Of a stretch of 54,256 nt of DNA, positions 1-54,256 are shown piece by piece. The first letter of the stretch is position 1. Every line of letters begins with the position of its first letter. Position numbers and translations under genes: made by a program. Source of the stretch: Oscillatoriales cyanobacterium (GTDB lineage: Bacteria > Cyanobacteriota > Cyanobacteriia > CACIAM-69d); contig RDXB01000061.1 in NCBI GenBank assembly GCA_004292515.1, forward strand, positions 1 to 54,256, given 5' to 3'. The notes under the pieces are model-generated. The model was not told where the DNA came from and made no database searches. It saw nothing but the letters and a program-made list of their open reading frames with translations.

Positions 1-20
1 ACTGCCAGTTACTGCCAGTT
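1..20. repeat. 10-bp direct tandem duplication
   Basis: ACTGCCAGTT occurs twice head to tail at the very edge of the window, just downstream of the tatA stop. The array may continue outside the window. It is one of many short intergenic tandem arrays here. Confidence 0.7.
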
Positions 21-26
21 ATCGAT

Positions 27-245
27 CTATTGATCGCCCTTGAACTCTCCCTTGATCACTTCTCCGTCCACATCCGGCGGGCCAGCGGGGCGATCGTTCC
101 CTGTTTCCTCGGGGTTCAGCTCATCACGAAAACCGCGCAGGGTTTTGCCCAACGCCCCGCCCAACTGGGGCAACTTCTTGGGCCCAAAGATCAACACTGC
201 CACCAACAAAATCAACAGCACTTCCGGCCAGCCCAGTCCAAACAC
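27..245 (-). CDS. tatA: Sec-independent translocase protein TatA/TatE-like
   Basis: Small 72-residue protein with the TatA layout: a short N-terminal membrane helix (residues about 5-21, rich in L, I and V), the FGPKKLP hinge, then an amphipathic helix (LGGALGKTLRGFRDEL) and an acidic, disordered tail. TatA oligomers form the pore through which the twin-arginine system exports folded proteins across the plasma or thylakoid membrane. The start codon is GTG, preceded by a purine-rich AAGAGG about 10 bases upstream, which fits a ribosome binding site. TatA and TatE cannot be separated by sequence alone. No other tat genes are visible, which is common in cyanobacteria where tat genes are scattered. 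Confidence 0.9.
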   Translation of the reverse strand: MFGLGWPEVLLILLVAVLIFGPKKLPQLGGALGKTLRGFRDELNPEETGNDRPAGPPDVDGEVIKGEFKGDQ

Positions 246-596
246 GATCGCCGTCCTCTTGTGAAATAACCAGCCCTTCTACCACCCACAGACAAGGGGC
301 TTAAGCCCCTTGCCCCCATGACTTGCTCGCGACGAAATCAAGGTTTGGGGTAATGCGTTTGGGGCGATCGCACCCCCACATTGCTTTGGTCAGTTGTTTT
401 GATCAATAGCACCAATTGCCGAATCTGACGGCCTCGATAACCAGCCACAATCGCCAAATCCGTCACAAACCCCAAGCGATCGCCCAAAGTATGGCAACCT
501 AAAAAACTGGGCCGCCCACTTAATTAATCGGGCAACCCTTTGTAATCATCCGCCCCTTCAGACATACCCCGCGCCATCCGCGATCGGAGCGAAGCC
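246..596. other. Intergenic spacer between tatA and ispG
   Basis: No credible gene. It holds the promoter regions of two divergently oriented genes and one copy of the dispersed palindrome AAGGGGCTTAAGCCCCTT (294-311). The sequence after the palindrome only loosely resembles the other repeat copies. Confidence 0.6.
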
Positions 597-1853
597 ATGC
601 AAACCCTGCCGAAACCCCCCGTTCCCCACGGCAGCATCGCCACCAACCTAGACGACCGACTGTTTGACACCACGATCCATCGTCGCCAAACCCGCCCCGT
701 GCAAGTCGGCGACATCACAATCGGGGGCGGCCATCCGGTCGTGGTGCAGTCGATGATCAACGAAGACACCCTCGACATTCCCGGATCGGTCGCCGCCATT
801 CGTCGCCTGCATGAAATCGGCTGCGAAATTGTGCGCGTCACCGTCCCCAGCTTGGCCCACGCCAAGGCCATGGAAAGCATTCGCAAAACCCTGGAAGACA
901 CCTATCGCCCCGTGCCCTTGGTCGCCGATGTGCACCACAACGGCATGAAAATTGCCCTAGAAGTGGCCAAGCACGTCGATAAGGTGCGGATTAATCCGGG
1001 CCTGTATGTGTTTGAAAAGCCCCGCGCCACCCAGGACTACAGCGCCACTGAATTCGAGGCGATCGGCAAGAAAATTCGCGAAACCCTGCAACCCCTGGTG
1101 GAAACCCTGGGTGAGCAAAACAAATGTATGCGGATTGGGGTAAACCACGGCTCCCTGGCCGAGCGGATGGTGTTCACTTATGGCGACACGCCCCTGGGCA
1201 TGGTGGAATCGGCGCTGGAATTCCTGCGGATTTGCGAAGATCTGCAATTCCAAAACCTGGTGATTTCCATGAAGGCCTCCCGTGTGCCCGTGATGCTGGC
1301 GGCCTATCGATTGCTGGCCAAGCGGCTGGACGAAGCCGGGATGCCCTATCCAATCCACCTCGGTGTGACCGAAGCGGGCGACGGCGACTACGGCCGGGTC
1401 AAGTCCACCGCCGGGATTGCCACCCTGCTGGCGGAAGGGATCGGCGACACGATCCGCGTTTCGCTCACGGAAGCGCCCGAAAAAGAAATCCCCGTTTGCT
1501 ACAGCATCCTGCAATCGCTGGGTCTGCGGAAAACGATGGTGGAATATGTGGCCTGCCCGTCCTGTGGGCGGACGCTGTTTAGCCTCGAAGAGGTGCTGCA
1601 CCAAGTGCGGGAAGCGACCAAACACCTGGTGGGCTTGGACATTGCTGTGATGGGCTGCATTGTGAACGGGCCGGGCGAAATGGCCGATGCGGACTACGGC
1701 TATGTGGGCAAAACGCCGGGGACGATCGCCCTGTATCGCGGTCGCGACGAAATTAAGCGTGTGCCGGAAGTCGAAGGGGTCAGCGCCTTGATTGACTTGA
1801 TTAAGGCCGATGGCCGGTGGGTCGATCCGCCGACGGAGGGCACGGCTAGCTAG
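597..1853 (+). CDS. ispG: 4-hydroxy-3-methylbut-2-enyl diphosphate synthase (IspG/GcpE)
   Basis: Penultimate enzyme of the MEP (non-mevalonate) isoprenoid pathway. It reductively converts methylerythritol cyclodiphosphate to HMBPP using a [4Fe-4S] cluster and, in cyanobacteria, ferredoxin electrons. The 418 residues match the cyanobacterial family from end to end: TIHRR near the N-terminus, the TIM-barrel motifs [17 protein letters not shown] and VRINPG, the [13 protein letters not shown] stretch, then the cluster region with CPSCGRT and [10 protein letters not shown] supplying the cysteines. The ATG at 597 gives an N-terminal length within the usual range. The gene is monocistronic, with its own hairpin terminator about 40 bases downstream. 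It supplies precursors for carotenoids, the chlorophyll phytyl chain and quinones. Confidence 0.97.
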
Positions 1854-1889
1854 GCGATCGGGGAACCAGTTTTGATCAACCTGCAAACG

Positions 1890-1914
1890 AGGGGTGGCAC
1901 AAGTCACCCCTTTT
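1890..1914 (+). terminator. Rho-independent terminator after ispG
   Basis: Stem AGGGGTG / CACCCCT (7 bp) with an 8-base loop, ending in TTTT and followed by CTGTTGT. It lies 37 bases after the ispG stop on the same strand. Confidence 0.75.
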
Positions 1915-1978
1915 CTGTTGTGGAGGTGCTAGATGCCGCTCCAGACCATAGACCTGCCCCTTATCTCCACGATTATTG

Positions 1979-2019
1979 ATGCTGAACCCATGCTGAACCC
2001 ATGCTGAACCCATGCTGAA
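1979..2019. repeat. 11-bp tandem array (about 3.7 units)
   Basis: Unit ATGCTGAACCC begins at 1979, 1990 and 2001, with a fourth partial unit from 2012. The units are identical. There is no spacer sequence, so this is not CRISPR. Confidence 0.85.
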
Positions 2020-2245
2020 AGATACCTTTGAGACATCCTCCCCGCTAGATATTTGTGATTTTGGGGTCAATTTTGACAATTTCCTCAAAAATCAGCATCA
2101 ATGCGTCATTAGATGTTGATTTGAATCAATTACCAATCGGTTCGAGGTCGCACACTCGATCGCGTGATTAATCGTTCTAAATCTTTAGCAAAAGTTGATT
2201 GAAAGACCTATAGCGTTTAGCCCATTTCTTGGACATACTGAGAGG

Positions 2246-2361
2246 ATATAGCCTTTAGCTCAAACGATTGGTACATCAGATCGCAGATGCTATGGAGTTA
2301 GTCCGTGGGCATTGCCCACCCTGCAGGCTGCTGCGCTGATTAAGCCAGGTAAAGGCTGTAT
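2246..2361. repeat. MITE-like element, degenerate copy
   Basis: Shares layout and long sequence blocks with the element at 26583-26705. It has a left end ATATAGCCTTTAG, an internal block TACATCAGATCGCAGATGCT, the palindrome GTGGGCATTGCCCAC, CAGGCTGCTG and a right end GGTAAAGGCTGTAT. The two ends are imperfect inverted repeats of each other, with about two mismatches. A second, partial left end lies just upstream at about 2208-2240. It has no coding capacity. Confidence 0.7.
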
Positions 2362-2827
2362 CTGAGAAGTATCTTTTGGCCCGAGCCAAGCACCAATCGT
2401 CGCGAGAGTCAGGGACCTTAGCCCTGTCTGCGCTGGTTGGTGGGGCCTACAAAGTGGCGAGTTTGGCCTTTCAGACAGCTTCTGGTCAGGGTGTTTAACG
2501 ATGCTTTTGATCAAGATCGGTTCGGGTATGTTGGCTTTTACCTCTAGCACCAGAGCCAGCCTTTACATTGCTTAATAAGCACATTACACTAATCCCGATT
2601 GTTAATGCTAAAAATCCTGCGCTGAGACCCTTTCCAGACCAAAATTTTGAGTAGTGTCAATTCACGCAATGGGTATTGGCTTGCAGCGCAGAAATTGCCC
2701 TCTCGCTAATGACTTCATGGCATTTTTGATCTGACGTACCAATTGTTTTAGGTCAAGACTGTCGCTGTCCTGCTCCTGCTTGTTGGTCATCAAGTAATCG
2801 ATGCCATTTCGTTATAGGTCGTTTTCT

Positions 2828-5800
2828 ATGCAATCTAACTTGCCAGCCATTGCTGATCTACCGGGCTACGATCTAACTGAAGAGTTATATCAAGGCATCA
2901 AAACCTTGGTCTATCGAGGTGTCAAGCGCGATCCAGTCAGAGATGAAACGGATGGGCAAAACGGCGAGCTGGTTATTATTAAGTTCCTACAAAAAGCCTA
3001 CCCAACCTTTCAAGAATTACTGCAATTTCGTAATCAATATACGATCGCTAGCAATCTCAATATGGCAGGCATTATTCGGCCTAAAAGCCTAGAGATCTAT
3101 GGAAATAGCTATGCCCTGGTGATGGAAGATGTAGGGGGAATTTCACTCAAGACCCTGATGCGATCGCGATCGCTAACACTGCATGAGACGATCGCGATCG
3201 CCCTGCAACTCACGGATATTTTGCACGAGTTCAGCCGCAATCGAATTATCCATAAAGATATCAAGCCAGCCAATATTTTGATTTGCCCGGACAATCAGCA
3301 AGTCAAAGTGATTGACTTTAGCTTGGCCTCTTTGTTGCCTCGCGAAACCCAGGAAATCAAGCATCCCAATGGTTTAGAGGGCACAATCACCCATTTGGCT
3401 CCCGAACAAACAGGGCGCATGAATCGGGGAATTGACTATCGCACGGATTTTTATGGACTGGGGGTGACACTGTTTGAGTTGCTGACTGGTTGTTTACCAT
3501 TTCAGTCTGAAGATCCCTTGGAATTAGTGCATTGCCACATTGCCAAGCCAGCTCCCTTTGTTTGTGATCTGAAGCCAGAACTGCCCACTCCCCTGGGCAA
3601 AATTGTGGCGAAGTTAATGGCTAAAAATGCCGAAGATCGCTATCAGAGTGCCTTGGGACTTAAGCATGATTTGGAAATTTGCCAGCAGCAGTTAGAACTA
3701 GTGGGTGTGGTTTCGGATTTTGTGATTGCTCAACATGACTTGAGCGATCGCTTTGTGATTCCTGAAAAGCTTTATGGTCGGGAATACGAGGTGCATGAAC
3801 TGCTTGCATCGTTCGATCGCGTCGCTTGTGGTGGGTCGGAGTTGATGCTGGTGGCGGGGTTTTCTGGCATTGGCAAAACCGCTGTGGTTAATGAAATCCA
3901 CAAACCCATTACTCGACAGCGGGGGTATTTTATTAAAGGAAAATTCGACCAATTTAACCGCAATATTCCCCTGTCTGCCTTTGTGCAAGCGTTCCGCCAT
4001 TTGATGTTGCAGTTGATTGGTGAAAGTGACACTCAACTAAAATATTGGCAACAAAGCATCCTCAAAGCGCTAGGTGATCATGGGCAAGTTTTGATTGAGG
4101 TGATTCCCGAGCTTGAGCGGATTGTTGGGCCACAACCAGCGGCGATCGAGCTGTCGGGAACTGCTGCCCAAAACCGATTTAATTTGCTGTTTCAAAAATT
4201 TATTCAGGTCTTTGCCACACAAGATCATCCCCTGGTGATTTTTCTGGATGATTTGCAGTGGGCTGATGCCACATCCCTGGGCTTAATTCAACTATTGATG
4301 ACTGAATCACCAGTTGGATATTTGTTATTAGTGGGAGCCTATCGAGATAATGAGGTTTCCGGTGGGCATCCCTTGATTTTGGCTCTGGATGCGATCGAGC
4401 GGGCCGGGCGCAGCATCAGTTCCATTACCTTGCAACCGCTCGATCGCACCAGTCTCAATCAATTAGTGGCAGATACCCTAAAATGCTCCAGCACCATTGC
4501 CTTGCCTCTGACCCAGCTTGTGCTGCAAAAAACTCAGGGCAATCCATTTTTTGTGACACAGTTTCTCAAAGCTCTGTATCAAGATCGGGCGATCGAATTT
4601 GACCCGCAGGCAGGCTATTGGCAATGTGACATCGCTGGAGTGCGATCGGCTGCCCTCACCGATGATGTGGTTGAGTTTATCGCCTTGCGCCTCCAAAAAT
4701 TGCCCGCTCCGACCCAGGCTGCATTGCAACTCGCCGCCTGTGTTGGCAACCAATTTGACTTAACAACATTATCAATTATTTCTGAACAATCGCCCCCCGA
4801 TGCTGCTCGTGCTCTCTGGTCAGCTCTGCAAGAAGAATTATTGCTGCCCCAAAGTGAAGTTTATAAATTTTATCTAGGGGATACACCAGCCTCATCTCGC
4901 GACAGTGCTGTGGTTGTTTATCGGTTCCTGCACGATCGCATTCAGCAGGCGGCCTATGACTCCATTCCAGAATCGGAACGGGAAATTACGCACCTCAAAA
5001 TTGGGCAATTACTCCTTCAAAAAACACCGAAAGCATATCTCAAGGATTTTATTTTTGATATTGTCAATCAGTTGAACCAAGGCAGTAGGCTAATTACGGA
5101 TTCAGTTGAGCAACAGCACCTAGCTCAACTAAACCTGATGGCGGGTCAAAAAGCCAAAGCTGCTACGGCCTACGCTGATGCAGTGCGCTATCTCGATCGC
5201 GCCCTTGCCCTACTAGGGGCTGGTCAGTGGCAGACCGCCTATTCCCTAACCCTGACCCTTCACCTGGAAGCTGCCGAAGCTGAATACTTAAATCGTAATT
5301 TTGACCGGCTCAATGATCTGGCTGAGGTCATTTTGGAGCGAGCGGAAACTCTGTTGGATTGTATGAGTGTTTATGAACTACAAATTCAGGCAAACCAAAC
5401 TCAAAGCTTGATGTTGCAGGCGATCAAAATTGGATTGGTTGCGCTCGATCGGCTCCAGATTCAACTTACGGCAGGTGATGATCCATTCACCTTGCTGGCG
5501 CTACCGGCGATCGCCGATCTCGATCAATTACCTGAGATGAAAGATCCTCAGCAAATTGCCGCCCTGCGGATTTTGATGGCGCTTTATCCATCGATTTATA
5601 TTGCTCGGCCAGAGCTGATGCAGCCCCTCATCTTGACTATGGTTCGCCTGGCTCAGGAGGGCGGCTATTCGGGCTTGGCGGCCTATGGATATGTGCTCTA
5701 CGGCATGATTTTGTGTGCCATGCCTGGTCACATTGAACAGGGATATCAAGCTGGTCAATTAGCATTGCAGTTGCTCGATCGCTTCCATGCTACTGAACTA

Positions 5801-8302
5801 AAAGCTAAAATTTATACCCTATTTAATGCTCATATTCGGTTTTGGAAAGAGCCAATTAAGGCAACATTGCCCGATTATATTGAAGGCTGCCAAAGTGGAC
5901 TCAATGTGGGCGATCTGGAATGGGCTAGCTACAATGCTATGCACTATTGTAAAAACCTGTTTTGGGCGGGTGAGCCTCTGGATCTGATTGCCAAGAAACA
6001 AGCCCCCTACCTAGACTTGCTACAAAAAAATAATCATGAATTTGCCCTGTCCTATGCTCACATTTGGGCACAAATGACTAGCAACTTACAAGGAGAAGCG
6101 CTCGATCCCGAGCAATTGATCGGTGATCAATTCAATGAAATTGATTTAATTCCACGCTGGGAGACAAGCAAAAACTATATGTCTCTCTTTGCTGTTTATC
6201 TTGCTAAAGCCAACTTATCTTATCTCTTTAAAAGTTATGATCAAGCCTGGCATTATTTGCAGTTAGCGGAACCCCACCAACAGGCATCTACGGGGTTACT
6301 GGTTGTGGCGATCTACAATTTCTATACGTCATTAACCTTGCTGGCGCTCTACGATCATGCCAACCCTGATCAACAGACTACCTATCTAACAATCATCGAT
6401 CGCAACCAAGCAGTTTTGCAACAATGGGCCCAATTAGCCCCCGACAATTTCCAACATAAATATGATCTTGTGGCGGCAGAACGATCGCGCGCTCTGGGAG
6501 ATTGGCTAGCTGCTATGGAGGGCTACGATCGCGCCATTCAAGGGGCCAAGGTGCATGGCTACCTTCAAGAAGAAGCGATCGCCAATGAACGCGCCGCTGA
6601 TTTGTATTTAGGGATGGGGCGCGAGATGTTCGTCAAGCCCTATATGACTGAAGCTTACTACTGCTATTCCCGTTGGGGGGCGATCGCCAAAGTCCAAGCA
6701 TTAATCAGTCAATATGCGGGCTTTTTACCGGCCTATGCTGATCGGCCGGCTTCAACGCTCAGTGAATCTGGCTCTTTGAGCAGCATCTCATCTATTGGTG
6801 CGAATCTAGATTTTATTAGTCTGCTCAAGGCTTCGCAAACGATTACTCAAACTCTGGATTTAGAAGCGTTATTGCAGCGTAGTTTACACATCATTTTGCA
6901 AAATGCTGGTGCACAGCGCGGAGCCTTAATCACGTTGTGCAGCAGCAATGACCCGACCTTATCCGCTGCATCTTTTCAGGGAACATCTCAGGGCAACTAT
7001 GCCATTGCGGCGATTACGCCCGATGTACCATTCCCCACCAAAACCGGCGATCTCACCACTATTCGTGCAACCCATTCTCTACCCTTAGCCGATCTGGCTG
7101 AAGATAATGCGATCGTGTGTCTGGGCATTGTGAATTACACCCTACGCACGTCAGAAAGCGTCATGATTGCCCGGGCAGAACGCGATCTGCACTTTGGCAA
7201 TCATCCCTATATACAACGCTATCAACCCCAGTCTATTTTATGTATTCCCCTGGTGACTCAAGGGCAGGTTTTAGGCGCAATTTACTTAGAAAATAATGCT
7301 ACGGAAGGTGCTTTTAATACTGAGCGCGTTGAAATTTTGACTTTGTTATCGGCTCAGGTGGCAATTTCCTTGGAAAATGCCAATCTCTACCATTCTATGG
7401 AAACTAAGGTCAAGGCTAGAACCAAAGATTTGCAACAGGCTTTGGAAGCATTACAAACGACTCAATCGCAATTAATTCAAGTCGAAAAAATGTTAAGCCT
7501 GGGAAAAGTGGTTGCTGGCATCGCCCATGAATTAAATAATCCAATTACTTTCATTCATGTCAATTTAAAATATCTCCAGCAAGTGACTCAGGATCTACTA
7601 GATTTACATGATTTTTATGCACGAATTTATCCCAATCCTGATGCAGAAATTGATCGCTATTTGAAGCAAATTGATTTTGACTTTATCCGCCAGGATGTGC
7701 CAGCAATGTTTTCATCGGTGCTGCGCGGGGCCCAACGAATTGCCGATATTGTCCAGTCGTTGCGCCAATTTTCTCGGCTGGATGAAGAGGGCTATAAGGA
7801 ATATAACTTACCGAGTAGCTTGGAGCAGACTTTGATGCTTCTCAACCATCAGTTGTTGAACCACAATATTGAAGTTTTAAAAATCATTGAACCCCTGCCC
7901 CTAATGCAATGTCAGGGGGCGCAAATTAATCAGGTGTTGATGCACTTGCTGACGAATGCGATCGATGCGATCGTGAGCAGCAATAACCCCATTAGGCGCA
8001 TCACGATTGTGGCGATCGCCCTAGATGGAGGTCAAAAAATTCAACTGCATATCAGTGATACTGGATCGGGGATTCCTGCCAATATTCAGGACAAAATCTT
8101 TGATCCCTTCTTTACAACCAAACCTGTGGGCCAGGGGACTGGTATGGGCTTGGCCATTTGCTATCAGATCATCAAACAACACCAAGGCCAGCTAGCCCTC
8201 ACCCAAGCGACCGGCAGCGGCAGTCAGTTCACGATGACCTTGCCCACTGCTGTCGATCGCACATTGTCTCAGTCCAAAACCATCACTCGGTCGAACACCT
8301 AG
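2828..8302 (+). CDS. Giant hybrid Ser/Thr protein kinase - AAA ATPase - GAF - sensor histidine kinase
   Basis: Multidomain signalling protein of about 1824 residues. Residues about 15-280 form a Ser/Thr kinase with HKDIKPANI (Asp144), the DFG-equivalent DFS (Asp163) and HLAPEQTGR. About 320-620 is an AAA-type ATPase with Walker A GFSGIGKT (Lys350) and Walker B FLDD (Asp474/475). About 650-1300 is a long helical, TPR-like stretch. About 1330-1520 is a GAF domain. A short coiled coil leads to a histidine kinase with H-box IAHELNNP (His1567) and the ATPase boxes DTGSGIP and GTGMGL (about 1770). There is no receiver domain or transmembrane helix, so a partner response regulator is expected elsewhere. 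An in-frame ATG lies nine codons upstream at 2801; I prefer 2828 because the family starts close to the kinase domain, but neither has a strong ribosome binding site. The ligand is unknown. Confidence 0.9.
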   Translation: MQSNLPAIADLPGYDLTEELYQGIKTLVYRGVKRDPVRDETDGQNGELVIIKFLQKAYPTFQELLQFRNQYTIASNLNMAGIIRPKSLEIYGNSYALVMEDVGGISLKTLMRSRSLTLHETIAIALQLTDILHEFSRNRIIHKDIKPANILICPDNQQVKVIDFSLASLLPRETQEIKHPNGLEGTITHLAPEQTGRMNRGIDYRTDFYGLGVTLFELLTGCLPFQSEDPLELVHCHIAKPAPFVCDLKPELPTPLGKIVAKLMAKNAEDRYQSALGLKHDLEICQQQLELVGVVSDFVIAQHDLSDRFVIPEKLYGREYEVHELLASFDRVACGGSELMLVAGFSGIGKTAVVNEIHKPITRQRGYFIKGKFDQFNRNIPLSAFVQAFRHLMLQLIGESDTQLKYWQQSILKALGDHGQVLIEVIPELERIVGPQPAAIELSGTAAQNRFNLLFQKFIQVFATQDHPLVIFLDDLQWADATSLGLIQLLMTESPVGYLLLVGAYRDNEVSGGHPLILALDAIERAGRSISSITLQPLDRTSLNQLVADTLKCSSTIALPLTQLVLQKTQGNPFFVTQFLKALYQDRAIEFDPQAGYWQCDIAGVRSAALTDDVVEFIALRLQKLPAPTQAALQLAACVGNQFDLTTLSIISEQSPPDAARALWSALQEELLLPQSEVYKFYLGDTPASSRDSAVVVYRFLHDRIQQAAYDSIPESEREITHLKIGQLLLQKTPKAYLKDFIFDIVNQLNQGSRLITDSVEQQHLAQLNLMAGQKAKAATAYADAVRYLDRALALLGAGQWQTAYSLTLTLHLEAAEAEYLNRNFDRLNDLAEVILERAETLLDCMSVYELQIQANQTQSLMLQAIKIGLVALDRLQIQLTAGDDPFTLLALPAIADLDQLPEMKDPQQIAALRILMALYPSIYIARPELMQPLILTMVRLAQEGGYSGLAAYGYVLYGMILCAMPGHIEQGYQAGQLALQLLDRFHATELKAKIYTLFNAHIRFWKEPIKATLPDYIEGCQSGLNVGDLEWASYNAMHYCKNLFWAGEPLDLIAKKQAPYLDLLQKNNHEFALSYAHIWAQMTSNLQGEALDPEQLIGDQFNEIDLIPRWETSKNYMSLFAVYLAKANLSYLFKSYDQAWHYLQLAEPHQQASTGLLVVAIYNFYTSLTLLALYDHANPDQQTTYLTIIDRNQAVLQQWAQLAPDNFQHKYDLVAAERSRALGDWLAAMEGYDRAIQGAKVHGYLQEEAIANERAADLYLGMGREMFVKPYMTEAYYCYSRWGAIAKVQALISQYAGFLPAYADRPASTLSESGSLSSISSIGANLDFISLLKASQTITQTLDLEALLQRSLHIILQNAGAQRGALITLCSSNDPTLSAASFQGTSQGNYAIAAITPDVPFPTKTGDLTTIRATHSLPLADLAEDNAIVCLGIVNYTLRTSESVMIARAERDLHFGNHPYIQRYQPQSILCIPLVTQGQVLGAIYLENNATEGAFNTERVEILTLLSAQVAISLENANLYHSMETKVKARTKDLQQALEALQTTQSQLIQVEKMLSLGKVVAGIAHELNNPITFIHVNLKYLQQVTQDLLDLHDFYARIYPNPDAEIDRYLKQIDFDFIRQDVPAMFSSVLRGAQRIADIVQSLRQFSRLDEEGYKEYNLPSSLEQTLMLLNHQLLNHNIEVLKIIEPLPLMQCQGAQINQVLMHLLTNAIDAIVSSNNPIRRITIVAIALDGGQKIQLHISDTGSGIPANIQDKIFDPFFTTKPVGQGTGMGLAICYQIIKQHQGQLALTQATGSGSQFTMTLPTAVDRTLSQSKTITRSNT

Positions 8303-8406
8303 GGGTCTGTTGGGCCGACCCAGCATGGTTGTTCAGACTCGCTAGCGATCGAGCATCTGCTCCCATCCCCTTCTTGGAAACGAGGGATCGGTCAACGTCA
8401 ATGTTT

Positions 8407-8456
8407 TGGGGCAACAGGTTTGGGGTAACAGGTCTGGGGTAACAGGTCTGGGACAA
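8407..8456. repeat. 14-bp tandem array (about 3.5 units)
   Basis: Unit GGGGTAACAGGTCT starts at about 8407 (variant GGGGCAACAGGTTT), 8421 and 8435, followed by a partial unit. It sits in the convergent spacer between the giant kinase and the TPR gene. Confidence 0.8.
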
Positions 8457-8491
8457 CAACATGGTTAGCGGAACCCGATCCCATCTGGAGT

Positions 8492-9829
8492 TCACGTCCT
8501 ATTGTGCTCCCCTGGCATTGCGGCTGGGTCGTCCGTGGCGGTTGGTGCTTTGGGCGGTAATGCGGGAGATAACTGCAACGGGAGATCGGCAATTAAAGGC
8601 TGAAGCAGCGAGTGTTTAGCCGCCAGCGCACTATATCGAGTAGCATCAGCAGCGATCGCCGCTTGCAAACATTTCGTGGCCCGCTCAACGGCTGTTTGGC
8701 GCTCCCAATCACTACAGTTCGGGCGATCGGTTTGCAGCAAGTAGCAACAAGCCTGACAGAACTGCAACATGGGTAAGTCCGCCCCATACTCAGCCGCTTT
8801 ACGGTAGCTTTTCAGGGCCTCTTCGGGCTGCCGCAACCGCAGTTGCGCTAGTCCACGGTTATAAGCGGCCGATGGTGTGGGATCACGCTGGAGCGCTTCA
8901 TCGTAGCTAGCGATCGCCGACTGTAGCCGACCCAATGCAAACCACGCATTGCCCAAGTCATACCAAACCTTGGGCTGCTCACGAGCCAGTTTCAGTGACT
9001 GCTGATAGCTCTTGATGGCTGCGGGTAATTGTCCCAACTGCTTTAACAAGCGGCCTCGGTAATACCAAGTATCGGGATCATTGGGATCGAACTCGATTGC
9101 TTTGTCGTAGCTTTGGAGCGCTGCCTGAAGATCACCGGCTTTGCGCTGGGCGATCGCTCGGTTATGCCAAACATGATGATCGCCCCCGCGCAGGCTCAGG
9201 GCCTGGTCGTAGCTAGCCACCGCCTCGGCATGGCGACCCAGGTTGTCGAGTGTAATGCCCCGCTGATACCAGGTAACCGCGTTGTTCGAGGCCAGGTTCA
9301 GGGATGCTTCATAGCAGTGGAGCGCCTCGGCATCTCGCCGCAACTTCCGCAACACCACGCCTCGGTTATACCAAGCCTGCGGATAGGTGGGGTCTAGCGC
9401 GATCGCCCGTCGGTAACTACTATCAGCCGTGTCGAGGTGATTGAACCGAAAGAGCGTCACGCCGCGATTGTTCCAAATTTGACTGTTATTGGGCGCGAGT
9501 TGCAGGGCCTTTTCAAAACTCGACAGGGCATCATCGAGGCGGCCGCAACTGTCGCAGGCGGTGGCTCGGTTGTACCAAAACAGATAATTATTGGGATCGA
9601 GGTCGGTGGCGCGATCGTAGTGGGTAATTGCGTCATTTAAATAGCCCGCACGAGCCAGCGTATTCCCACAGTCATTCCACAGCACACTGCTCTCGGGTTC
9701 CAAGGTCAGTGCCACTTCAAATGCTTCGATCGCTTCTTGCAGTTTGCCCGAGCGCGAGAGTTGAAGTGCACGCTTGTAGTGCTCTTGGGTGCTGGGCTTG
9801 AGTGCTGGGGGCAATACGGGATCGTTCAC
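8492..9829 (-). CDS. Tetratricopeptide repeat (TPR) protein
   Basis: 445 residues built almost entirely from about ten consecutive 34-residue TPR units, each with the W-x-x-x-G-x-x-L-x-x-x-G-x-x-x-x-A signature (for example WYNRGVVLRKLRRDAEALHC and WYYRGRLLKQLGQLPAAIKS). TPR solenoids are protein-protein interaction scaffolds. There is no signal peptide, membrane helix or catalytic domain, so it is probably cytoplasmic. The tail after about residue 370 is proline- and alanine-rich and outside the repeats. It lies convergent to the kinase gene, so it is not in the same operon, and its partner cannot be inferred. Confidence 0.85.
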   Translation of the reverse strand: MNDPVLPPALKPSTQEHYKRALQLSRSGKLQEAIEAFEVALTLEPESSVLWNDCGNTLARAGYLNDAITHYDRATDLDPNNYLFWYNRATACDSCGRLDDALSSFEKALQLAPNNSQIWNNRGVTLFRFNHLDTADSSYRRAIALDPTYPQAWYNRGVVLRKLRRDAEALHCYEASLNLASNNAVTWYQRGITLDNLGRHAEAVASYDQALSLRGGDHHVWHNRAIAQRKAGDLQAALQSYDKAIEFDPNDPDTWYYRGRLLKQLGQLPAAIKSYQQSLKLAREQPKVWYDLGNAWFALGRLQSAIASYDEALQRDPTPSAAYNRGLAQLRLRQPEEALKSYRKAAEYGADLPMLQFCQACCYLLQTDRPNCSDWERQTAVERATKCLQAAIAADATRYSALAAKHSLLQPLIADLPLQLSPALPPKAPTATDDPAAMPGEHNRT

Positions 9830-10165
9830 GGGTCAGTTTCCATCCCAACAGCGTAACTAAGGGCAGGTTGGCGTTAGGGAACGATCCTGGCGGATCGGCT
9901 TCCATAGGGCACGGTGGGCGACTTAGCACCTCCCCATTGTACGTGGGAATTCTACAGGGAGTCCGAACCGGCGGTGGATTTAGATAGCTCCCTACAGACC
10001 TATTCCCCGCTGCGGCTCGGCTGGGATTTAGGGAGAATGGCGGCGCTGCAAGTGCGACGTAACCATCAAGGGCCGGGCCCATGAGGGCGATCAAGAATCA
10101 ATCGCCGCACAATCGATCGATCCGCTTTGGGTCGCAAGCAAGCCCCTGATATATTGCTGACATTT

Positions 10166-10220
10166 CCGTGATCACCCATCCCGTGATCACCCATCCCGTG
10201 ATCACCCATCCCGTGATCAC
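10166..10220. repeat. 15-bp tandem array with a palindromic unit
   Basis: Unit CCGTGATCACCCATC starts at 10166, 10181 and 10196, with a fourth partial copy at 10211. Each unit contains the palindrome GTGATCAC, so the array presents four evenly spaced inverted-repeat sites about 180 bases upstream of nanE. Confidence 0.85.
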
Positions 10221-10313
10221 TTGTTCATCAATCACTGATTCACTAGATCACCGGTTCATCAGATCGTTTACTCGCGCCCTTCAGCTCGCGCGACTCTTCG
10301 ATCGCCCTGGCAT

Positions 10314-10352
10314 AGACCGTTGGCAAACCGTTGGTTGACCGTTGGTTGACCA
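10314..10352. repeat. 11-bp tandem array upstream of nanE
   Basis: Three to four degenerate copies of ACCGTTGGTTG, the last ending about 45 bases before the nanE start codon. Confidence 0.7.
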
Positions 10353-10397
10353 TTCTCTCAGAATCCCTTTTCTTAGACCGTTACTTAGCGAGGCTCC

Positions 10398-11138
10398 ATG
10401 GTGGCGAATCGCACAATTGCGCCCAGTGATCAAGGCTGGCATCCGGCCATTCAGGCCCTGAGTGGTGGCTTAGTCGTGTCCTGCCAAGCACCACCCGATT
10501 CACCCCTCCGAGACCCCAACACGATCGCCGCTATGGCAGAGGCGGCGGTCTTGCGTGGGGCCGTGGGTGTTCGGTTGGATACCCCAGACCATGTGCGGGC
10601 CGTGCGATCGCGCTTGGGCGATCAAGTCCCGATCATTGGATTGTGGAAACAGACGCTGCCCGGTTCCTCGGTTTACATCACGCCGCGCTTTGCTGATGCG
10701 GTGGCGATCGCGGAAGCCGGAGCCGACATCATTGCGATCGACGCAACCTTGCGGCCGCGCCCCGAAGGCGACACCGCCACCGAATTAATTCACCGGATTC
10801 ACCAGGAGCTGAACAAGCTGGTGATGGCTGATATTGACACCCTTGAAGCGGCGACCACAGCAGCGGCGGCTGGTGCGGATGTGATTGGCACAACGCTCTA
10901 TGGCTACACCGAAGCCACCACTGGTCAAGCACCGCCGGGTTGGGACTTGCTGATCCAAATGGTCGATCGCCTGTCCATCCCTTGCATTTGCGAAGGGGGC
11001 ATTGCGTCACCGGCCATGGCCCGCCAAGCGATCGATTGGGGGGCCTTTGCCGTGGTGGTGGGCACGGCCATCACCGGCATTGATCTGCAAGTGATGGCGT
11101 ACCAACGGGCGATCGCTACCCCCCGGCGCACCTCCTAA
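10398..11138 (+). CDS. nanE: Putative N-acetylmannosamine-6-phosphate 2-epimerase (NanE)
   Basis: 246-residue TIM-barrel protein of the NanE family, which interconverts ManNAc-6-P and GlcNAc-6-P. Visible family features are the N-terminal LSGGLVVSCQAP with the phosphate-side SPL, GAVGVRLD, IIGLWK, DIIAIDAT, VMADIDT, DVIGTTLYGYT and the C-terminal CEGGI plus VVVGTAIT. Length is typical. No other sialic acid or amino-sugar genes are nearby, so its role here is unclear. It might recycle amino sugars or serve lipopolysaccharide or peptidoglycan precursor metabolism. It has its own terminator-like hairpin downstream. Confidence 0.87.
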   Translation: MVANRTIAPSDQGWHPAIQALSGGLVVSCQAPPDSPLRDPNTIAAMAEAAVLRGAVGVRLDTPDHVRAVRSRLGDQVPIIGLWKQTLPGSSVYITPRFADAVAIAEAGADIIAIDATLRPRPEGDTATELIHRIHQELNKLVMADIDTLEAATTAAAAGADVIGTTLYGYTEATTGQAPPGWDLLIQMVDRLSIPCICEGGIASPAMARQAIDWGAFAVVVGTAITGIDLQVMAYQRAIATPRRTS

Positions 11139-11273
11139 CGTTTAAAGGGCCATCCCGAGACCAGCTTGGCTCGGTTTCTAGGCTTGGGGCGATCGTTCAT
11201 CACGGGCGATCGCCTTAATAATTGGTGGCGATGATTAGCCACCGGACACCAGCGCCCAACACCAACAAGACCG

Positions 11274-11299
11274 AGGGCCAGGGCGATCGCTCTGGCCCT
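11274..11299 (+). terminator. Hairpin downstream of nanE
   Basis: Stem AGGGCCAG / CTGGCCCT enclosing a HIP1 octamer, followed by TGCTGTGTTTC. The weak T-tract makes this a probable rather than certain terminator. Confidence 0.5.
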
Positions 11300-11408
11300 T
11301 GCTGTGTTTCAACCGTTCAGCCTGCTCGAAGCTAGGAGGATTTGAGCACTCAGCCACCATTCATCACCTTTCTTGATGGATAGTATTTCAATTAAATCGT
11401 CAAGTATG

Positions 11409-11438
11409 TTGCAAGAAAAGTTTACATAGTGTTACACT
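11409..11438 (+). promoter_or_regulatory. Predicted promoter with HLR1-like RpaB site for the HLIP-like cluster
   Basis: A -35-like TTGCAA (11409-11414) and a -10-like TACACT (11433-11438) are separated by 18 bases. Within and overlapping them lie TTTACATA (11421-11428), a 2-base spacer, and GTTACACT (11431-11438). This matches the HLR1 rule of two (G/T)TTACA(T/A)(T/A) boxes two bases apart, with one mismatch in the second box. HLR1 is the known site of the response regulator RpaB in cyanobacterial light-responsive promoters, including hli genes. A site overlapping the core promoter suggests repression in low light and release in high light; that is inference. Confidence 0.6.
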
Positions 11439-11489
11439 GTGAAACAAGAAAGCAAACAACCCACCCCCAGCACCACCCCAAACACCACC

Positions 11490-11660
11490 ATGTACACCAC
11501 CACCAACGAAACCGGCCAACTCAACAACTACGCCAAAGAACCGAAGATGTACTACTCGCACTACCCCACCCTTTGGGAACATGCACAACTCGGCGGTGTT
11601 GCGGTCTTGTTCCTGGGCGTAATGCTCGCCGTTTCATTCGCTGCCTCTGCGGTTGCCTAA
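11490..11660 (+). CDS. HLIP-like single-helix protein, copy 1
   Basis: 56 residues. The N-terminus (TNETGQLNNYAKEPKMY) closely resembles that of cyanobacterial high-light-inducible proteins (typical form: GRLNNFAIEPKMY). The C-terminal half is one hydrophobic helix (LGGVAVLFLGVMLAVSFAAS). The usual pigment-binding signature E-x-x-N-G-R-x-A-M-x-G is absent: in any reasonable alignment the Glu, Asn and Arg are replaced. By context and promoter it is probably a stress-related thylakoid protein, but chlorophyll binding as in normal HLIPs should not be assumed. No good Shine-Dalgarno sequence precedes this copy, unlike copies 2 and 3. An in-frame ORF extends upstream, but conservation between the copies begins at this ATG. 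Confidence 0.75.
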   Translation: MYTTTNETGQLNNYAKEPKMYYSHYPTLWEHAQLGGVAVLFLGVMLAVSFAASAVA

Positions 11661-11721
11661 ACCCATCGATTGCGCATCTCTAATCGTTCTCAATCCCGCT
11701 TTATTTCCCAAGGACACCACC

Positions 11722-11862
11722 ATGTACACCACCACCAACGAAACCGGCCAACTCAACAACTACGCCAAAGAACCGAAGATGTACTACTCGCACTACCCCA
11801 CCCTTTGGGAACTCCTGGGCGTAATGCTCGCCGTTTCATTCGCTGCCTCTGCGGTTGCCTAA
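11722..11862 (+). CDS. HLIP-like single-helix protein, copy 2 (internally deleted)
   Basis: 46 residues, the same gene as copy 1 but with a clean 30-base in-frame deletion that removes ten residues (HAQLGGVAVL plus a reset phenylalanine) immediately after the LWE sequence. The hydrophobic segment is shortened to LLGVMLAVSFAASAVA, about 16 residues, barely enough to cross a membrane. The rest is almost base-identical to copy 1, so the deletion is recent. An AAGGA Shine-Dalgarno lies at a normal distance from the ATG. It may be a decaying paralogue or a short variant. It still has an intact start, stop and ribosome binding site. Confidence 0.65.
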   Translation: MYTTTNETGQLNNYAKEPKMYYSHYPTLWELLGVMLAVSFAASAVA

Positions 11863-11946
11863 ACCCATCGATCGCTTCGATCATCGCTACTTCGATTTTT
11901 GAGTTCTGACGTTTCTTGATCGCCCTTCATTTCAGAGGAAAATGCG

Positions 11947-12126
11947 ATGTACACCACCACCAACGAAACCGGCCAACTCAACAACTACGCCAAAGAGCCG
12001 AAGATGTACTACTCGCACTACCCCACCCTTTGGGAACAGCGTCGTTATGCACAACTGGGTGGTGTTGCGGTCTTGTTCCTGGGCGTGATGCTCGCCGTCT
12101 CCTTTGCCGCCTCTGCGGTTGCCTAA
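11947..12126 (+). CDS. HLIP-like single-helix protein, copy 3
   Basis: 59 residues. It is like copy 1 but with three extra residues at the helix start (EQRRYAQLGG instead of EHAQLGG). The YAQ here aligns with the YAE at the pigment-binding site of ordinary HLIPs, with Glu changed to Gln and the following Asn and Arg missing. The hydrophobic helix is full length. AGAGGAAAA upstream is a strong ribosome binding site. It is the last gene of the tandem cluster, followed by a long perfect hairpin at 12223-12255. Probably co-transcribed with copies 1 and 2. Confidence 0.75.
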   Translation: MYTTTNETGQLNNYAKEPKMYYSHYPTLWEQRRYAQLGGVAVLFLGVMLAVSFAASAVA

Positions 12127-12222
12127 GCATTTTCCTGACGTGGTTCTAACAATCGGCGATCGCCCTTGATCCCCCCGATCGACTGGCTCGATCACCAGGG
12201 GCGATCGCACCCCCTAAACGAA

Positions 12223-12255
12223 GAGCGGCTTCAGCATCTTGTGCTGAAGCCGCTC
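12223..12255. terminator. Strong hairpin between the HLIP-like cluster and the restriction gene
   Basis: A perfect 14-bp stem, GAGCGGCTTCAGCA paired with TGCTGAAGCCGCTC around a 5-base loop, followed after five bases by TTTTAG on the + strand. It lies between convergent units and probably ends the HLIP-like transcript; it could also serve the opposite strand. Confidence 0.65.
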
Positions 12256-12301
12256 AGTGGTTTTAGAGTATAAAATCAGCGGTATTTACAAGGTGAAATA
12301 T

Positions 12302-13132
12302 TCACAAGGTAAATTCAGTCCAGTGATCAGGTGCCTCAATCCCTAGAAATTCTTGGTAAATTCTCTGTTTATACTCACCGCCAATCTCATTAACTGCTTC
12401 AATTAGAGCTTGATAAGTTCCTATTCCTCCCAATAAATTCCAGAATTCGTCACCAATTAAAACGACAGAATCATTTTTCATGTCAAACCAGCGCTGTGGA
12501 AATGACCAAGAATAGTTGTGTTTCTGACCATAGGGATTATATGGCAGTGCAAAATAAGCACGGGTTACAGGGCAAGGCTCCATTGCGTACAACTTAAAAA
12601 GCTTTTCTTTACTCACCTTGGTTTGATCACTATTGGGCAAAGGCGCTTTCAATTCTGCGGCAATGGTTTCACCTGTCTTTTCAGAAACTGCCCAAATATC
12701 GCAAATCACTGAAACGGGTATCAGCTCACCCCTTCCTTTGAGAATATAACTCAGCTCTTCTTGCCAGTTAGGCTTTTGACGAGACTTCGATGAATTCTTG
12801 TGCTCTAAAGCATTTAAGATTTCAGAAATTCTAGCTAATCGTCCCTTGGGAATCAATCCCTGAATTGATTCACCTAATTTTGCGGTTTCAAACGTTTGTT
12901 GGGCAACAATTAAGGCTAATCGCTCCCAAACTTTGCCAAAAGGAGTCACGAATCGTCGCTCAAAGTGTGACCCTTTGAAAATCTCGTCTGGTACTAGAGC
13001 TGCATAGAGAGGTTTGGCTGCTCTGTGTTCTTCCAGAATAAACGGATTTTTAACAATTGCATTTTCTAAAACACGATCCATCATCTGCTGAATTTCCTGT
13101 TGAATTGCCATCTTCAGAAGAGAGTTACTCAT
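12302..13132 (-). CDS. Type II restriction endonuclease, TdeIII-like
   Basis: 276 residues, directly downstream of a cytosine-5 methyltransferase gene in the same direction (57-base gap), the classic restriction-modification pairing. A PD-(D/E)xK nuclease core is visible: Asp145 in VICDIWAVS and AELKAP (Glu160, Lys162), followed by a basic helix. The flow of the core resembles the TdeIII family as I recall it; members of that family recognise GGNCC, but specificity here cannot be read from sequence. The gene is clearly A+T-richer than its neighbours and I see no HIP1 octamer within it, which suggests acquisition by horizontal transfer. The enzyme would cut unmethylated incoming DNA. Confidence 0.8.
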   Translation of the reverse strand: MSNSLLKMAIQQEIQQMMDRVLENAIVKNPFILEEHRAAKPLYAALVPDEIFKGSHFERRFVTPFGKVWERLALIVAQQTFETAKLGESIQGLIPKGRLARISEILNALEHKNSSKSRQKPNWQEELSYILKGRGELIPVSVICDIWAVSEKTGETIAAELKAPLPNSDQTKVSKEKLFKLYAMEPCPVTRAYFALPYNPYGQKHNYSWSFPQRWFDMKNDSVVLIGDEFWNLLGGIGTYQALIEAVNEIGGEYKQRIYQEFLGIEAPDHWTEFTL

Positions 13133-13189
13133 ATTTTATTATTCCAATTCCTTGTGATTTTGTTGATTTTTAAGATGTCAAAATAAGCC

Positions 13190-14551
13190 TTAAAAGCATT
13201 GCAGAATTGATTGTGAAATTGCGGCAATTACCGGAACAGAAACAGCATTCCCAAATTGCTTTTTGGCGGTGCTGCTATTGGGGTGGAGCGTAAACGTTTC
13301 TGGGAAGCCTTGTAGCTTAGCGTAATCTTGGGCCGTGAGCGATCGAAACCGGCCAGGATAATAAATTTCTTCTAAAAATTGTTGCTTATAGGTGTTCGGC
13401 TCACAGCCGCTGAGGGCCACCGTCGCGACAAAATCACGAGTGCCACTAGCAGTTAGTGTACCGATCGCCTCAGCAGTCGGCAAGAAAACTCGTGATACGC
13501 CCTGAATACCGGTCGAGATTTTGGAATTTTCAAAGTCAAAGTGATCGGCTGCGACTTCTCGCAAAATCTCTTTTTGTACCAAAGTCATAATTTCAGGATG
13601 TTCTAAATCTGGAATCAAACCCTGGAACTCTTCCAAGCTCAAAGGATTACCATCTTTGGGACCATATTTCTTTTTACGGCGGTTTCTCAGCAGGGTCATA
13701 CAGATGAATTTTTCCCGATCGCTGGTGGTAATCAAATCCCAGGAGTGAATTGTGCTGTGACCATCACGCACATCACTGAACAGGAAAAAATCATTTAGCT
13801 CATCAATTTTTTGGAACCGGCCACGGGAAGCGGGAATCTTGTCACCAAAGAGCGATCGCGGCGAAAACTTTAATTTGGGTTCTGAACAAGCGGGCAAATC
13901 GTCTAAGACTTCATAGAGCTTGCGGGGACGATCGCTTGCGGCAGGAAACTGAAATTGCCCCGCACGTTCTAGATCATTACGCAGACCCACTAAAAAGAGG
14001 CGATCGCGATCCTGTGGCAATCCAAAATCATAACTATTTAAAACTGTCCAGTAGACGTAATAGCCACTGTCATGGAGTTGATGAACAATAAGATCTAGGC
14101 TATTTCGATGGCGTGGTTCCGTTAGTCCTTTAACATTTTCAAATAAAAATGCCTTGGGTTGTCCCTGACGCACTAACCGACACACCTCAAACCACAAACG
14201 ACCACGCGGATCGTCAAATCCCAAGGTTTTGCCCGCGATCGACCAGGCCTGACAGGGAACACCACCCACCACCAGATCGAGCTTTTGTGGCAGTTGGTCA
14301 ACCGCTGAAACATCACCCAAATTGGGTTCATGCTTAAAACCATCACTCAGAAAATTTTGCTCATAGGTGGCGATCGCATCCCGATCAATTTCCGCATAGG
14401 CGACACAGCACCCCCCCAATTGTTCCAGCGGAATCCGAAACCCACCAATCCCTGAAAACAAATCAACAAATTTGAAAGTTGTTGTGATGGCTTGTTGGTG
14501 ATTGACCGCTAACAAGTCAAATAGATTGGTTTGAACTCCTGTGGCAACCAT
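13190..14551 (-). CDS. DNA (cytosine-5-)-methyltransferase
   Basis: 453 residues with the ordered C5-methyltransferase motifs: I (FVDLFSGIGGF, residues about 28-38, SAM binding), IV (GGVPCQAWS with catalytic Cys100), VI (FLFENVKGL, Glu138), VIII (QDRDRLFLVG) and X (FGNAVSVPV, near the C-terminus). A long variable target-recognition region lies between VIII and IX. It methylates one cytosine in the recognition sequence of the adjacent restriction enzyme to protect the host. A+T content is above neighbouring genes, but a few HIP1 octamers are present, so it may have been resident longer than the endonuclease gene or be under mixed selection. Confidence 0.93.
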   Translation of the reverse strand: MVATGVQTNLFDLLAVNHQQAITTTFKFVDLFSGIGGFRIPLEQLGGCCVAYAEIDRDAIATYEQNFLSDGFKHEPNLGDVSAVDQLPQKLDLVVGGVPCQAWSIAGKTLGFDDPRGRLWFEVCRLVRQGQPKAFLFENVKGLTEPRHRNSLDLIVHQLHDSGYYVYWTVLNSYDFGLPQDRDRLFLVGLRNDLERAGQFQFPAASDRPRKLYEVLDDLPACSEPKLKFSPRSLFGDKIPASRGRFQKIDELNDFFLFSDVRDGHSTIHSWDLITTSDREKFICMTLLRNRRKKKYGPKDGNPLSLEEFQGLIPDLEHPEIMTLVQKEILREVAADHFDFENSKISTGIQGVSRVFLPTAEAIGTLTASGTRDFVATVALSGCEPNTYKQQFLEEIYYPGRFRSLTAQDYAKLQGFPETFTLHPNSSTAKKQFGNAVSVPVIAAISQSILQCF

Positions 14552-14578
14552 GTCTAGTAATCTCTATCAGGCATTCAG

Positions 14579-14620
14579 TTTTGAAGAGTCATCTTTGAAG
14601 AGTCATTTTTGAAGAGTCAT
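14579..14620. repeat. 14-bp tandem array (3 units)
   Basis: TTTTGAAGAGTCAT at 14579, 14593 (first base C) and 14607. It fills the 65-base gap between the 108-residue protein gene and the methyltransferase gene. Confidence 0.85.
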
Positions 14621-14943
14621 CGCGATCGCAGATTATCGACGCAGCAGTGCCCTTGGCAGTTTCGGCGACTGCGGATGCAACCTGTCTCCGCAAAACGCTG
14701 GCCATGTTTATAAACCGTCGGCCAGGCTAGCAAGTTTAAAGGGATGCCAGTCAATCGCTTCACCAATCGACCAGTAGCGTGCAAAATATCCCAGAATTCA
14801 TCGAAGCTGGGATGATGACAAAACTCTAAAAATTCATCTTGAGCAGCTTGCCATTGACTCGCAATGGTTGGTGCATGGCAACGATCATAAGCTGTCATTC
14901 CTACTTGATAGTTTTTAAGAATTTGATTGATCGAATGGGTCAT
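14617..14943 (-). CDS. Conserved hypothetical protein, cysteine-rich C-terminus
   Basis: 108 residues, no recognised domain. The N-terminal part is helical and polar (NYQVGMTAYDRCHAP, DEFLEFCHHPSFDEFWDILH), then RLVKRLTGIPLNLLAWPTV. The C-terminus carries CIRSRRNCQGHCC, a possible metal-binding or redox cluster (Cys spacing 5, 3, 0). It is transcribed in the same direction as the methyltransferase and sits 65 bases upstream of it, so it could be part of that transcript, but nothing in it looks like a typical restriction-modification controller (no HTH). I believe similar small proteins occur in other cyanobacteria; the function is unknown. Confidence 0.7.
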   Translation of the reverse strand: MTHSINQILKNYQVGMTAYDRCHAPTIASQWQAAQDEFLEFCHHPSFDEFWDILHATGRLVKRLTGIPLNLLAWPTVYKHGQRFAETGCIRSRRNCQGHCCVDNLRSR

Positions 14944-15023
14944 GGATTGCTTTGGCTAAGAGAGTTAGAAATGCTGCATACCAAAACTCATGAAATCAAC
15001 AAGCTAATGCATCTGAGTCATCA

Positions 15024-15578
15024 TTAACTAACAGGGGCGCGGCTGAGTTCGACAGCATCGCGGCCGTCGAATTCTTGGAGATAAACTTTTACCTTTTCGT
15101 CCTTGGCGGTGGGCAACACTTTGCCGGTGTAGTCCGGGTGAATGGGCAGTTGGCGATGGCCCCGATCGACCAAGGACAACAACCGAATCGACTCGGGCCG
15201 GCCGTAATCCAATGTGGCGTTTAAGGCTCCGCGAATGGTGCGGCCAGTGAAGATGACATCATCCACCAAGATGGTGATTTTGCCGCTCAGATCGACGGGA
15301 ATATCGCTGCGTTCGGGGGTGCGGGGGCCGATTTTGTCGAGGTCGTCGCGATAGAAGGTGATGTCTAGTGCGCCGACGGGGACGGTGACACCTTCGAGCA
15401 TTTCGATTTGGCGAGCCAGCAGTTTGGCCAGGGGTACGCCTCGGGTGTAGATGCCTACAAGCACGACTTTGGAGAGGTCGCCCGATCGCTCAACCACTTC
15501 GGACGCAAGCCGGTTGACGGTGCGGCGCAACTCGTCGGCGGACAAAATTTCGATCGTGGCGGCAATTTCGGGGGACAT
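15024..15578 (-). CDS. pyrR: Bifunctional pyr regulator / uracil phosphoribosyltransferase PyrR
   Basis: 184-residue type I phosphoribosyltransferase. The PRPP loop [12 protein letters not shown] is intact, as are [14 protein letters not shown] near the N-terminus and [17 protein letters not shown] typical of PyrR. In Bacillus PyrR attenuates the pyr operon by binding its mRNA and also has UPRTase activity. In cyanobacteria the RNA-binding role is not established, and pyr genes are not clustered here, so the enzymatic role may dominate. The start at 15578 gives the usual length. Upstream lies a copy of the dispersed ~150-bp repeat. Confidence 0.93.
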
Positions 15579-15628
15579 ATCCGGCGCGGGCTAGGGGAAC
15601 TCGACAGGGAAGAGTCGTTGAGACAAGG

Positions 15629-15788
15629 GGTTTAGGGGGTGTCGTCATTTCCTGGGGTCAAGCTGAAACGGTTGATTTTCCTCGCCCCAATCGTCGTAAC
15701 AAGGGGCTTAAGCCCCTTGCTCCCCCCGATCTCGTTACGGTGGAGTCAGGGTTTCAGGCGATTTAATGACAGGCCCTAAGCCCCTTGC
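15629..15788 (+). repeat. Dispersed ~150-bp repeat, full copy (R2)
   Basis: Runs from GGTTTAGGGGGTGTCGTCA through the palindrome AAGGGGCTTAAGCCCCTT (15701-15718) to TCAGGGTTTCAGGCGATTTA and AGGCCCTAAGCCCCTTG. The same order of blocks occurs inverted at 21968-22119 and partially at 18549-18675 and 49105-49155. It is non-coding. Confidence 0.75.
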
Positions 15789-15845
15789 CTGCCAGGATGG
15801 TAAACCGTTTCGCGGTGGGGGCGATCGCGCGATCGCCCCCAATCA

Positions 15846-16130
15846 TTACGCTTCCACCTTTACGCCGCGCCAGAAGGCCACATAACCGGCGATTTTCTTG
15901 GCCGCATCCTTGGGTTCGGGATAGTACCAAGCGGCATCAGGGTTGGTTTGGCCATCCACGGCGATCGTGTAGTAGCTGGCTACGCCTTTCCAGCCGCAGG
16001 TGGTATGGGTGCTGCTGGGTTGGAAGTAGTCTGACTTAATCGCGTTGGGCGGGAAATAGTGGTTTCCTTCCACGACTTCGGTGCGATCGCTCTCGGCAAT
16101 CACGGTTCCGTTCCAAATTGCTCTGGCCAT
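15846..16130 (-). CDS. DUF427 domain protein
   Basis: 94 residues covering a whole DUF427 domain: ARAIWNGTVIAESDRTEVVEGNHYFP is the usual start, followed by THTTCGWKGVASYY, AAWYYPEPKDAAKKI and GYVAFWRGVKVE. This is a small beta-rich fold, widespread in bacteria and cyanobacteria, without an established biochemical role. Monocistronic, with divergent spacing on both sides. The start codon at 16130 is fixed by the conserved N-terminus. Confidence 0.9.
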   Translation of the reverse strand: MARAIWNGTVIAESDRTEVVEGNHYFPPNAIKSDYFQPSSTHTTCGWKGVASYYTIAVDGQTNPDAAWYYPEPKDAAKKIAGYVAFWRGVKVEA

Positions 16131-16472
16131 GGGCTGACTGACTCGTCCTTAATGAATGGGGATTGTGTGGAATAAATGGGGATTGGTGGAATTGTCCATC
16201 TTTTCTAAAGATAGCGATTCTATAAGGTAGCGATCTGGGGACGATCGCCCCCCTAACCGGAAGTGAAGCCAAAGTTCTGGGGCCAGGGGGCCAAACAGCG
16301 TTATGACTGAGAGATTCAGGGGGGCAACGCCCGGCCGAGCATGGCCGATCGCCTGCAATTGCCTACGATCGCCACCGTTGGCCGCTGATCTAGGCTGATC
16401 TATAAGGTCTAGCCTGATTTTCCCCCTGATCAGATTGCTCACGTCACGCCTAGCAGGCTAGCTCCCGGTGCT
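16131..16472. other. Spacer between DUF427 gene and small unknown gene
   Basis: About 340 bases with no gene or repeat of note. It should hold the promoters of two divergent genes; TATAAGGT-type sequences occur, but I cannot assign them securely. Confidence 0.5.
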
Positions 16473-16820
16473 ATGACCCCATTGCCTTGTCGGATCGATC
16501 TCGAAGCGGGATCGCTCACATTCAATTACGCTCCCGACGCGGCGCGCCAACTGCAAGACCGCATCCAAACCTTGGTGCAGTCGATCAAGGTAGCCAGCCA
16601 AGCCCAACCGGGCGATCGCCCCGCCCCGCAACCCAACTTGGACTATCAATATGCGGGTGAGGTCTTTTTAGAAGTGTTTTGTAATCCCAATATTTGGCCA
16701 ACGCCCTTTGCGGCCAAAGTTTTGCTGACGGTGCGGGACGATCGAATTCGCCTGAGCCTAGAAACACCGCTCGATCGCCTGATTGCCAACATCAACGACT
16801 ACCTAGACAATAGCCGTTGA
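16473..16820 (+). CDS. Hypothetical protein, small cytoplasmic
   Basis: 115 residues without a recognised domain. Soluble, mixed alpha/beta by inspection: an early helix (DAARQLQDRIQTLVQSIK), then strands (YAGEVFLEVFCNP, AAKVLLTVRDDRIRLSLETP) and a C-terminal helix (LIANINDYLDN). Codon use and HIP1 content match neighbours, supporting a real gene. It ends about 80 bases before a small membrane protein gene in the same direction, possibly co-transcribed. Confidence 0.7.
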   Translation: MTPLPCRIDLEAGSLTFNYAPDAARQLQDRIQTLVQSIKVASQAQPGDRPAPQPNLDYQYAGEVFLEVFCNPNIWPTPFAAKVLLTVRDDRIRLSLETPLDRLIANINDYLDNSR

Positions 16821-16899
16821 TTAACCCCTAGCTTGGTTGCTGGCGGTGGTCAGCACCGCAGCCCTTGACCCATTCGCTCATTTCCTGAACACCTTGCTC

Positions 16900-17262
16900 A
16901 TGTCCCTTGCTACCCTCGATGCGGTTTTGCAGTTCCTCTACGGCTGGATGCCCTTGATCGCAGGGTTGGCGGGCATTTGGATTTGGCGGCGCTACGGGAA
17001 CTTGGGCTGGGGCCTGTTTGGCACGATCGCCCTACTACAACTGCTAGGGGCTTACCTGTGGCCAGCCGTGGCCCTGGAGCCATCGAGCGAGCGGGTGACA
17101 TGGTTTACGATCGCCTTAGTTGCCTTTTGGTCTGCGGGCATTGTGCAGCAGGTGCGCCGTAAATTGCCCCCAAAGTTAACCCCAAAGTTAACCCCACCCT
17201 TGACCCCAACCATTGAGGGCGATCGTCCTGAGGTTGCCTCTCACGATTCGGCCTCAGATTAG
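16900..17262 (+). CDS. Hypothetical small membrane protein
   Basis: 120 residues from the ATG at 16900; an in-frame TTG at 16837 would add 21 residues. Three hydrophobic segments are visible: about 10-28 (LYGWMPLIAGLAGIWIW), 35-55 (LGWGLFGTIALLQLLGAYLW) and 66-84 (TWFTIALVAFWSAGIVQQV). The cytoplasmic tail is basic and then proline-rich. The tail contains a 12-bp tandem duplication at the DNA level (KLTPKLTP). No family was recognised. It lies between a soluble unknown and the CDF transporter, all on the + strand. Confidence 0.6.
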   Translation: MSLATLDAVLQFLYGWMPLIAGLAGIWIWRRYGNLGWGLFGTIALLQLLGAYLWPAVALEPSSERVTWFTIALVAFWSAGIVQQVRRKLPPKLTPKLTPPLTPTIEGDRPEVASHDSASD

Positions 17263-17323
17263 GCAACATCATGGCCATTGCGTCCCGTCTAAGTCTTGAC
17301 CCTTGGTGGTCTGCTTGTTTGTT

Positions 17324-18265
17324 ATGCCGAATTCCACCCATGTGTTGAGCACGGCCAAGCGCCAGAAATTGATCCAGCGCGTGTTGTGGCTGACCCTGTT
17401 TTTGAATTTGTTGGTGTTGGTGATTAAGGCGCTGGTGGGCTGGGCTACGGGGTCACTCAGCCTGTTGGCCGACGCGCTCCACAGCGTCACGGACAGCGCC
17501 AGCAACGTGTTGGGTTTAATGACCAGTCGCCTGGCCGACCCGCGCCCCGATCGCGAACATCCCTACGGCCACCAAAAATACGAGGCGATCGGCGCGTTGG
17601 GCATTGCTGCCTTTTTGGGGGTGGCTTGTTTTGAAATTTTGCAGGGGGCGATCGCGCGGATTGGCGGCCATGGCGACCCGGTGAATGTGTCGGGCCCGGC
17701 GATCGCCCTCACATTCCTGGTCTTGGCGATCAATGTGCTGGTGGCCCTCTATGAGCGAAAGTGGGGCAACAGCCTCAACAGCAATATCCTGATCGCCGAT
17801 GCCAAACACACCATGGGTGATGTGTGGATTACTCTGACGGTGATTGGTGGCCTGCTGGGGGTGTGGTGGGGCCAAACTTGGTTGGATGTGGCCCTGGCGT
17901 TTCCGGTGGCCCTGCTGGTGTTTAAGAGTGGCTGGGATGTGTTGCGATCGAACCTGCCTTGGCTGATTGATGAAATGGCCGTTGCCCCGGAAGAAATTCA
18001 TGACCTGGTGTTGGGAGTGCCGGGGGTAATCAATTGCCACGACATTGCCTCGCGCGGGGCCCTGGGTCGTCAGGTATTTATGGAAATGCACTTGATTGTG
18101 GCAGCCGAAGACGTGCGCACCGCCCACGACATCACTGAGGCCGTTGAGCAAGTCCTGTGCGATCGCTACCATCCCGTGCGCCTGACGATCCACATCGAAC
18201 CCCAGGGCTACCAGAGCGATCGCCTAACCTACAGCATGGACTCCGTGGAGTATAAGCAAGCTTAA
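17324..18265 (+). CDS. Cation diffusion facilitator (CDF) family metal transporter
   Basis: 313 residues from the ATG at 17324 (a TTG 21 bases upstream is possible). Proton-coupled divalent metal exporter of the inner membrane. Six hydrophobic segments lie in the first 210 residues. Metal-site motifs are present: LLADALHSVTDSASN in TM2, HPYGHQKYEAIGAL after it and ADAKHTMGDVWIT in TM5. The C-terminal cytoplasmic domain (residues about 215-300) has the ferredoxin-like CDF regulatory fold with HDIASRGALGRQVFMEMHL. The D/H pattern is compatible with zinc, iron or manganese; the substrate cannot be fixed. A candidate DnaA-binding region lies immediately downstream. Confidence 0.92.
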   Translation: MPNSTHVLSTAKRQKLIQRVLWLTLFLNLLVLVIKALVGWATGSLSLLADALHSVTDSASNVLGLMTSRLADPRPDREHPYGHQKYEAIGALGIAAFLGVACFEILQGAIARIGGHGDPVNVSGPAIALTFLVLAINVLVALYERKWGNSLNSNILIADAKHTMGDVWITLTVIGGLLGVWWGQTWLDVALAFPVALLVFKSGWDVLRSNLPWLIDEMAVAPEEIHDLVLGVPGVINCHDIASRGALGRQVFMEMHLIVAAEDVRTAHDITEAVEQVLCDRYHPVRLTIHIEPQGYQSDRLTYSMDSVEYKQA

Positions 18266-18348
18266 ATATAATTTAATAATTGGTTAAAAATTCAGAGTTT
18301 TCCACAAGCAAACCGAGGTTTTCCACAGAAAAGATTTAGTTTTCCACA
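18262..18348 (+). other. Origin-like site: AT-rich stretch plus three phased DnaA boxes
   Basis: About 35 bases of almost pure A/T (18262-18296, including the CDF stop) are followed by TTTTCCACA at 18298-18306, 18319-18327 and 18340-18348, all in the same orientation, with starts exactly 21 bases apart. TTTTCCACA is the form of the DnaA box generally reported in cyanobacteria. The layout of an unwinding-element-like AT tract next to phased DnaA boxes is that of a minimal bacterial oriC. dnaA and dnaN are not in this window, and no other boxes were noticed in it. Alternatives: a DnaA-titration site or DnaA-regulated promoter. Confidence 0.55.
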
Positions 18349-18356
18349 GGATAATA

Positions 18357-18385
18357 GCCGCTTACTCTTCTGTTGAGTAAGCGGC
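18357..18385. terminator. Perfect 11-bp hairpin between convergent genes
   Basis: GCCGCTTACTC / GAGTAAGCGGC around a 7-base loop, between the convergent CDF and guaA genes and directly after the DnaA boxes. No U-tract follows on either strand, so it is a transcription-barrier candidate or part of the origin-like structure. Confidence 0.45.
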
Positions 18386-18548
18386 CCGATTGCTCCAGCA
18401 GTCAAATGAGTCGAAGTTCGCTATGGTGGAGGGCCGGCTGTGCGATCGTCTCAGCACGATCAACCCAGGCGCACACCATTCCCGATCCCATCCGCTCATC
18501 ATTCACAACAACGGTTCAATGGTTGCGGGTTGCGCTGCATTGCTCCAG

Positions 18549-18675
18549 TCGTTGTTACAAGGGGCTGAAGCCCCTTGCTGCCTCACGAGCCGAATGATCG
18601 GTTTGCGGTGGAATTGCGGTGGAATTGCGGTGGAATCAGGGTTGTGGGCTGATTTGACGACTTACCCTTAGCCCA
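18549..18675 (+). repeat. Dispersed repeat, partial copy (R3) with embedded 11-bp array
   Basis: Starts with GTTGTTACAAGGGGCTGAAGC (palindrome core at 18559-18576, one central change). It continues into three tandem copies of GCGGTGGAATT (about 18607-18639) and ends with CAGGGTTGTGGGCTGATTTG. This matches the second half of R2, with the array inserted by local expansion. Confidence 0.65.
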
Positions 18676-20283
<1,608 letters not shown>

Positions 20284-20883
20284 GGGTCGTCAGCGAGAAA
20301 ATGTAGACGGGAAATGTAGACAAAAGTCAGCAAGCTGGCCAGGGGTTATGACTAGAAGTTGCTTTAAAAACTGCGGATGGGGCGGCCAGTCTCGCGGCTG
20401 CTGGATGACCGGTTGATGGACGGGTCTGGCACTAGGACAAGGGTGCGATCGAGCGTCAGGGGCGATCGCGACGTGGTAGTGAGCGATGCTCCACACGGCC
20501 GCTGAAGACTCGTCGGTGCGGGACTGAAACCTGCCTAAAGCCTGGCGAAACCACGGCTAAAACGGGTGGGAGCCATCGGGCGGAAGTTGCCCTGGGTTGA
20601 CCCTGCCATGGCTGAGGTTTGGGGCGACGGAACCGAGATCCCGATCGGGATTGATGGGTGTCACTGAGCCAAACTGCCAATTTCCCAGTGACTCGCCCGC
20701 TGGCGAGCTGCCCAATGGGGCAATGGGTTGTGCGCTAAGGATAAAGATATTGAATGCAACCGATGATAGCGCATGGGGCGATCGAGCGTTGCCAAGAAAA
20801 CATCTCGATTTTTCACCAGATCCTCAATAATGAGGGGCCACAAAGCCGCGAGCAAGTTCCTTAGGAACTGGGTGGGCAGTCTT
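20284..20883. other. Divergent spacer between guaA and moaA
   Basis: About 600 bases. No reliable gene and no recognised riboswitch (a molybdenum-cofactor element would be expected upstream of some moaA genes, but I cannot fold one here). If moaA begins at an upstream in-frame ATG (20773 or 20830), the spacer is shorter. Confidence 0.5.
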
Positions 20884-21876
20884 ATGGCCGCTGACACGAT
20901 CGACTATCTCCGCATCAGTTTGATTGACCGCTGTAATTTTCGCTGCCAATACTGTATGCCTGAAGACGAGCATCTTCAGTTCGCATTGCAGCAAGCGCTT
21001 CTCACCGATGATGAATTGCTGTTGCTGCTCCGGGAGGTGTTTATTCCAGCCGGTTTTACGCGGTTTCGACTCACGGGGGGCGAGCCGCTGCTGCGGCCGG
21101 GGGTGGTGGAAATTGTCCAGGCGATCGCCCAGTTACCGGAAACCCGCGACTTGGCCCTAACGACCAATGCCTTTTTGCTCGAAAACCTGGCGGAACCGCT
21201 CTATGGGGCGGGTCTTCGTCGGATCAATATCAGCCTTGATTCCCTTGATCCCGATACATTTGACGGCATTATTGGCAACCGGGGGCGATCGCGCTGGCAG
21301 CAGGTCTGGAGCGGCATTCAAGCGGCCCATCGGGTGGGATTTAATCCGCTCAAGCTCAATGTGGTGGTGATTCCGGGGGTGAACGATGCGGAAGTGGAAG
21401 CCCTAGCGGCCCTGACCATTGATCGCGCATGGCATGTGCGGTTTATTGAGTTCATGCCGATCGGGAATGGGGATCTGTTCGCTGATCGCGGTTGGATTGA
21501 TTCTGAAACCCTGCGCCAACGGATTCGATCGCACTGGGGCCTCGAAAGCGGGTGGGTTGCAGGCAATGGCCCCGCCGATGTGTTTCACATTCCCGGAGCC
21601 TTGGGCACGGTGGGGTTTATTAGCCAAATGTCGGAATGTTTCTGCGATCGCTGCAATCGGATGCGCCTGTCTGCCGATGGTTGGCTGCGGCCCTGTTTGC
21701 TCAACGAGTCGGCCCAAATCGACCTGAAAACCCAACTGCGATCGGGCGTGCCGTTAGCCAGTTTGCGCGCACAGGTGCAGGACTTAGTGCAACTCAAGCC
21801 AGACATCAACTTCAAAAATCGCGAAGCCGGTGTCACCGGGCGCTATAGCCGCACCATGTCGCAAATTGGTGGTTAA
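20884..21876 (+). CDS. moaA: GTP 3',8-cyclase MoaA (molybdenum cofactor biosynthesis)
   Basis: 330 residues from the ATG at 20884. Radical SAM enzyme that, with MoaC, turns GTP into cyclic pyranopterin monophosphate, the first step of molybdopterin synthesis (used for nitrate reductase in cyanobacteria). The radical-SAM cluster is CNFRCQYC (Cys17, 21, 24). LTGGEPLLR follows. The C-terminal second cluster has CFCDRC and a later Cys in RPCLL, and the protein ends in the Gly-Gly needed for activity (QIGG). In-frame ATGs at 20773 and 20830 would add an N-terminal segment not typical of MoaA, so I chose the start next to [11 protein letters not shown]. No other mo genes are adjacent. Confidence 0.94.
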
Positions 21877-22465
21877 CATCAGCGCGGATTGTAGGAGTGG
21901 TTGATCCACAACCCAGTGCCGGATCAGAACCCCCGCGACCACATCTACCCATCGGGCAGAAGTCAATTAAGACCCGTCATTTAATTAGCCTAAAACCCTA
22001 ATTTCACCGTGATGAGATCGTGGGGGGCAAGGGGCTGGAGCATCCTGTTACGACCATTGAGGCATGGAAAATCGATGATTTCAGGCTCATGTCGGTGAAG
22101 CGATGACACCCCCTAAACCATCACTGCTGCGGTAGTTTAGCCGCGAGCGGTCGTCCTTCCATCCCACAGATCCCTGGCAGGAATCAGCTAACGGGCCCTC
22201 ATCCCCCAGCCTCTTGTCTCACGCATGTCTGGAAGCAAGTTTCGGTGGCTGGACTAGCAAAGGACACAGCGCGGATTGGGGGCGAGTGGGGTGGATTGGG
22301 TTGGGCATGGCTCGATCGTCACAACCCTCAGCCGCACTGCCTGGGAAGGATCAACAGCTCTGTTTCGGGATGGGTGATCGTATGATCAACTCGCATGATC
22401 AGCAGGCATCCTGATCTCGTGGATTCGCCGCTGGGTATTCGTCGATCGCCCCTTGGAATAGCCCT
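21877..22465. other. Spacer after moaA
   Basis: Contains repeat copy R4; the rest (22120-22465) shows no gene, RNA or array that I can support. Confidence 0.5.
21968..22119 (-). repeat. Dispersed ~150-bp repeat, full copy (R4), inverted
   Basis: Reading the minus strand gives the same block order as R2: GGTTTAGGGGGTGTCATC, GTCGTAACAGGATGC near the centre (the palindrome core has decayed here), GGTGAAATTAGGGTTTTAGG and a final GACGGGTCTT. It lies about 90 bases after moaA. Confidence 0.65.
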
Positions 22466-22879
22466 ATGGCTCGCCCCCAAAAACGCCCTACGCCCGATCG
22501 CCCGGAGCCGTTGTCTGAAGAGGCGGAATTTGCGGCGTTTTTAATGGACTTGACTCGACAGGTGACGGAAACCGAGGCGGAACTGGCCCAGGTTCGATCG
22601 CGCTTGGAGCAGGTGGGGGCCGATCGCGCAAGGCGGATGGCCTTGGGCGATCGCGTAGAGGTGGTACGGGCAGATTTGGCCCGGGCACGCGACCAGGCGG
22701 TGCGAGACGAATTACAAGCTGAATTGCGAACGGTGCAGGCGCAGTTGGCAGAAATTGATTTAGCCCTCGAAAGCCGCCTATTTGCCGAAAGTGGTTTGCA
22801 AGAAGTGTTTTGGCAGGCGGTGCGGTTTGGCAGTTTGGGTTTAGTGGCGGGTTGGTTACTCAAGCTATGGGCGGGTTGA
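22466..22879 (+). CDS. Hypothetical coiled-coil protein with C-terminal hydrophobic helix
   Basis: 137 residues. After a basic, proline-rich start, residues about 18-110 form one long charged helix with heptad character (LTRQVTETEAELAQVRSRLE, ARDQAVRDELQAELRTVQAQ). It ends in a short hydrophobic segment (FGSLGLVAGWLLKLW) that could anchor it to a membrane. The stop codon overlaps the start of the next gene (ATG at 22867) by 13 bases, indicating translational coupling with the SGNH-like protein. Function unknown. Confidence 0.72.
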   Translation: MARPQKRPTPDRPEPLSEEAEFAAFLMDLTRQVTETEAELAQVRSRLEQVGADRARRMALGDRVEVVRADLARARDQAVRDELQAELRTVQAQLAEIDLALESRLFAESGLQEVFWQAVRFGSLGLVAGWLLKLWAG

Positions 22880-24045
22880 AGCGGTGGGGCTGGGCGATCG
22901 CCTTGGGGGTGGCAGGATTGGGGGCGATCGGGCCAGGGAGTTGGGCGCTCCCCGATCGCCCCATCGCCATCGCTCGATCTTCCCAGGCGCGATCAATTGA
23001 GCAATTTCGCTGGGGCAGTCCGCGGCTGGAATCTCAATTGCGGCTCTATCGCCATTACTTAGTGGTGCATGGGCGGCCGCCGGATCTGTTGATTGTGGGT
23101 AGCTCTCGATCGCTCCAAGGGATTGACCCAACAGTGCTGGCGCGATCGCTCTCGGCCCAGGGCCGATCGTCCGTGCGGGTCTTTAACTTCAGCATCAACG
23201 GCGCAACGGCCCAAGTGGTGCGGTGGCTGGTGATGGATTTGTTGCCGCTGGAATGGTTGCCGAGGGCCATTGTTTGGGGCGATGGGTCGCGGGCGTTTAA
23301 CAGTGGCCGAACCGATCGTACCTATGCCAGCATTGCGGCCTCGGAAGGGTCTCGGCATTTGGTTAGCTCCCAGGGTTTGGGACGGCGACCCTGGCCCGTG
23401 GAGCAGCCGGCTTTGTTACCGGTGATCGATCGCTTGCCCCCTTGGCCAGCGGCGATCAGTTCGGGGCCAGCGACTGGCGGAGTCGCTTGGTTGCTCGATC
23501 GCCAACGCCGCCCCCGATCGCCCCTAGAGCCGGAACTCGATCGCCTGGGCTTCTTGGCCGATCCCCGCCTCTTTGAGCCAGCCACCTATTACCACCGCTT
23601 CCCGAAAGTGCCGGGCCGCTATGACGATATGTATGCGGGGTTTCAACTGGCGGGCGGCCCGCAAGATCGAGCGGTGCGATCGCTACTTGCTTTTGCACGA
23701 TTGCGTGGCATCACCCTGAGTTTTGTGAATTTACCCCTCAGTGGCCCCTACCTCGATGCAACGCGGTTAGATTATGAGCGCCAATTCCAGCGTTATTTGA
23801 CCCAACTGGAGCAACGGGGCCTGGTGGTGCGCGATTGGCTGCTGCGTTGGCCCGATCGCGTCGAGTTTTTTGCCGACCCCAGCCATATCAATCGCTATGG
23901 CGCGGCGGCGATCGCGGCTGAGTTGGGGCGCGATCGGCTCTGGTTCAACTCCGTCAGAACCTCTGCAGGATTAGCCAAAACCCTCACCCCCAGCCCCTCT
24001 CCCTTCTTGGAAGAGGAACTTGCAAACCCGAAACGAAATCCCTAA
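22867..24045 (+). CDS. Putative periplasmic SGNH/DUF1574-like hydrolase
   Basis: 392 residues. A signal-peptide-like N-terminus (GWAIALGVAGLGAIGPGSWA) precedes a folded domain with the block arrangement of SGNH hydrolases: LLIVGSSRSLQGIDP (Ser block I), FSINGATAQ (Gly block), VWGDGSRAF, and a C-terminal DPSHINRYGAAAIAAEL carrying the Asp-x-x-His pair. Similar cyanobacterial proteins are annotated DUF1574 and are thought to act on envelope polysaccharides, by analogy with acyl-esterase families. The in-frame TTG at 22810 is unlikely as a start because it lies inside the previous gene. Substrate unknown. Confidence 0.75.
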   Translation: MGGLKRWGWAIALGVAGLGAIGPGSWALPDRPIAIARSSQARSIEQFRWGSPRLESQLRLYRHYLVVHGRPPDLLIVGSSRSLQGIDPTVLARSLSAQGRSSVRVFNFSINGATAQVVRWLVMDLLPLEWLPRAIVWGDGSRAFNSGRTDRTYASIAASEGSRHLVSSQGLGRRPWPVEQPALLPVIDRLPPWPAAISSGPATGGVAWLLDRQRRPRSPLEPELDRLGFLADPRLFEPATYYHRFPKVPGRYDDMYAGFQLAGGPQDRAVRSLLAFARLRGITLSFVNLPLSGPYLDATRLDYERQFQRYLTQLEQRGLVVRDWLLRWPDRVEFFADPSHINRYGAAAIAAELGRDRLWFNSVRTSAGLAKTLTPSPSPFLEEELANPKRNP

Positions 24046-24157
24046 AAACCCTGATTTCTGGCTCCCCTTCGCCCATCTGGGGGGGGGAATGGCTGGGGGG
24101 ATGGGAGCTGCTAACTGACTCGCGCAAGAGGTTAATCAACAGTCTCATGAGCCGCCC

Positions 24158-25255
24158 TTAACTCGTCCAACCGTAGCTCCGCAGGTGCTTGCCGCAGTAG
24201 CCGATCGCCACTTTGCCAGCCTCGTAGTTCATTTCAAAGTAGATTTGCAGGTTGTGCACGGCGTTGTTTTTGCCCAAAGTCAGGTGTTTAAACATCCGCT
24301 GCTTATAGCCTTGGTGGCGAAAGTCGCGATCGCTGGCATAGCGCGACCCCGTGACTTGGTGTTCTGTGGGTTTGAACTCCAAGCCATGACGGCGAAAGGC
24401 CTCGCGCCAACCGCCCATTGATCGCCCCTCCTGCTTGGCCCGTAGCGATTCGCGGCCAATTTGGGCGATCGCCTCCAGGGCCTGATAAACCTCCGTGGGG
24501 CGGCCAAACTGGGACTCGGCCGCCGCAATCCGCGCCGAATCCCAAATTTCGAGCACATCGTCAAAGGCCGCCTCAGCCGCTTCGACAGCCTGTAAAACCG
24601 TTGGAAACTCAACAGCCGGTGGCATGATCGCGATCAGTGCATCGGTGGGTTCAGCATCCGTCGCCCCTTGATAGTGCAACAGACTATCGAGGTTGCTGTG
24701 GGCCGTGGCTAGCTCCGATTCCAGTTCGCTGGCATAGTCGCGCAGACTCGCTAACTCAGCATTCAGGGCCGCTTGTTTGTCCCAGGTTTGTTCCACATCA
24801 GCGCGAATTGCTTCAAGATCAGCGCGCTCTTTTTGCAGCAGCCGATCGCGATCGGCCAGTTGGCTTTCCAGGGTGCTGATGGTGCGCAAGTTGCTGGTGG
24901 TTTGGGTTTCGAGTTGGCTGACTCGATCGCGCAAATCCTGCTCGATCGTGGCCAGGGTTTGGCGCTCATGGCTTTCATGATCTAAATCGCGCTGGAGCCG
25001 ATCGAGCCGCTGTTGATATTGCCAGCGGTCAATCATGCGGGTAGCCCCCACACCGATGGCCAAGCCGCCTAGGGCCTCGATCGCACTTTGCCAAACCGCC
25101 CCCGAACCCAAGGCAGATTCCGACACCACGGACGACGAAGTAAACCCTAAAACGGATCCACCACTGAGGACACTACCCACCCCCACCACTGTGCAAAAAG
25201 CCACAACACTGAGGCCAGCTAGGGCCAGTAGTCGCATTCGATGACTTGGTTCCAT
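24158..25255 (-). CDS. Membrane-anchored coiled-coil protein with unidentified C-terminal domain
   Basis: 365 residues from the ATG at 25255; the open frame continues to 25378, but the conserved-looking hydrophobic start is MRLLALAGLSVVAFCTVVGV. A second hydrophobic stretch follows near residues 60-75. Residues about 85-205 are a strong coiled coil (RLDRLQRDLDHESHERQTLA, ELASLRDYASELESELATAH). The last 110 residues form a compact domain: GRESLRAKQEGRSMGGWREA, a Tyr-x-x-Asp-Arg-Asp stretch, NNAVHNLQIYFEMNY and IGYCGKHLRSYG. I do not recognise the domain with certainty. Monocistronic, with a terminator-like region upstream belonging to hspA. Confidence 0.72.
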   Translation of the reverse strand: MEPSHRMRLLALAGLSVVAFCTVVGVGSVLSGGSVLGFTSSSVVSESALGSGAVWQSAIEALGGLAIGVGATRMIDRWQYQQRLDRLQRDLDHESHERQTLATIEQDLRDRVSQLETQTTSNLRTISTLESQLADRDRLLQKERADLEAIRADVEQTWDKQAALNAELASLRDYASELESELATAHSNLDSLLHYQGATDAEPTDALIAIMPPAVEFPTVLQAVEAAEAAFDDVLEIWDSARIAAAESQFGRPTEVYQALEAIAQIGRESLRAKQEGRSMGGWREAFRRHGLEFKPTEHQVTGSRYASDRDFRHQGYKQRMFKHLTLGKNNAVHNLQIYFEMNYEAGKVAIGYCGKHLRSYGWTS

Positions 25256-25658
25256 AACCCAACCAACTCGTAAACCTGTGTGAGAAGCTTCTCTGATTGT
25301 AGACGCGCACCTCGCGATCGTGGGGTGGGCAATCCCCAGGATTTCCCCACCCAAAACTGACCGATTTACCGTAAACAACCGTAAAGAACCCTGAGTAAAA
25401 GCTCATTAACAAAAAAGGGAAAAAACAAAAAAGGGCAAACTGACATGAGTTTGCCCTTCATCTATTCATTCATTCCCTGCAAACTAACGGATTAGAAGTG
25501 CAATCACAGAACCCAACATCTCAGAGCTGACTAGTGGTTCCTGCACGTTCTTGCATCCACTCGCGAGTCATTGATCAGCGATTTATGTATCACCCATGAG
25601 CCTTGGTAATCAGGCTTGATGCTCGAACCATGACTGAGTAATCGAGGTGATGCGCGTC
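25256..25658. other. Spacer between coiled-coil gene and hspA
   Basis: Holds the hspA-direction terminator (25411-25458), an A-rich tract, and about 200 bases between the hspA stop and that terminator with no gene. Confidence 0.55.
25411..25458 (-). terminator. Rho-independent terminator (minus strand), 3' of hspA
   Basis: On the minus strand a perfect 11-bp stem AAGGGCAAACT / AGTTTGCCCTT with a 6-base loop is followed by long T-tracts. It lies 200 bases after the hspA stop, implying a long 3' UTR or a separate small transcript. Confidence 0.85.
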
Positions 25659-26099
25659 TTAACCGATCGACAATTTCACCACCTTTGTCTTCTCGTCTTC
25701 CACCTTCGGCAACCGGAGGGACAAAATCCCATCTTGGTAATCCGCTGTTGCGTTGGTATTTTGCACAAGGGCCGGCAGCGGGATTGTTCGTTGGAATTTG
25801 CCATAGCGAAATTCCGTGTGGAACGAGCCATGGTCTTGGGTGGTTTGCTCCAATCGCCGCTCACCCATAATCGAAACCGATTTCGCCGTCACTTCCACAT
25901 CCAAGTCCTGCGGATTGATCCCTGGCAGCTCCAGCCTCAGCACAAAAGCTTCAGGGGTGTCTGCCAGCTCTGCGGCCGGGGCGTTCGTGAATTCGCGATC
26001 GATGGCTAAAGGAGCCATAAGCGTCCCATCTAGCAGGCGATCAAATCGGCGGCGCAGGGCATCCACTTCTCGATAGGGTTCCCAACGAATCAGAGTCAT
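25659..26099 (-). CDS. hspA: Small heat shock protein Hsp20/HspA
   Basis: 146 residues from the ATG at 26099, chosen because GAGAGAGGTGGC lies just upstream as a Shine-Dalgarno and the length equals cyanobacterial HspA. The N-terminal arm MTLIRWEPYREVDALRRRFD is typical. The alpha-crystallin domain spans about residues 45-140 (LRLELPGINPQDLDVEV, GERR, FRYGKFQRTIPLPALV, GILSLRLPK). It is an ATP-independent holdase that protects thylakoids and soluble proteins during heat and light stress. I found no CIRCE inverted repeat upstream. Confidence 0.95.
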   Translation of the reverse strand: MTLIRWEPYREVDALRRRFDRLLDGTLMAPLAIDREFTNAPAAELADTPEAFVLRLELPGINPQDLDVEVTAKSVSIMGERRLEQTTQDHGSFHTEFRYGKFQRTIPLPALVQNTNATADYQDGILSLRLPKVEDEKTKVVKLSIG

Positions 26100-26809
26100 C
26101 TTAGCCACCTCTCTCACTCCTGAAATCGACAAGGTTTAGATGGAAATCAACGTAACAATTGGTGAACAACTGTCGCGGTTGGATCGAGTTCGGATTGAAG
26201 AATCTTTTAGTCAAATCGTGCTTTGCGGTTTGTGGATTGGGTGAAATTTAAAGTTTGTCACAACCACTTGGTCAACCGATTTGCTAACCGAATCGAACAA
26301 TCTCAAGATATCGCTTTTGGATTGGTTATGGATTCGGCTTGCACGACCCGATCGCGGGCAGTTACCACACCTAATGCATCAACAATTTCGCAGCTCAGAC
26401 TCAATCAATTGACCGTGTGGTCAGCCGATGGATGGATGAATAGCTGCGGTGGCTTGGATCATGAGCGGCTGTGAATCCAAGACCCGAAACTAATTTGCAA
26501 GCTAGTTTAAAAAATACCTGAAAGGGTCTGGAAAACCAGACTGAAATAGCGTGGGAACCGAACTGCTGCTATTTAAAACTTGCAATACAGCCTTTACTTG
26601 AAGCGATCGGTACATCAGATTGCAGATGCTATGAAGCTGTTAGGCAGTGGGCATTGCCCACCCCACAGGCTGCTGTACTTATGAAGCGAGGTAAAGGCTG
26701 TATTGGCGAGAGTCAGTAGATCCTGACCACTGGCCCTGAGCAAGGCCAAGGCGATTTTGTAGGGACTGCTTGTACAGTGGCGGAGTGGTTCTGAGGGAAT
26801 CGGGGCAGG
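26100..26809. other. Spacer upstream of hspA with MITE-like element
   Basis: About 700 bases. It holds the hspA promoter region, a small hairpin GTCTGG-AAAA-CCAGAC (26527-26542) and the MITE-like element at 26583-26705. No gene is supported. Confidence 0.55.
26583..26705. repeat. MITE-like element with perfect 15-bp terminal inverted repeats
   Basis: CAATACAGCCTTTAC at 26583-26597 is the exact reverse complement of GTAAAGGCTGTATTG at 26691-26705. Inside is a further perfect palindrome, GTGGGCATTGCCCAC (26648-26662). Total length 123 bp, no coding capacity. A degenerate copy with the same internal blocks lies at 2246-2361. I see no clear target-site duplication. Confidence 0.8.
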
Positions 26810-26995
26810 ATGATGGCCGATAGTGATTGGCGGTGGTTGGTGGGGGGAATGGCCCTGTTGGTGTTGTACTTGGTGGGGTCAGTCGCCACCGAAATGGGGA
26901 CTCGGTTTCCCCGGTGGGGACGATCGAGTACTGCAAACCCTAGTCGGGGCGATCGGGCACAATCCACACCTCCCAAGCCCAAAAAAACCTCTTAA
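26810..26995 (+). CDS. Possible small membrane protein
   Basis: 61 codons: an acidic start, one hydrophobic helix ([18 protein letters not shown]), then a basic Ser/Pro-rich tail. It lies about 100 bases upstream of msrA on the same strand. No family recognised, and support is weak: composition is plausible, but no strong ribosome binding site was found. Confidence 0.35.
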
Positions 26996-27101
26996 GATCA
27001 AGCCATTGCAGAATCTAGCCCTGTGCTTTGGCCGGCACTGTGGCTGGAGATTTGTTGTTGCTAGGTTTAAGTCGGTGAGTGATTTTCAGGAACTGATCGC
27101 C

Positions 27102-27752
27102 ATGTTTTTTGGTTTAAAACAAAAGTCCACGATGCCGTCCCCCAAAGAAGCGCTGCCGGGGCGATCGACCAAAATGCCCGTTAACAACCAACACTTTGTC
27201 AACGGCAACCCGATTCAAGGGCCATTCCCCGAAGGTCTAGAAACCGCCATGTTTGGGTTGGGCTGCTTTTGGGGCGCGGAACGCAAGTTTTGGCAAACGG
27301 CTGGCGTATTTTCGACAGCGGTTGGCTATGCGGCGGGTTACACGTCCAACCCCACCTACAACGAAGTGTGCAGCGGTCTGACAGGTCACAACGAAGTGGT
27401 GTTGGTGGTCTATGACCCTCAACAAGTGAGCTACGAGCAACTGCTGAAGGTGTTTTGGGAAAGCCACAACCCCACCCAAGGAATGCGCCAGGGCAACGAC
27501 ACCGGCACGCAATATCGATCGGGCATCTATACCTACAATGGCGCGCAGGCAGCGGCGGCCCTGGCCTCGCGCGATCGCTACCAACCCATGCTGACCGCTG
27601 CCGGTCACGGTGCGATCACCACGGAAATCCTTGATGCGCCCGAGTTCTATTACGCCGAGGAATATCACCAGCAATATCTGGCCAAGAACCCCGGCGGCTA
27701 TTGTGGTCTCGGCGGTACTGGCGTGAGCTGTCCCGTGGGCGTGGCAGTTTAG
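27102..27752 (+). CDS. msrA: Peptide-methionine (S)-S-oxide reductase MsrA
   Basis: 216 residues from the ATG at 27102, which has CAGGAACTG as ribosome binding site and gives the family length; the frame stays open upstream, but that part is not MsrA-like. Catalytic Cys55 sits in GCFWGAER. Further family marks are [24 protein letters not shown] and the [17 protein letters not shown] end with a likely resolving cysteine. It repairs methionine-S-sulfoxide in oxidised proteins, using thioredoxin; important in photosynthetic cells. A partial dispersed repeat (27779-27796) follows. Confidence 0.95.
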
Positions 27753-27848
27753 TCAAGATCGCACCGACTAATCGCGACAGGGGGCTGATGCCCCTTGTTG
27801 AGCTAGCCTTTTATTGCCTTGCTTCCCCATCGCTAACGGTGATCTGCA

Positions 27849-28262
27849 ATGTCTGATGATTTGGTGACTCCAGAAAATGTATCAAAGGCCTTTTTACAGG
27901 AACTATTTAACGATGCATTGATGGATGTTTCGGTTGATTCAGATGGTGATTTAGTCATTCAAGAGGACATTGTGTGCTATGTCTTCCTGAGTGAAAATCA
28001 GGAGCGTATTCGTTTGTTGACGCTGTTTGGTATTGCTGAGAATGCTGATCGTCTGAAGTGTCTGGAATGTGTTAACGCAATCAATAGTGAATATCTTCTG
28101 GTTAAGGCTTATATTGAATCCGAGAAGACATTGGCCTTTGAATATGACATCTACTTGAAGGGCGGAGTAACTAGAAAGTATTTGGCTCTAGCAGTTAAGC
28201 GTTTTTGTAATATTCCTAGAAAGGCGGTTGCTGAGGAATATGCCCTCGGGATCATCCCATAG
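27849..28262 (+). CDS. YbjN domain protein
   Basis: 137 residues, acidic. The pattern VSKAFLQELFNDALMDVSVD, then a strand DGDLVIQEDIVCYVFL and later SEYLLVKAYI, fits YbjN/type III secretion chaperone-like fold proteins, which in cyanobacteria are small soluble proteins of unknown role. The gene is A+T-richer than neighbours and has no HIP1 octamer that I can see. A hairpin (28306-28328) follows. Alternative identity: generic T3SC-like chaperone. Confidence 0.75.
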   Translation: MSDDLVTPENVSKAFLQELFNDALMDVSVDSDGDLVIQEDIVCYVFLSENQERIRLLTLFGIAENADRLKCLECVNAINSEYLLVKAYIESEKTLAFEYDIYLKGGVTRKYLALAVKRFCNIPRKAVAEEYALGIIP

Positions 28263-28305
28263 CCACTTTTTAGCTGCTTTTCCTCATTCTTAACTGCCTT
28301 ACTCA

Positions 28306-28328
28306 GGGGGGAGCCGTGGCTCTCCCCT
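28306..28328. terminator. Hairpin between convergent YbjN-like and asparaginase genes
   Basis: GGGGGGAGCC / GGCTCTCCCC (one mismatch) with a 2-base loop, followed on the + strand by CAAACTTTT. Probable terminator for the YbjN-like gene; it could serve both strands. Confidence 0.5.
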
Positions 28329-28352
28329 CAAACTTTTCAGCAATCTTCAACT

Positions 28353-29306
28353 TTAGGCAATCTTCAACTCGCCGATCGCCTCTAGGCGCTTAAAGGCATT
28401 GAGCTGCACATATTTTTCCTCGAGGGCTTCTGACACATCGGGGCCAATCCAGCCCAACTGTTTCAGCAGGTGAATGGCGGCGGCATATTTGGCCCGCTTG
28501 GCTCCATCGGTCACTTTCAAGGCAATGCCCAAGCGCTCGCCCACGCGCCCCATGCACTGCATCCCTTCTGCGCCGGCCTTGCTGACAATTTCGCCCTTGG
28601 TCAACCGCATTAGATCCGTGTCAAAGCCGCCATTGCCAGAAATCAGCTCTGGATAGCCGGTCATGGCCCGCACGATTCGCTCTAGTTGCAGGTTGTCGCC
28701 GGAAGTGAGTTTGGCAAACAGGGTGGCTAATTCCTGTAGGGGCATCAAGTAAGTAGGCGCACCACAATCATCGCGGGCTACCACAAATTCCTGGGCCGGA
28801 ATGCCCAACAATTCGCCAATCACTTGGGAAATAGCTTGTTGAGCCGGGTGGGACGTGCGTAAGTAGTCGGCGATCGACCAGTTCCCGTGACGACACATGG
28901 CCAACATACCCGCATGTTTGCCCGAGCAGTTGTGTTGTAGGGCGCTGGATTTGCCGGAGGGAATGGGGCATTGCAGGGCGCTGGGTTCGATGCCACATTG
29001 CCACAGGATGTTGAACACTTGGCGGGCTTGGGCAATGTCGCCTTGGTGCGAGCTGCATATGATCGCTAGGTCGCGGTTGCTGAGACCAAAGTGATCCAGC
29101 GTGCCGGAGGCCACCACCGCCAGTGCCTGGAATGGCTTGAGGGCCGATCGGGCAAAGCTGGAGATGCCAGAATCACCCGCCAACATCAACAAGCGTCCGC
29201 GATCGTCGCAGGCCACCGCTTGCACCATGTGGGTTGATTCCACCAACCCTTCGCGCAACAAGCGAATCTCGATTTCTGCCGCGCGCGTTAGTTTGCCCCG
29301 AGTCAT
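28353..29306 (-). CDS. L-asparaginase II-type (PF06089-like) amidohydrolase
   Basis: 317 residues from the ATG at 29306. It has the features of the asparaginase family common in cyanobacteria and rhizobia: MVQAVACDDRGRLLMLAGD, ARSALKPFQALAVV, IICSSHQGD, HNCSGKHAGMLAMCR and ELISGNGGFDTDLM. It hydrolyses asparagine to aspartate and ammonia. The open frame continues upstream to 29540, but that segment is low-complexity (Lys/Asn/Pro/Gln from a DNA repeat) and not part of the enzyme. In the same direction as rsfS and the CGLD27-like gene upstream; a spacer of about 340 bases separates it, so co-transcription is uncertain. Confidence 0.88.
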   Translation of the reverse strand: MTRGKLTRAAEIEIRLLREGLVESTHMVQAVACDDRGRLLMLAGDSGISSFARSALKPFQALAVVASGTLDHFGLSNRDLAIICSSHQGDIAQARQVFNILWQCGIEPSALQCPIPSGKSSALQHNCSGKHAGMLAMCRHGNWSIADYLRTSHPAQQAISQVIGELLGIPAQEFVVARDDCGAPTYLMPLQELATLFAKLTSGDNLQLERIVRAMTGYPELISGNGGFDTDLMRLTKGEIVSKAGAEGMQCMGRVGERLGIALKVTDGAKRAKYAAAIHLLKQLGWIGPDVSEALEEKYVQLNAFKRLEAIGELKIA

Positions 29307-29650
29307 AGGAATTGGATGTGTTGAAGTTTTGAGTTTGAAAGTTTGGGTTTGAAAGTTTGGGTTTTGAGCTGGAAGTTTTGGGTTTTGAGCTGGAAGTTTT
29401 GGGTTTGAAGTTTTGGGTTTTGAGTTTGAAGTTTTGGGCTTGAAAGAGGGGTAAGACCGGGAGTGATGAGCGGTTGCCGATCGCCCTAAACAGCGCGATT
29501 TGTCTTGGCGCATGGTCTTGGCCGCCAAGCACAACAGCATCTTGCCCTCTGTCCCGAAAGGCTAGCTTTGAACCGCTGCCCCCCGATAGCCGCACAACTC
29601 CCACTCAGGTTAACCGACAAATTCGCGGACGGTGGCGGGCGATCGGCCCA
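29307..29650. other. Spacer between asparaginase and the CGLD27-like gene, with a degenerate array
   Basis: 29325-29445 is a degenerate tandem array of units such as GTTTTGGGTTTGAA and the longer GTTTTGGGTTTTGAGCTGGAA, very rich in G and T on the + strand. The remainder holds no gene. Confidence 0.6.
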
Positions 29651-30151
29651 CTACAGCAACACCCACAGCAAGGCTCCCAGTCCCAGGGAACCCCCAAGGG
29701 CGATCGTTAACCGCACCAGCCGATCGAGCGCGGGCTTGACTTCATAGGTGGCCACCAGCCGATCCTGAGCCAACATCTCCGGGACTTTTTCCCAGACCTG
29801 GCCGTCATACCAGCCAGACTCTTCATAGATAATCTTTTCGCTAAACAAGCGACGGCCCACATATCCCCAAGCCGAATAGACCCGCGCCAGCACAAGCAAC
29901 ACCGGCAGGGTTGCACCGCCACCGGCTCCCAACAAAAAGTGCAGGAGATCTTTTTTAAGCGGAAAGCTCGCCGCCGAGACCGGGCCCGTGAGCAACCAAC
30001 TCCAGACCCAAATCCACAACAGCTTGATCGCTAGGTCACGGCCGGGGAGTGCGGCCCAAGACAGTAACCAGGCCTCCTTGAGTTCGGCGAATTCATTCAG
30101 GGGTTGCTGTTCTTCGGGAACGGGACAAACCAAACGAGGCGATCGAGTCAT
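29651..30151 (-). CDS. CGLD27/DUF1230 family protein
   Basis: 166 residues from the ATG at 30151; the frame extends 11 codons further, but CPVPEEQQPLNEF is the characteristic start. Two to three hydrophobic segments (LLWIWVWSWLLTGPV, LLGAGGGATLPVLLVLARVY, LGGSLGLGALLWVLL) alternate with conserved parts YEESGWYDGQVWEKVPEMLA and QDRLVATYEVKPAL. CGLD27 is a protein conserved in the green lineage and cyanobacteria whose mutants are impaired in photosynthetic growth; its molecular role is not settled. It follows rsfS on the same strand with a 52-base gap, likely one transcript. Confidence 0.9.
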   Translation of the reverse strand: MTRSPRLVCPVPEEQQPLNEFAELKEAWLLSWAALPGRDLAIKLLWIWVWSWLLTGPVSAASFPLKKDLLHFLLGAGGGATLPVLLVLARVYSAWGYVGRRLFSEKIIYEESGWYDGQVWEKVPEMLAQDRLVATYEVKPALDRLVRLTIALGGSLGLGALLWVLL

Positions 30152-30203
30152 AGCAACTGACCAAACATGCACACCACGAATCAAGGAACCGACTGAGACG
30201 TGA

Positions 30204-30725
30204 CTAGGGGGTCGCGATCGAATCAGACGGCGGCAAGGGCCGAAATTCTAGCCGCTTGCTGTGGCCCCAAAAGGCTTCGAGATTGTAGAACTCGCGCTCG
30301 CTGGGCATCATGATGTGCACCACCAAGTCGCCGTAGTCGTGCAACACCCAGTTGCCATCGGTGTAGCCAGCAGTGTTTTGGGGACGGCGATCGAAGTCGG
30401 TTTTCAGCTTCATTTCGATCGCATCGGCGATCGCCCGCACTTGGGCCCGTGAAAACCCCGTGACAATCAAAAAGTAGTCCGCCAGATAGGACACTTCCGT
30501 CACTTCCAGCAGGGCAATGTCATCTGCCTTGCGATCGTCCGCTGCATTGGCCGCCGCGATCGCCACGTCATAGCTCGACCCTCGTCCTAGCTGATACACC
30601 GCACTGGGCGAAACGGGCGGCACAAAGGCAACCACCGTGTCATCATCGCCCGTGTCTTCAACCCCGTCCGCCGTCAACAAGGCCAGCTCGCGCTCATTCA
30701 ATTGTAAATCCGGATCGATCATCAA
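30204..30725 (-). CDS. rsfS: Ribosomal silencing factor RsfS (Iojap)
   Basis: 173 residues. The RsfS domain starts at about residue 55 (AIAAANAADDRKADDIALLE, then YLADYFLIVTGFSRAQVRAI, GNWVLHDYGDLVVHIM, REFYNLEAFWGHS). RsfS binds ribosomal protein L14 and keeps the subunits apart during starvation or darkness. The first ~55 residues are an acidic, disordered extension. A second ATG lies one codon in. First gene of the rsfS - CGLD27-like - asparaginase group. Confidence 0.93.
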   Translation of the reverse strand: MMIDPDLQLNERELALLTADGVEDTGDDDTVVAFVPPVSPSAVYQLGRGSSYDVAIAAANAADDRKADDIALLEVTEVSYLADYFLIVTGFSRAQVRAIADAIEMKLKTDFDRRPQNTAGYTDGNWVLHDYGDLVVHIMMPSEREFYNLEAFWGHSKRLEFRPLPPSDSIATP

Positions 30726-31357
30726 AATTACGCCTCCGCAAACGGCAGGCGAGGTGAGTTCTACAACAACGGTTCAAGACAACGGCTCAGTCACAATCAT
30801 CCGCAAGCTGTCGGTTGCCCGATGGAATTGAGGTGATGGCTAACCCCAGGCTGGCTAACCACCGATGACTTGCGCCGAAACACGATTGCGCTGAAGCACC
30901 GTTGAACCTTCAGTCTAGCAAAAGCCGCTGATTTGGAGACTGGGCGAGCAGATGTGGGGCAACTCGGCGCGATCGGTCTGGCTCCATCGCCATCGCGAGA
31001 GCGGTGTTGCGATCATGCGATCAATGGGCCACCTCATTGGGCCACCTCATGGATCGATTTCCAGATGGATCGATCCCTCGCGCCTTGATTAATCGATTGG
31101 CACTGCTCGATTGGTACTGCTCGATTGGGACTACCTAATTGGGATTGATCAGTTGAGATTGCTCGGTTGGGACTACTTGATTGAGATTGCTCGGTTGGGA
31201 CTACTTGATTGGGATTGCTCGGTTGAGATTGCTCGGTCGGGACTGATCCAATGATCCCCGCAGTTGGTCAACGCAGTTGGTCAACGCAATTGATTTACCG
31301 AGATCCGCTGACAGCTCTCTGTTAGAATGACGGCGTTGTTATTGCCCCGTAGCACCC
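30726..31357. other. Divergent spacer rich in tandem repeats
   Basis: About 630 bases between divergent rsfS and the SLOG gene. It contains a short duplication (about 31022-31053: GGGCCACCTCATT) and the 14-bp minisatellite at 31094-31247. No gene. Confidence 0.65.
31094..31247. repeat. 14-bp minisatellite, 11 units
   Basis: Eleven consecutive 14-base units with consensus CGRTTGGGAYTGCT, no spacers, uninterrupted frame from 31094 to 31247. Units differ at a few positions (for example CGATTGGTACTGCT, CGGTTGGGACTACT, TGATTGGGATTGCT), and some variants recur in alternating order, suggesting larger 28-base duplications. It ends about 110 bases before the TTG start of the SLOG gene. Confidence 0.9.
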
Positions 31358-31861
31358 TTGAGTCCGTCACTCGATCTTCCCAAGGTTGACGATTTTTTGC
31401 AGGAACTCGCTGCAATCCAGCAAACCGGCTCTAAGCGGATTGCCATCCTGGGTTCGCGCCATGTACCGATCACGCATCAACAACTGATTGAAACCCTCAG
31501 CTATGCCCTCGTGCTGGCCGGGAACCAAATCATTACCTCGGGTGCTACGGGAACCAACGCCGCTGCCATTCGCGGAGCCATGCGCGCCGATGCCAATTTG
31601 CTGACGGTAATTTTGCCCCAAAGTTTGGAGCGGCAACCCCGCGAGTCACGCGAGCAACTCGAAGCTGTGATTCATCTCGTCGAGAAGCCCGAAAACGACG
31701 AATTATCACTGGCAGAAGCAAGCTCCCTGTGCAACCACGAAATCATTTCCCGTTGCCAACAGCTCATTTGCTTTGCCTTCCACGACAGCGTGACCCTGTT
31801 GCAAACCTGTCGGGAAGCTGAAGAACAGCGCCGAGTTGTTACGCTGTTTTATTTCGACTAA
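31358..31861 (+). CDS. DprA/LOG-like (SLOG fold) conserved cyanobacterial protein
   Basis: 167 residues starting at TTG (no upstream ATG; LDLPKVDDFLQELAAIQQTG is the family's conserved N-terminus). The Rossmann-like SLOG fold shows in RIAILGSRHVP, IITSGATGTNAAAIRGAM, LLTVILPQSLERQP and LICFAFHDSVTLLQT. Often annotated as DNA recombination-mediator-like (DprA-like), but it is a single short domain without the rest of DprA, so nucleotide or nucleic-acid binding is the most that can be said. The MAPEG gene follows 11 bases later in the same direction, so the two are probably co-transcribed. Confidence 0.85.
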   Translation: MSPSLDLPKVDDFLQELAAIQQTGSKRIAILGSRHVPITHQQLIETLSYALVLAGNQIITSGATGTNAAAIRGAMRADANLLTVILPQSLERQPRESREQLEAVIHLVEKPENDELSLAEASSLCNHEIISRCQQLICFAFHDSVTLLQTCREAEEQRRVVTLFYFD

Positions 31862-31872
31862 GTGAAAAACGC

Positions 31873-32286
31873 ATGATTTTGGGTTTCAGCATTCCCACCT
31901 TATTGTTGGGTTCCGTCTTTGTGGCCAGCTTTTTGGTCTATTTCCCCTACCTGGCGGTGGCCTATGCCCGGTTCCAAGTGGGAATGGATTTGGGCGCACC
32001 CCGGGCCATGTTCGATCGCCTGCCGGACTATGGCAAACGCGCCACCTGGGCCCACCAAAACAGTATCGAAACCTTCGCTCCCTATGCTGCGGCGGCCCTG
32101 GCAGCCTATGCCACGGGAGTTGACACCGCTGCGGCCGGCTGGGCGGCGGTGGCCTTTGTGGGGGCGCGGACGCTGTTTTCAGTGGCCTACATTGCCAACA
32201 TTCCGCCCTTGCGATCGCTGATGTTTGGGGTTGGGCAAGCGTCGATGATTACGCTGTTTGTGCAGGCGCTCCAGCGGATTGCTTAG
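31873..32286 (+). CDS. MAPEG family membrane protein
   Basis: 137 residues with four hydrophobic helices. MAPEG signatures include FLVYFPYLAVAYARFQVGMD, RATWAHQNSIETFAPYAAAA and ARTLFSVAYIANIPPLRSLM (the R-x-x-x-x-x-x-Y and N-x-P region). Eukaryotic MAPEG members are glutathione-dependent or eicosanoid enzymes; the function of bacterial ones is largely unknown. Eleven bases after the SLOG-fold gene. Confidence 0.9.
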   Translation: MILGFSIPTLLLGSVFVASFLVYFPYLAVAYARFQVGMDLGAPRAMFDRLPDYGKRATWAHQNSIETFAPYAAAALAAYATGVDTAAAGWAAVAFVGARTLFSVAYIANIPPLRSLMFGVGQASMITLFVQALQRIA

Positions 32287-32411
32287 GCATGAACCGCCCC
32301 GGCAGGTGAGGGGCGATCGCCCGGTGCTAACGGCTAAATGCCAAACGCTAAACAACGCTAAATACTGACTAGATACTGATCTGTATTCGGATAGATTGAC
32401 CGATTGGGATT

Positions 32412-32903
32412 ATGGCTGCGACGTTTTCCTTTGATGTGGTGAGTGAGTTCGATCGGCAAGAGTTGGTCAATGCGATCGACCAATTGCAGCGAGATTTAAA
32501 ATCACGCTACGACCTAAAAGACACCAACACGATCGTGGAGTTGGGTGAAACCGACCTGACGATCGAAACTGCTAGCGAAATGACCCTCGAAGCAGTGACC
32601 GCCGTTCTGCGCGAAAAAGCGGCCAAGCGCAAACTCGATCTCAAAATCTTTGACTTTGGCGACATCGAATCCGCCAGTGGCAACCGTGTGCGCCAAAAAG
32701 TGAAATTGCAAAAGGGCATTCCCCAAGACATCGCCAAACAAATCAGCAAACTGATTCGCGATGAATTCAAAAAATCTCAAGCCCAAATTCAAGGTGATGC
32801 AGTACGGGTTTCTGCCAAATCCAAGGATGATTTGCAACTGGTGATCCAACGCCTCAAGCAAGAAGATTTGCCCGTTGCCCTGCAATTCACCAACTATCGT
32901 TAA
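32412..32903 (+). CDS. yajQ: YajQ family nucleotide-binding protein
   Basis: 163 residues, full length for YajQ: the start [68 protein letters not shown] and the end [11 protein letters not shown]. Two ferredoxin-like repeats. A Xanthomonas homologue binds cyclic di-GMP and regulates transcription; whether this one does is unknown. Monocistronic. Confidence 0.95.
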
Positions 32904-33004
32904 CGCCCTATTGTCCTATTGTTGCCTATTGGGTTTATCCCAGGGGGTGATTGCCAATCCATGTTCCGACGACTAACAATAACAAGTCTGTCGGCTGAAT
33001 TGGC

Positions 33005-33685
33005 TCATAGCTTGACGGTACCGTATGCGCCGCGCTGGGAGGCGATCGCATCGGCCCAGCGGGTGGTTTCCGGCAACCGATAGCGCGTGGTGCAGCGCAA
33101 CACCAAGTCGATCGCTGTGGGCAAGCTGACCCGGTGGCCCGACGACACGTAGAGCGGCCGGCAGTTGTGGCGCGATCTCACCACGGCTCCGACAGTTTCG
33201 GCGCGATCGAGGGTGGGTTGCCAGTCGCCCTTGGCTGGGCCGAGGGGATCATGCTCTCCTATCAGGCGAGATTTAGCCGCGCCAATGGTCGGTAAATCCA
33301 GCAATACCCCCAAATGACAAGCCAGCCCAAACCGCCGGGGATGGGCATAGCCTTGACCGTCACATAAGATTACGTCTGGTTTTTGGTGCAGTTGCTCAAA
33401 GGCTTGCAGGATGGCGGGCACTTCCCGGAAGGAGAGAAAACCCGGCACGTAGGGAAATGGTGTGGGCATCCGGGCGATCGCATATTCCACCCGCTCCAAC
33501 TCGGGAAAGCTCAAGACCACCACGGCTGCCCGGGCGATCGTGCCCTGTTCTTCAAACCCCAAATCTGCCCCACCCACCCAGCGCACCTCCCCCAAACGAT
33601 CGTCCAAAATGACGCGATCGCGCAGTTGATCTTGCACGATGCGAGCTTGTTCGATCGTGCGGGGCCAGGGGTGAAGATCATTCAT
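33005..33685 (-). CDS. nfi: Endonuclease V (deoxyinosine 3'-endonuclease)
   Basis: 226 residues. Cleaves DNA at deoxyinosine produced by adenine deamination. Family motifs are GGADLGFEEQG (metal-binding Asp), PYVPGFLSFREVPAIL (wedge and catalytic Glu), VILCDGQGYAHPRRFGLACH and YVSSGHRVSLPTAI. Length and start are typical. The next gene on the same strand encodes an HhH protein, about 40 bases upstream, which might share the transcript. Confidence 0.95.
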   Translation of the reverse strand: MNDLHPWPRTIEQARIVQDQLRDRVILDDRLGEVRWVGGADLGFEEQGTIARAAVVVLSFPELERVEYAIARMPTPFPYVPGFLSFREVPAILQAFEQLHQKPDVILCDGQGYAHPRRFGLACHLGVLLDLPTIGAAKSRLIGEHDPLGPAKGDWQPTLDRAETVGAVVRSRHNCRPLYVSSGHRVSLPTAIDLVLRCTTRYRLPETTRWADAIASQRGAYGTVKL

Positions 33686-33727
33686 GGGAGAGCAATGAAT
33701 TGGATAGTTGGTAGCCGTGGGTTAACC

Positions 33728-34306
33728 CTAGGCAAATCGCAAATAATGCATCAGCTCACTGACCAATTCACCCGAGAGATGCAGGCGACGTTGTAAATCA
33801 ACCAAGCTGCGGAAATTGCCGCGCTGTTGTCGATCGCGCACCATCTGTTCAGCCAAAGTGCGATCGACTCCGGGCAGGCGTTCGAGTTGCTCGATCGTCG
33901 CCCAATTAGCATCGATCGGCTGCAAAAACGAAGGTGCTTCGGGATCGTAGAAATAGAAGCGCAAAACCGGCGCTAACGGAACCAGTTGGCTGGGAGGAAG
34001 ACTCAGGGCCGCGGCCACATCATCAAGACTATGAAAGATCACGCCGCCCGCACTGAGCTGGGCCAGTAAGGTGGCTTGGCGAATCGAAATTCCCGGCAAC
34101 CGTAACCAATCGTCAGCGCTGGCCCGATTCGCATCGATCGCAATGCCCATTTCGGCTGCAATGGCAATTTCGATCGCCGATTCCAATCGACAAAAAGAAT
34201 TGCGAGCAATTTTTTGGCGCGCCGCTTGCACGGCCGGGTCGATCGACTGAAACGGTGCTTTCAGCCAGCTCAAGGGGTTTCTAGAATTGGCGTTAAACGG
34301 GGCCAT
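33728..34306 (-). CDS. Helix-hairpin-helix (ComEA-like) protein
   Basis: 192 residues from the ATG at 34306; the open frame continues 26 codons upstream through a repeat-rich stretch. Two HhH units are visible: ANRASADDWLRLPGISIRQA (about 80) and DANWATIEQLERLPGVDRTL (about 145), the latter followed by LAEQMVRDRQQRGNFRSLVD. HhH motifs bind DNA backbones non-specifically. No signal peptide, so it is not a classical secreted ComEA. It may work in DNA repair or uptake; it is next to endonuclease V in the same direction. Confidence 0.8.
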   Translation of the reverse strand: MAPFNANSRNPLSWLKAPFQSIDPAVQAARQKIARNSFCRLESAIEIAIAAEMGIAIDANRASADDWLRLPGISIRQATLLAQLSAGGVIFHSLDDVAAALSLPPSQLVPLAPVLRFYFYDPEAPSFLQPIDANWATIEQLERLPGVDRTLAEQMVRDRQQRGNFRSLVDLQRRLHLSGELVSELMHYLRFA

Positions 34307-34324
34307 GGGATCTGAAAACTGGCA

Positions 34325-34396
34325 ATGTAAAAATGGGTTGTAAACAGTTGGGTTGTAAACAGTCTTTTTAAACGATCTTTTCAAACGTCCTTTTCA
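34325..34396. repeat. Consecutive 15-bp and 13-bp tandem arrays
   Basis: Two copies of GGGTTGTAAACAGTT followed by three degenerate 13-base units of the type CTTTTCAAACGTC. Lies just upstream of the HhH gene. Confidence 0.7.
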
Positions 34397-34453
34397 AAAT
34401 GCCAATTTCAGCAATTTAGCCGAGGGTAAATTGCTGACCATTTATCCCAAACC

Positions 34454-34831
34454 CTAGCCAATTTGGTCGAGCATTAGGCGGCGTTTTTGCTCAAATTCTG
34501 ACTCGGAAATCAGCCCCTCTTGCCGCAACCGATCCAATTCGCGCAGGGCTTCTCCCACCGCACTGACGCGATCGGGAGCCACAGCCACATTCACCGTCAC
34601 CGTGGCGGGGGGTAAGTCGCGGTTGAAGTTGCGATCGAACTCGTCACGATCCTGCGATAAATACCAGACCGCTTCCACCAAGCTGGCAACACTGGGAATC
34701 ATCGTCCACCACAGCAGCAAATAGGTCACACCCCAGCCGCGTTGCTTCAGATAAAACTTGTGCAAGCCCGGCACAAGCCAACCGGCCACAGCCAAGCCAA
34801 TGGCCACCGTCCGTTTTTTGCGTTCTGCCAT
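34454..34831 (-). CDS. TM2 domain protein with C-terminal SHOCT-like motif
   Basis: 125 residues. The first 60 form a TM2 pair of helices (VAIGLAVAGWLVPGLHKFYL, WGVTYLLLWWTMIPSVASLV) with the G-x-H-x-F-Y turn. Residues about 95-125 (LRELDRLRQEGLISESEFEQ, then KRRLML) match the SHOCT/short C-terminal motif. An inner-membrane protein of unknown role; such pairings are widespread. Confidence 0.85.
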   Translation of the reverse strand: MAERKKRTVAIGLAVAGWLVPGLHKFYLKQRGWGVTYLLLWWTMIPSVASLVEAVWYLSQDRDEFDRNFNRDLPPATVTVNVAVAPDRVSAVGEALRELDRLRQEGLISESEFEQKRRLMLDQIG

Positions 34832-35333
34832 GGCAACCTCTTAGTTTATGGGCGGGTGAGTGCTGTGGTTGGGTGGATGTGGGGGAGCGGGTCAATCTGA
34901 GGAAATGGCAGATGGCTGGAGGGAGCTTGCCAGAACCGAGATCGAGTGGGGCTGGGCAACGTGCAACCCACCTGACAACTGGCCCAGTCGCCATGGCCCA
35001 ATGATGAATAGCCCAGCGATGAATAGGCCAATGATGATCATTGTGCAGTGCTAGATAGCGATCGCCGGGGGGGATCACCGCCTCTTAATCACTGCCTTTT
35101 CATCATAGTTGGCGGCCCTCCAGGTCAACAGCGCCACCGCCCAAAACGCCCTTGACCCAGCACCATTGGCAGTGGCGATCGACCCTGAGTGTCCTAGGGG
35201 GACAAGCTGGGGGATTTGGGGCGTGGGACGATCGCGCTAGTTCGGATCTCCCGACCCGACAGCGATTTTGCTCCAAGGCACAATCGACTAAGATCAAACC
35301 CAGACAAGCGTTTGACCCATCCAGGCGCAGCCC
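34832..35333. other. Divergent spacer before the DUF1825 gene
   Basis: About 500 bases. It contains an imperfect repeated motif ATGATGAATAGCCCAGCGAT around 34998-35040. No gene or RNA supported. Confidence 0.5.
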
Positions 35334-35660
35334 ATGAGTATTTTTGATTCCGAAATCGTTCAACAAGAAGCCCGCGAAATCTTTGGGAACTATCAATCCC
35401 TGGTGCAGCTCGGCAGTGACTATGGCAAGTTTGATCGCGAGGGCAAACGTCTTTACATCGAGCAAATGGAAACCGTGCTCGATCGCTATCGGATTTTTAT
35501 GAAGCGATTTGAGTTATCCGATGATTTCATGGCCAAAATGCAGGTTGAGCAGCTCAAAACCCATTTGTCACAATTTGGCATGACTCCCCAAATGATGTTT
35601 GACCAAATGCGGCAAACTCTTGATCGCATGAAGGACGAACTCGAACAGTCGAAACTCTAA
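35334..35660 (+). CDS. DUF1825 family protein
   Basis: 108 residues, entirely helical: FDSEIVQQEAREIFGNYQSL, KRLYIEQMETVLDRYRIFMK, DDFMAKMQVEQLKTHLSQFG and a final helix rich in Met, Gln and Arg. DUF1825 is a small cyanobacterial family with no established function. Full length, good codon use. Confidence 0.93.
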   Translation: MSIFDSEIVQQEAREIFGNYQSLVQLGSDYGKFDREGKRLYIEQMETVLDRYRIFMKRFELSDDFMAKMQVEQLKTHLSQFGMTPQMMFDQMRQTLDRMKDELEQSKL

Positions 35661-35778
35661 GCCGCGCGATCGCGATCCTTCACCCCAGCATTTTTAGCTC
35701 AGGCATCGGCAAAAGGCTTGAGATCACATCAGATTTCGATCTAACGTAAATGGCTGTTCTGTTCCTCACGCTGCATTC

Positions 35779-36420
35779 ATGACCGAGACCGATTGTTGGG
35801 GCATCGCCATCCATAGTGCCAGCGTGGAATTGGGTCTTGCGAAAGGCCAGGGGCCAAGAGACGTGGCGGCGCGGGTTTGGCACCTGGGCCGACAGTTATC
35901 GACAGATTTTCACGATCGCCTCGCAGAATTTGTTCACCCCCTGTCTTGGTCGCAAGTCAGTTTTTTGGCAGTGGCGATCGGCCCCGGTGGCTTCACCAGC
36001 ACGCGCATTGGGGTGGTGGCCGCTCGTACCCTAGCCCAGCAACTGGATGTGCCCCTGTTTGGGTTTTCGACCTTGGCCGCAACGGCCTGGCAACAGCGAT
36101 CGCACCTGCCCCATGACCATTGTTTGGCAGTGCAAATGCCGGCCCGCCGTGGTGAACTACATGGCGGCATCTATCGCCTCACGCCTCAAGGTGCGATCGC
36201 CGAGGTGACTGACCGCACCTTTACCCCAGCGGCGTGGCAAGACACCCTCGATCGCCATCCCTACCCCTGCATGACAGTCATAGCTGATGCGGATGCGGGC
36301 AAAGATGCGATCGCCCTGCTACAAATGGCCCATGGGGCTTGGCAAGCGGGCGATCGCCCCCACTGGTCAGCGGTGTTGCCCCACTACGGTCAGCATCCGG
36401 TCGATCGCCACTCCCCCTGA
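35779..36420 (+). CDS. tsaB: tRNA threonylcarbamoyladenosine biosynthesis protein TsaB
   Basis: 213 residues of the ASKHA (Kae1-like) fold. N-terminal CWGIAIHSASVELGLAKG, then the signature AIGPGGFTSTRIGVVAARTL and VPLFGFSTLAATA. TsaB pairs with TsaD and TsaE to make t6A37 in tRNAs that read ANN codons. The C-terminal half is shortened and variable, as usual for TsaB. Its TGA stop overlaps the ATG of the DUF4168 gene by one base (TGATG), so the two may be translationally coupled. Confidence 0.9.
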   Translation: MTETDCWGIAIHSASVELGLAKGQGPRDVAARVWHLGRQLSTDFHDRLAEFVHPLSWSQVSFLAVAIGPGGFTSTRIGVVAARTLAQQLDVPLFGFSTLAATAWQQRSHLPHDHCLAVQMPARRGELHGGIYRLTPQGAIAEVTDRTFTPAAWQDTLDRHPYPCMTVIADADAGKDAIALLQMAHGAWQAGDRPHWSAVLPHYGQHPVDRHSP

Positions 36421-36914
36421 TGTCCCTGTCCCTCTTGCGTGATGTTGCCATGGTCTCCCCCATTCAGCCGTTGAGTCGTCAGTGGAGTCGCCGGTTATTG
36501 ACGACTATTGGGAAGTGGGTGGCGATCGCCCTTGCGATCTGGAACCTGGGCAGCGCCCCCGCGATCGCCCTCACGTCTGAGCTGCCCTCACCTGCGGTTG
36601 AAGTTGCCCCAGCGCCCCGATCGCCCGATGCCAGCGCCGTGCCCGCTGAGAAGGTGACACAGTTTGTCCATGCCTACTTGCAAGTGTTGACCCTGCTCGA
36701 TCGTCGGGAAAGCGAACTGCGCCAAGCAGAAACCGAAACGGAAGCCAGCCGCCTGGAACAGGAAATTGAACTGGAAGCCTTCGGGGCGATCGAACAGGCG
36801 GGCCTGAAACCCCAGGAATACATTCAATTGTTAGGACTCGCCAACAGTGACCCGGAATTTGGTGAACGGGTAGCAGCCCGGTTGCAGGAACTAGAAACCG
36901 AAATTCAGCCCTAG
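36420..36914 (+). CDS. DUF4168-like exported protein
   Basis: 164 residues from the ATG at 36420 (a second start at 36450 gives 154). A hydrophobic signal segment (LLTTIGKWVAIALAIWNLGS) is followed by AIALTSELP, then a proline-rich linker. From about residue 75 it is helical with the DUF4168 pattern: VTQFVHAYLQVLTLLDRRES, then FGAIEQAGLKPQEYIQLLGL and a short C-terminal helix. Likely periplasmic or thylakoid lumenal. Function unknown. Confidence 0.78.
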   Translation: MSLSLLRDVAMVSPIQPLSRQWSRRLLTTIGKWVAIALAIWNLGSAPAIALTSELPSPAVEVAPAPRSPDASAVPAEKVTQFVHAYLQVLTLLDRRESELRQAETETEASRLEQEIELEAFGAIEQAGLKPQEYIQLLGLANSDPEFGERVAARLQELETEIQP

Positions 36915-37024
36915 GCGAGGCATGGCCTGGTTTTGCCGCGCGATCGACCGCCCTGATCGGTTCGGTCAACTCAACCCCGCATCTGATCAGCAAGCAAAGT
37001 AGGATAAAAATGATTTTGTAATCG

Positions 37025-37900
37025 ATGCAACATAACCTTGAAGGCCGTGCGACCGTGCTAAACGCTCTCCTCGCTGACTTTCGCATCATCTTCGATCGCG
37101 ACCCAGCCGCCCGCAATTGGCTGGAAGTCCTCTTCTGCTATCCGGGGCTGCAAGCGCTGGTGCTCCACCGCGTTGCTCACTGGCTTCAGCAACAGCAGCT
37201 CCCCTTCATTCCCCGGCTGATTTCTCACATTGGCCGGCTGCTGACGGGCATTGAAATCCACCCGGGCGCAACGATTGGTCAAGGCGTATTCATCGACCAC
37301 GGCATGGGCGTGGTGATTGGTGAAACGGCGATCGTTGGCGACTGCTGCCTCATTTACCAAGGCGTAACCCTCGGCGGCACGGGCAAAGAATCTGGCAAAC
37401 GCCACCCGACCCTCGGCAACAACGTGGTTGTGGGTGCGGGAGCCAAGGTGCTCGGCAATCTCAATATTGGCGAAAATGTGCGGATTGGGGCTGGCTCCGT
37501 GGTGTTGCGGGACGTGCCCGCCGACTGCACCGTAGTGGGCGTTCCGGGGCGCGTGGTCTACCGTTCCGGTGTGCGTGTCGATCCGCTAGAGCACGGCAGG
37601 CTCCCAGATTCGGAAGCCCAAGCGATTCGGGCCCTGCTCGATCGGATCGAACTGCTCGAACAGCGAATCATCGATCTGGAAACCGTCCGACCCGAACCGG
37701 AACCCGTGCCTGTGGGAGCCAAGGGTAAACCCTGCGAAGACCTGACCCTCTGCGACTGGGAACGGATCGCCAAGGTGGCCGCCGAAGTAACCGCCGCCCA
37801 ACGCCAGCTCGATCAAGTAGTCCAGTCCGATCGCCCCAGCAGCAGTTGCCGCCTGAGCGATCACGTCTTGGAAGCATTCTTTGACGGCGCAGGCATCTAG
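37025..37900 (+). CDS. cysE: Serine O-acetyltransferase CysE
   Basis: 291 residues. Acetylates serine with acetyl-CoA, the first step of cysteine synthesis. N-terminal [20 protein letters not shown] is the cyanobacterial family start; a GTG at 37055 is an alternative to the ATG at 37025. The left-handed beta-helix of hexapeptide repeats runs from [19 protein letters not shown] to about residue 195, with GVTLGGTG and the catalytic HGMG region. The last ~90 residues are an extra helical extension ([20 protein letters not shown]) beyond the canonical enzyme, and the usual short C-terminal tail that binds CysK is not recognisable. Downstream is the IS200/605 element. Confidence 0.93.
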
Positions 37901-37940
37901 CCGTTGATTAATCTCCCCTGTCCGAAGGCGTGGGGCGGGT

Positions 37941-38130
37941 TTGACATCCTCCCCGTCCTAAAGGAGCGGGGATTCCGGCCCTAGGCAAACAACCGAAGCT
38001 GCTCGACTAGACCACGGGTTGACGCTTCATTGGCAGCTACCAGCGAACTGGATTGACGCTGGCCTCCACGTCCGTTTAGAGTCTCGGACTGCCCGCCCGC
38101 GACTTGAATATTAATCGCTGCGTTGATGTC
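37941..38130 (-). ncRNA. Predicted omega RNA (reRNA) overlapping the tnpB 3' end
   Basis: TnpB nucleases use an RNA made from the 3' end of their own gene through the element's right end, with the guide taken from the flanking DNA. Here the right-end hairpin lies 3' of the tnpB stop, so a guide would begin at 37940 on the minus strand (ACCCGCCCCACGCCTTCGGA). Extent into the gene is estimated, not seen. Confidence 0.4.
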
Positions 38131-39189
38131 GCGGTCATGAACCGCACCACAGTGCAGACAAGTCCACTCACGCACATTCAATGGCTTTTTGCCGCCCAAC
38201 TGTCCACAGGCTGAACAACGCTGACTGGTCGGCTCCCATCGGCTAATGACTTGGAAATCCCGCCCATAACGGATTGATTTTCCTTCAAGCATTTGTCGAA
38301 AGCTGTACCAGCCAGCATCGCTAATCGCCCGTGACAGCTTGCGATTCTTGATCATCCCTGACACATTCAAATCTTCCAGAATAATCGCTTGGTTCTCGCG
38401 AACGATCCGGGTCGATAGTTTGTGCAAGAAATCAGTGCGTTGATCCTTGATCCGGGCATGAATCCGAGCCACCTTGCGACGGGCCAACTCACGGCGATTA
38501 CTGCCCTTGACCTTGCGGCTGAATTGCTTTTGGGCACGGCGCAACCGCTTCAGGGATCTAACCAGGGGCTTGGGACTCAGCACCTTTTCACCCGTAGACA
38601 GGGTGGCAAAAGTGGTCAGCCCTAGATCAATGCCAACCCCATCGTTAATCGCCTTCAGAACGACTGAATCAACTTCGCAGACAAACGACGCAAAATACCG
38701 ATTGGCGGCATCCTTGATGATTGTGACCGATGAAGGATCGGATGGCAGCTCCCGAGACCATTTGACCCGTACACAACCAATCTTGGCCAGGTAAACCGAA
38801 TTGGTCTTAACCGAAAAGCCATTAGTCGTGAAGCGAATAGATTGGGTGGAATGCTTCTTTTTGAACTTGGGAAATCCAACTTTGCGCCCTTTTCGCTCAC
38901 CCTTTAGGCTGTTGAAGAAATTACGAAAAGCCAGATGAGCATCTTGCAATGATTGAACTAACGGTACAGATGCAACTTCCGATAACCATTCACGCTCAAC
39001 GGTTAGCTTGGCTTGGGTGATGACTCGTTTCTGAAGTTCAGTATCGCTAACTTTCTCCCCTTGCTGATAGAGGTCTTGACGCAACCGAATTGCATCGTTG
39101 TACACCACACGAGCACAACCGAATGTCTTCGCCAGCATTAATCTTTGCGGGCGATTAGGATAGATTCGGTGGCGAAATCGTGCTTTCAT
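37981..39189 (-). CDS. tnpB: RNA-guided nuclease / IS605 accessory protein TnpB
   Basis: 402 residues from the ATG at 39189 (MKARFRHRIYPN is the normal family start; an ATG three codons upstream is possible, and the open frame running up to 39546 is not TnpB). N-terminal HTH_OrfB-like domain, then a RuvC-like nuclease: GIDLGLTTF (Asp188), AIILEDLNVSGM (Glu272) and HDRDINAAINIQ (Asp354). A zinc finger has CSAC and CLHC (Cys 325, 328, 344, 347). All catalytic and zinc residues are intact, so a functional omega-RNA-guided nuclease is expected. tnpA is absent. Confidence 0.94.
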   Translation of the reverse strand: MKARFRHRIYPNRPQRLMLAKTFGCARVVYNDAIRLRQDLYQQGEKVSDTELQKRVITQAKLTVEREWLSEVASVPLVQSLQDAHLAFRNFFNSLKGERKGRKVGFPKFKKKHSTQSIRFTTNGFSVKTNSVYLAKIGCVRVKWSRELPSDPSSVTIIKDAANRYFASFVCEVDSVVLKAINDGVGIDLGLTTFATLSTGEKVLSPKPLVRSLKRLRRAQKQFSRKVKGSNRRELARRKVARIHARIKDQRTDFLHKLSTRIVRENQAIILEDLNVSGMIKNRKLSRAISDAGWYSFRQMLEGKSIRYGRDFQVISRWEPTSQRCSACGQLGGKKPLNVREWTCLHCGAVHDRDINAAINIQVAGGQSETLNGRGGQRQSSSLVAANEASTRGLVEQLRLFA

Positions 39190-39255
39190 AACTAACATTA
39201 TAAGCGGGGGTGATCGAAAAAGCCGCCCTAGAAGGGCGGGGCTTGTACCCTTTCT

Positions 39256-39671
39256 TTTGGTCAATGGCTTTCCTGCATCAATCCAGATCCTCGCCCTAAA
39301 CCTGACCCTCATCCTCAATCCCGCTTCTAAGCCAGGAAAGGGGGCTATTCTAGCTCCCCCAGCCCCTTTTGGGAGAAGGGGGTGGAGAATGCAGGCAACC
39401 CGGACCGAACCGCAACCCAAGGGCTTGGGGCATTTGATGACGGGTCTTACAACATCAACACCAAGTGTGCTGTTTTGATGTGTCTGAACCCAATGCCCAG
39501 GCGATCGAACTTGCCCAGTCCCATCACAGCCAGCCAGCCTTGACAACCGCTTGTATGTGGGGGGGATCGGTTCCTGAGATCGGTTGCCAAAAAGCCTTTG
39601 GGGTCAGCGGTTTCGAGTTGAGATGGCCAGTTGAGATGGCCCTCAGCTCATCCACGAACTGACGGAAGCGC
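39256..39671. other. Spacer between tnpB element and fabH
   Basis: No credible gene. A 13-base direct repeat GTTGAGATGGCCA/C lies at about 39615-39640. In many cyanobacteria fabD and plsC follow fabH; neither is present here. Confidence 0.5.
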
Positions 39672-40694
39672 CTAGCGTCCCCAACGGACGATCACTGCCC
39701 CCCAGGAGAGACCGGCACCAAAACCCGCTAGGGCTAGGGTGTGACCCGGTTGTACTCGGCCCTGACGAACGGCTTCATCAAGGGCGATCGGAATGGAAGC
39801 GGCTGAAGTGTTGCCGCAGCGTTCTAGGTTGCTGATCGTTTTTTCGCGGGGTAATCCTAATCGATCGGCCACCGCGTCAATAATTCGTTGATTGGCCTGG
39901 TGCAACAATAGCCAATCGATTTGTGCGATCGAGCGTTCTGCTCGATGTAGGGCTTTTTCGATCGCCTCAGGCACTCGCTTCACCGCAAACCGATAGACCT
40001 CTTGGCCATTCATGGTGATGGGCTGAAAATTACCCTGACCCACCGTTGCTCCGCTTTTCAAGGGCTGCTCAAGGGCGGTGGCGGCCAAATTCAAGACGTG
40101 ATTCAGAGAACCATCGCTACGCAGCTCAAACCCCAGCAGCCCATCGCTTGCGGTAGATGCTTCCTGCAACTCCACAGCCTGCAACACCACTGCGCCAGCC
40201 CCATCCCCAAACAGAATGCAGGTGCCGCGATCGCTCCAATCAACCCAGCGCGACAACACATCCGCACCAATCAGCAGGGCATTGCGGTAGACCCCCGATC
40301 GCAGAAACTGGGCCACCGTCACCAGCCCAAAGGCAAACCCCGAACAAGCCGCCGTCAGATCCATCGCCACGGCACGATTCGCCCCGATCGCCCCTTGAAT
40401 AGCTCCCGCGCTGCCAAATAGATCATCCGGCGTGGAGGTGGCCAGCACAATCAAGTCAATCTCTGTAGGTTCCAGACCCGCCATCGCCAAGGCCCGTTCA
40501 GCCGCCTGACTGGCCAACTGGGTCAGGGACTCCTGCGGACCCGCTAAACGCCGCTGTCGAATGCCCGTACGGGTCGCAATCCACTCATCGGAAGTCTCGA
40601 CTAACTGCTCGAGGGCAACGTTATCCAGAATCGCATCCGGTAAAGCTGAACCGCTCCCACTTAGGACGATTCCAAAGGGCGATCGCGTTTGCAT
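39672..40694 (-). CDS. fabH: Beta-ketoacyl-ACP synthase III (FabH)
   Basis: 340 residues. Condenses acetyl-CoA with malonyl-ACP to start fatty acid synthesis. Catalytic Cys117 in DLTAACSGFAFG, His in LLLHQANQRIIDAV and Asn in RCGNTSAASIPIAL make the full Cys-His-Asn triad. The N-terminus shows DEWIATRTGIRQRR. Its ATG overlaps the plsX stop (TAATG, one base), so the two genes are coupled. Confidence 0.96.
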   Translation of the reverse strand: MQTRSPFGIVLSGSGSALPDAILDNVALEQLVETSDEWIATRTGIRQRRLAGPQESLTQLASQAAERALAMAGLEPTEIDLIVLATSTPDDLFGSAGAIQGAIGANRAVAMDLTAACSGFAFGLVTVAQFLRSGVYRNALLIGADVLSRWVDWSDRGTCILFGDGAGAVVLQAVELQEASTASDGLLGFELRSDGSLNHVLNLAATALEQPLKSGATVGQGNFQPITMNGQEVYRFAVKRVPEAIEKALHRAERSIAQIDWLLLHQANQRIIDAVADRLGLPREKTISNLERCGNTSAASIPIALDEAVRQGRVQPGHTLALAGFGAGLSWGAVIVRWGR

Positions 40695-41746
40695 TAATTC
40701 TCCGAGGCAACAGCCTGCTGCTCGCTTTGTTGATACTGGGCCTGTTGGTAGTGGGCTTGGATCCGTTCGATTGCCCGCGACTGCACCGCTGCCTTAGCCA
40801 ACCGAATCGCCCCAAAAGCCGAAGCCGCCCGGGAACTGCCATGGCCAATGATGCAAACGCCATTGACCCCCAGCAACAGTCCACCCCCATGTTCCGCGTG
40901 ATCCACCCGCTGCTTGATCCGCTTCAGGTTGTGCTTGAGCACCGTCACGCCGATCTTGCCGCGCGTGCCCTTCGGTAGCTCTTCTTTGACCACTTGCAAC
41001 ATGGCGCTGCCCACTGCTTCGGCAAACTTCAGCAGCACATTGCCCACAAAGCCATCACAAACGGCTACATCGAAATGGCCCGACAAAATATCGCGCCCTT
41101 CGGCATTTCCCGCGAAATGGATAAAGCTGTTCTCCGCCAGCAATTGGTGGGCCCGCAGGGCTAGCTCGTTGCCCTTACACTCTTCTTCGCCAATATTGAC
41201 TAGACCCACATTGGGACGCTCAACCCCGAGCACATGTTGGCTGTAGATCGATCCCATCACGGCAAATTGCTCAAGGAATTTGGGGCGACAGTCTACGTTC
41301 GCGCCCACGTCCAAAATCAGAACTTGCTTGCCGTTGACCTGCGTGGGCAGCACAGCCCCGATCGCGGGACGGTCAATTCCCGGAATGCGTCCTAGGCGTA
41401 GCAAGGCTGCTGCCATAGACGCGCCCGAGTGGCCAGCGGACACCACCGCATCGGCTTGGCCATCCTTGACCAAACTCGTTGCCACATTAATTGATGCTTT
41501 GGGTTTGCGGCGAAGGGCCGTCAGAGGCTCTTCGTCCATTTCTACAATCCCTTCGGCGGGCACAATCTCGATGTTGGGCCCCGTTGGGTGTTGCTTGAGG
41601 CAATCCTGGATTGGTTGGGGATCGCCCACTAGCAGAACCTTGACCCCCAATTCTTCGCTGGCCCGCACAGCCCCAGCGACGATTTCTTCGGGGGCATAGT
41701 CGCCGCCCATTGCGTCAATTGCGATCCGATCCCCAGTTGACCCCAT
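40694..41746 (-). CDS. plsX: Phosphate acyltransferase PlsX
   Basis: 350 residues from the ATG at 41746; the frame runs open upstream to 41878, but IAIDAMGGDYAPEEIVAGAV is the conserved N-terminus. Converts acyl-ACP to acyl-phosphate for phospholipid synthesis. Typical PlsX blocks: SINVATSLVKDGQADAVVSA, GHSGA, FVGNVLLKFAEAVGSAM and EHGGGLLLGVNG. First gene of the plsX-fabH pair. Divergent from the carboxypeptidase gene with a ~165-base shared upstream region. Confidence 0.95.
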   Translation of the reverse strand: MGSTGDRIAIDAMGGDYAPEEIVAGAVRASEELGVKVLLVGDPQPIQDCLKQHPTGPNIEIVPAEGIVEMDEEPLTALRRKPKASINVATSLVKDGQADAVVSAGHSGASMAAALLRLGRIPGIDRPAIGAVLPTQVNGKQVLILDVGANVDCRPKFLEQFAVMGSIYSQHVLGVERPNVGLVNIGEEECKGNELALRAHQLLAENSFIHFAGNAEGRDILSGHFDVAVCDGFVGNVLLKFAEAVGSAMLQVVKEELPKGTRGKIGVTVLKHNLKRIKQRVDHAEHGGGLLLGVNGVCIIGHGSSRAASAFGAIRLAKAAVQSRAIERIQAHYQQAQYQQSEQQAVASEN

Positions 41747-41910
41747 AGAATCCGAACACGGTAGAAGTCTCCAAGATTCTACCAGACGGGGTGCAAAAGG
41801 CTCCTGTTTAGGAATGGGTTTGCAAAAAGGGGCGGGGATGCGGCGGCCGTAGCGAGGCGGCCTGGCGAGATCTCCCAAAGGCTGAGGTTGCTGCTATCGT
41901 ACTCGCAGAA

Positions 41911-43278
41911 TTGGGAGCGCAAGCTGTGCAAGGGTTGATGAGTGCGGGGGTAGCGATCGCGTTGCTGGTACCGGGGGGCATTGAGGCCTTGCACCAGGGA
42001 GCCATAACCTATCTCAACCGCGAGGGCATGGGCTGGTTTCTGAGCGATCGCTCCCTGGAAGGGCGCCCCCAAGCGGCCATTCAAGATTATCTGAATCGTT
42101 TGCAGGCGATGGGGATTGATCCCCAAGCGCAGGGTCTGTGGTTTCAGTCCGATTGGCGACTCTTGGCGGCCCACCAGGGCCAGTTGGCGCTGTCCTCAGC
42201 TTCCCTGACCAAGGTAGCCACCTCCTTGGCGGCCCTCGTAGCCTGGGAGCCAAACCACACTTTCACTACGGAGATTTGGGCCGACGGGCCGATCGCTGGG
42301 GGAGCCTTGCAGGGCAATTTGATTGTGCGGGGGGGCGGTGATCCCATGTTTGTGTGGGAGGAGGCGATTGCCCTGGGAAATGCCCTCAACCAGTTGGGGA
42401 TCGATCGCGTTACCGGAGATTTGGTGATCAATGGGCGATTCGAGATGAACTTTTTGCCCGATCCCGAAGATGCCACGCCCCATGACCCTGATCTCGGTGG
42501 CACGCTATTGCGGATTGGGATGAATCGAGCGGCTTGGCCTGGTGTGGTCAAGCGTCAGCACCAGGCGATGGCCCCCGGCACACCGGAGCCTACGGTGACA
42601 ATCGCGGGTACAGTGCGCCAGCGCCGCGCTACCGATCCGGCTAGTCGCACCCTGCTGATCCGTCACCGATCGCTGCCCCTACTGGCCCTGCTGAAGCAAA
42701 TGAACCTGCACAGCAACAATTTCATGGCCGAAACCCTGGTGCGACAACTGGGCGGCGGAGTCCAGATGTCCCAGCGGCTACAGGCGCTGACCGGGTTGCC
42801 AGACACTGAGTTGCAGGCCCTGAATGGGTCGGGCTTGGGGCAAGGCAATGAATTTTCCCCGAGGGCGATTTCCGCGATCGCCATCACCCTCGATCGCCGT
42901 CTGCAAAACTTGGGAGTTCCGGGGGGAATCGCGGCGATTTTGCCGGCGGCCGGGCGGGATCAGGGCACGATCGCCTATCGCAAAATGCCGGCCGGAGCCG
43001 CCGTCAAAACGGGTAGCCTCTCGGAGGTCAGCGCCCTATCGGGATATTTGCCGACGCGCGATCGGGGACGGGTCTGGTTTGCCATCATCAACCGCAGCAC
43101 CCGGGTCAACACCCTGCGAGCCGAGCAAGATCGCCTGCTAACAACGCTGCAGTCCCAATGGGGCGGGCCGCCGCCAGCATCGACCACGCCCGCCGCGCTC
43201 AAGCCAATCTTGGGTGACCCGAGCCGTAACGAGTTGGTGCGATCGGCCCCAACTCCCCAGGGGCCAACAACGCCCTAG
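41911..43278 (+). CDS. dacB: D-alanyl-D-alanine carboxypeptidase/endopeptidase (peptidase S13, DacB-like)
   Basis: 455 residues from TTG at 41911; an ATG at 41938 would start the signal-peptide-like segment MSAGVAIALLVPGGIEAL directly and may be the true start. Penicillin-binding motifs in order: SLTK (Ser98, Lys101), SNN (HSNNFMAETLVRQ) and KTGSL. Between the first two lies the large S13 insertion. It trims peptidoglycan peptides in the periplasm. The TAG stop shares the bases CTAG (43275-43278) with the stop of the convergent LptC-like gene. Confidence 0.9.
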   Translation: MGAQAVQGLMSAGVAIALLVPGGIEALHQGAITYLNREGMGWFLSDRSLEGRPQAAIQDYLNRLQAMGIDPQAQGLWFQSDWRLLAAHQGQLALSSASLTKVATSLAALVAWEPNHTFTTEIWADGPIAGGALQGNLIVRGGGDPMFVWEEAIALGNALNQLGIDRVTGDLVINGRFEMNFLPDPEDATPHDPDLGGTLLRIGMNRAAWPGVVKRQHQAMAPGTPEPTVTIAGTVRQRRATDPASRTLLIRHRSLPLLALLKQMNLHSNNFMAETLVRQLGGGVQMSQRLQALTGLPDTELQALNGSGLGQGNEFSPRAISAIAITLDRRLQNLGVPGGIAAILPAAGRDQGTIAYRKMPAGAAVKTGSLSEVSALSGYLPTRDRGRVWFAIINRSTRVNTLRAEQDRLLTTLQSQWGGPPPASTTPAALKPILGDPSRNELVRSAPTPQGPTTP

Positions 43279-45083
43279 GGGCCGAATAAATTCAAGAAGG
43301 GATCGCTGAAATTGCCCGCGTCTGATCCCGTCAGCAATGAAGTGGGGATTGGTGGCAAAGTGCTGGGGGCCTGGGGTGGGGCAGCCGGGGCCGGCGCGGG
43401 CCCCGGAGCCACGGGAGCCGGGCCAGGGGGGGCCGGCGCGGGACTGGCCGCCGCCCGCAAAGATTCGGGGAAAAAGGTCGATCGGGCCCGGGCCCCAGCG
43501 CCCGATTGCAGGAAAATCGCCCCATCCTTAACGGAGCCGGCCGCATAGTTGCCGCGCGAAATCAAGAAGGGATTGGCTTGCTGATAAAACACATTGCCAA
43601 AGGCCTGCAAGTATTGATTGGCCATCGACCACACCAACCGATCGGTGTTCAGGGTTGATCCCTGGAGTCGGGAAACGCTGCGGACATTGCCAATCATGTC
43701 TGCCACTTGATCCTTGAGGTTCATGGCCCCGCGATCGGCATTCAACACAATTTGCTGCTGTCGCTCATAGACCGTCACGGGGCGATCGGCCGTCAGTTGC
43801 TGGGCTTGGAACTGCCAAATCAACGAGTCGCCGGCCACATCCACGCCAGGATTACCCGTGCTGACCTGGGCTTGATTGCGCAAAAACGCTACCCGATCCT
43901 TGAGGCTGACATCCACCAGCCCACCCGTGGCGCGATCGGAAATGCGGCATTGGCCCCCCGCACAGGCAAAGCGCTCAATGATCGTGCGGGTGTCGCTGCT
44001 GACCAGTTGCGGCGTTTGTTGCCACACCACCCGCTGGGACTGGACGCGCACGGCCGGGTCTTGGCCCACGGCCACCACGTTGCCGATCGCTTGGGCCACG
44101 CGATCTTTCAGTTGCCAGACGATCCGATCGGCGTTGAGCTGCATGGCGGGCTTTTGGCCCACGGCCACCGCCCGCCCCTGGGCCTCGGCAATTTGGTCTT
44201 TCATTTGCCAGACGATCCGATCGGCGTTGAGCTGCATGGCGGGCTTTTGGCCCACGGCCACCGCCCGCCCCTGGGCCTCGGCAATCTGGTCTTTCATTTG
44301 CCAGACGATCCGATCGGCGCTCAGGCGGTTGGCCCCCTTGTCGTCCACGGCCACCACGTTGCCGATCGCCTCGGTGATTTGCTTTTTGCGCTGCCAGACC
44401 AGCCGATCGCCCGTCAGCTTCAGGGCGGGTTTGCTGCCAGTGGCCACCACCTTGCCGATCGCCTGCAACTCATCGGCCTTCATTTGCCAAATCAGCCGAT
44501 CACTATCCAGCTTGGTTTGCTTGTCTTTGGACACCAGCTTGACGGTTTTGGCGAGTTCCACCCGGCGATCGCGACTGAAGGCCACCGCCTCTTCGGAACG
44601 GACGATCGCTTGGGGATGGGTCAGCACCACGCCGCCCTTCATTTGGAGCTGAAACTTGGTGGGTTCCCAGATGGCCTCGCCGCCTTGGAATTCCATTTTG
44701 TCGCGCAGATCTTTGGCCCGCAGTTTGCCCGACACCTTCAGAACCTGGCCATTTTGCTCCACTTCACCGCGCTGGGCGGCAATTTCATAGATCACCTTGC
44801 CATCTTGAAACAGCTTGCCCTTCACGTCAGACAAACGCGCTAGCTGGCGATCGCGTGAATAGCGACCCTCTTTCGCCCGCACTTCCCACAGCACCTGGCC
44901 TTTCTTGTCAGCCCGGTTCAGGGTCAAATTATCAAACACCAAGTCGCCCTGAAACTCTTCGGCGGCCTTGGTGTCTCGGGCAATTTTTTCTTCACCCCGG
45001 CTCTTGGTTCCGCCACAACCCGCCCCCAGCCCGGCCAGCAGGGTTGCCATCAAAACGCTGATTGCGCGAGTTCGAGCGCCCAT
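43275..45083 (-). CDS. LptC/LptA-like lipoprotein with internal 31-residue repeats
   Basis: 602 residues from the ATG at 45083. A lipobox LGAGC (about residues 20-24) predicts a lipid-anchored periplasmic protein. Residues about 40-150 resemble LptC (FDNLTLNRADKKGQVLWEVR, KEGRYSRDRQLARLSDVKGK). A beta-rich OstA/LptA-like region follows, with five tandem 31-residue repeats of the type DRIVWQMKDQIAEAQGRAVA; the third and fourth are identical in protein. The C-terminus is proline-rich, then GSDAGNFSDPFLNLFG. In lipopolysaccharide transport LptC and LptA form the periplasmic bridge; a fused cyanobacterial form is likely here. The expected transporter LptB/F/G genes are not in the window. Confidence 0.85.
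   Translation of the reverse strand: MGARTRAISVLMATLLAGLGAGCGGTKSRGEEKIARDTKAAEEFQGDLVFDNLTLNRADKKGQVLWEVRAKEGRYSRDRQLARLSDVKGKLFQDGKVIYEIAAQRGEVEQNGQVLKVSGKLRAKDLRDKMEFQGGEAIWEPTKFQLQMKGGVVLTHPQAIVRSEEAVAFSRDRRVELAKTVKLVSKDKQTKLDSDRLIWQMKADELQAIGKVVATGSKPALKLTGDRLVWQRKKQITEAIGNVVAVDDKGANRLSADRIVWQMKDQIAEAQGRAVAVGQKPAMQLNADRIVWQMKDQIAEAQGRAVAVGQKPAMQLNADRIVWQLKDRVAQAIGNVVAVGQDPAVRVQSQRVVWQQTPQLVSSDTRTIIERFACAGGQCRISDRATGGLVDVSLKDRVAFLRNQAQVSTGNPGVDVAGDSLIWQFQAQQLTADRPVTVYERQQQIVLNADRGAMNLKDQVADMIGNVRSVSRLQGSTLNTDRLVWSMANQYLQAFGNVFYQQANPFLISRGNYAAGSVKDGAIFLQSGAGARARSTFFPESLRAAASPAPAPPGPAPVAPGPAPAPAAPPQAPSTLPPIPTSLLTGSDAGNFSDPFLNLFGP
44114..44299. repeat. 93-bp tandem duplication inside the LptC-like gene
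   Basis: 44114-44206 and 44207-44299 are identical except for one base (ATTTGG versus ATCTGG), a recent in-frame duplication that adds exactly one 31-residue repeat. Confidence 0.9.
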
Positions 45084-45396
45084 TTCGCAAAGTCCGACCT
45101 TGGCTGACAAGAGGTGATTTGGCCCGGCCCCACCGGCCGTGACCAATCGCATTCTAAGGGCTGGTGGGCGGGATGGCAGGCAGCGATCGCCCAATTTCCT
45201 GGGCTATCAGCGGGATTCCAATCTGTTCGGGTTAAGCCCACTGTGCGATCGCGATGCACTGCGATCTGGAGATTCCGCCTTGTTGCCGGGGAGTCTGCGG
45301 CTGGCACTGAAACCGCCTTGTTGCCGGGGAGTCTGCGGCTGGCACTGAAACCGACTAGGGCCGTCGAGTTAGCCCAAATGGACGGTGGACGGTCGA
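45084..45396. other. Spacer between the LptC-like and LabA-like genes
   Basis: About 310 bases. Contains the 38-bp duplication (45275-45350). No other gene or clear promoter. Confidence 0.55.
45275..45350. repeat. 38-bp perfect tandem duplication
   Basis: CCGCCTTGTTGCCGGGGAGT and the following 18 bases occur twice, at 45275-45312 and 45313-45350, with no change between units. Confidence 0.9.
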
Positions 45397-45996
45397 TTAG
45401 CTGTCGGTGCGATCGTCCTCGGAATGGGGCAAGGGATGGTAGGTATAGCCCTGGCGAGGACTTTTTTTGATTTCTTCCTTGATCGCGTCCAAATCAATAT
45501 AGCGATCGGCCACATTGATCAGGTTGTCACTGGTCATCGATCGCAGGCTGACCACCTCGACCCGGGCCCCTCGGTAGCTGACCGCATCCACCGCATAGGC
45601 CAAGTCACCATCGCCGCTGACCAAAATTGCCGTGTCATAAGACCCCACCAGGGCCATCATATCAACGGCAATTTCCACGTCCAAGTTGGCTTTTTTGGAG
45701 CCATCGGGCAATTGCACCAAGTCCTTCGCCACCACTCGATAGCCATTACGCCGCATCCACAACAAAAAGCCTTGTTGCTTTTCGTTGGTGCGATCGACCC
45801 CTGTGTAGAAGAAGGATCGCAGCAGCCGCGATCCCGCCGTCAACCGGCAGAGCAACTTGGTGTAGTCAATTTCGATGCCCAGTTGCAGCGCTGCGTAGAA
45901 CAGATTTGAACCGTCGATAAAAATGGCGACGCGACCGCGATTTTCCAGCACTTGCTCTGGCGTAAAAATGGGGTCACGATCCATGTTGTTATTCAT
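45397..45996 (-). CDS. NYN-domain protein, LabA/DUF88 family
   Basis: 199 residues. The PIN-like NYN domain has acidic residues in AIFIDGSNLFYAALQ, KANLDVEIAVDMMAL and AILVSGDGDLAYAVD, a typical metal-dependent RNase-like site. Founding member LabA of Synechococcus elongatus acts in circadian output, but this family has many paralogues, so a circadian role is not implied. It lies upstream of the LptC-like gene and downstream of metG, all on the minus strand. Confidence 0.9.
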   Translation of the reverse strand: MNNNMDRDPIFTPEQVLENRGRVAIFIDGSNLFYAALQLGIEIDYTKLLCRLTAGSRLLRSFFYTGVDRTNEKQQGFLLWMRRNGYRVVAKDLVQLPDGSKKANLDVEIAVDMMALVGSYDTAILVSGDGDLAYAVDAVSYRGARVEVVSLRSMTSDNLINVADRYIDLDAIKEEIKKSPRQGYTYHPLPHSEDDRTDS

Positions 45997-46225
45997 GATT
46001 AGCTTATACCTCGTTTAAAAAAAAGGAAGATGTGGATTGTGCTGTACCAGCATTCACATCGGCTTTATATGCGATTGAAAACAGGTCGCGATACCCGATT
46101 CTTAAAGCGTCAACAGCTAAAAAATCAATCAAAAACAGGCGATCGGGCTGCAAATCACCGCTGCGTTTTTTCACGATAGCTCGATCGCCTCGGTGGCCGC
46201 GATCCCAGCGGATCAAGCTCGGAAC

Positions 46226-47845
46226 CTAAACCGCCACCGGTAACTCAAGCTTTTGGAACACCGGTTGAGGCTCCGCCAGTGGTTGGCCGGCCGTCAGTGC
46301 GCCCCAAACCCCATGACCGGCTAACTGCTCACCCAAGACCGAATCCAGCCCCACGCGATCGAAGTCGATCGCAAATCCCAATTGAGCGTAGATGGTGCTG
46401 CTCAAACGAGGGACGATCGGCGATAACCAGTAGGCCGCCAGCCGCACCGATTCGAGCACCGCATAGAGAATATGTTCGACCGCCACCTGATCGCCCTGCT
46501 TGAACTTCGTCCAAGGGGCCTGATCATCTAAATATTTGTTGCCCGCCTGCGCCAGGGCCAGTACCCCTTGGCAAGCCTCATGCAGTGCCAGCGACTCGTA
46601 GGCCCGAGCCGTGCGATCGCCCAGCACAACCCCCAACGCCATCAGCGGATCATTCCCCCCAGCCGATGCCAGTGCTGGGACAGTGCCGCCACAGTACTTG
46701 TGGGCCATCTTGATCGTTCGATTGAGCAAGTTGCCAAGATCGTTAGCTAAATCTGCATTCACGATGTTAATAAACCGCGTTTCATTGAAATCGCCGTCAC
46801 GCCCAAATTCAATTTCCTTAAGAAAGTAATAGCGCACCGCATCGCTGCCATAGCGCTCAATGAGCGCCACGGGATCGAGGGTATTGCCCAAACTCTTACC
46901 CATTTTTTGACCGTCTTTGGTTAGGAACCCGTGGCCAAAGAGGCGATGGGGAATGGGCAACCCCGCTGACATTAGCATTGCCGGCCAATAAATGGCATGA
47001 AATCTCAGGATATCCTTACCAATCACATGGCAATTTACCGGCCACCAATGCTTCAAAGCATTTTCGATCGTTGGTTCTGCACCTGGCTCGAGCAGCGCCG
47101 TCAAATAGCCCAACAGGGCATCAAACCATACATAAATCGTGTGTTTGGGATCATTGGGTAAGGGAAATCCCCAATCCACATTCACCCGAGAAATGGAAAA
47201 ATCCTGCAAGCCCCGTTCCACAAAGGCCAATACTTCATTGCGCCGACTGACGGGCTGAATGAAATCTGGATGTTCGGCGTAGAAAGACTCAAGGGCGCTT
47301 TGATAGTTTGAGAGCCGGAAGAAGTAGTTTTCTTCGTCGCGCCACTCTGCCATTTTATTAGGGTGAATTAGGCAGTGGTGATCTTCGGTGAGTTCGCGTT
47401 CTTCTTTAAACTCTTCGCAGGAGACGCAATACCAACCCTGTTGTTTGCCGGAGTAAATATCTCCGGAGGCTAAAACCCGCTGAAAAAAATCTTCCACGAT
47501 CGCGTGATGGCGGGGATCGGTGGTGCGAATAAAGCGATCGTAGCGGATGTTCAGCTTTTGCCACAGATCGGTGAATCCGCTAACAATTTCATCGCAATGT
47601 TCTTGGGGAGACTTGCCACGGTCTTGGGCAGTGCGTTCGATCTTTTGTCCGTGCTCATCCGTGCCCGTGATGGTTAAAACCGCGCGCCCCTGGAGACGAT
47701 GAAACCGCCCGAGCGCATCCACTGCCATGGTGGTGTAGGCGCTGCCCACGTGGGGGAGGGCGTTGACGTAATACAGGGGGGTGGTGACAGCAAACAGGGA
47801 GGGTGGGGGTGGGGACAAGTCGATCGTCGCTTCGGTGGCAGTCAT
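46226..47845 (-). CDS. metG: Methionyl-tRNA synthetase
   Basis: 539 residues of class I aminoacyl-tRNA synthetase: the HIGH-equivalent HVGSAYTTM near the N-terminus, ITGTDEHGQKI, cysteine-containing zinc-knuckle region with CVSCEEFKEERELT, and KMGKSLGN (KMSKS loop). The anticodon-binding helical domain follows (DLANDLGNLLNRTIKMAHKY). No C-terminal tRNA-binding EMAP domain, as in many cyanobacteria. The start at 47845 is followed by a slightly Thr/Pro-rich leader. Confidence 0.96.
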   Translation of the reverse strand: MTATEATIDLSPPPPSLFAVTTPLYYVNALPHVGSAYTTMAVDALGRFHRLQGRAVLTITGTDEHGQKIERTAQDRGKSPQEHCDEIVSGFTDLWQKLNIRYDRFIRTTDPRHHAIVEDFFQRVLASGDIYSGKQQGWYCVSCEEFKEERELTEDHHCLIHPNKMAEWRDEENYFFRLSNYQSALESFYAEHPDFIQPVSRRNEVLAFVERGLQDFSISRVNVDWGFPLPNDPKHTIYVWFDALLGYLTALLEPGAEPTIENALKHWWPVNCHVIGKDILRFHAIYWPAMLMSAGLPIPHRLFGHGFLTKDGQKMGKSLGNTLDPVALIERYGSDAVRYYFLKEIEFGRDGDFNETRFINIVNADLANDLGNLLNRTIKMAHKYCGGTVPALASAGGNDPLMALGVVLGDRTARAYESLALHEACQGVLALAQAGNKYLDDQAPWTKFKQGDQVAVEHILYAVLESVRLAAYWLSPIVPRLSSTIYAQLGFAIDFDRVGLDSVLGEQLAGHGVWGALTAGQPLAEPQPVFQKLELPVAV

Positions 47846-48257
47846 GGAGAATCAGGCGATATCACAGGAAATTTGTTGAACGGAAAAATTTAGATTTTTT
47901 TTCACAGCACCGTAGAATACGGCCGAACCCAGGTTGCTGTCTATGGCTGGGCAGACGTGGGAGCGCTGGCCAGGGTTGAATTGTCGGCTTTGGGGGGTGT
48001 GGTCAGCTAACTGTTTTACCCTACGCTAATTCGCCAGATCCCTGAGCGAACGATCGGGTTTTCATCAGATTAACCCGTTTGCTGGCCCGAGCGATCGTTT
48101 GGGCGCGGGGGGTGGGCCATTTCGGGGTTGACGATCGCCCTTGGTTTGTCCGGGCGATCGCTGCGGGATAGGGACACTCGACCCTGGGGGAGCCAGGGGC
48201 ATTTGCGCCATGAATCTGACCGCTGCGAAACTGGCGCGGGGTCAATCAACCGGCTGG
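47846..48257. other. Spacer upstream of metG
   Basis: About 400 bases. No T-box, other riboswitch, or gene that I can support. Confidence 0.5.
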
Positions 48258-48731
48258 TTATTGGGCCGAGAGCCGATAGCGAACCCGCCCTCCCGCTGCA
48301 AAAGTGCCCACCCAAATTTGATAGGTGCCCGCTGGCCAAGTTCCCAGGGTGACGCTCGCGGAGCTGCTGCCCCCGGTCCCGTCATCATCACCACATAGCA
48401 ATAAACCGTTGGGGCCTTGCACCGCAATGGTGGTGTCTGCGGAGCCGCTATCAACCTTGAGGGCGAGGTTCGGGATTGGGGTTTGCAGTGTCAACAGGTG
48501 ATTGGGCTGCATGGAGCTGAAGCCCAGGCATTCTTGGTTTTGGCTGTCGCTGGGGCGGCGCACTACTGCAGTGGGGATCGAGTTGGTGCCGATCGCCTCG
48601 CCCGTGATGCTACCGCGCCGATTGCTATTAGACAGGCTGAAATCGCCATCGATCGAGGTTTGGGCCAGGGCGCTGGTGGCGATCGCTGCGATCACTGCGC
48701 AACCGAGGGTGAAGGATTGAGCGAATTTCAC
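48258..48731 (-). CDS. Secreted protein with PPC-like beta domain
   Basis: 157 residues. A signal peptide (FAQSFTLGCAVIAAIATSALA, cleavage expected after AQT) precedes a small beta-sandwich. The C-terminal part (DTTIAVQGPNGLLLCGDDDG, then GTWPAGTYQIWVGTF) matches the bacterial pre-peptidase C-terminal (PPC)-like pattern of D-T-x-I, asp/gly turn and G-T-Y-x-x-W-V-G-T. PPC-like domains are usually attached to secreted enzymes; here one stands alone. Probably periplasmic or extracellular. Confidence 0.82.
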   Translation of the reverse strand: MKFAQSFTLGCAVIAAIATSALAQTSIDGDFSLSNSNRRGSITGEAIGTNSIPTAVVRRPSDSQNQECLGFSSMQPNHLLTLQTPIPNLALKVDSGSADTTIAVQGPNGLLLCGDDDGTGGSSSASVTLGTWPAGTYQIWVGTFAAGGRVRYRLSAQ

Positions 48732-48876
48732 GGTCTGGTGCTCCCGTCAAGTCAAGCAGGGATAAGGTGGCCGGCAACCGCGAAAACGGTTGCTGCGCTG
48801 CTTCTACCCTATTCTGGGGATAGGCTGGATGGCCCGTGTAATTGTCCTGTTGATCAACCGACTACGGGAGGTGACC

Positions 48877-49056
48877 ATGCCGCTCTTACTGGCCTTGGTG
48901 GGGGCTGTGGCCCTGTTGCTGTTTTTGGATTGGGCGCTGGTGGGATCGCTAGTGGCGATCGTGAAAGGGGCGATCGGTTGGGTTTGGCCGCTGCCCGTCA
49001 AGGCTGGGGCGATCGGGCTGGGGTTGTTTTTGGTTTGGTGCTTGAGTGCCGATTAG
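48877..49056 (+). CDS. Hypothetical 59-residue membrane protein
   Basis: Start chosen at 48877 because ACGGGAGGTGACC, a very strong Shine-Dalgarno, precedes it; the frame is open further upstream (ATG at 48829, TTG at 48790). Two hydrophobic helices: LLLALVGAVALLLFLDWALV and AIGLGLFLVWCLSAD, linked by IVKGAIGWVWPLPVK. No family recognised. Confidence 0.65.
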   Translation: MPLLLALVGAVALLLFLDWALVGSLVAIVKGAIGWVWPLPVKAGAIGLGLFLVWCLSAD

Positions 49057-49104
49057 AGGTGGTTTGCACAGGATCGTTCGGTACGGGTCAAGCACCAACC
49101 GTTG

Positions 49105-49155
49105 TGGGGGCAAGGGGCTTAGGGCTTGTCGTCAAATCGCCTAAAACCCTGATGG
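49105..49155 (-). repeat. Dispersed repeat, partial copy (R5), inverted
   Basis: On the minus strand, GCCATCAGGGTTTTAGGCGA leads into TTTGACGACAAGCCC and TAAGCCCCTTGCCCC, matching the right half of R2 (15735-15788). Confidence 0.65.
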
Positions 49156-49281
49156 CCTCGTTTTCCCAGTCCCTGTGATCCTGGCTGTGTGATCCTTGCT
49201 ATTCCCAGGGCTGGACGGGGTTGTGGCGATCGCTCAGGTTAGTACCAGCTACCAGCCCAGCATATTGGTCTAGTTGCGCCA

Positions 49282-49668
49282 CTAGGAATTGCGTTCCATG
49301 CGGTAGGGAATGAAAATCAGACCAATCCCGATCGCCTCGGATTCCTGGGATGGCAGGCGATCGCCCAAGGGTGGTGGCAGCAACTCGCTCAGACTCAGCT
49401 TGGTGCGATAGATGCTAAAAAACCCCAGATTTTGGCGTTCGGTATTGCGTAACACCAGCGCCTGCATTGCGGGCTTGGTCTGACCGATCGCTGATTGACA
49501 GGCCGTTTGCAAAAACGCTGGCGATAGGTCTTTGCAGCCTTCCGATTGCAGTTCTTGGCTCATCTGGTCAGCCGCCGCTTCGGCATAGCGCTCGGGCGAG
49601 GGGTTGGTGGCAGCCAGGCCGATGCCCACCACCACTAAGGCAATACCAGGGATCGCAAATTTGTTCAC
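49282..49668 (-). CDS. DUF4359 family protein
   Basis: 128 residues. An N-terminal hydrophobic segment (IALVVVGIGLAATN) is followed by PSPERYAEAAADQMSQEL, the typical DUF4359 start, two cysteines (GCKDLS, QTACQS) and RNTERQNLGFFSIYRTKLSL. The C-terminal GLIFIPYRME is also typical. A small cyanobacterial membrane-associated or lumenal family without known function. Confidence 0.88.
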   Translation of the reverse strand: MNKFAIPGIALVVVGIGLAATNPSPERYAEAAADQMSQELQSEGCKDLSPAFLQTACQSAIGQTKPAMQALVLRNTERQNLGFFSIYRTKLSLSELLPPPLGDRLPSQESEAIGIGLIFIPYRMERNS

Positions 49669-49889
49669 AGGGGCACACTCGAAGTTGTGAATTGAGAGGT
49701 CGTTTCATCTTTGCTGAACCGGGTGCTGACCGGGATGAGTCACGACTGCCAAGCGATCGCCCAGAAATTGGCCCAACTCGACGCTGCTCCATCCTAGCAA
49801 TCAGTCTTGGGAGCATGGTCAGTCACCCCCGATTCCAGAATTCCCAAGAATTTGGTGATGACCCGTATGCTTTTCAGCAAAAATGTTGT

Positions 49890-49895
49890 TATAAT
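49890..49895 (+). promoter_or_regulatory. -10 box of the tRNA-His promoter
   Basis: TATAAT lies 14 bases before the mature tRNA. The -35 is weak (about ATGCTT at 49867-49872). Confidence 0.6.
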
Positions 49896-49908
49896 CTTTT
49901 ACCACTAC

Positions 49909-49982
49909 GGCGAGCGTAGCCAAGGGGTTAAGGCAGCGGTTTGTGGTTCCGCCATTCGTGGGTTCAAGTCCCATCGTTCGCC
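49909..49982 (+). tRNA. tRNA-His (anticodon GTG)
   Basis: Acceptor stem GCGAGCG / CGTTCGC with G-1 (49909) facing C73 (49982), the identity signature of tRNA-His. The anticodon loop TTGTGGT gives GTG. The T-arm has GTGGG TTCAAGT CCCAT. No CCA is encoded. The anticodon stem has a closing T-T mismatch. Confidence 0.93.
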
Positions 49983-50125
49983 CTGATTACGATTCAACGG
50001 GTTAGACAGCGACCAAACAGTGACTGAAGGTGATCACAGCCCAAAGTCACACTGAGTTGAAGCGCTTGTCCAAGTGGATTGCTTCAGTCCGCCCACGAAT
50101 CGTTAAACCTAAGTCCAGCAGCAAG

Positions 50126-50156
50126 AGCGGGGAATTCTACGGGGTTCCTCGCTTTT
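50126..50156 (+). terminator. Terminator downstream of tRNA-His
   Basis: Stem AGCGGGGAA / TTCCTCGCT (one G-T pair) with a short loop, then TTT. It lies about 145 bases 3' of the tRNA. Confidence 0.55.
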
Positions 50157-50209
50157 GCGTTGTTGGGTGGTGAGCTGGTAGTGCGGAGGCTGAAGGCGCT
50201 AATTAAAGG

Positions 50210-51274
50210 TTAATTAGGTTGCACGGGTTGTTCGGGGCTAGGCCGTGGCGTGAGGTCAATAAATGGAGCCGGCTCAGGACGGGGGGGCTGCAAGTTGCGA
50301 TCGGGTCTGCTTCTAATCGCTTGGGCAATTTGTAGAGCCTCATCGGTTGTGGCCCGGGGATCAATCTGGGAGATGGGCATATTGGAATTTTGCTTCCAAC
50401 TTGTGTCCAGGCGATAGGTCATGGCTTGGCCAGCCCAAGTGCGTTGCCGTAATTGTTCGGCTAGTGGGTTCACACCCCCGGCCCGCTCGATCGCCGCCAC
50501 CATCTTGGGTGACACCTGGGCCGCACTCGACAGCAACAGCGCAAAGTTGGGCGCTGTTCGCCCATTCGGCATCATAAACAGATAGGTTGGCTCACTCAGC
50601 ATCCGGCTGCGGCGACCATCAGCAAAATTTTGCACCCCATGGCCAATGATCCGCTGTACTTCCAAATCGGGGTAGACATTCAACAGCGCCCCAATCAGCC
50701 GCCCACCGGCCACAATTTGTTCGCGGGTGGGTCGCTCTGAATCCGGGTCATAGTGAAACTCAATCCCGATCGAGCGCATATTGATCCAATTCACAGGCGT
50801 GCCGCGCTCTGGATCGGGATAGGCAGCTTGTTTCAGGATATGGAAAGCGGTTTTGGACGGTGGCACGGTCATCAAAATGTCGCCGCGCAGCCCCACGATG
50901 AAATGGGCGCTCACTTCCGCCGGGTCGTTTTGCCAGGAGGCGGCCACTTGGGCGATCGACAGCCGCCGACCGCTCAGGGCCGTGTGGTGAATCACGATCG
51001 TGTCTAGGGGCCGGCCAGTCGGGCGGTCTTCATAGTCCCGCGCCGACAGCGACCCCGTGGCCAAATAGTTAGAAATGGCAAACCCCGGCATCCCGACTTC
51101 TTTCGTGGGGTCAGCAACCTTGGCGTAGCTAGCGGCCGCTTCGGCCTTGCCATCGGGCGGGAGCATACCATCGGAGGCGGAGGCTCCCACGGCCACCAAT
51201 AGGGCTGCGGCCAGGGCCAGCAGCCAGTAGCGCAGAACTTTGCGGGGATTGGTTAAGAGTGCAGACAACGCCAT
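50210..51274 (-). CDS. N-acetylmuramoyl-L-alanine amidase (amidase_2 type)
   Basis: 354 residues from the ATG at 51274; the frame stays open to 51340, but the signal anchor VLRYWLLALAAALLVAVGAS lies just after this start. The amidase_2/PGRP fold shows in DTIVIHHTALSGRRLSIAQV (zinc His), AHFIVGLRGDILMTV, SIGIEFHYDP and RIIGHGVQNFADGR (zinc His). The C-terminus is proline-rich. It cleaves the amide bond between muramic acid and the stem peptide in the periplasm. Confidence 0.9.
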   Translation of the reverse strand: MALSALLTNPRKVLRYWLLALAAALLVAVGASASDGMLPPDGKAEAAASYAKVADPTKEVGMPGFAISNYLATGSLSARDYEDRPTGRPLDTIVIHHTALSGRRLSIAQVAASWQNDPAEVSAHFIVGLRGDILMTVPPSKTAFHILKQAAYPDPERGTPVNWINMRSIGIEFHYDPDSERPTREQIVAGGRLIGALLNVYPDLEVQRIIGHGVQNFADGRRSRMLSEPTYLFMMPNGRTAPNFALLLSSAAQVSPKMVAAIERAGGVNPLAEQLRQRTWAGQAMTYRLDTSWKQNSNMPISQIDPRATTDEALQIAQAIRSRPDRNLQPPRPEPAPFIDLTPRPSPEQPVQPN

Positions 51275-51634
51275 TGGTCGGATCGGGAGGGCTAGCGGAG
51301 GATCACCGACGATCGCGCGGGCAGGTCGGTGGCCAACCACGGTTGAAATGGGGCTGTATCGACCCGCAGGCGAGCAACTTGGCGCAATCGTAACATCTCT
51401 GTTTTGGTGCGATCGTTGCAGGCGCTGCTAAATGCTGTCCAAGAGTGGGTTCATGGTTCCCAAGCCTGATCGCGAAACCCAATTGCCCGTTTTGTCTGGG
51501 TTCCGTATTTTTACTGCCTTACTTGTACTGCCCTGCTTGTACTGCTTTAGATGGATTGACCGATAGCACGGAGCTTCGGAGGGCCGGTTAAGCTGGTGGA
51601 TAGCCTTGGAATCCATCGCTGTTGGGAGTGACCG
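51275..51634. other. Divergent spacer between amidase and DUF815 genes
   Basis: 360 bases. Contains a 14-base repeat, ACTTGTACTGCCCT then GCTTGTACTGCTTT (51521-51548), with a half unit before it. Promoters of both genes should lie here; none is clear. Confidence 0.55.
51521..51548. repeat. 14-bp tandem array (2 units plus a half unit)
   Basis: ACTTGTACTGCCCT at 51521 and GCTTGTACTGCTTT at 51535, preceded by a partial TTTACTGCCTT. The same 14-base period as other arrays in the window. Confidence 0.7.
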
Positions 51635-53086
51635 ATGACCTACCTGCGCGCCGAAGACCAGCCTCGCAATCGCCCACGCATCAGCCCAAACCGCTTACGG
51701 GACATTCAAGACGAAGCCGAGCGGTTGCAGTGGCTGGTGGCTTCGCTGCTGTTGTTGCCGGGAGTGTTGGACAATGAGGCGGGTAAGGCGTTTGTGCAGG
51801 TGTTGGGCACGGTGCTGGAGCGATCGCGCGATGCCACCGAAACCACTTTGGCCTATGGGCGCTGGTTTCGGGCCTTGGCGGCGGTGGGCCAAAGCTGGCC
51901 CGATTATTTGCTCGATCGGCTAGTGGCTTTGGATGCGCCCACGGTGCAAAAGCTGCAAGGCAAGGCGATCGCTGACCTGCCAGACCCGACGATCGAAGCA
52001 TTAAAACGTGATCTACAGGCGCTGCAACAACTTTGGCAATTTGAGCCGGCCACCGCTTGTCAGTGGGCCCGCGACTTGGCCGGCGGGGCGATCGACCTCG
52101 TGCCTTGGACGCTGCCTGCTGCTCCGTCGGCCGAAGTGCCCCCCGAATCTAGTTCTGAATCCGGCCCCGAATCTAGTTCTGAATCCGGTCTCACCGCCAA
52201 ACAAAAATTGCTTGATCGATTGCGCCAAGTCCCAGATTGGACAACACTCACCGCCGATCTGGTGAGTTATTTCAGCGAAGTGGAGCGCGGCCCCTTTGTC
52301 GAGTCCCGAGCGTTCCGGTGGCGCAATGGTCAATTGTTGCCTGTGACTAGCCCTGACCTGATCGCTCTGGGGGATCTGGCTGGCTATGACGGCCCCAAAG
52401 CCGACTTGGTTCGCAACACGGAATTTTTGTTGGCAGGTCAACGGGCCTTGAATGTGCTGCTGTATGGGGCGCGCGGCACGGGTAAGTCTTCCTTGGTGAA
52501 GGCGCTGCTGTCGGCCTATGGCGATCGCGGGTTGCGGCTGGTCGAAGTGGCCAAGCAGGATCTCAATGAGCTGCCGGAAATTGTTGATCAACTCCGCAGC
52601 GCTCCCCAAAAGTTCATTTTGTTTGTGGATGATCTGTCCTTTGAGGAAGATGACGAAGCCTTCAAAGCCCTCAAGGTTTGCCTAGAAGGCGGTATCACCG
52701 ATCGCCCCAAAAACGTTGTGGTCTATGCCACCTCCAACCGGCGACATTTGGTGCGGGAATATTTCGCCGATCGCCCCCGGCCCAGCGATGCCGACGAGAT
52801 CCAATCTTGGGACACGGTGCAAGAAAAGCTCTCCTTTGTTGATCGCTTTGGTCTGACCCTCACCTTCGAGGCCGCCGACCAGCCCACCTATCTCGATATT
52901 GTGTTCCACCTGGCCGAGCTGGCCGAGCTGGCGATCGACCGGGCCGAGTTGCGATCGCGCGCCCTGCAATGGGCCACTCGCCACAACGGGCGATCGGGCC
53001 GCACCGCCCGCCAGTTCATCGACTTCATCACCGCCGAACAAGCCCTGGCCCCGGTTGCCCCCACTGGCAGCCCCACCGAGTCATGA
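51635..53086 (+). CDS. DUF815 AAA ATPase
   Basis: 483 residues. An N-terminal helical domain (about 1-190) ends in a linker with a 24-base duplication (two ESSSESG-type repeats). The DUF815 ATPase begins near residue 200: Walker A LYGARGTGKSSLVKALL, Walker B FILFVDDLSFEEDDEAF, sensor VVYATSNRRHLV. DUF815 proteins are uncharacterised AAA ATPases found in many bacteria. Its stop overlaps the creatininase-like gene start by four bases (ATGA), indicating translational coupling. Confidence 0.92.
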   Translation: MTYLRAEDQPRNRPRISPNRLRDIQDEAERLQWLVASLLLLPGVLDNEAGKAFVQVLGTVLERSRDATETTLAYGRWFRALAAVGQSWPDYLLDRLVALDAPTVQKLQGKAIADLPDPTIEALKRDLQALQQLWQFEPATACQWARDLAGGAIDLVPWTLPAAPSAEVPPESSSESGPESSSESGLTAKQKLLDRLRQVPDWTTLTADLVSYFSEVERGPFVESRAFRWRNGQLLPVTSPDLIALGDLAGYDGPKADLVRNTEFLLAGQRALNVLLYGARGTGKSSLVKALLSAYGDRGLRLVEVAKQDLNELPEIVDQLRSAPQKFILFVDDLSFEEDDEAFKALKVCLEGGITDRPKNVVVYATSNRRHLVREYFADRPRPSDADEIQSWDTVQEKLSFVDRFGLTLTFEAADQPTYLDIVFHLAELAELAIDRAELRSRALQWATRHNGRSGRTARQFIDFITAEQALAPVAPTGSPTES

Positions 53087-53874
53087 TGCATGGGCCGATT
53101 CCGGCCGATCGCTTCTTGGCCTATCTCACGTCGCCCGAGATTGCCGCCCTGCCCGATCGCGGTCGAGCCGTGGTGGTGTTGCCGGTGGGGGCGATCGAGC
53201 AGCACGGGCCGCATTTGCCCCTGACCGTAGACAGCGCGATCGTCAATGGCGTGTTGGGGCGCGCTCTGGAGTGGGTCGATCGACTGCGGCCCGAGGCGGC
53301 GATCTATGCCCTACCGCCCTTGCACTACGGCAAATCCAACGAGCATCTGGATTTTCCCGGTACTTTTTCCCTGAGTGCCGCCACCTTGCTGGCCACGGTG
53401 ATGGAGCTGGGCGAGAGCCTCTACCGATCGGGCTTTCGCAAGCTGCTGATCTTGAACGGTCATGGCGGCCAGCCCCAGGTATTGGAAATTGCCGCCACAG
53501 ATTTGCGGGTGAAATATGCCGATTTGACGATCGCCGCTTGTTTTGTTTGGCGATCGGCGGACTACAAGCCCCTGGTGAATCCGGCGGAAACCGTGGGTAT
53601 GCATGGGGGCGACGCGGAAACCTGCTTGATGTTGGCGATCGATCCCGATCGCGTCCATCTGCAGCGGGCCGTGGTGGAAATGCCGCCGACTACCGGCGAT
53701 CGGCTGGGGATCAAGGGGCCATTGGCCCGGGCTTGGCGGGCGATCGACCTGACCCAGAGCGGCGTGATTGGCGATCCGACGGCGGCCACAGCTGATCGCG
53801 GCGAGCAGCTACTCGATCTGCTAGGGCACAACTGGGCGGAAATCCTGTTGGAACTGTACGATCGAGCCAAATAG
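53083..53874 (+). CDS. Creatininase family amidohydrolase
   Basis: 263 residues from the ATG at 53083 (another ATG one codon later). Creatininase-fold metal site: VVVLPVGAIEQHGPHLPLTV (Glu-Gln-His-Gly), LPPLHYGKSNEHLDFPGTFS, LLILNGHGGQ (Asn-x-His) and GMHGGDAETCLML. Family members act on creatinine or on formamide-like ring intermediates; the substrate here is unknown. Placed between a DUF815 ATPase and an exosortase gene, 32 bases from the latter. Confidence 0.92.
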   Translation: MMHGPIPADRFLAYLTSPEIAALPDRGRAVVVLPVGAIEQHGPHLPLTVDSAIVNGVLGRALEWVDRLRPEAAIYALPPLHYGKSNEHLDFPGTFSLSAATLLATVMELGESLYRSGFRKLLILNGHGGQPQVLEIAATDLRVKYADLTIAACFVWRSADYKPLVNPAETVGMHGGDAETCLMLAIDPDRVHLQRAVVEMPPTTGDRLGIKGPLARAWRAIDLTQSGVIGDPTAATADRGEQLLDLLGHNWAEILLELYDRAK

Positions 53875-53906
53875 TGCAGCCCCCTTGACCCCCGCGAGGA
53901 GTCTCC

Positions 53907-54256
53907 ATGACCACCGCCCGATCGCCCCAACTTGCCTCCCGGATCGATCGCCTCTTTCTGCCCAGCGCGATCGGCCTACTGCTATTGGCCTACGGGCCGC
54001 TGTTGGTGCATTGGGTGCGCGGCTGGCTGTTCAAATCCATCAGCATCGAGCATGAATATTTCAGCTATGGCTTAATTGGTCTGCCCTTTGCCGCCTATCT
54101 CGTTTGGGAAAAGCGATCGCGCTGGGCCGCCTTGCCCGATCGCCCAGACCCGATCGGCGGTTTGGCCCTGGGGGTGGCAGTGGCGCTCTACCTGAGTGGC
54201 GTGGCCGATTGGGTGAACCTATCATTCCCGATCGCCCTGGCCGGTCTCTGTGGCCT
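53907..54256 (+). CDS. Cyanoexosortase (crtB-like), partial, cut by window end
   Basis: First 116 codons visible, no stop before the edge. Good ribosome binding site GAGGAGTCTCC just upstream. Multi-spanning membrane protein with the start LFLPSAIGLLLLAYGPLLVH and then SIEHEYFSYGLIGLPFAAYL, typical of cyanobacterial exosortases; the catalytic Cys, Arg and His lie beyond the window. Exosortases process PEP-CTERM-type proteins at the membrane. I believe this is the cyanoexosortase B type, but the decisive part is not in view. Confidence 0.82.
   Translation, partial: MTTARSPQLASRIDRLFLPSAIGLLLLAYGPLLVHWVRGWLFKSISIEHEYFSYGLIGLPFAAYLVWEKRSRWAALPDRPDPIGGLALGVAVALYLSGVADWVNLSFPIALAGLCG

Follow-up and report, generated by a model that had tools for sequence, protein, structure and literature searches.

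A helically phased DnaA-box array downstream of guaA is a probable non-origin DnaA-binding site in several cyanobacterial families

Results

We examined a locus within a 54,256-nucleotide stretch of DNA from an Oscillatoriales cyanobacterium (hereafter the window; contig C103 of a 111-contig, 3.98-Mb assembly). Three exact copies of the DnaA box TTTTCCACA are placed in the 3′–3′ gap of a convergent CDF cation efflux gene and guaA, with core chromosomal genes on either side (Table 1). The initial annotation had described three identical boxes in the same orientation at 21-base steps, preceded directly by an A/T tract and followed by a perfect 11-bp hairpin, and we recovered each of these features. 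The 54-kb window holds no other exact copy; shuffled sequences contain 0.63 on average, so that a single box would be unremarkable. The three boxes are identical to the boxes of the genome's own oriC and to the published cyanobacterial consensus (PMC4674748). GC content drops to 0.30 at the array from about 0.55 in its surroundings, and the genome, previously described as GC-rich, is moderately but not strongly so. The first bases of the AT-rich tract include the CDF stop codon (18263–18265), and only 9 of 54,220 36-bp segments of the window reach 86% A+T, every one of them overlapping the tract. Elsewhere in the region, a tandem repeat of ~11–12 bp (TGCGGTGGAAT, three copies) occupies 18603–18636 between the array and the guaA stop codon. 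An apparent C5 cytosine methyltransferase is encoded at 13190–14551 (minus strand) beside an ORF at 12302–13132 (minus strand) that could be its restriction partner, both judged from translation only.

Table 1. Features of the array locus and of the DUF2811-linked array in the same genome. Positions refer to the window unless a locus prefix is given.
Feature	Position	Strand	Remarks
115-aa conserved hypothetical gene	16473–16820	+	Same syntenic block; homolog adjoins array in L161 and L163
141-aa hypothetical gene	16837–17262	+	Between 115-aa gene and CDF gene; homologs only inside the window's family
CDF cation efflux gene	17303–18265 (probable ATG start 17324)	+	Pfam Cation_efflux and ZT_dimer; 3′ end abuts array
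AT-rich tract 5′ of boxes	18262–18297	.	36 bp, 86% A+T; ~22 bp (ATTTAATAATTGGTTAAAAAT region) conserved in genus, not across families
DnaA box 1	18298–18306	+	Exact TTTTCCACA; identical to boxes of own oriC
DnaA box 2	18319–18327	+	Exact TTTTCCACA, 21 bp from box 1; retained in two congeners
DnaA box 3	18340–18348	+	Exact TTTTCCACA, 21 bp from box 2; retained in two congeners
Perfect hairpin	18357–18385	+	11-bp stem of perfect pairs, 7-nt loop; probable terminator between convergent genes
guaA, GMP synthase	18676–20283	−	Pfam GATase and GMP_synt_C; convergent, 3′ end faces array
DUF2811 (PF10929) gene, 66-aa core cyanobacterial protein	L032:7922–8119	−	Own genome, contig C3; array at L032:8357–8419

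Comparison with homologous arrays separated the boxes from the DNA around them. Two congeners share the boxes and ~22 bp of the AT tract with the window, whereas their downstream sequence, hairpin included, has diverged; across families, the boxes alone remain and the flanks are not conserved, which identifies the phased boxes as the element. The AT tract, kept in the genus and a few other genomes and absent from most homologous arrays, is by this comparison a lineage-specific addition, and for the same reason we rejected it as a universal DUE. The hairpin was rejected as part of the conserved element because its sequence differs even within the genus; it has no T-run and was not called by a terminator scan, and is most likely a transcription terminator. 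An RNA element was also rejected, with no Rfam match at the gathering score.

The initial annotation had offered the site as a possible oriC and named a genome-wide count of box clusters as a check. Scanning the whole assembly, we counted 56 copies of TTTTCCACA compared to 21 for a reversed control and found three clusters: 10 boxes in 216 bp on both strands at C43:35510–35725, four boxes at C3:8357–8419 and the three boxes of the window. The C43 cluster, not the window, is the densest of the genome and lies ~650 bp from dnaN, the usual neighbor of oriC in cyanobacteria (PMC4674748), and dnaA is on contig C88, consistent with the earlier statement that neither gene is near the array. Within the C43 cluster, a degenerate box adjoins the box at L031:7718, and beyond a short GC spacer there are four CTA repeats (3′-GAT-5′ DnaA-trios) and then A/T-rich DNA. 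In the basal unwinding system (BUS), DnaA-trios lie beside a box (PMC8287927), and at the level of sequence the C43 site is a textbook basal unwinding system with four perfect DnaA-trios. At most one such triplet follows any box of the window or C3 clusters, and the AT-rich tract of the window array lies on the opposite side of the boxes relative to the C43 site. The window array thus has neither the highest box density nor adjacency to dnaN or dnaA nor DnaA-trios, and we rejected it as oriC.

Taking the density of unclustered boxes (38 in 3.98 Mb), we estimated how often such an arrangement would arise by chance: about 8 × 10⁻⁹ same-strand triplets with two 20–22 bp steps are expected per genome. 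Searching the class for the pattern, we recovered phased triplets from 103 of 390 genomes, whereas the reversed-pattern control matched in none of the 390, in agreement with the earlier remark that the arrangement is rarely fortuitous. In unbiased sets counted without a spacing filter, neighboring same-strand boxes are mostly 11, 20–22, 31–33 or 44 bp apart, each a whole number of helical turns.

Sorted by their flanks, the phased-triplet matches belong mainly to three sets: those at dnaN (oriC), those at guaA, whether or not the CDF gene is present, and those at DUF2811. Among CDF relatives in named genomes, 20–21-bp arrays directly follow the CDF gene in Coleofasciculus, Roseofilum, Laspinema, Oscillatoria, Phormidium pseudopriestleyi and a Pleurocapsales strain. 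We then sampled guaA loci with no selection on boxes, locating the gene in 87 genomes and reading the flanks in 76. Of the 76 genomes, 22 have three or more boxes in a run in the guaA 3′ flank and none has such a run in the 5′ flank, and guaA flanks that lack an array are essentially box-free, an all-or-none pattern. The guaA-linked arrays span at least nine families and are always on the strand opposite guaA. A CDF gene usually lies across from guaA, and in some genomes it is absent or the array has another gene beside it; two genomes of family f30 carry the array adjoining a homolog of the 115-aa gene from the same gene block. Nostocales CDF loci mostly lack an array although CDF and guaA are close, which indicates that the CDF–guaA pair does not generally carry an array. 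In six closed or large-contig genomes the array lies 10–43% of the genome from oriC/dnaN, or about 1–48% when guaA and DUF2811 arrays are taken together, and we rejected a fixed array–origin distance. Two further observations concern boxes at other positions or orientations: box pairs that follow the CDF gene in the Spirulina MAGs L097 (near 5769–5797) and L114 (near 6010–6038) are inverted relative to other CDF-linked arrays, and in family f24 (L173, L178, L182, L187, L188) the gene of a 200-aa coiled-coil-like protein is closely followed by additional phased triplets.

Of the triplets outside oriC and without guaA linkage, nearly all are upstream of DUF2811 (PF10929); the cluster on C3 in the same assembly is one of them. 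Across 77 DUF2811 loci, read without box selection except for a handful fetched earlier for their boxes, at least two phased boxes lie upstream of the gene and on its strand in 70 genomes, compared to two of 77 downstream. These arrays are typically 230–700 bp upstream, often with an inverted box 44–46 bp further on. DUF2811 is present in 86 of 87 cyanobacterial genomes. Its predicted structure has three helices (mean pLDDT 71.5) and no confident fold, a DUF2811 profile search of PDB sequences returned nothing significant, and we found no paper naming DUF2811 in the open-access literature. A gene read from sequence as protoporphyrinogen oxidase, HemJ-like or HemG/HemY-like, often follows DUF2811 (L041, L150, L166, L174, L186, L203, L204, L206, L214–L216).

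Genomes that lack dnaA provided a natural comparison for both the boxes and DUF2811. DnaA domain IV is absent from 9 of 50 genomes of one family (G296, G316, G356, G394–G398, G424). Paired boxes, defined as two exact boxes within 26 bp with oriC boxes counted too, occur in one of these nine genomes and in 17 of 17 examined relatives with DnaA (Fisher p = 6 × 10⁻⁶), in a set where several dnaA-less genomes seem to have undergone reduction and the losses cluster in the phylogeny. Loss of paired boxes together with dnaA supports the prediction that these sequences are DnaA boxes, a point that bears on box identity and not on the role of this array. DUF2811 is missing, broken or a pseudogene in six of the nine dnaA-less genomes compared to two of the 17 relatives with dnaA, both of which are incomplete assemblies, suggesting that DUF2811 and DnaA may be linked.

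Discussion

The comparative evidence leads us to propose that the array is probably a conserved non-origin DnaA-binding site that, with its DUF2811-linked sister array, lowers or tunes the free or active DnaA available to oriC. DnaA binding at the array, its cooperativity and its control of initiation are what we infer. Same-orientation boxes two helical turns apart would align DnaA monomers along the same face of the DNA, an arrangement expected to promote cooperative binding, and in vitro the Cyanothece DnaA domain IV binds pairs of boxes and not clearly single ones (PMC4674748). Set in the 3′–3′ gap of CDF and guaA, the array would disturb no promoter; it could hold DnaA away from oriC, leaving less free (or active) DnaA there, and may act in concert with the DUF2811-linked array. 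Several features of the locus bear on this reading: the 3′–3′ position disfavors promoter control, the lack of DnaA-trios disfavors unwinding, rigid phasing favors a defined cooperative DnaA complex, and the variable distance from oriC is easier to reconcile with setting of the DnaA pool than with timing. The initial annotation had also listed a titration site and a DnaA-controlled element as possibilities; a DnaA-binding or titration locus fits the conserved position, the helical phasing and the loss of paired boxes with dnaA, whereas its oriC reading falls and a promoter-type controlled element is unlikely for an array between two 3′ ends. Some points count against the proposal. The distance from oriC/dnaN varies, guaA lacks an array in about 70% of the genomes sampled, where it must be dispensable or relocated, and for titration three sites are few when oriC contributes at least 10 boxes and about 38 more are scattered.

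Extra-oriC DnaA-box loci are established in other bacteria, and our search of the open-access literature found no description of cyanobacterial clusters corresponding to datA, DARS or the B. subtilis type. Like the B. subtilis DBCs, the window array consists of several consensus DnaA boxes outside oriC. Deletion of all six DBCs causes early initiation, so that DnaA is restrained by them (Okumura et al. 2012, as reviewed in PMC5295017). Unlike the DBCs, to which we liken it on sequence grounds, the cyanobacterial system has one or two arrays with rigid 20–22 bp tandem spacing that are tied to particular genes across the phylum. E. coli datA, which lowers DnaA activity, is likewise a non-coding extra-origin DnaA-box locus, but it comprises five boxes and requires IHF (PMC4585315), whose binding site is located between boxes, compared to three tandem boxes here at variable distance from the origin. 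E. coli DARS1 and DARS2 share a three-box core, a non-coding location and conserved spacing with the window array; in the MG1655 bioD–uvrB gap (DARS1), however, the boxes are oriented +,−,− at 14 and 12 bp, whereas those of the window are all on the same strand at 21 and 21 bp. Conserved relative positions are reported for datA and DARS in E. coli (PMC5010248), in contrast to the range of oriC distances found here. Cyanobacterial oriC beside dnaN in S. elongatus, Anabaena and Cyanothece also uses the TTTTCCACA box with helical spacing (PMC4674748), but the window array lacks a DnaA-trio and dnaN, has three boxes only and lies between convergent genes. By analogy, the role of the array is most likely similar to that of the B. 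subtilis DBCs or E. coli datA and DARS, with a geometry of its own.

Other explanations weigh differently against this evidence. The analogy could extend further than a DnaA reservoir, with phased DnaA protomers changing nucleotide state at an active site that works like DARS (exchanging ADP for ATP) or like datA (hydrolyzing ATP); E. coli spacing and sites are strongly conserved (PMC4585315), and the rigid phasing here suggests a defined complex and not merely a sink, but the single orientation and 21-bp steps depart from DARS1 and conservation of the flanks does not extend across families, and we consider such an activity rather unlikely. Less likely still is a transcriptional role in which bound DnaA regulates guaA, the CDF gene or an antisense or small transcript and thereby couples the supply of nucleotides to replication. 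The guaA enzyme makes GMP, DnaA is a transcription factor in other bacteria, and both the recurrent guaA linkage and the sister array upstream of DUF2811 on the same strand are in its favor. Against it, the array lies at the 3′ ends of both genes and 2 kb from the guaA start, the single promoter-like match in the region (near 20200) is at chance level, and in some genomes the array lacks its CDF partner or neighbors another gene.

A chromosomal origin or second origin at the array is very improbable: the boxes do adjoin an AT-rich tract, but that tract is not retained in most homologous arrays, no trios accompany the three boxes and the C43 candidate beside dnaN carries both the denser cluster and the four DnaA-trios. 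The probability that the array arose by chance, or is left over from the origin of an integrated plasmid or phage, is close to nil; we found no support for this reading, and it is refuted by the conservation of the array, with the same position and orientation in at least nine families, core chromosomal genes on both sides and a vanishing number of triplets expected per genome. Returning to the proposed non-origin array that tunes DnaA, we tentatively suggest, as a possibility that falls well short of even odds, that the guaA/CDF arrays and those upstream of DUF2811 constitute an undescribed two-site DnaA control system, in which DUF2811 would act as a partner or regulator linked to DnaA and decay upon loss of dnaA.

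Control of replication initiation in polyploid cyanobacteria is poorly known, and dnaA itself is essential in S. elongatus and dispensable in Synechocystis PCC 6803 and Synechococcus PCC 7002 (PMC7198777). Arrays at fixed genes in many families, with boxes that are gone together with dnaA, offer concrete short DNA targets for tests of DnaA titration or switching, and DUF2811 adds one further gene target for the study of cyanobacterial DnaA control.
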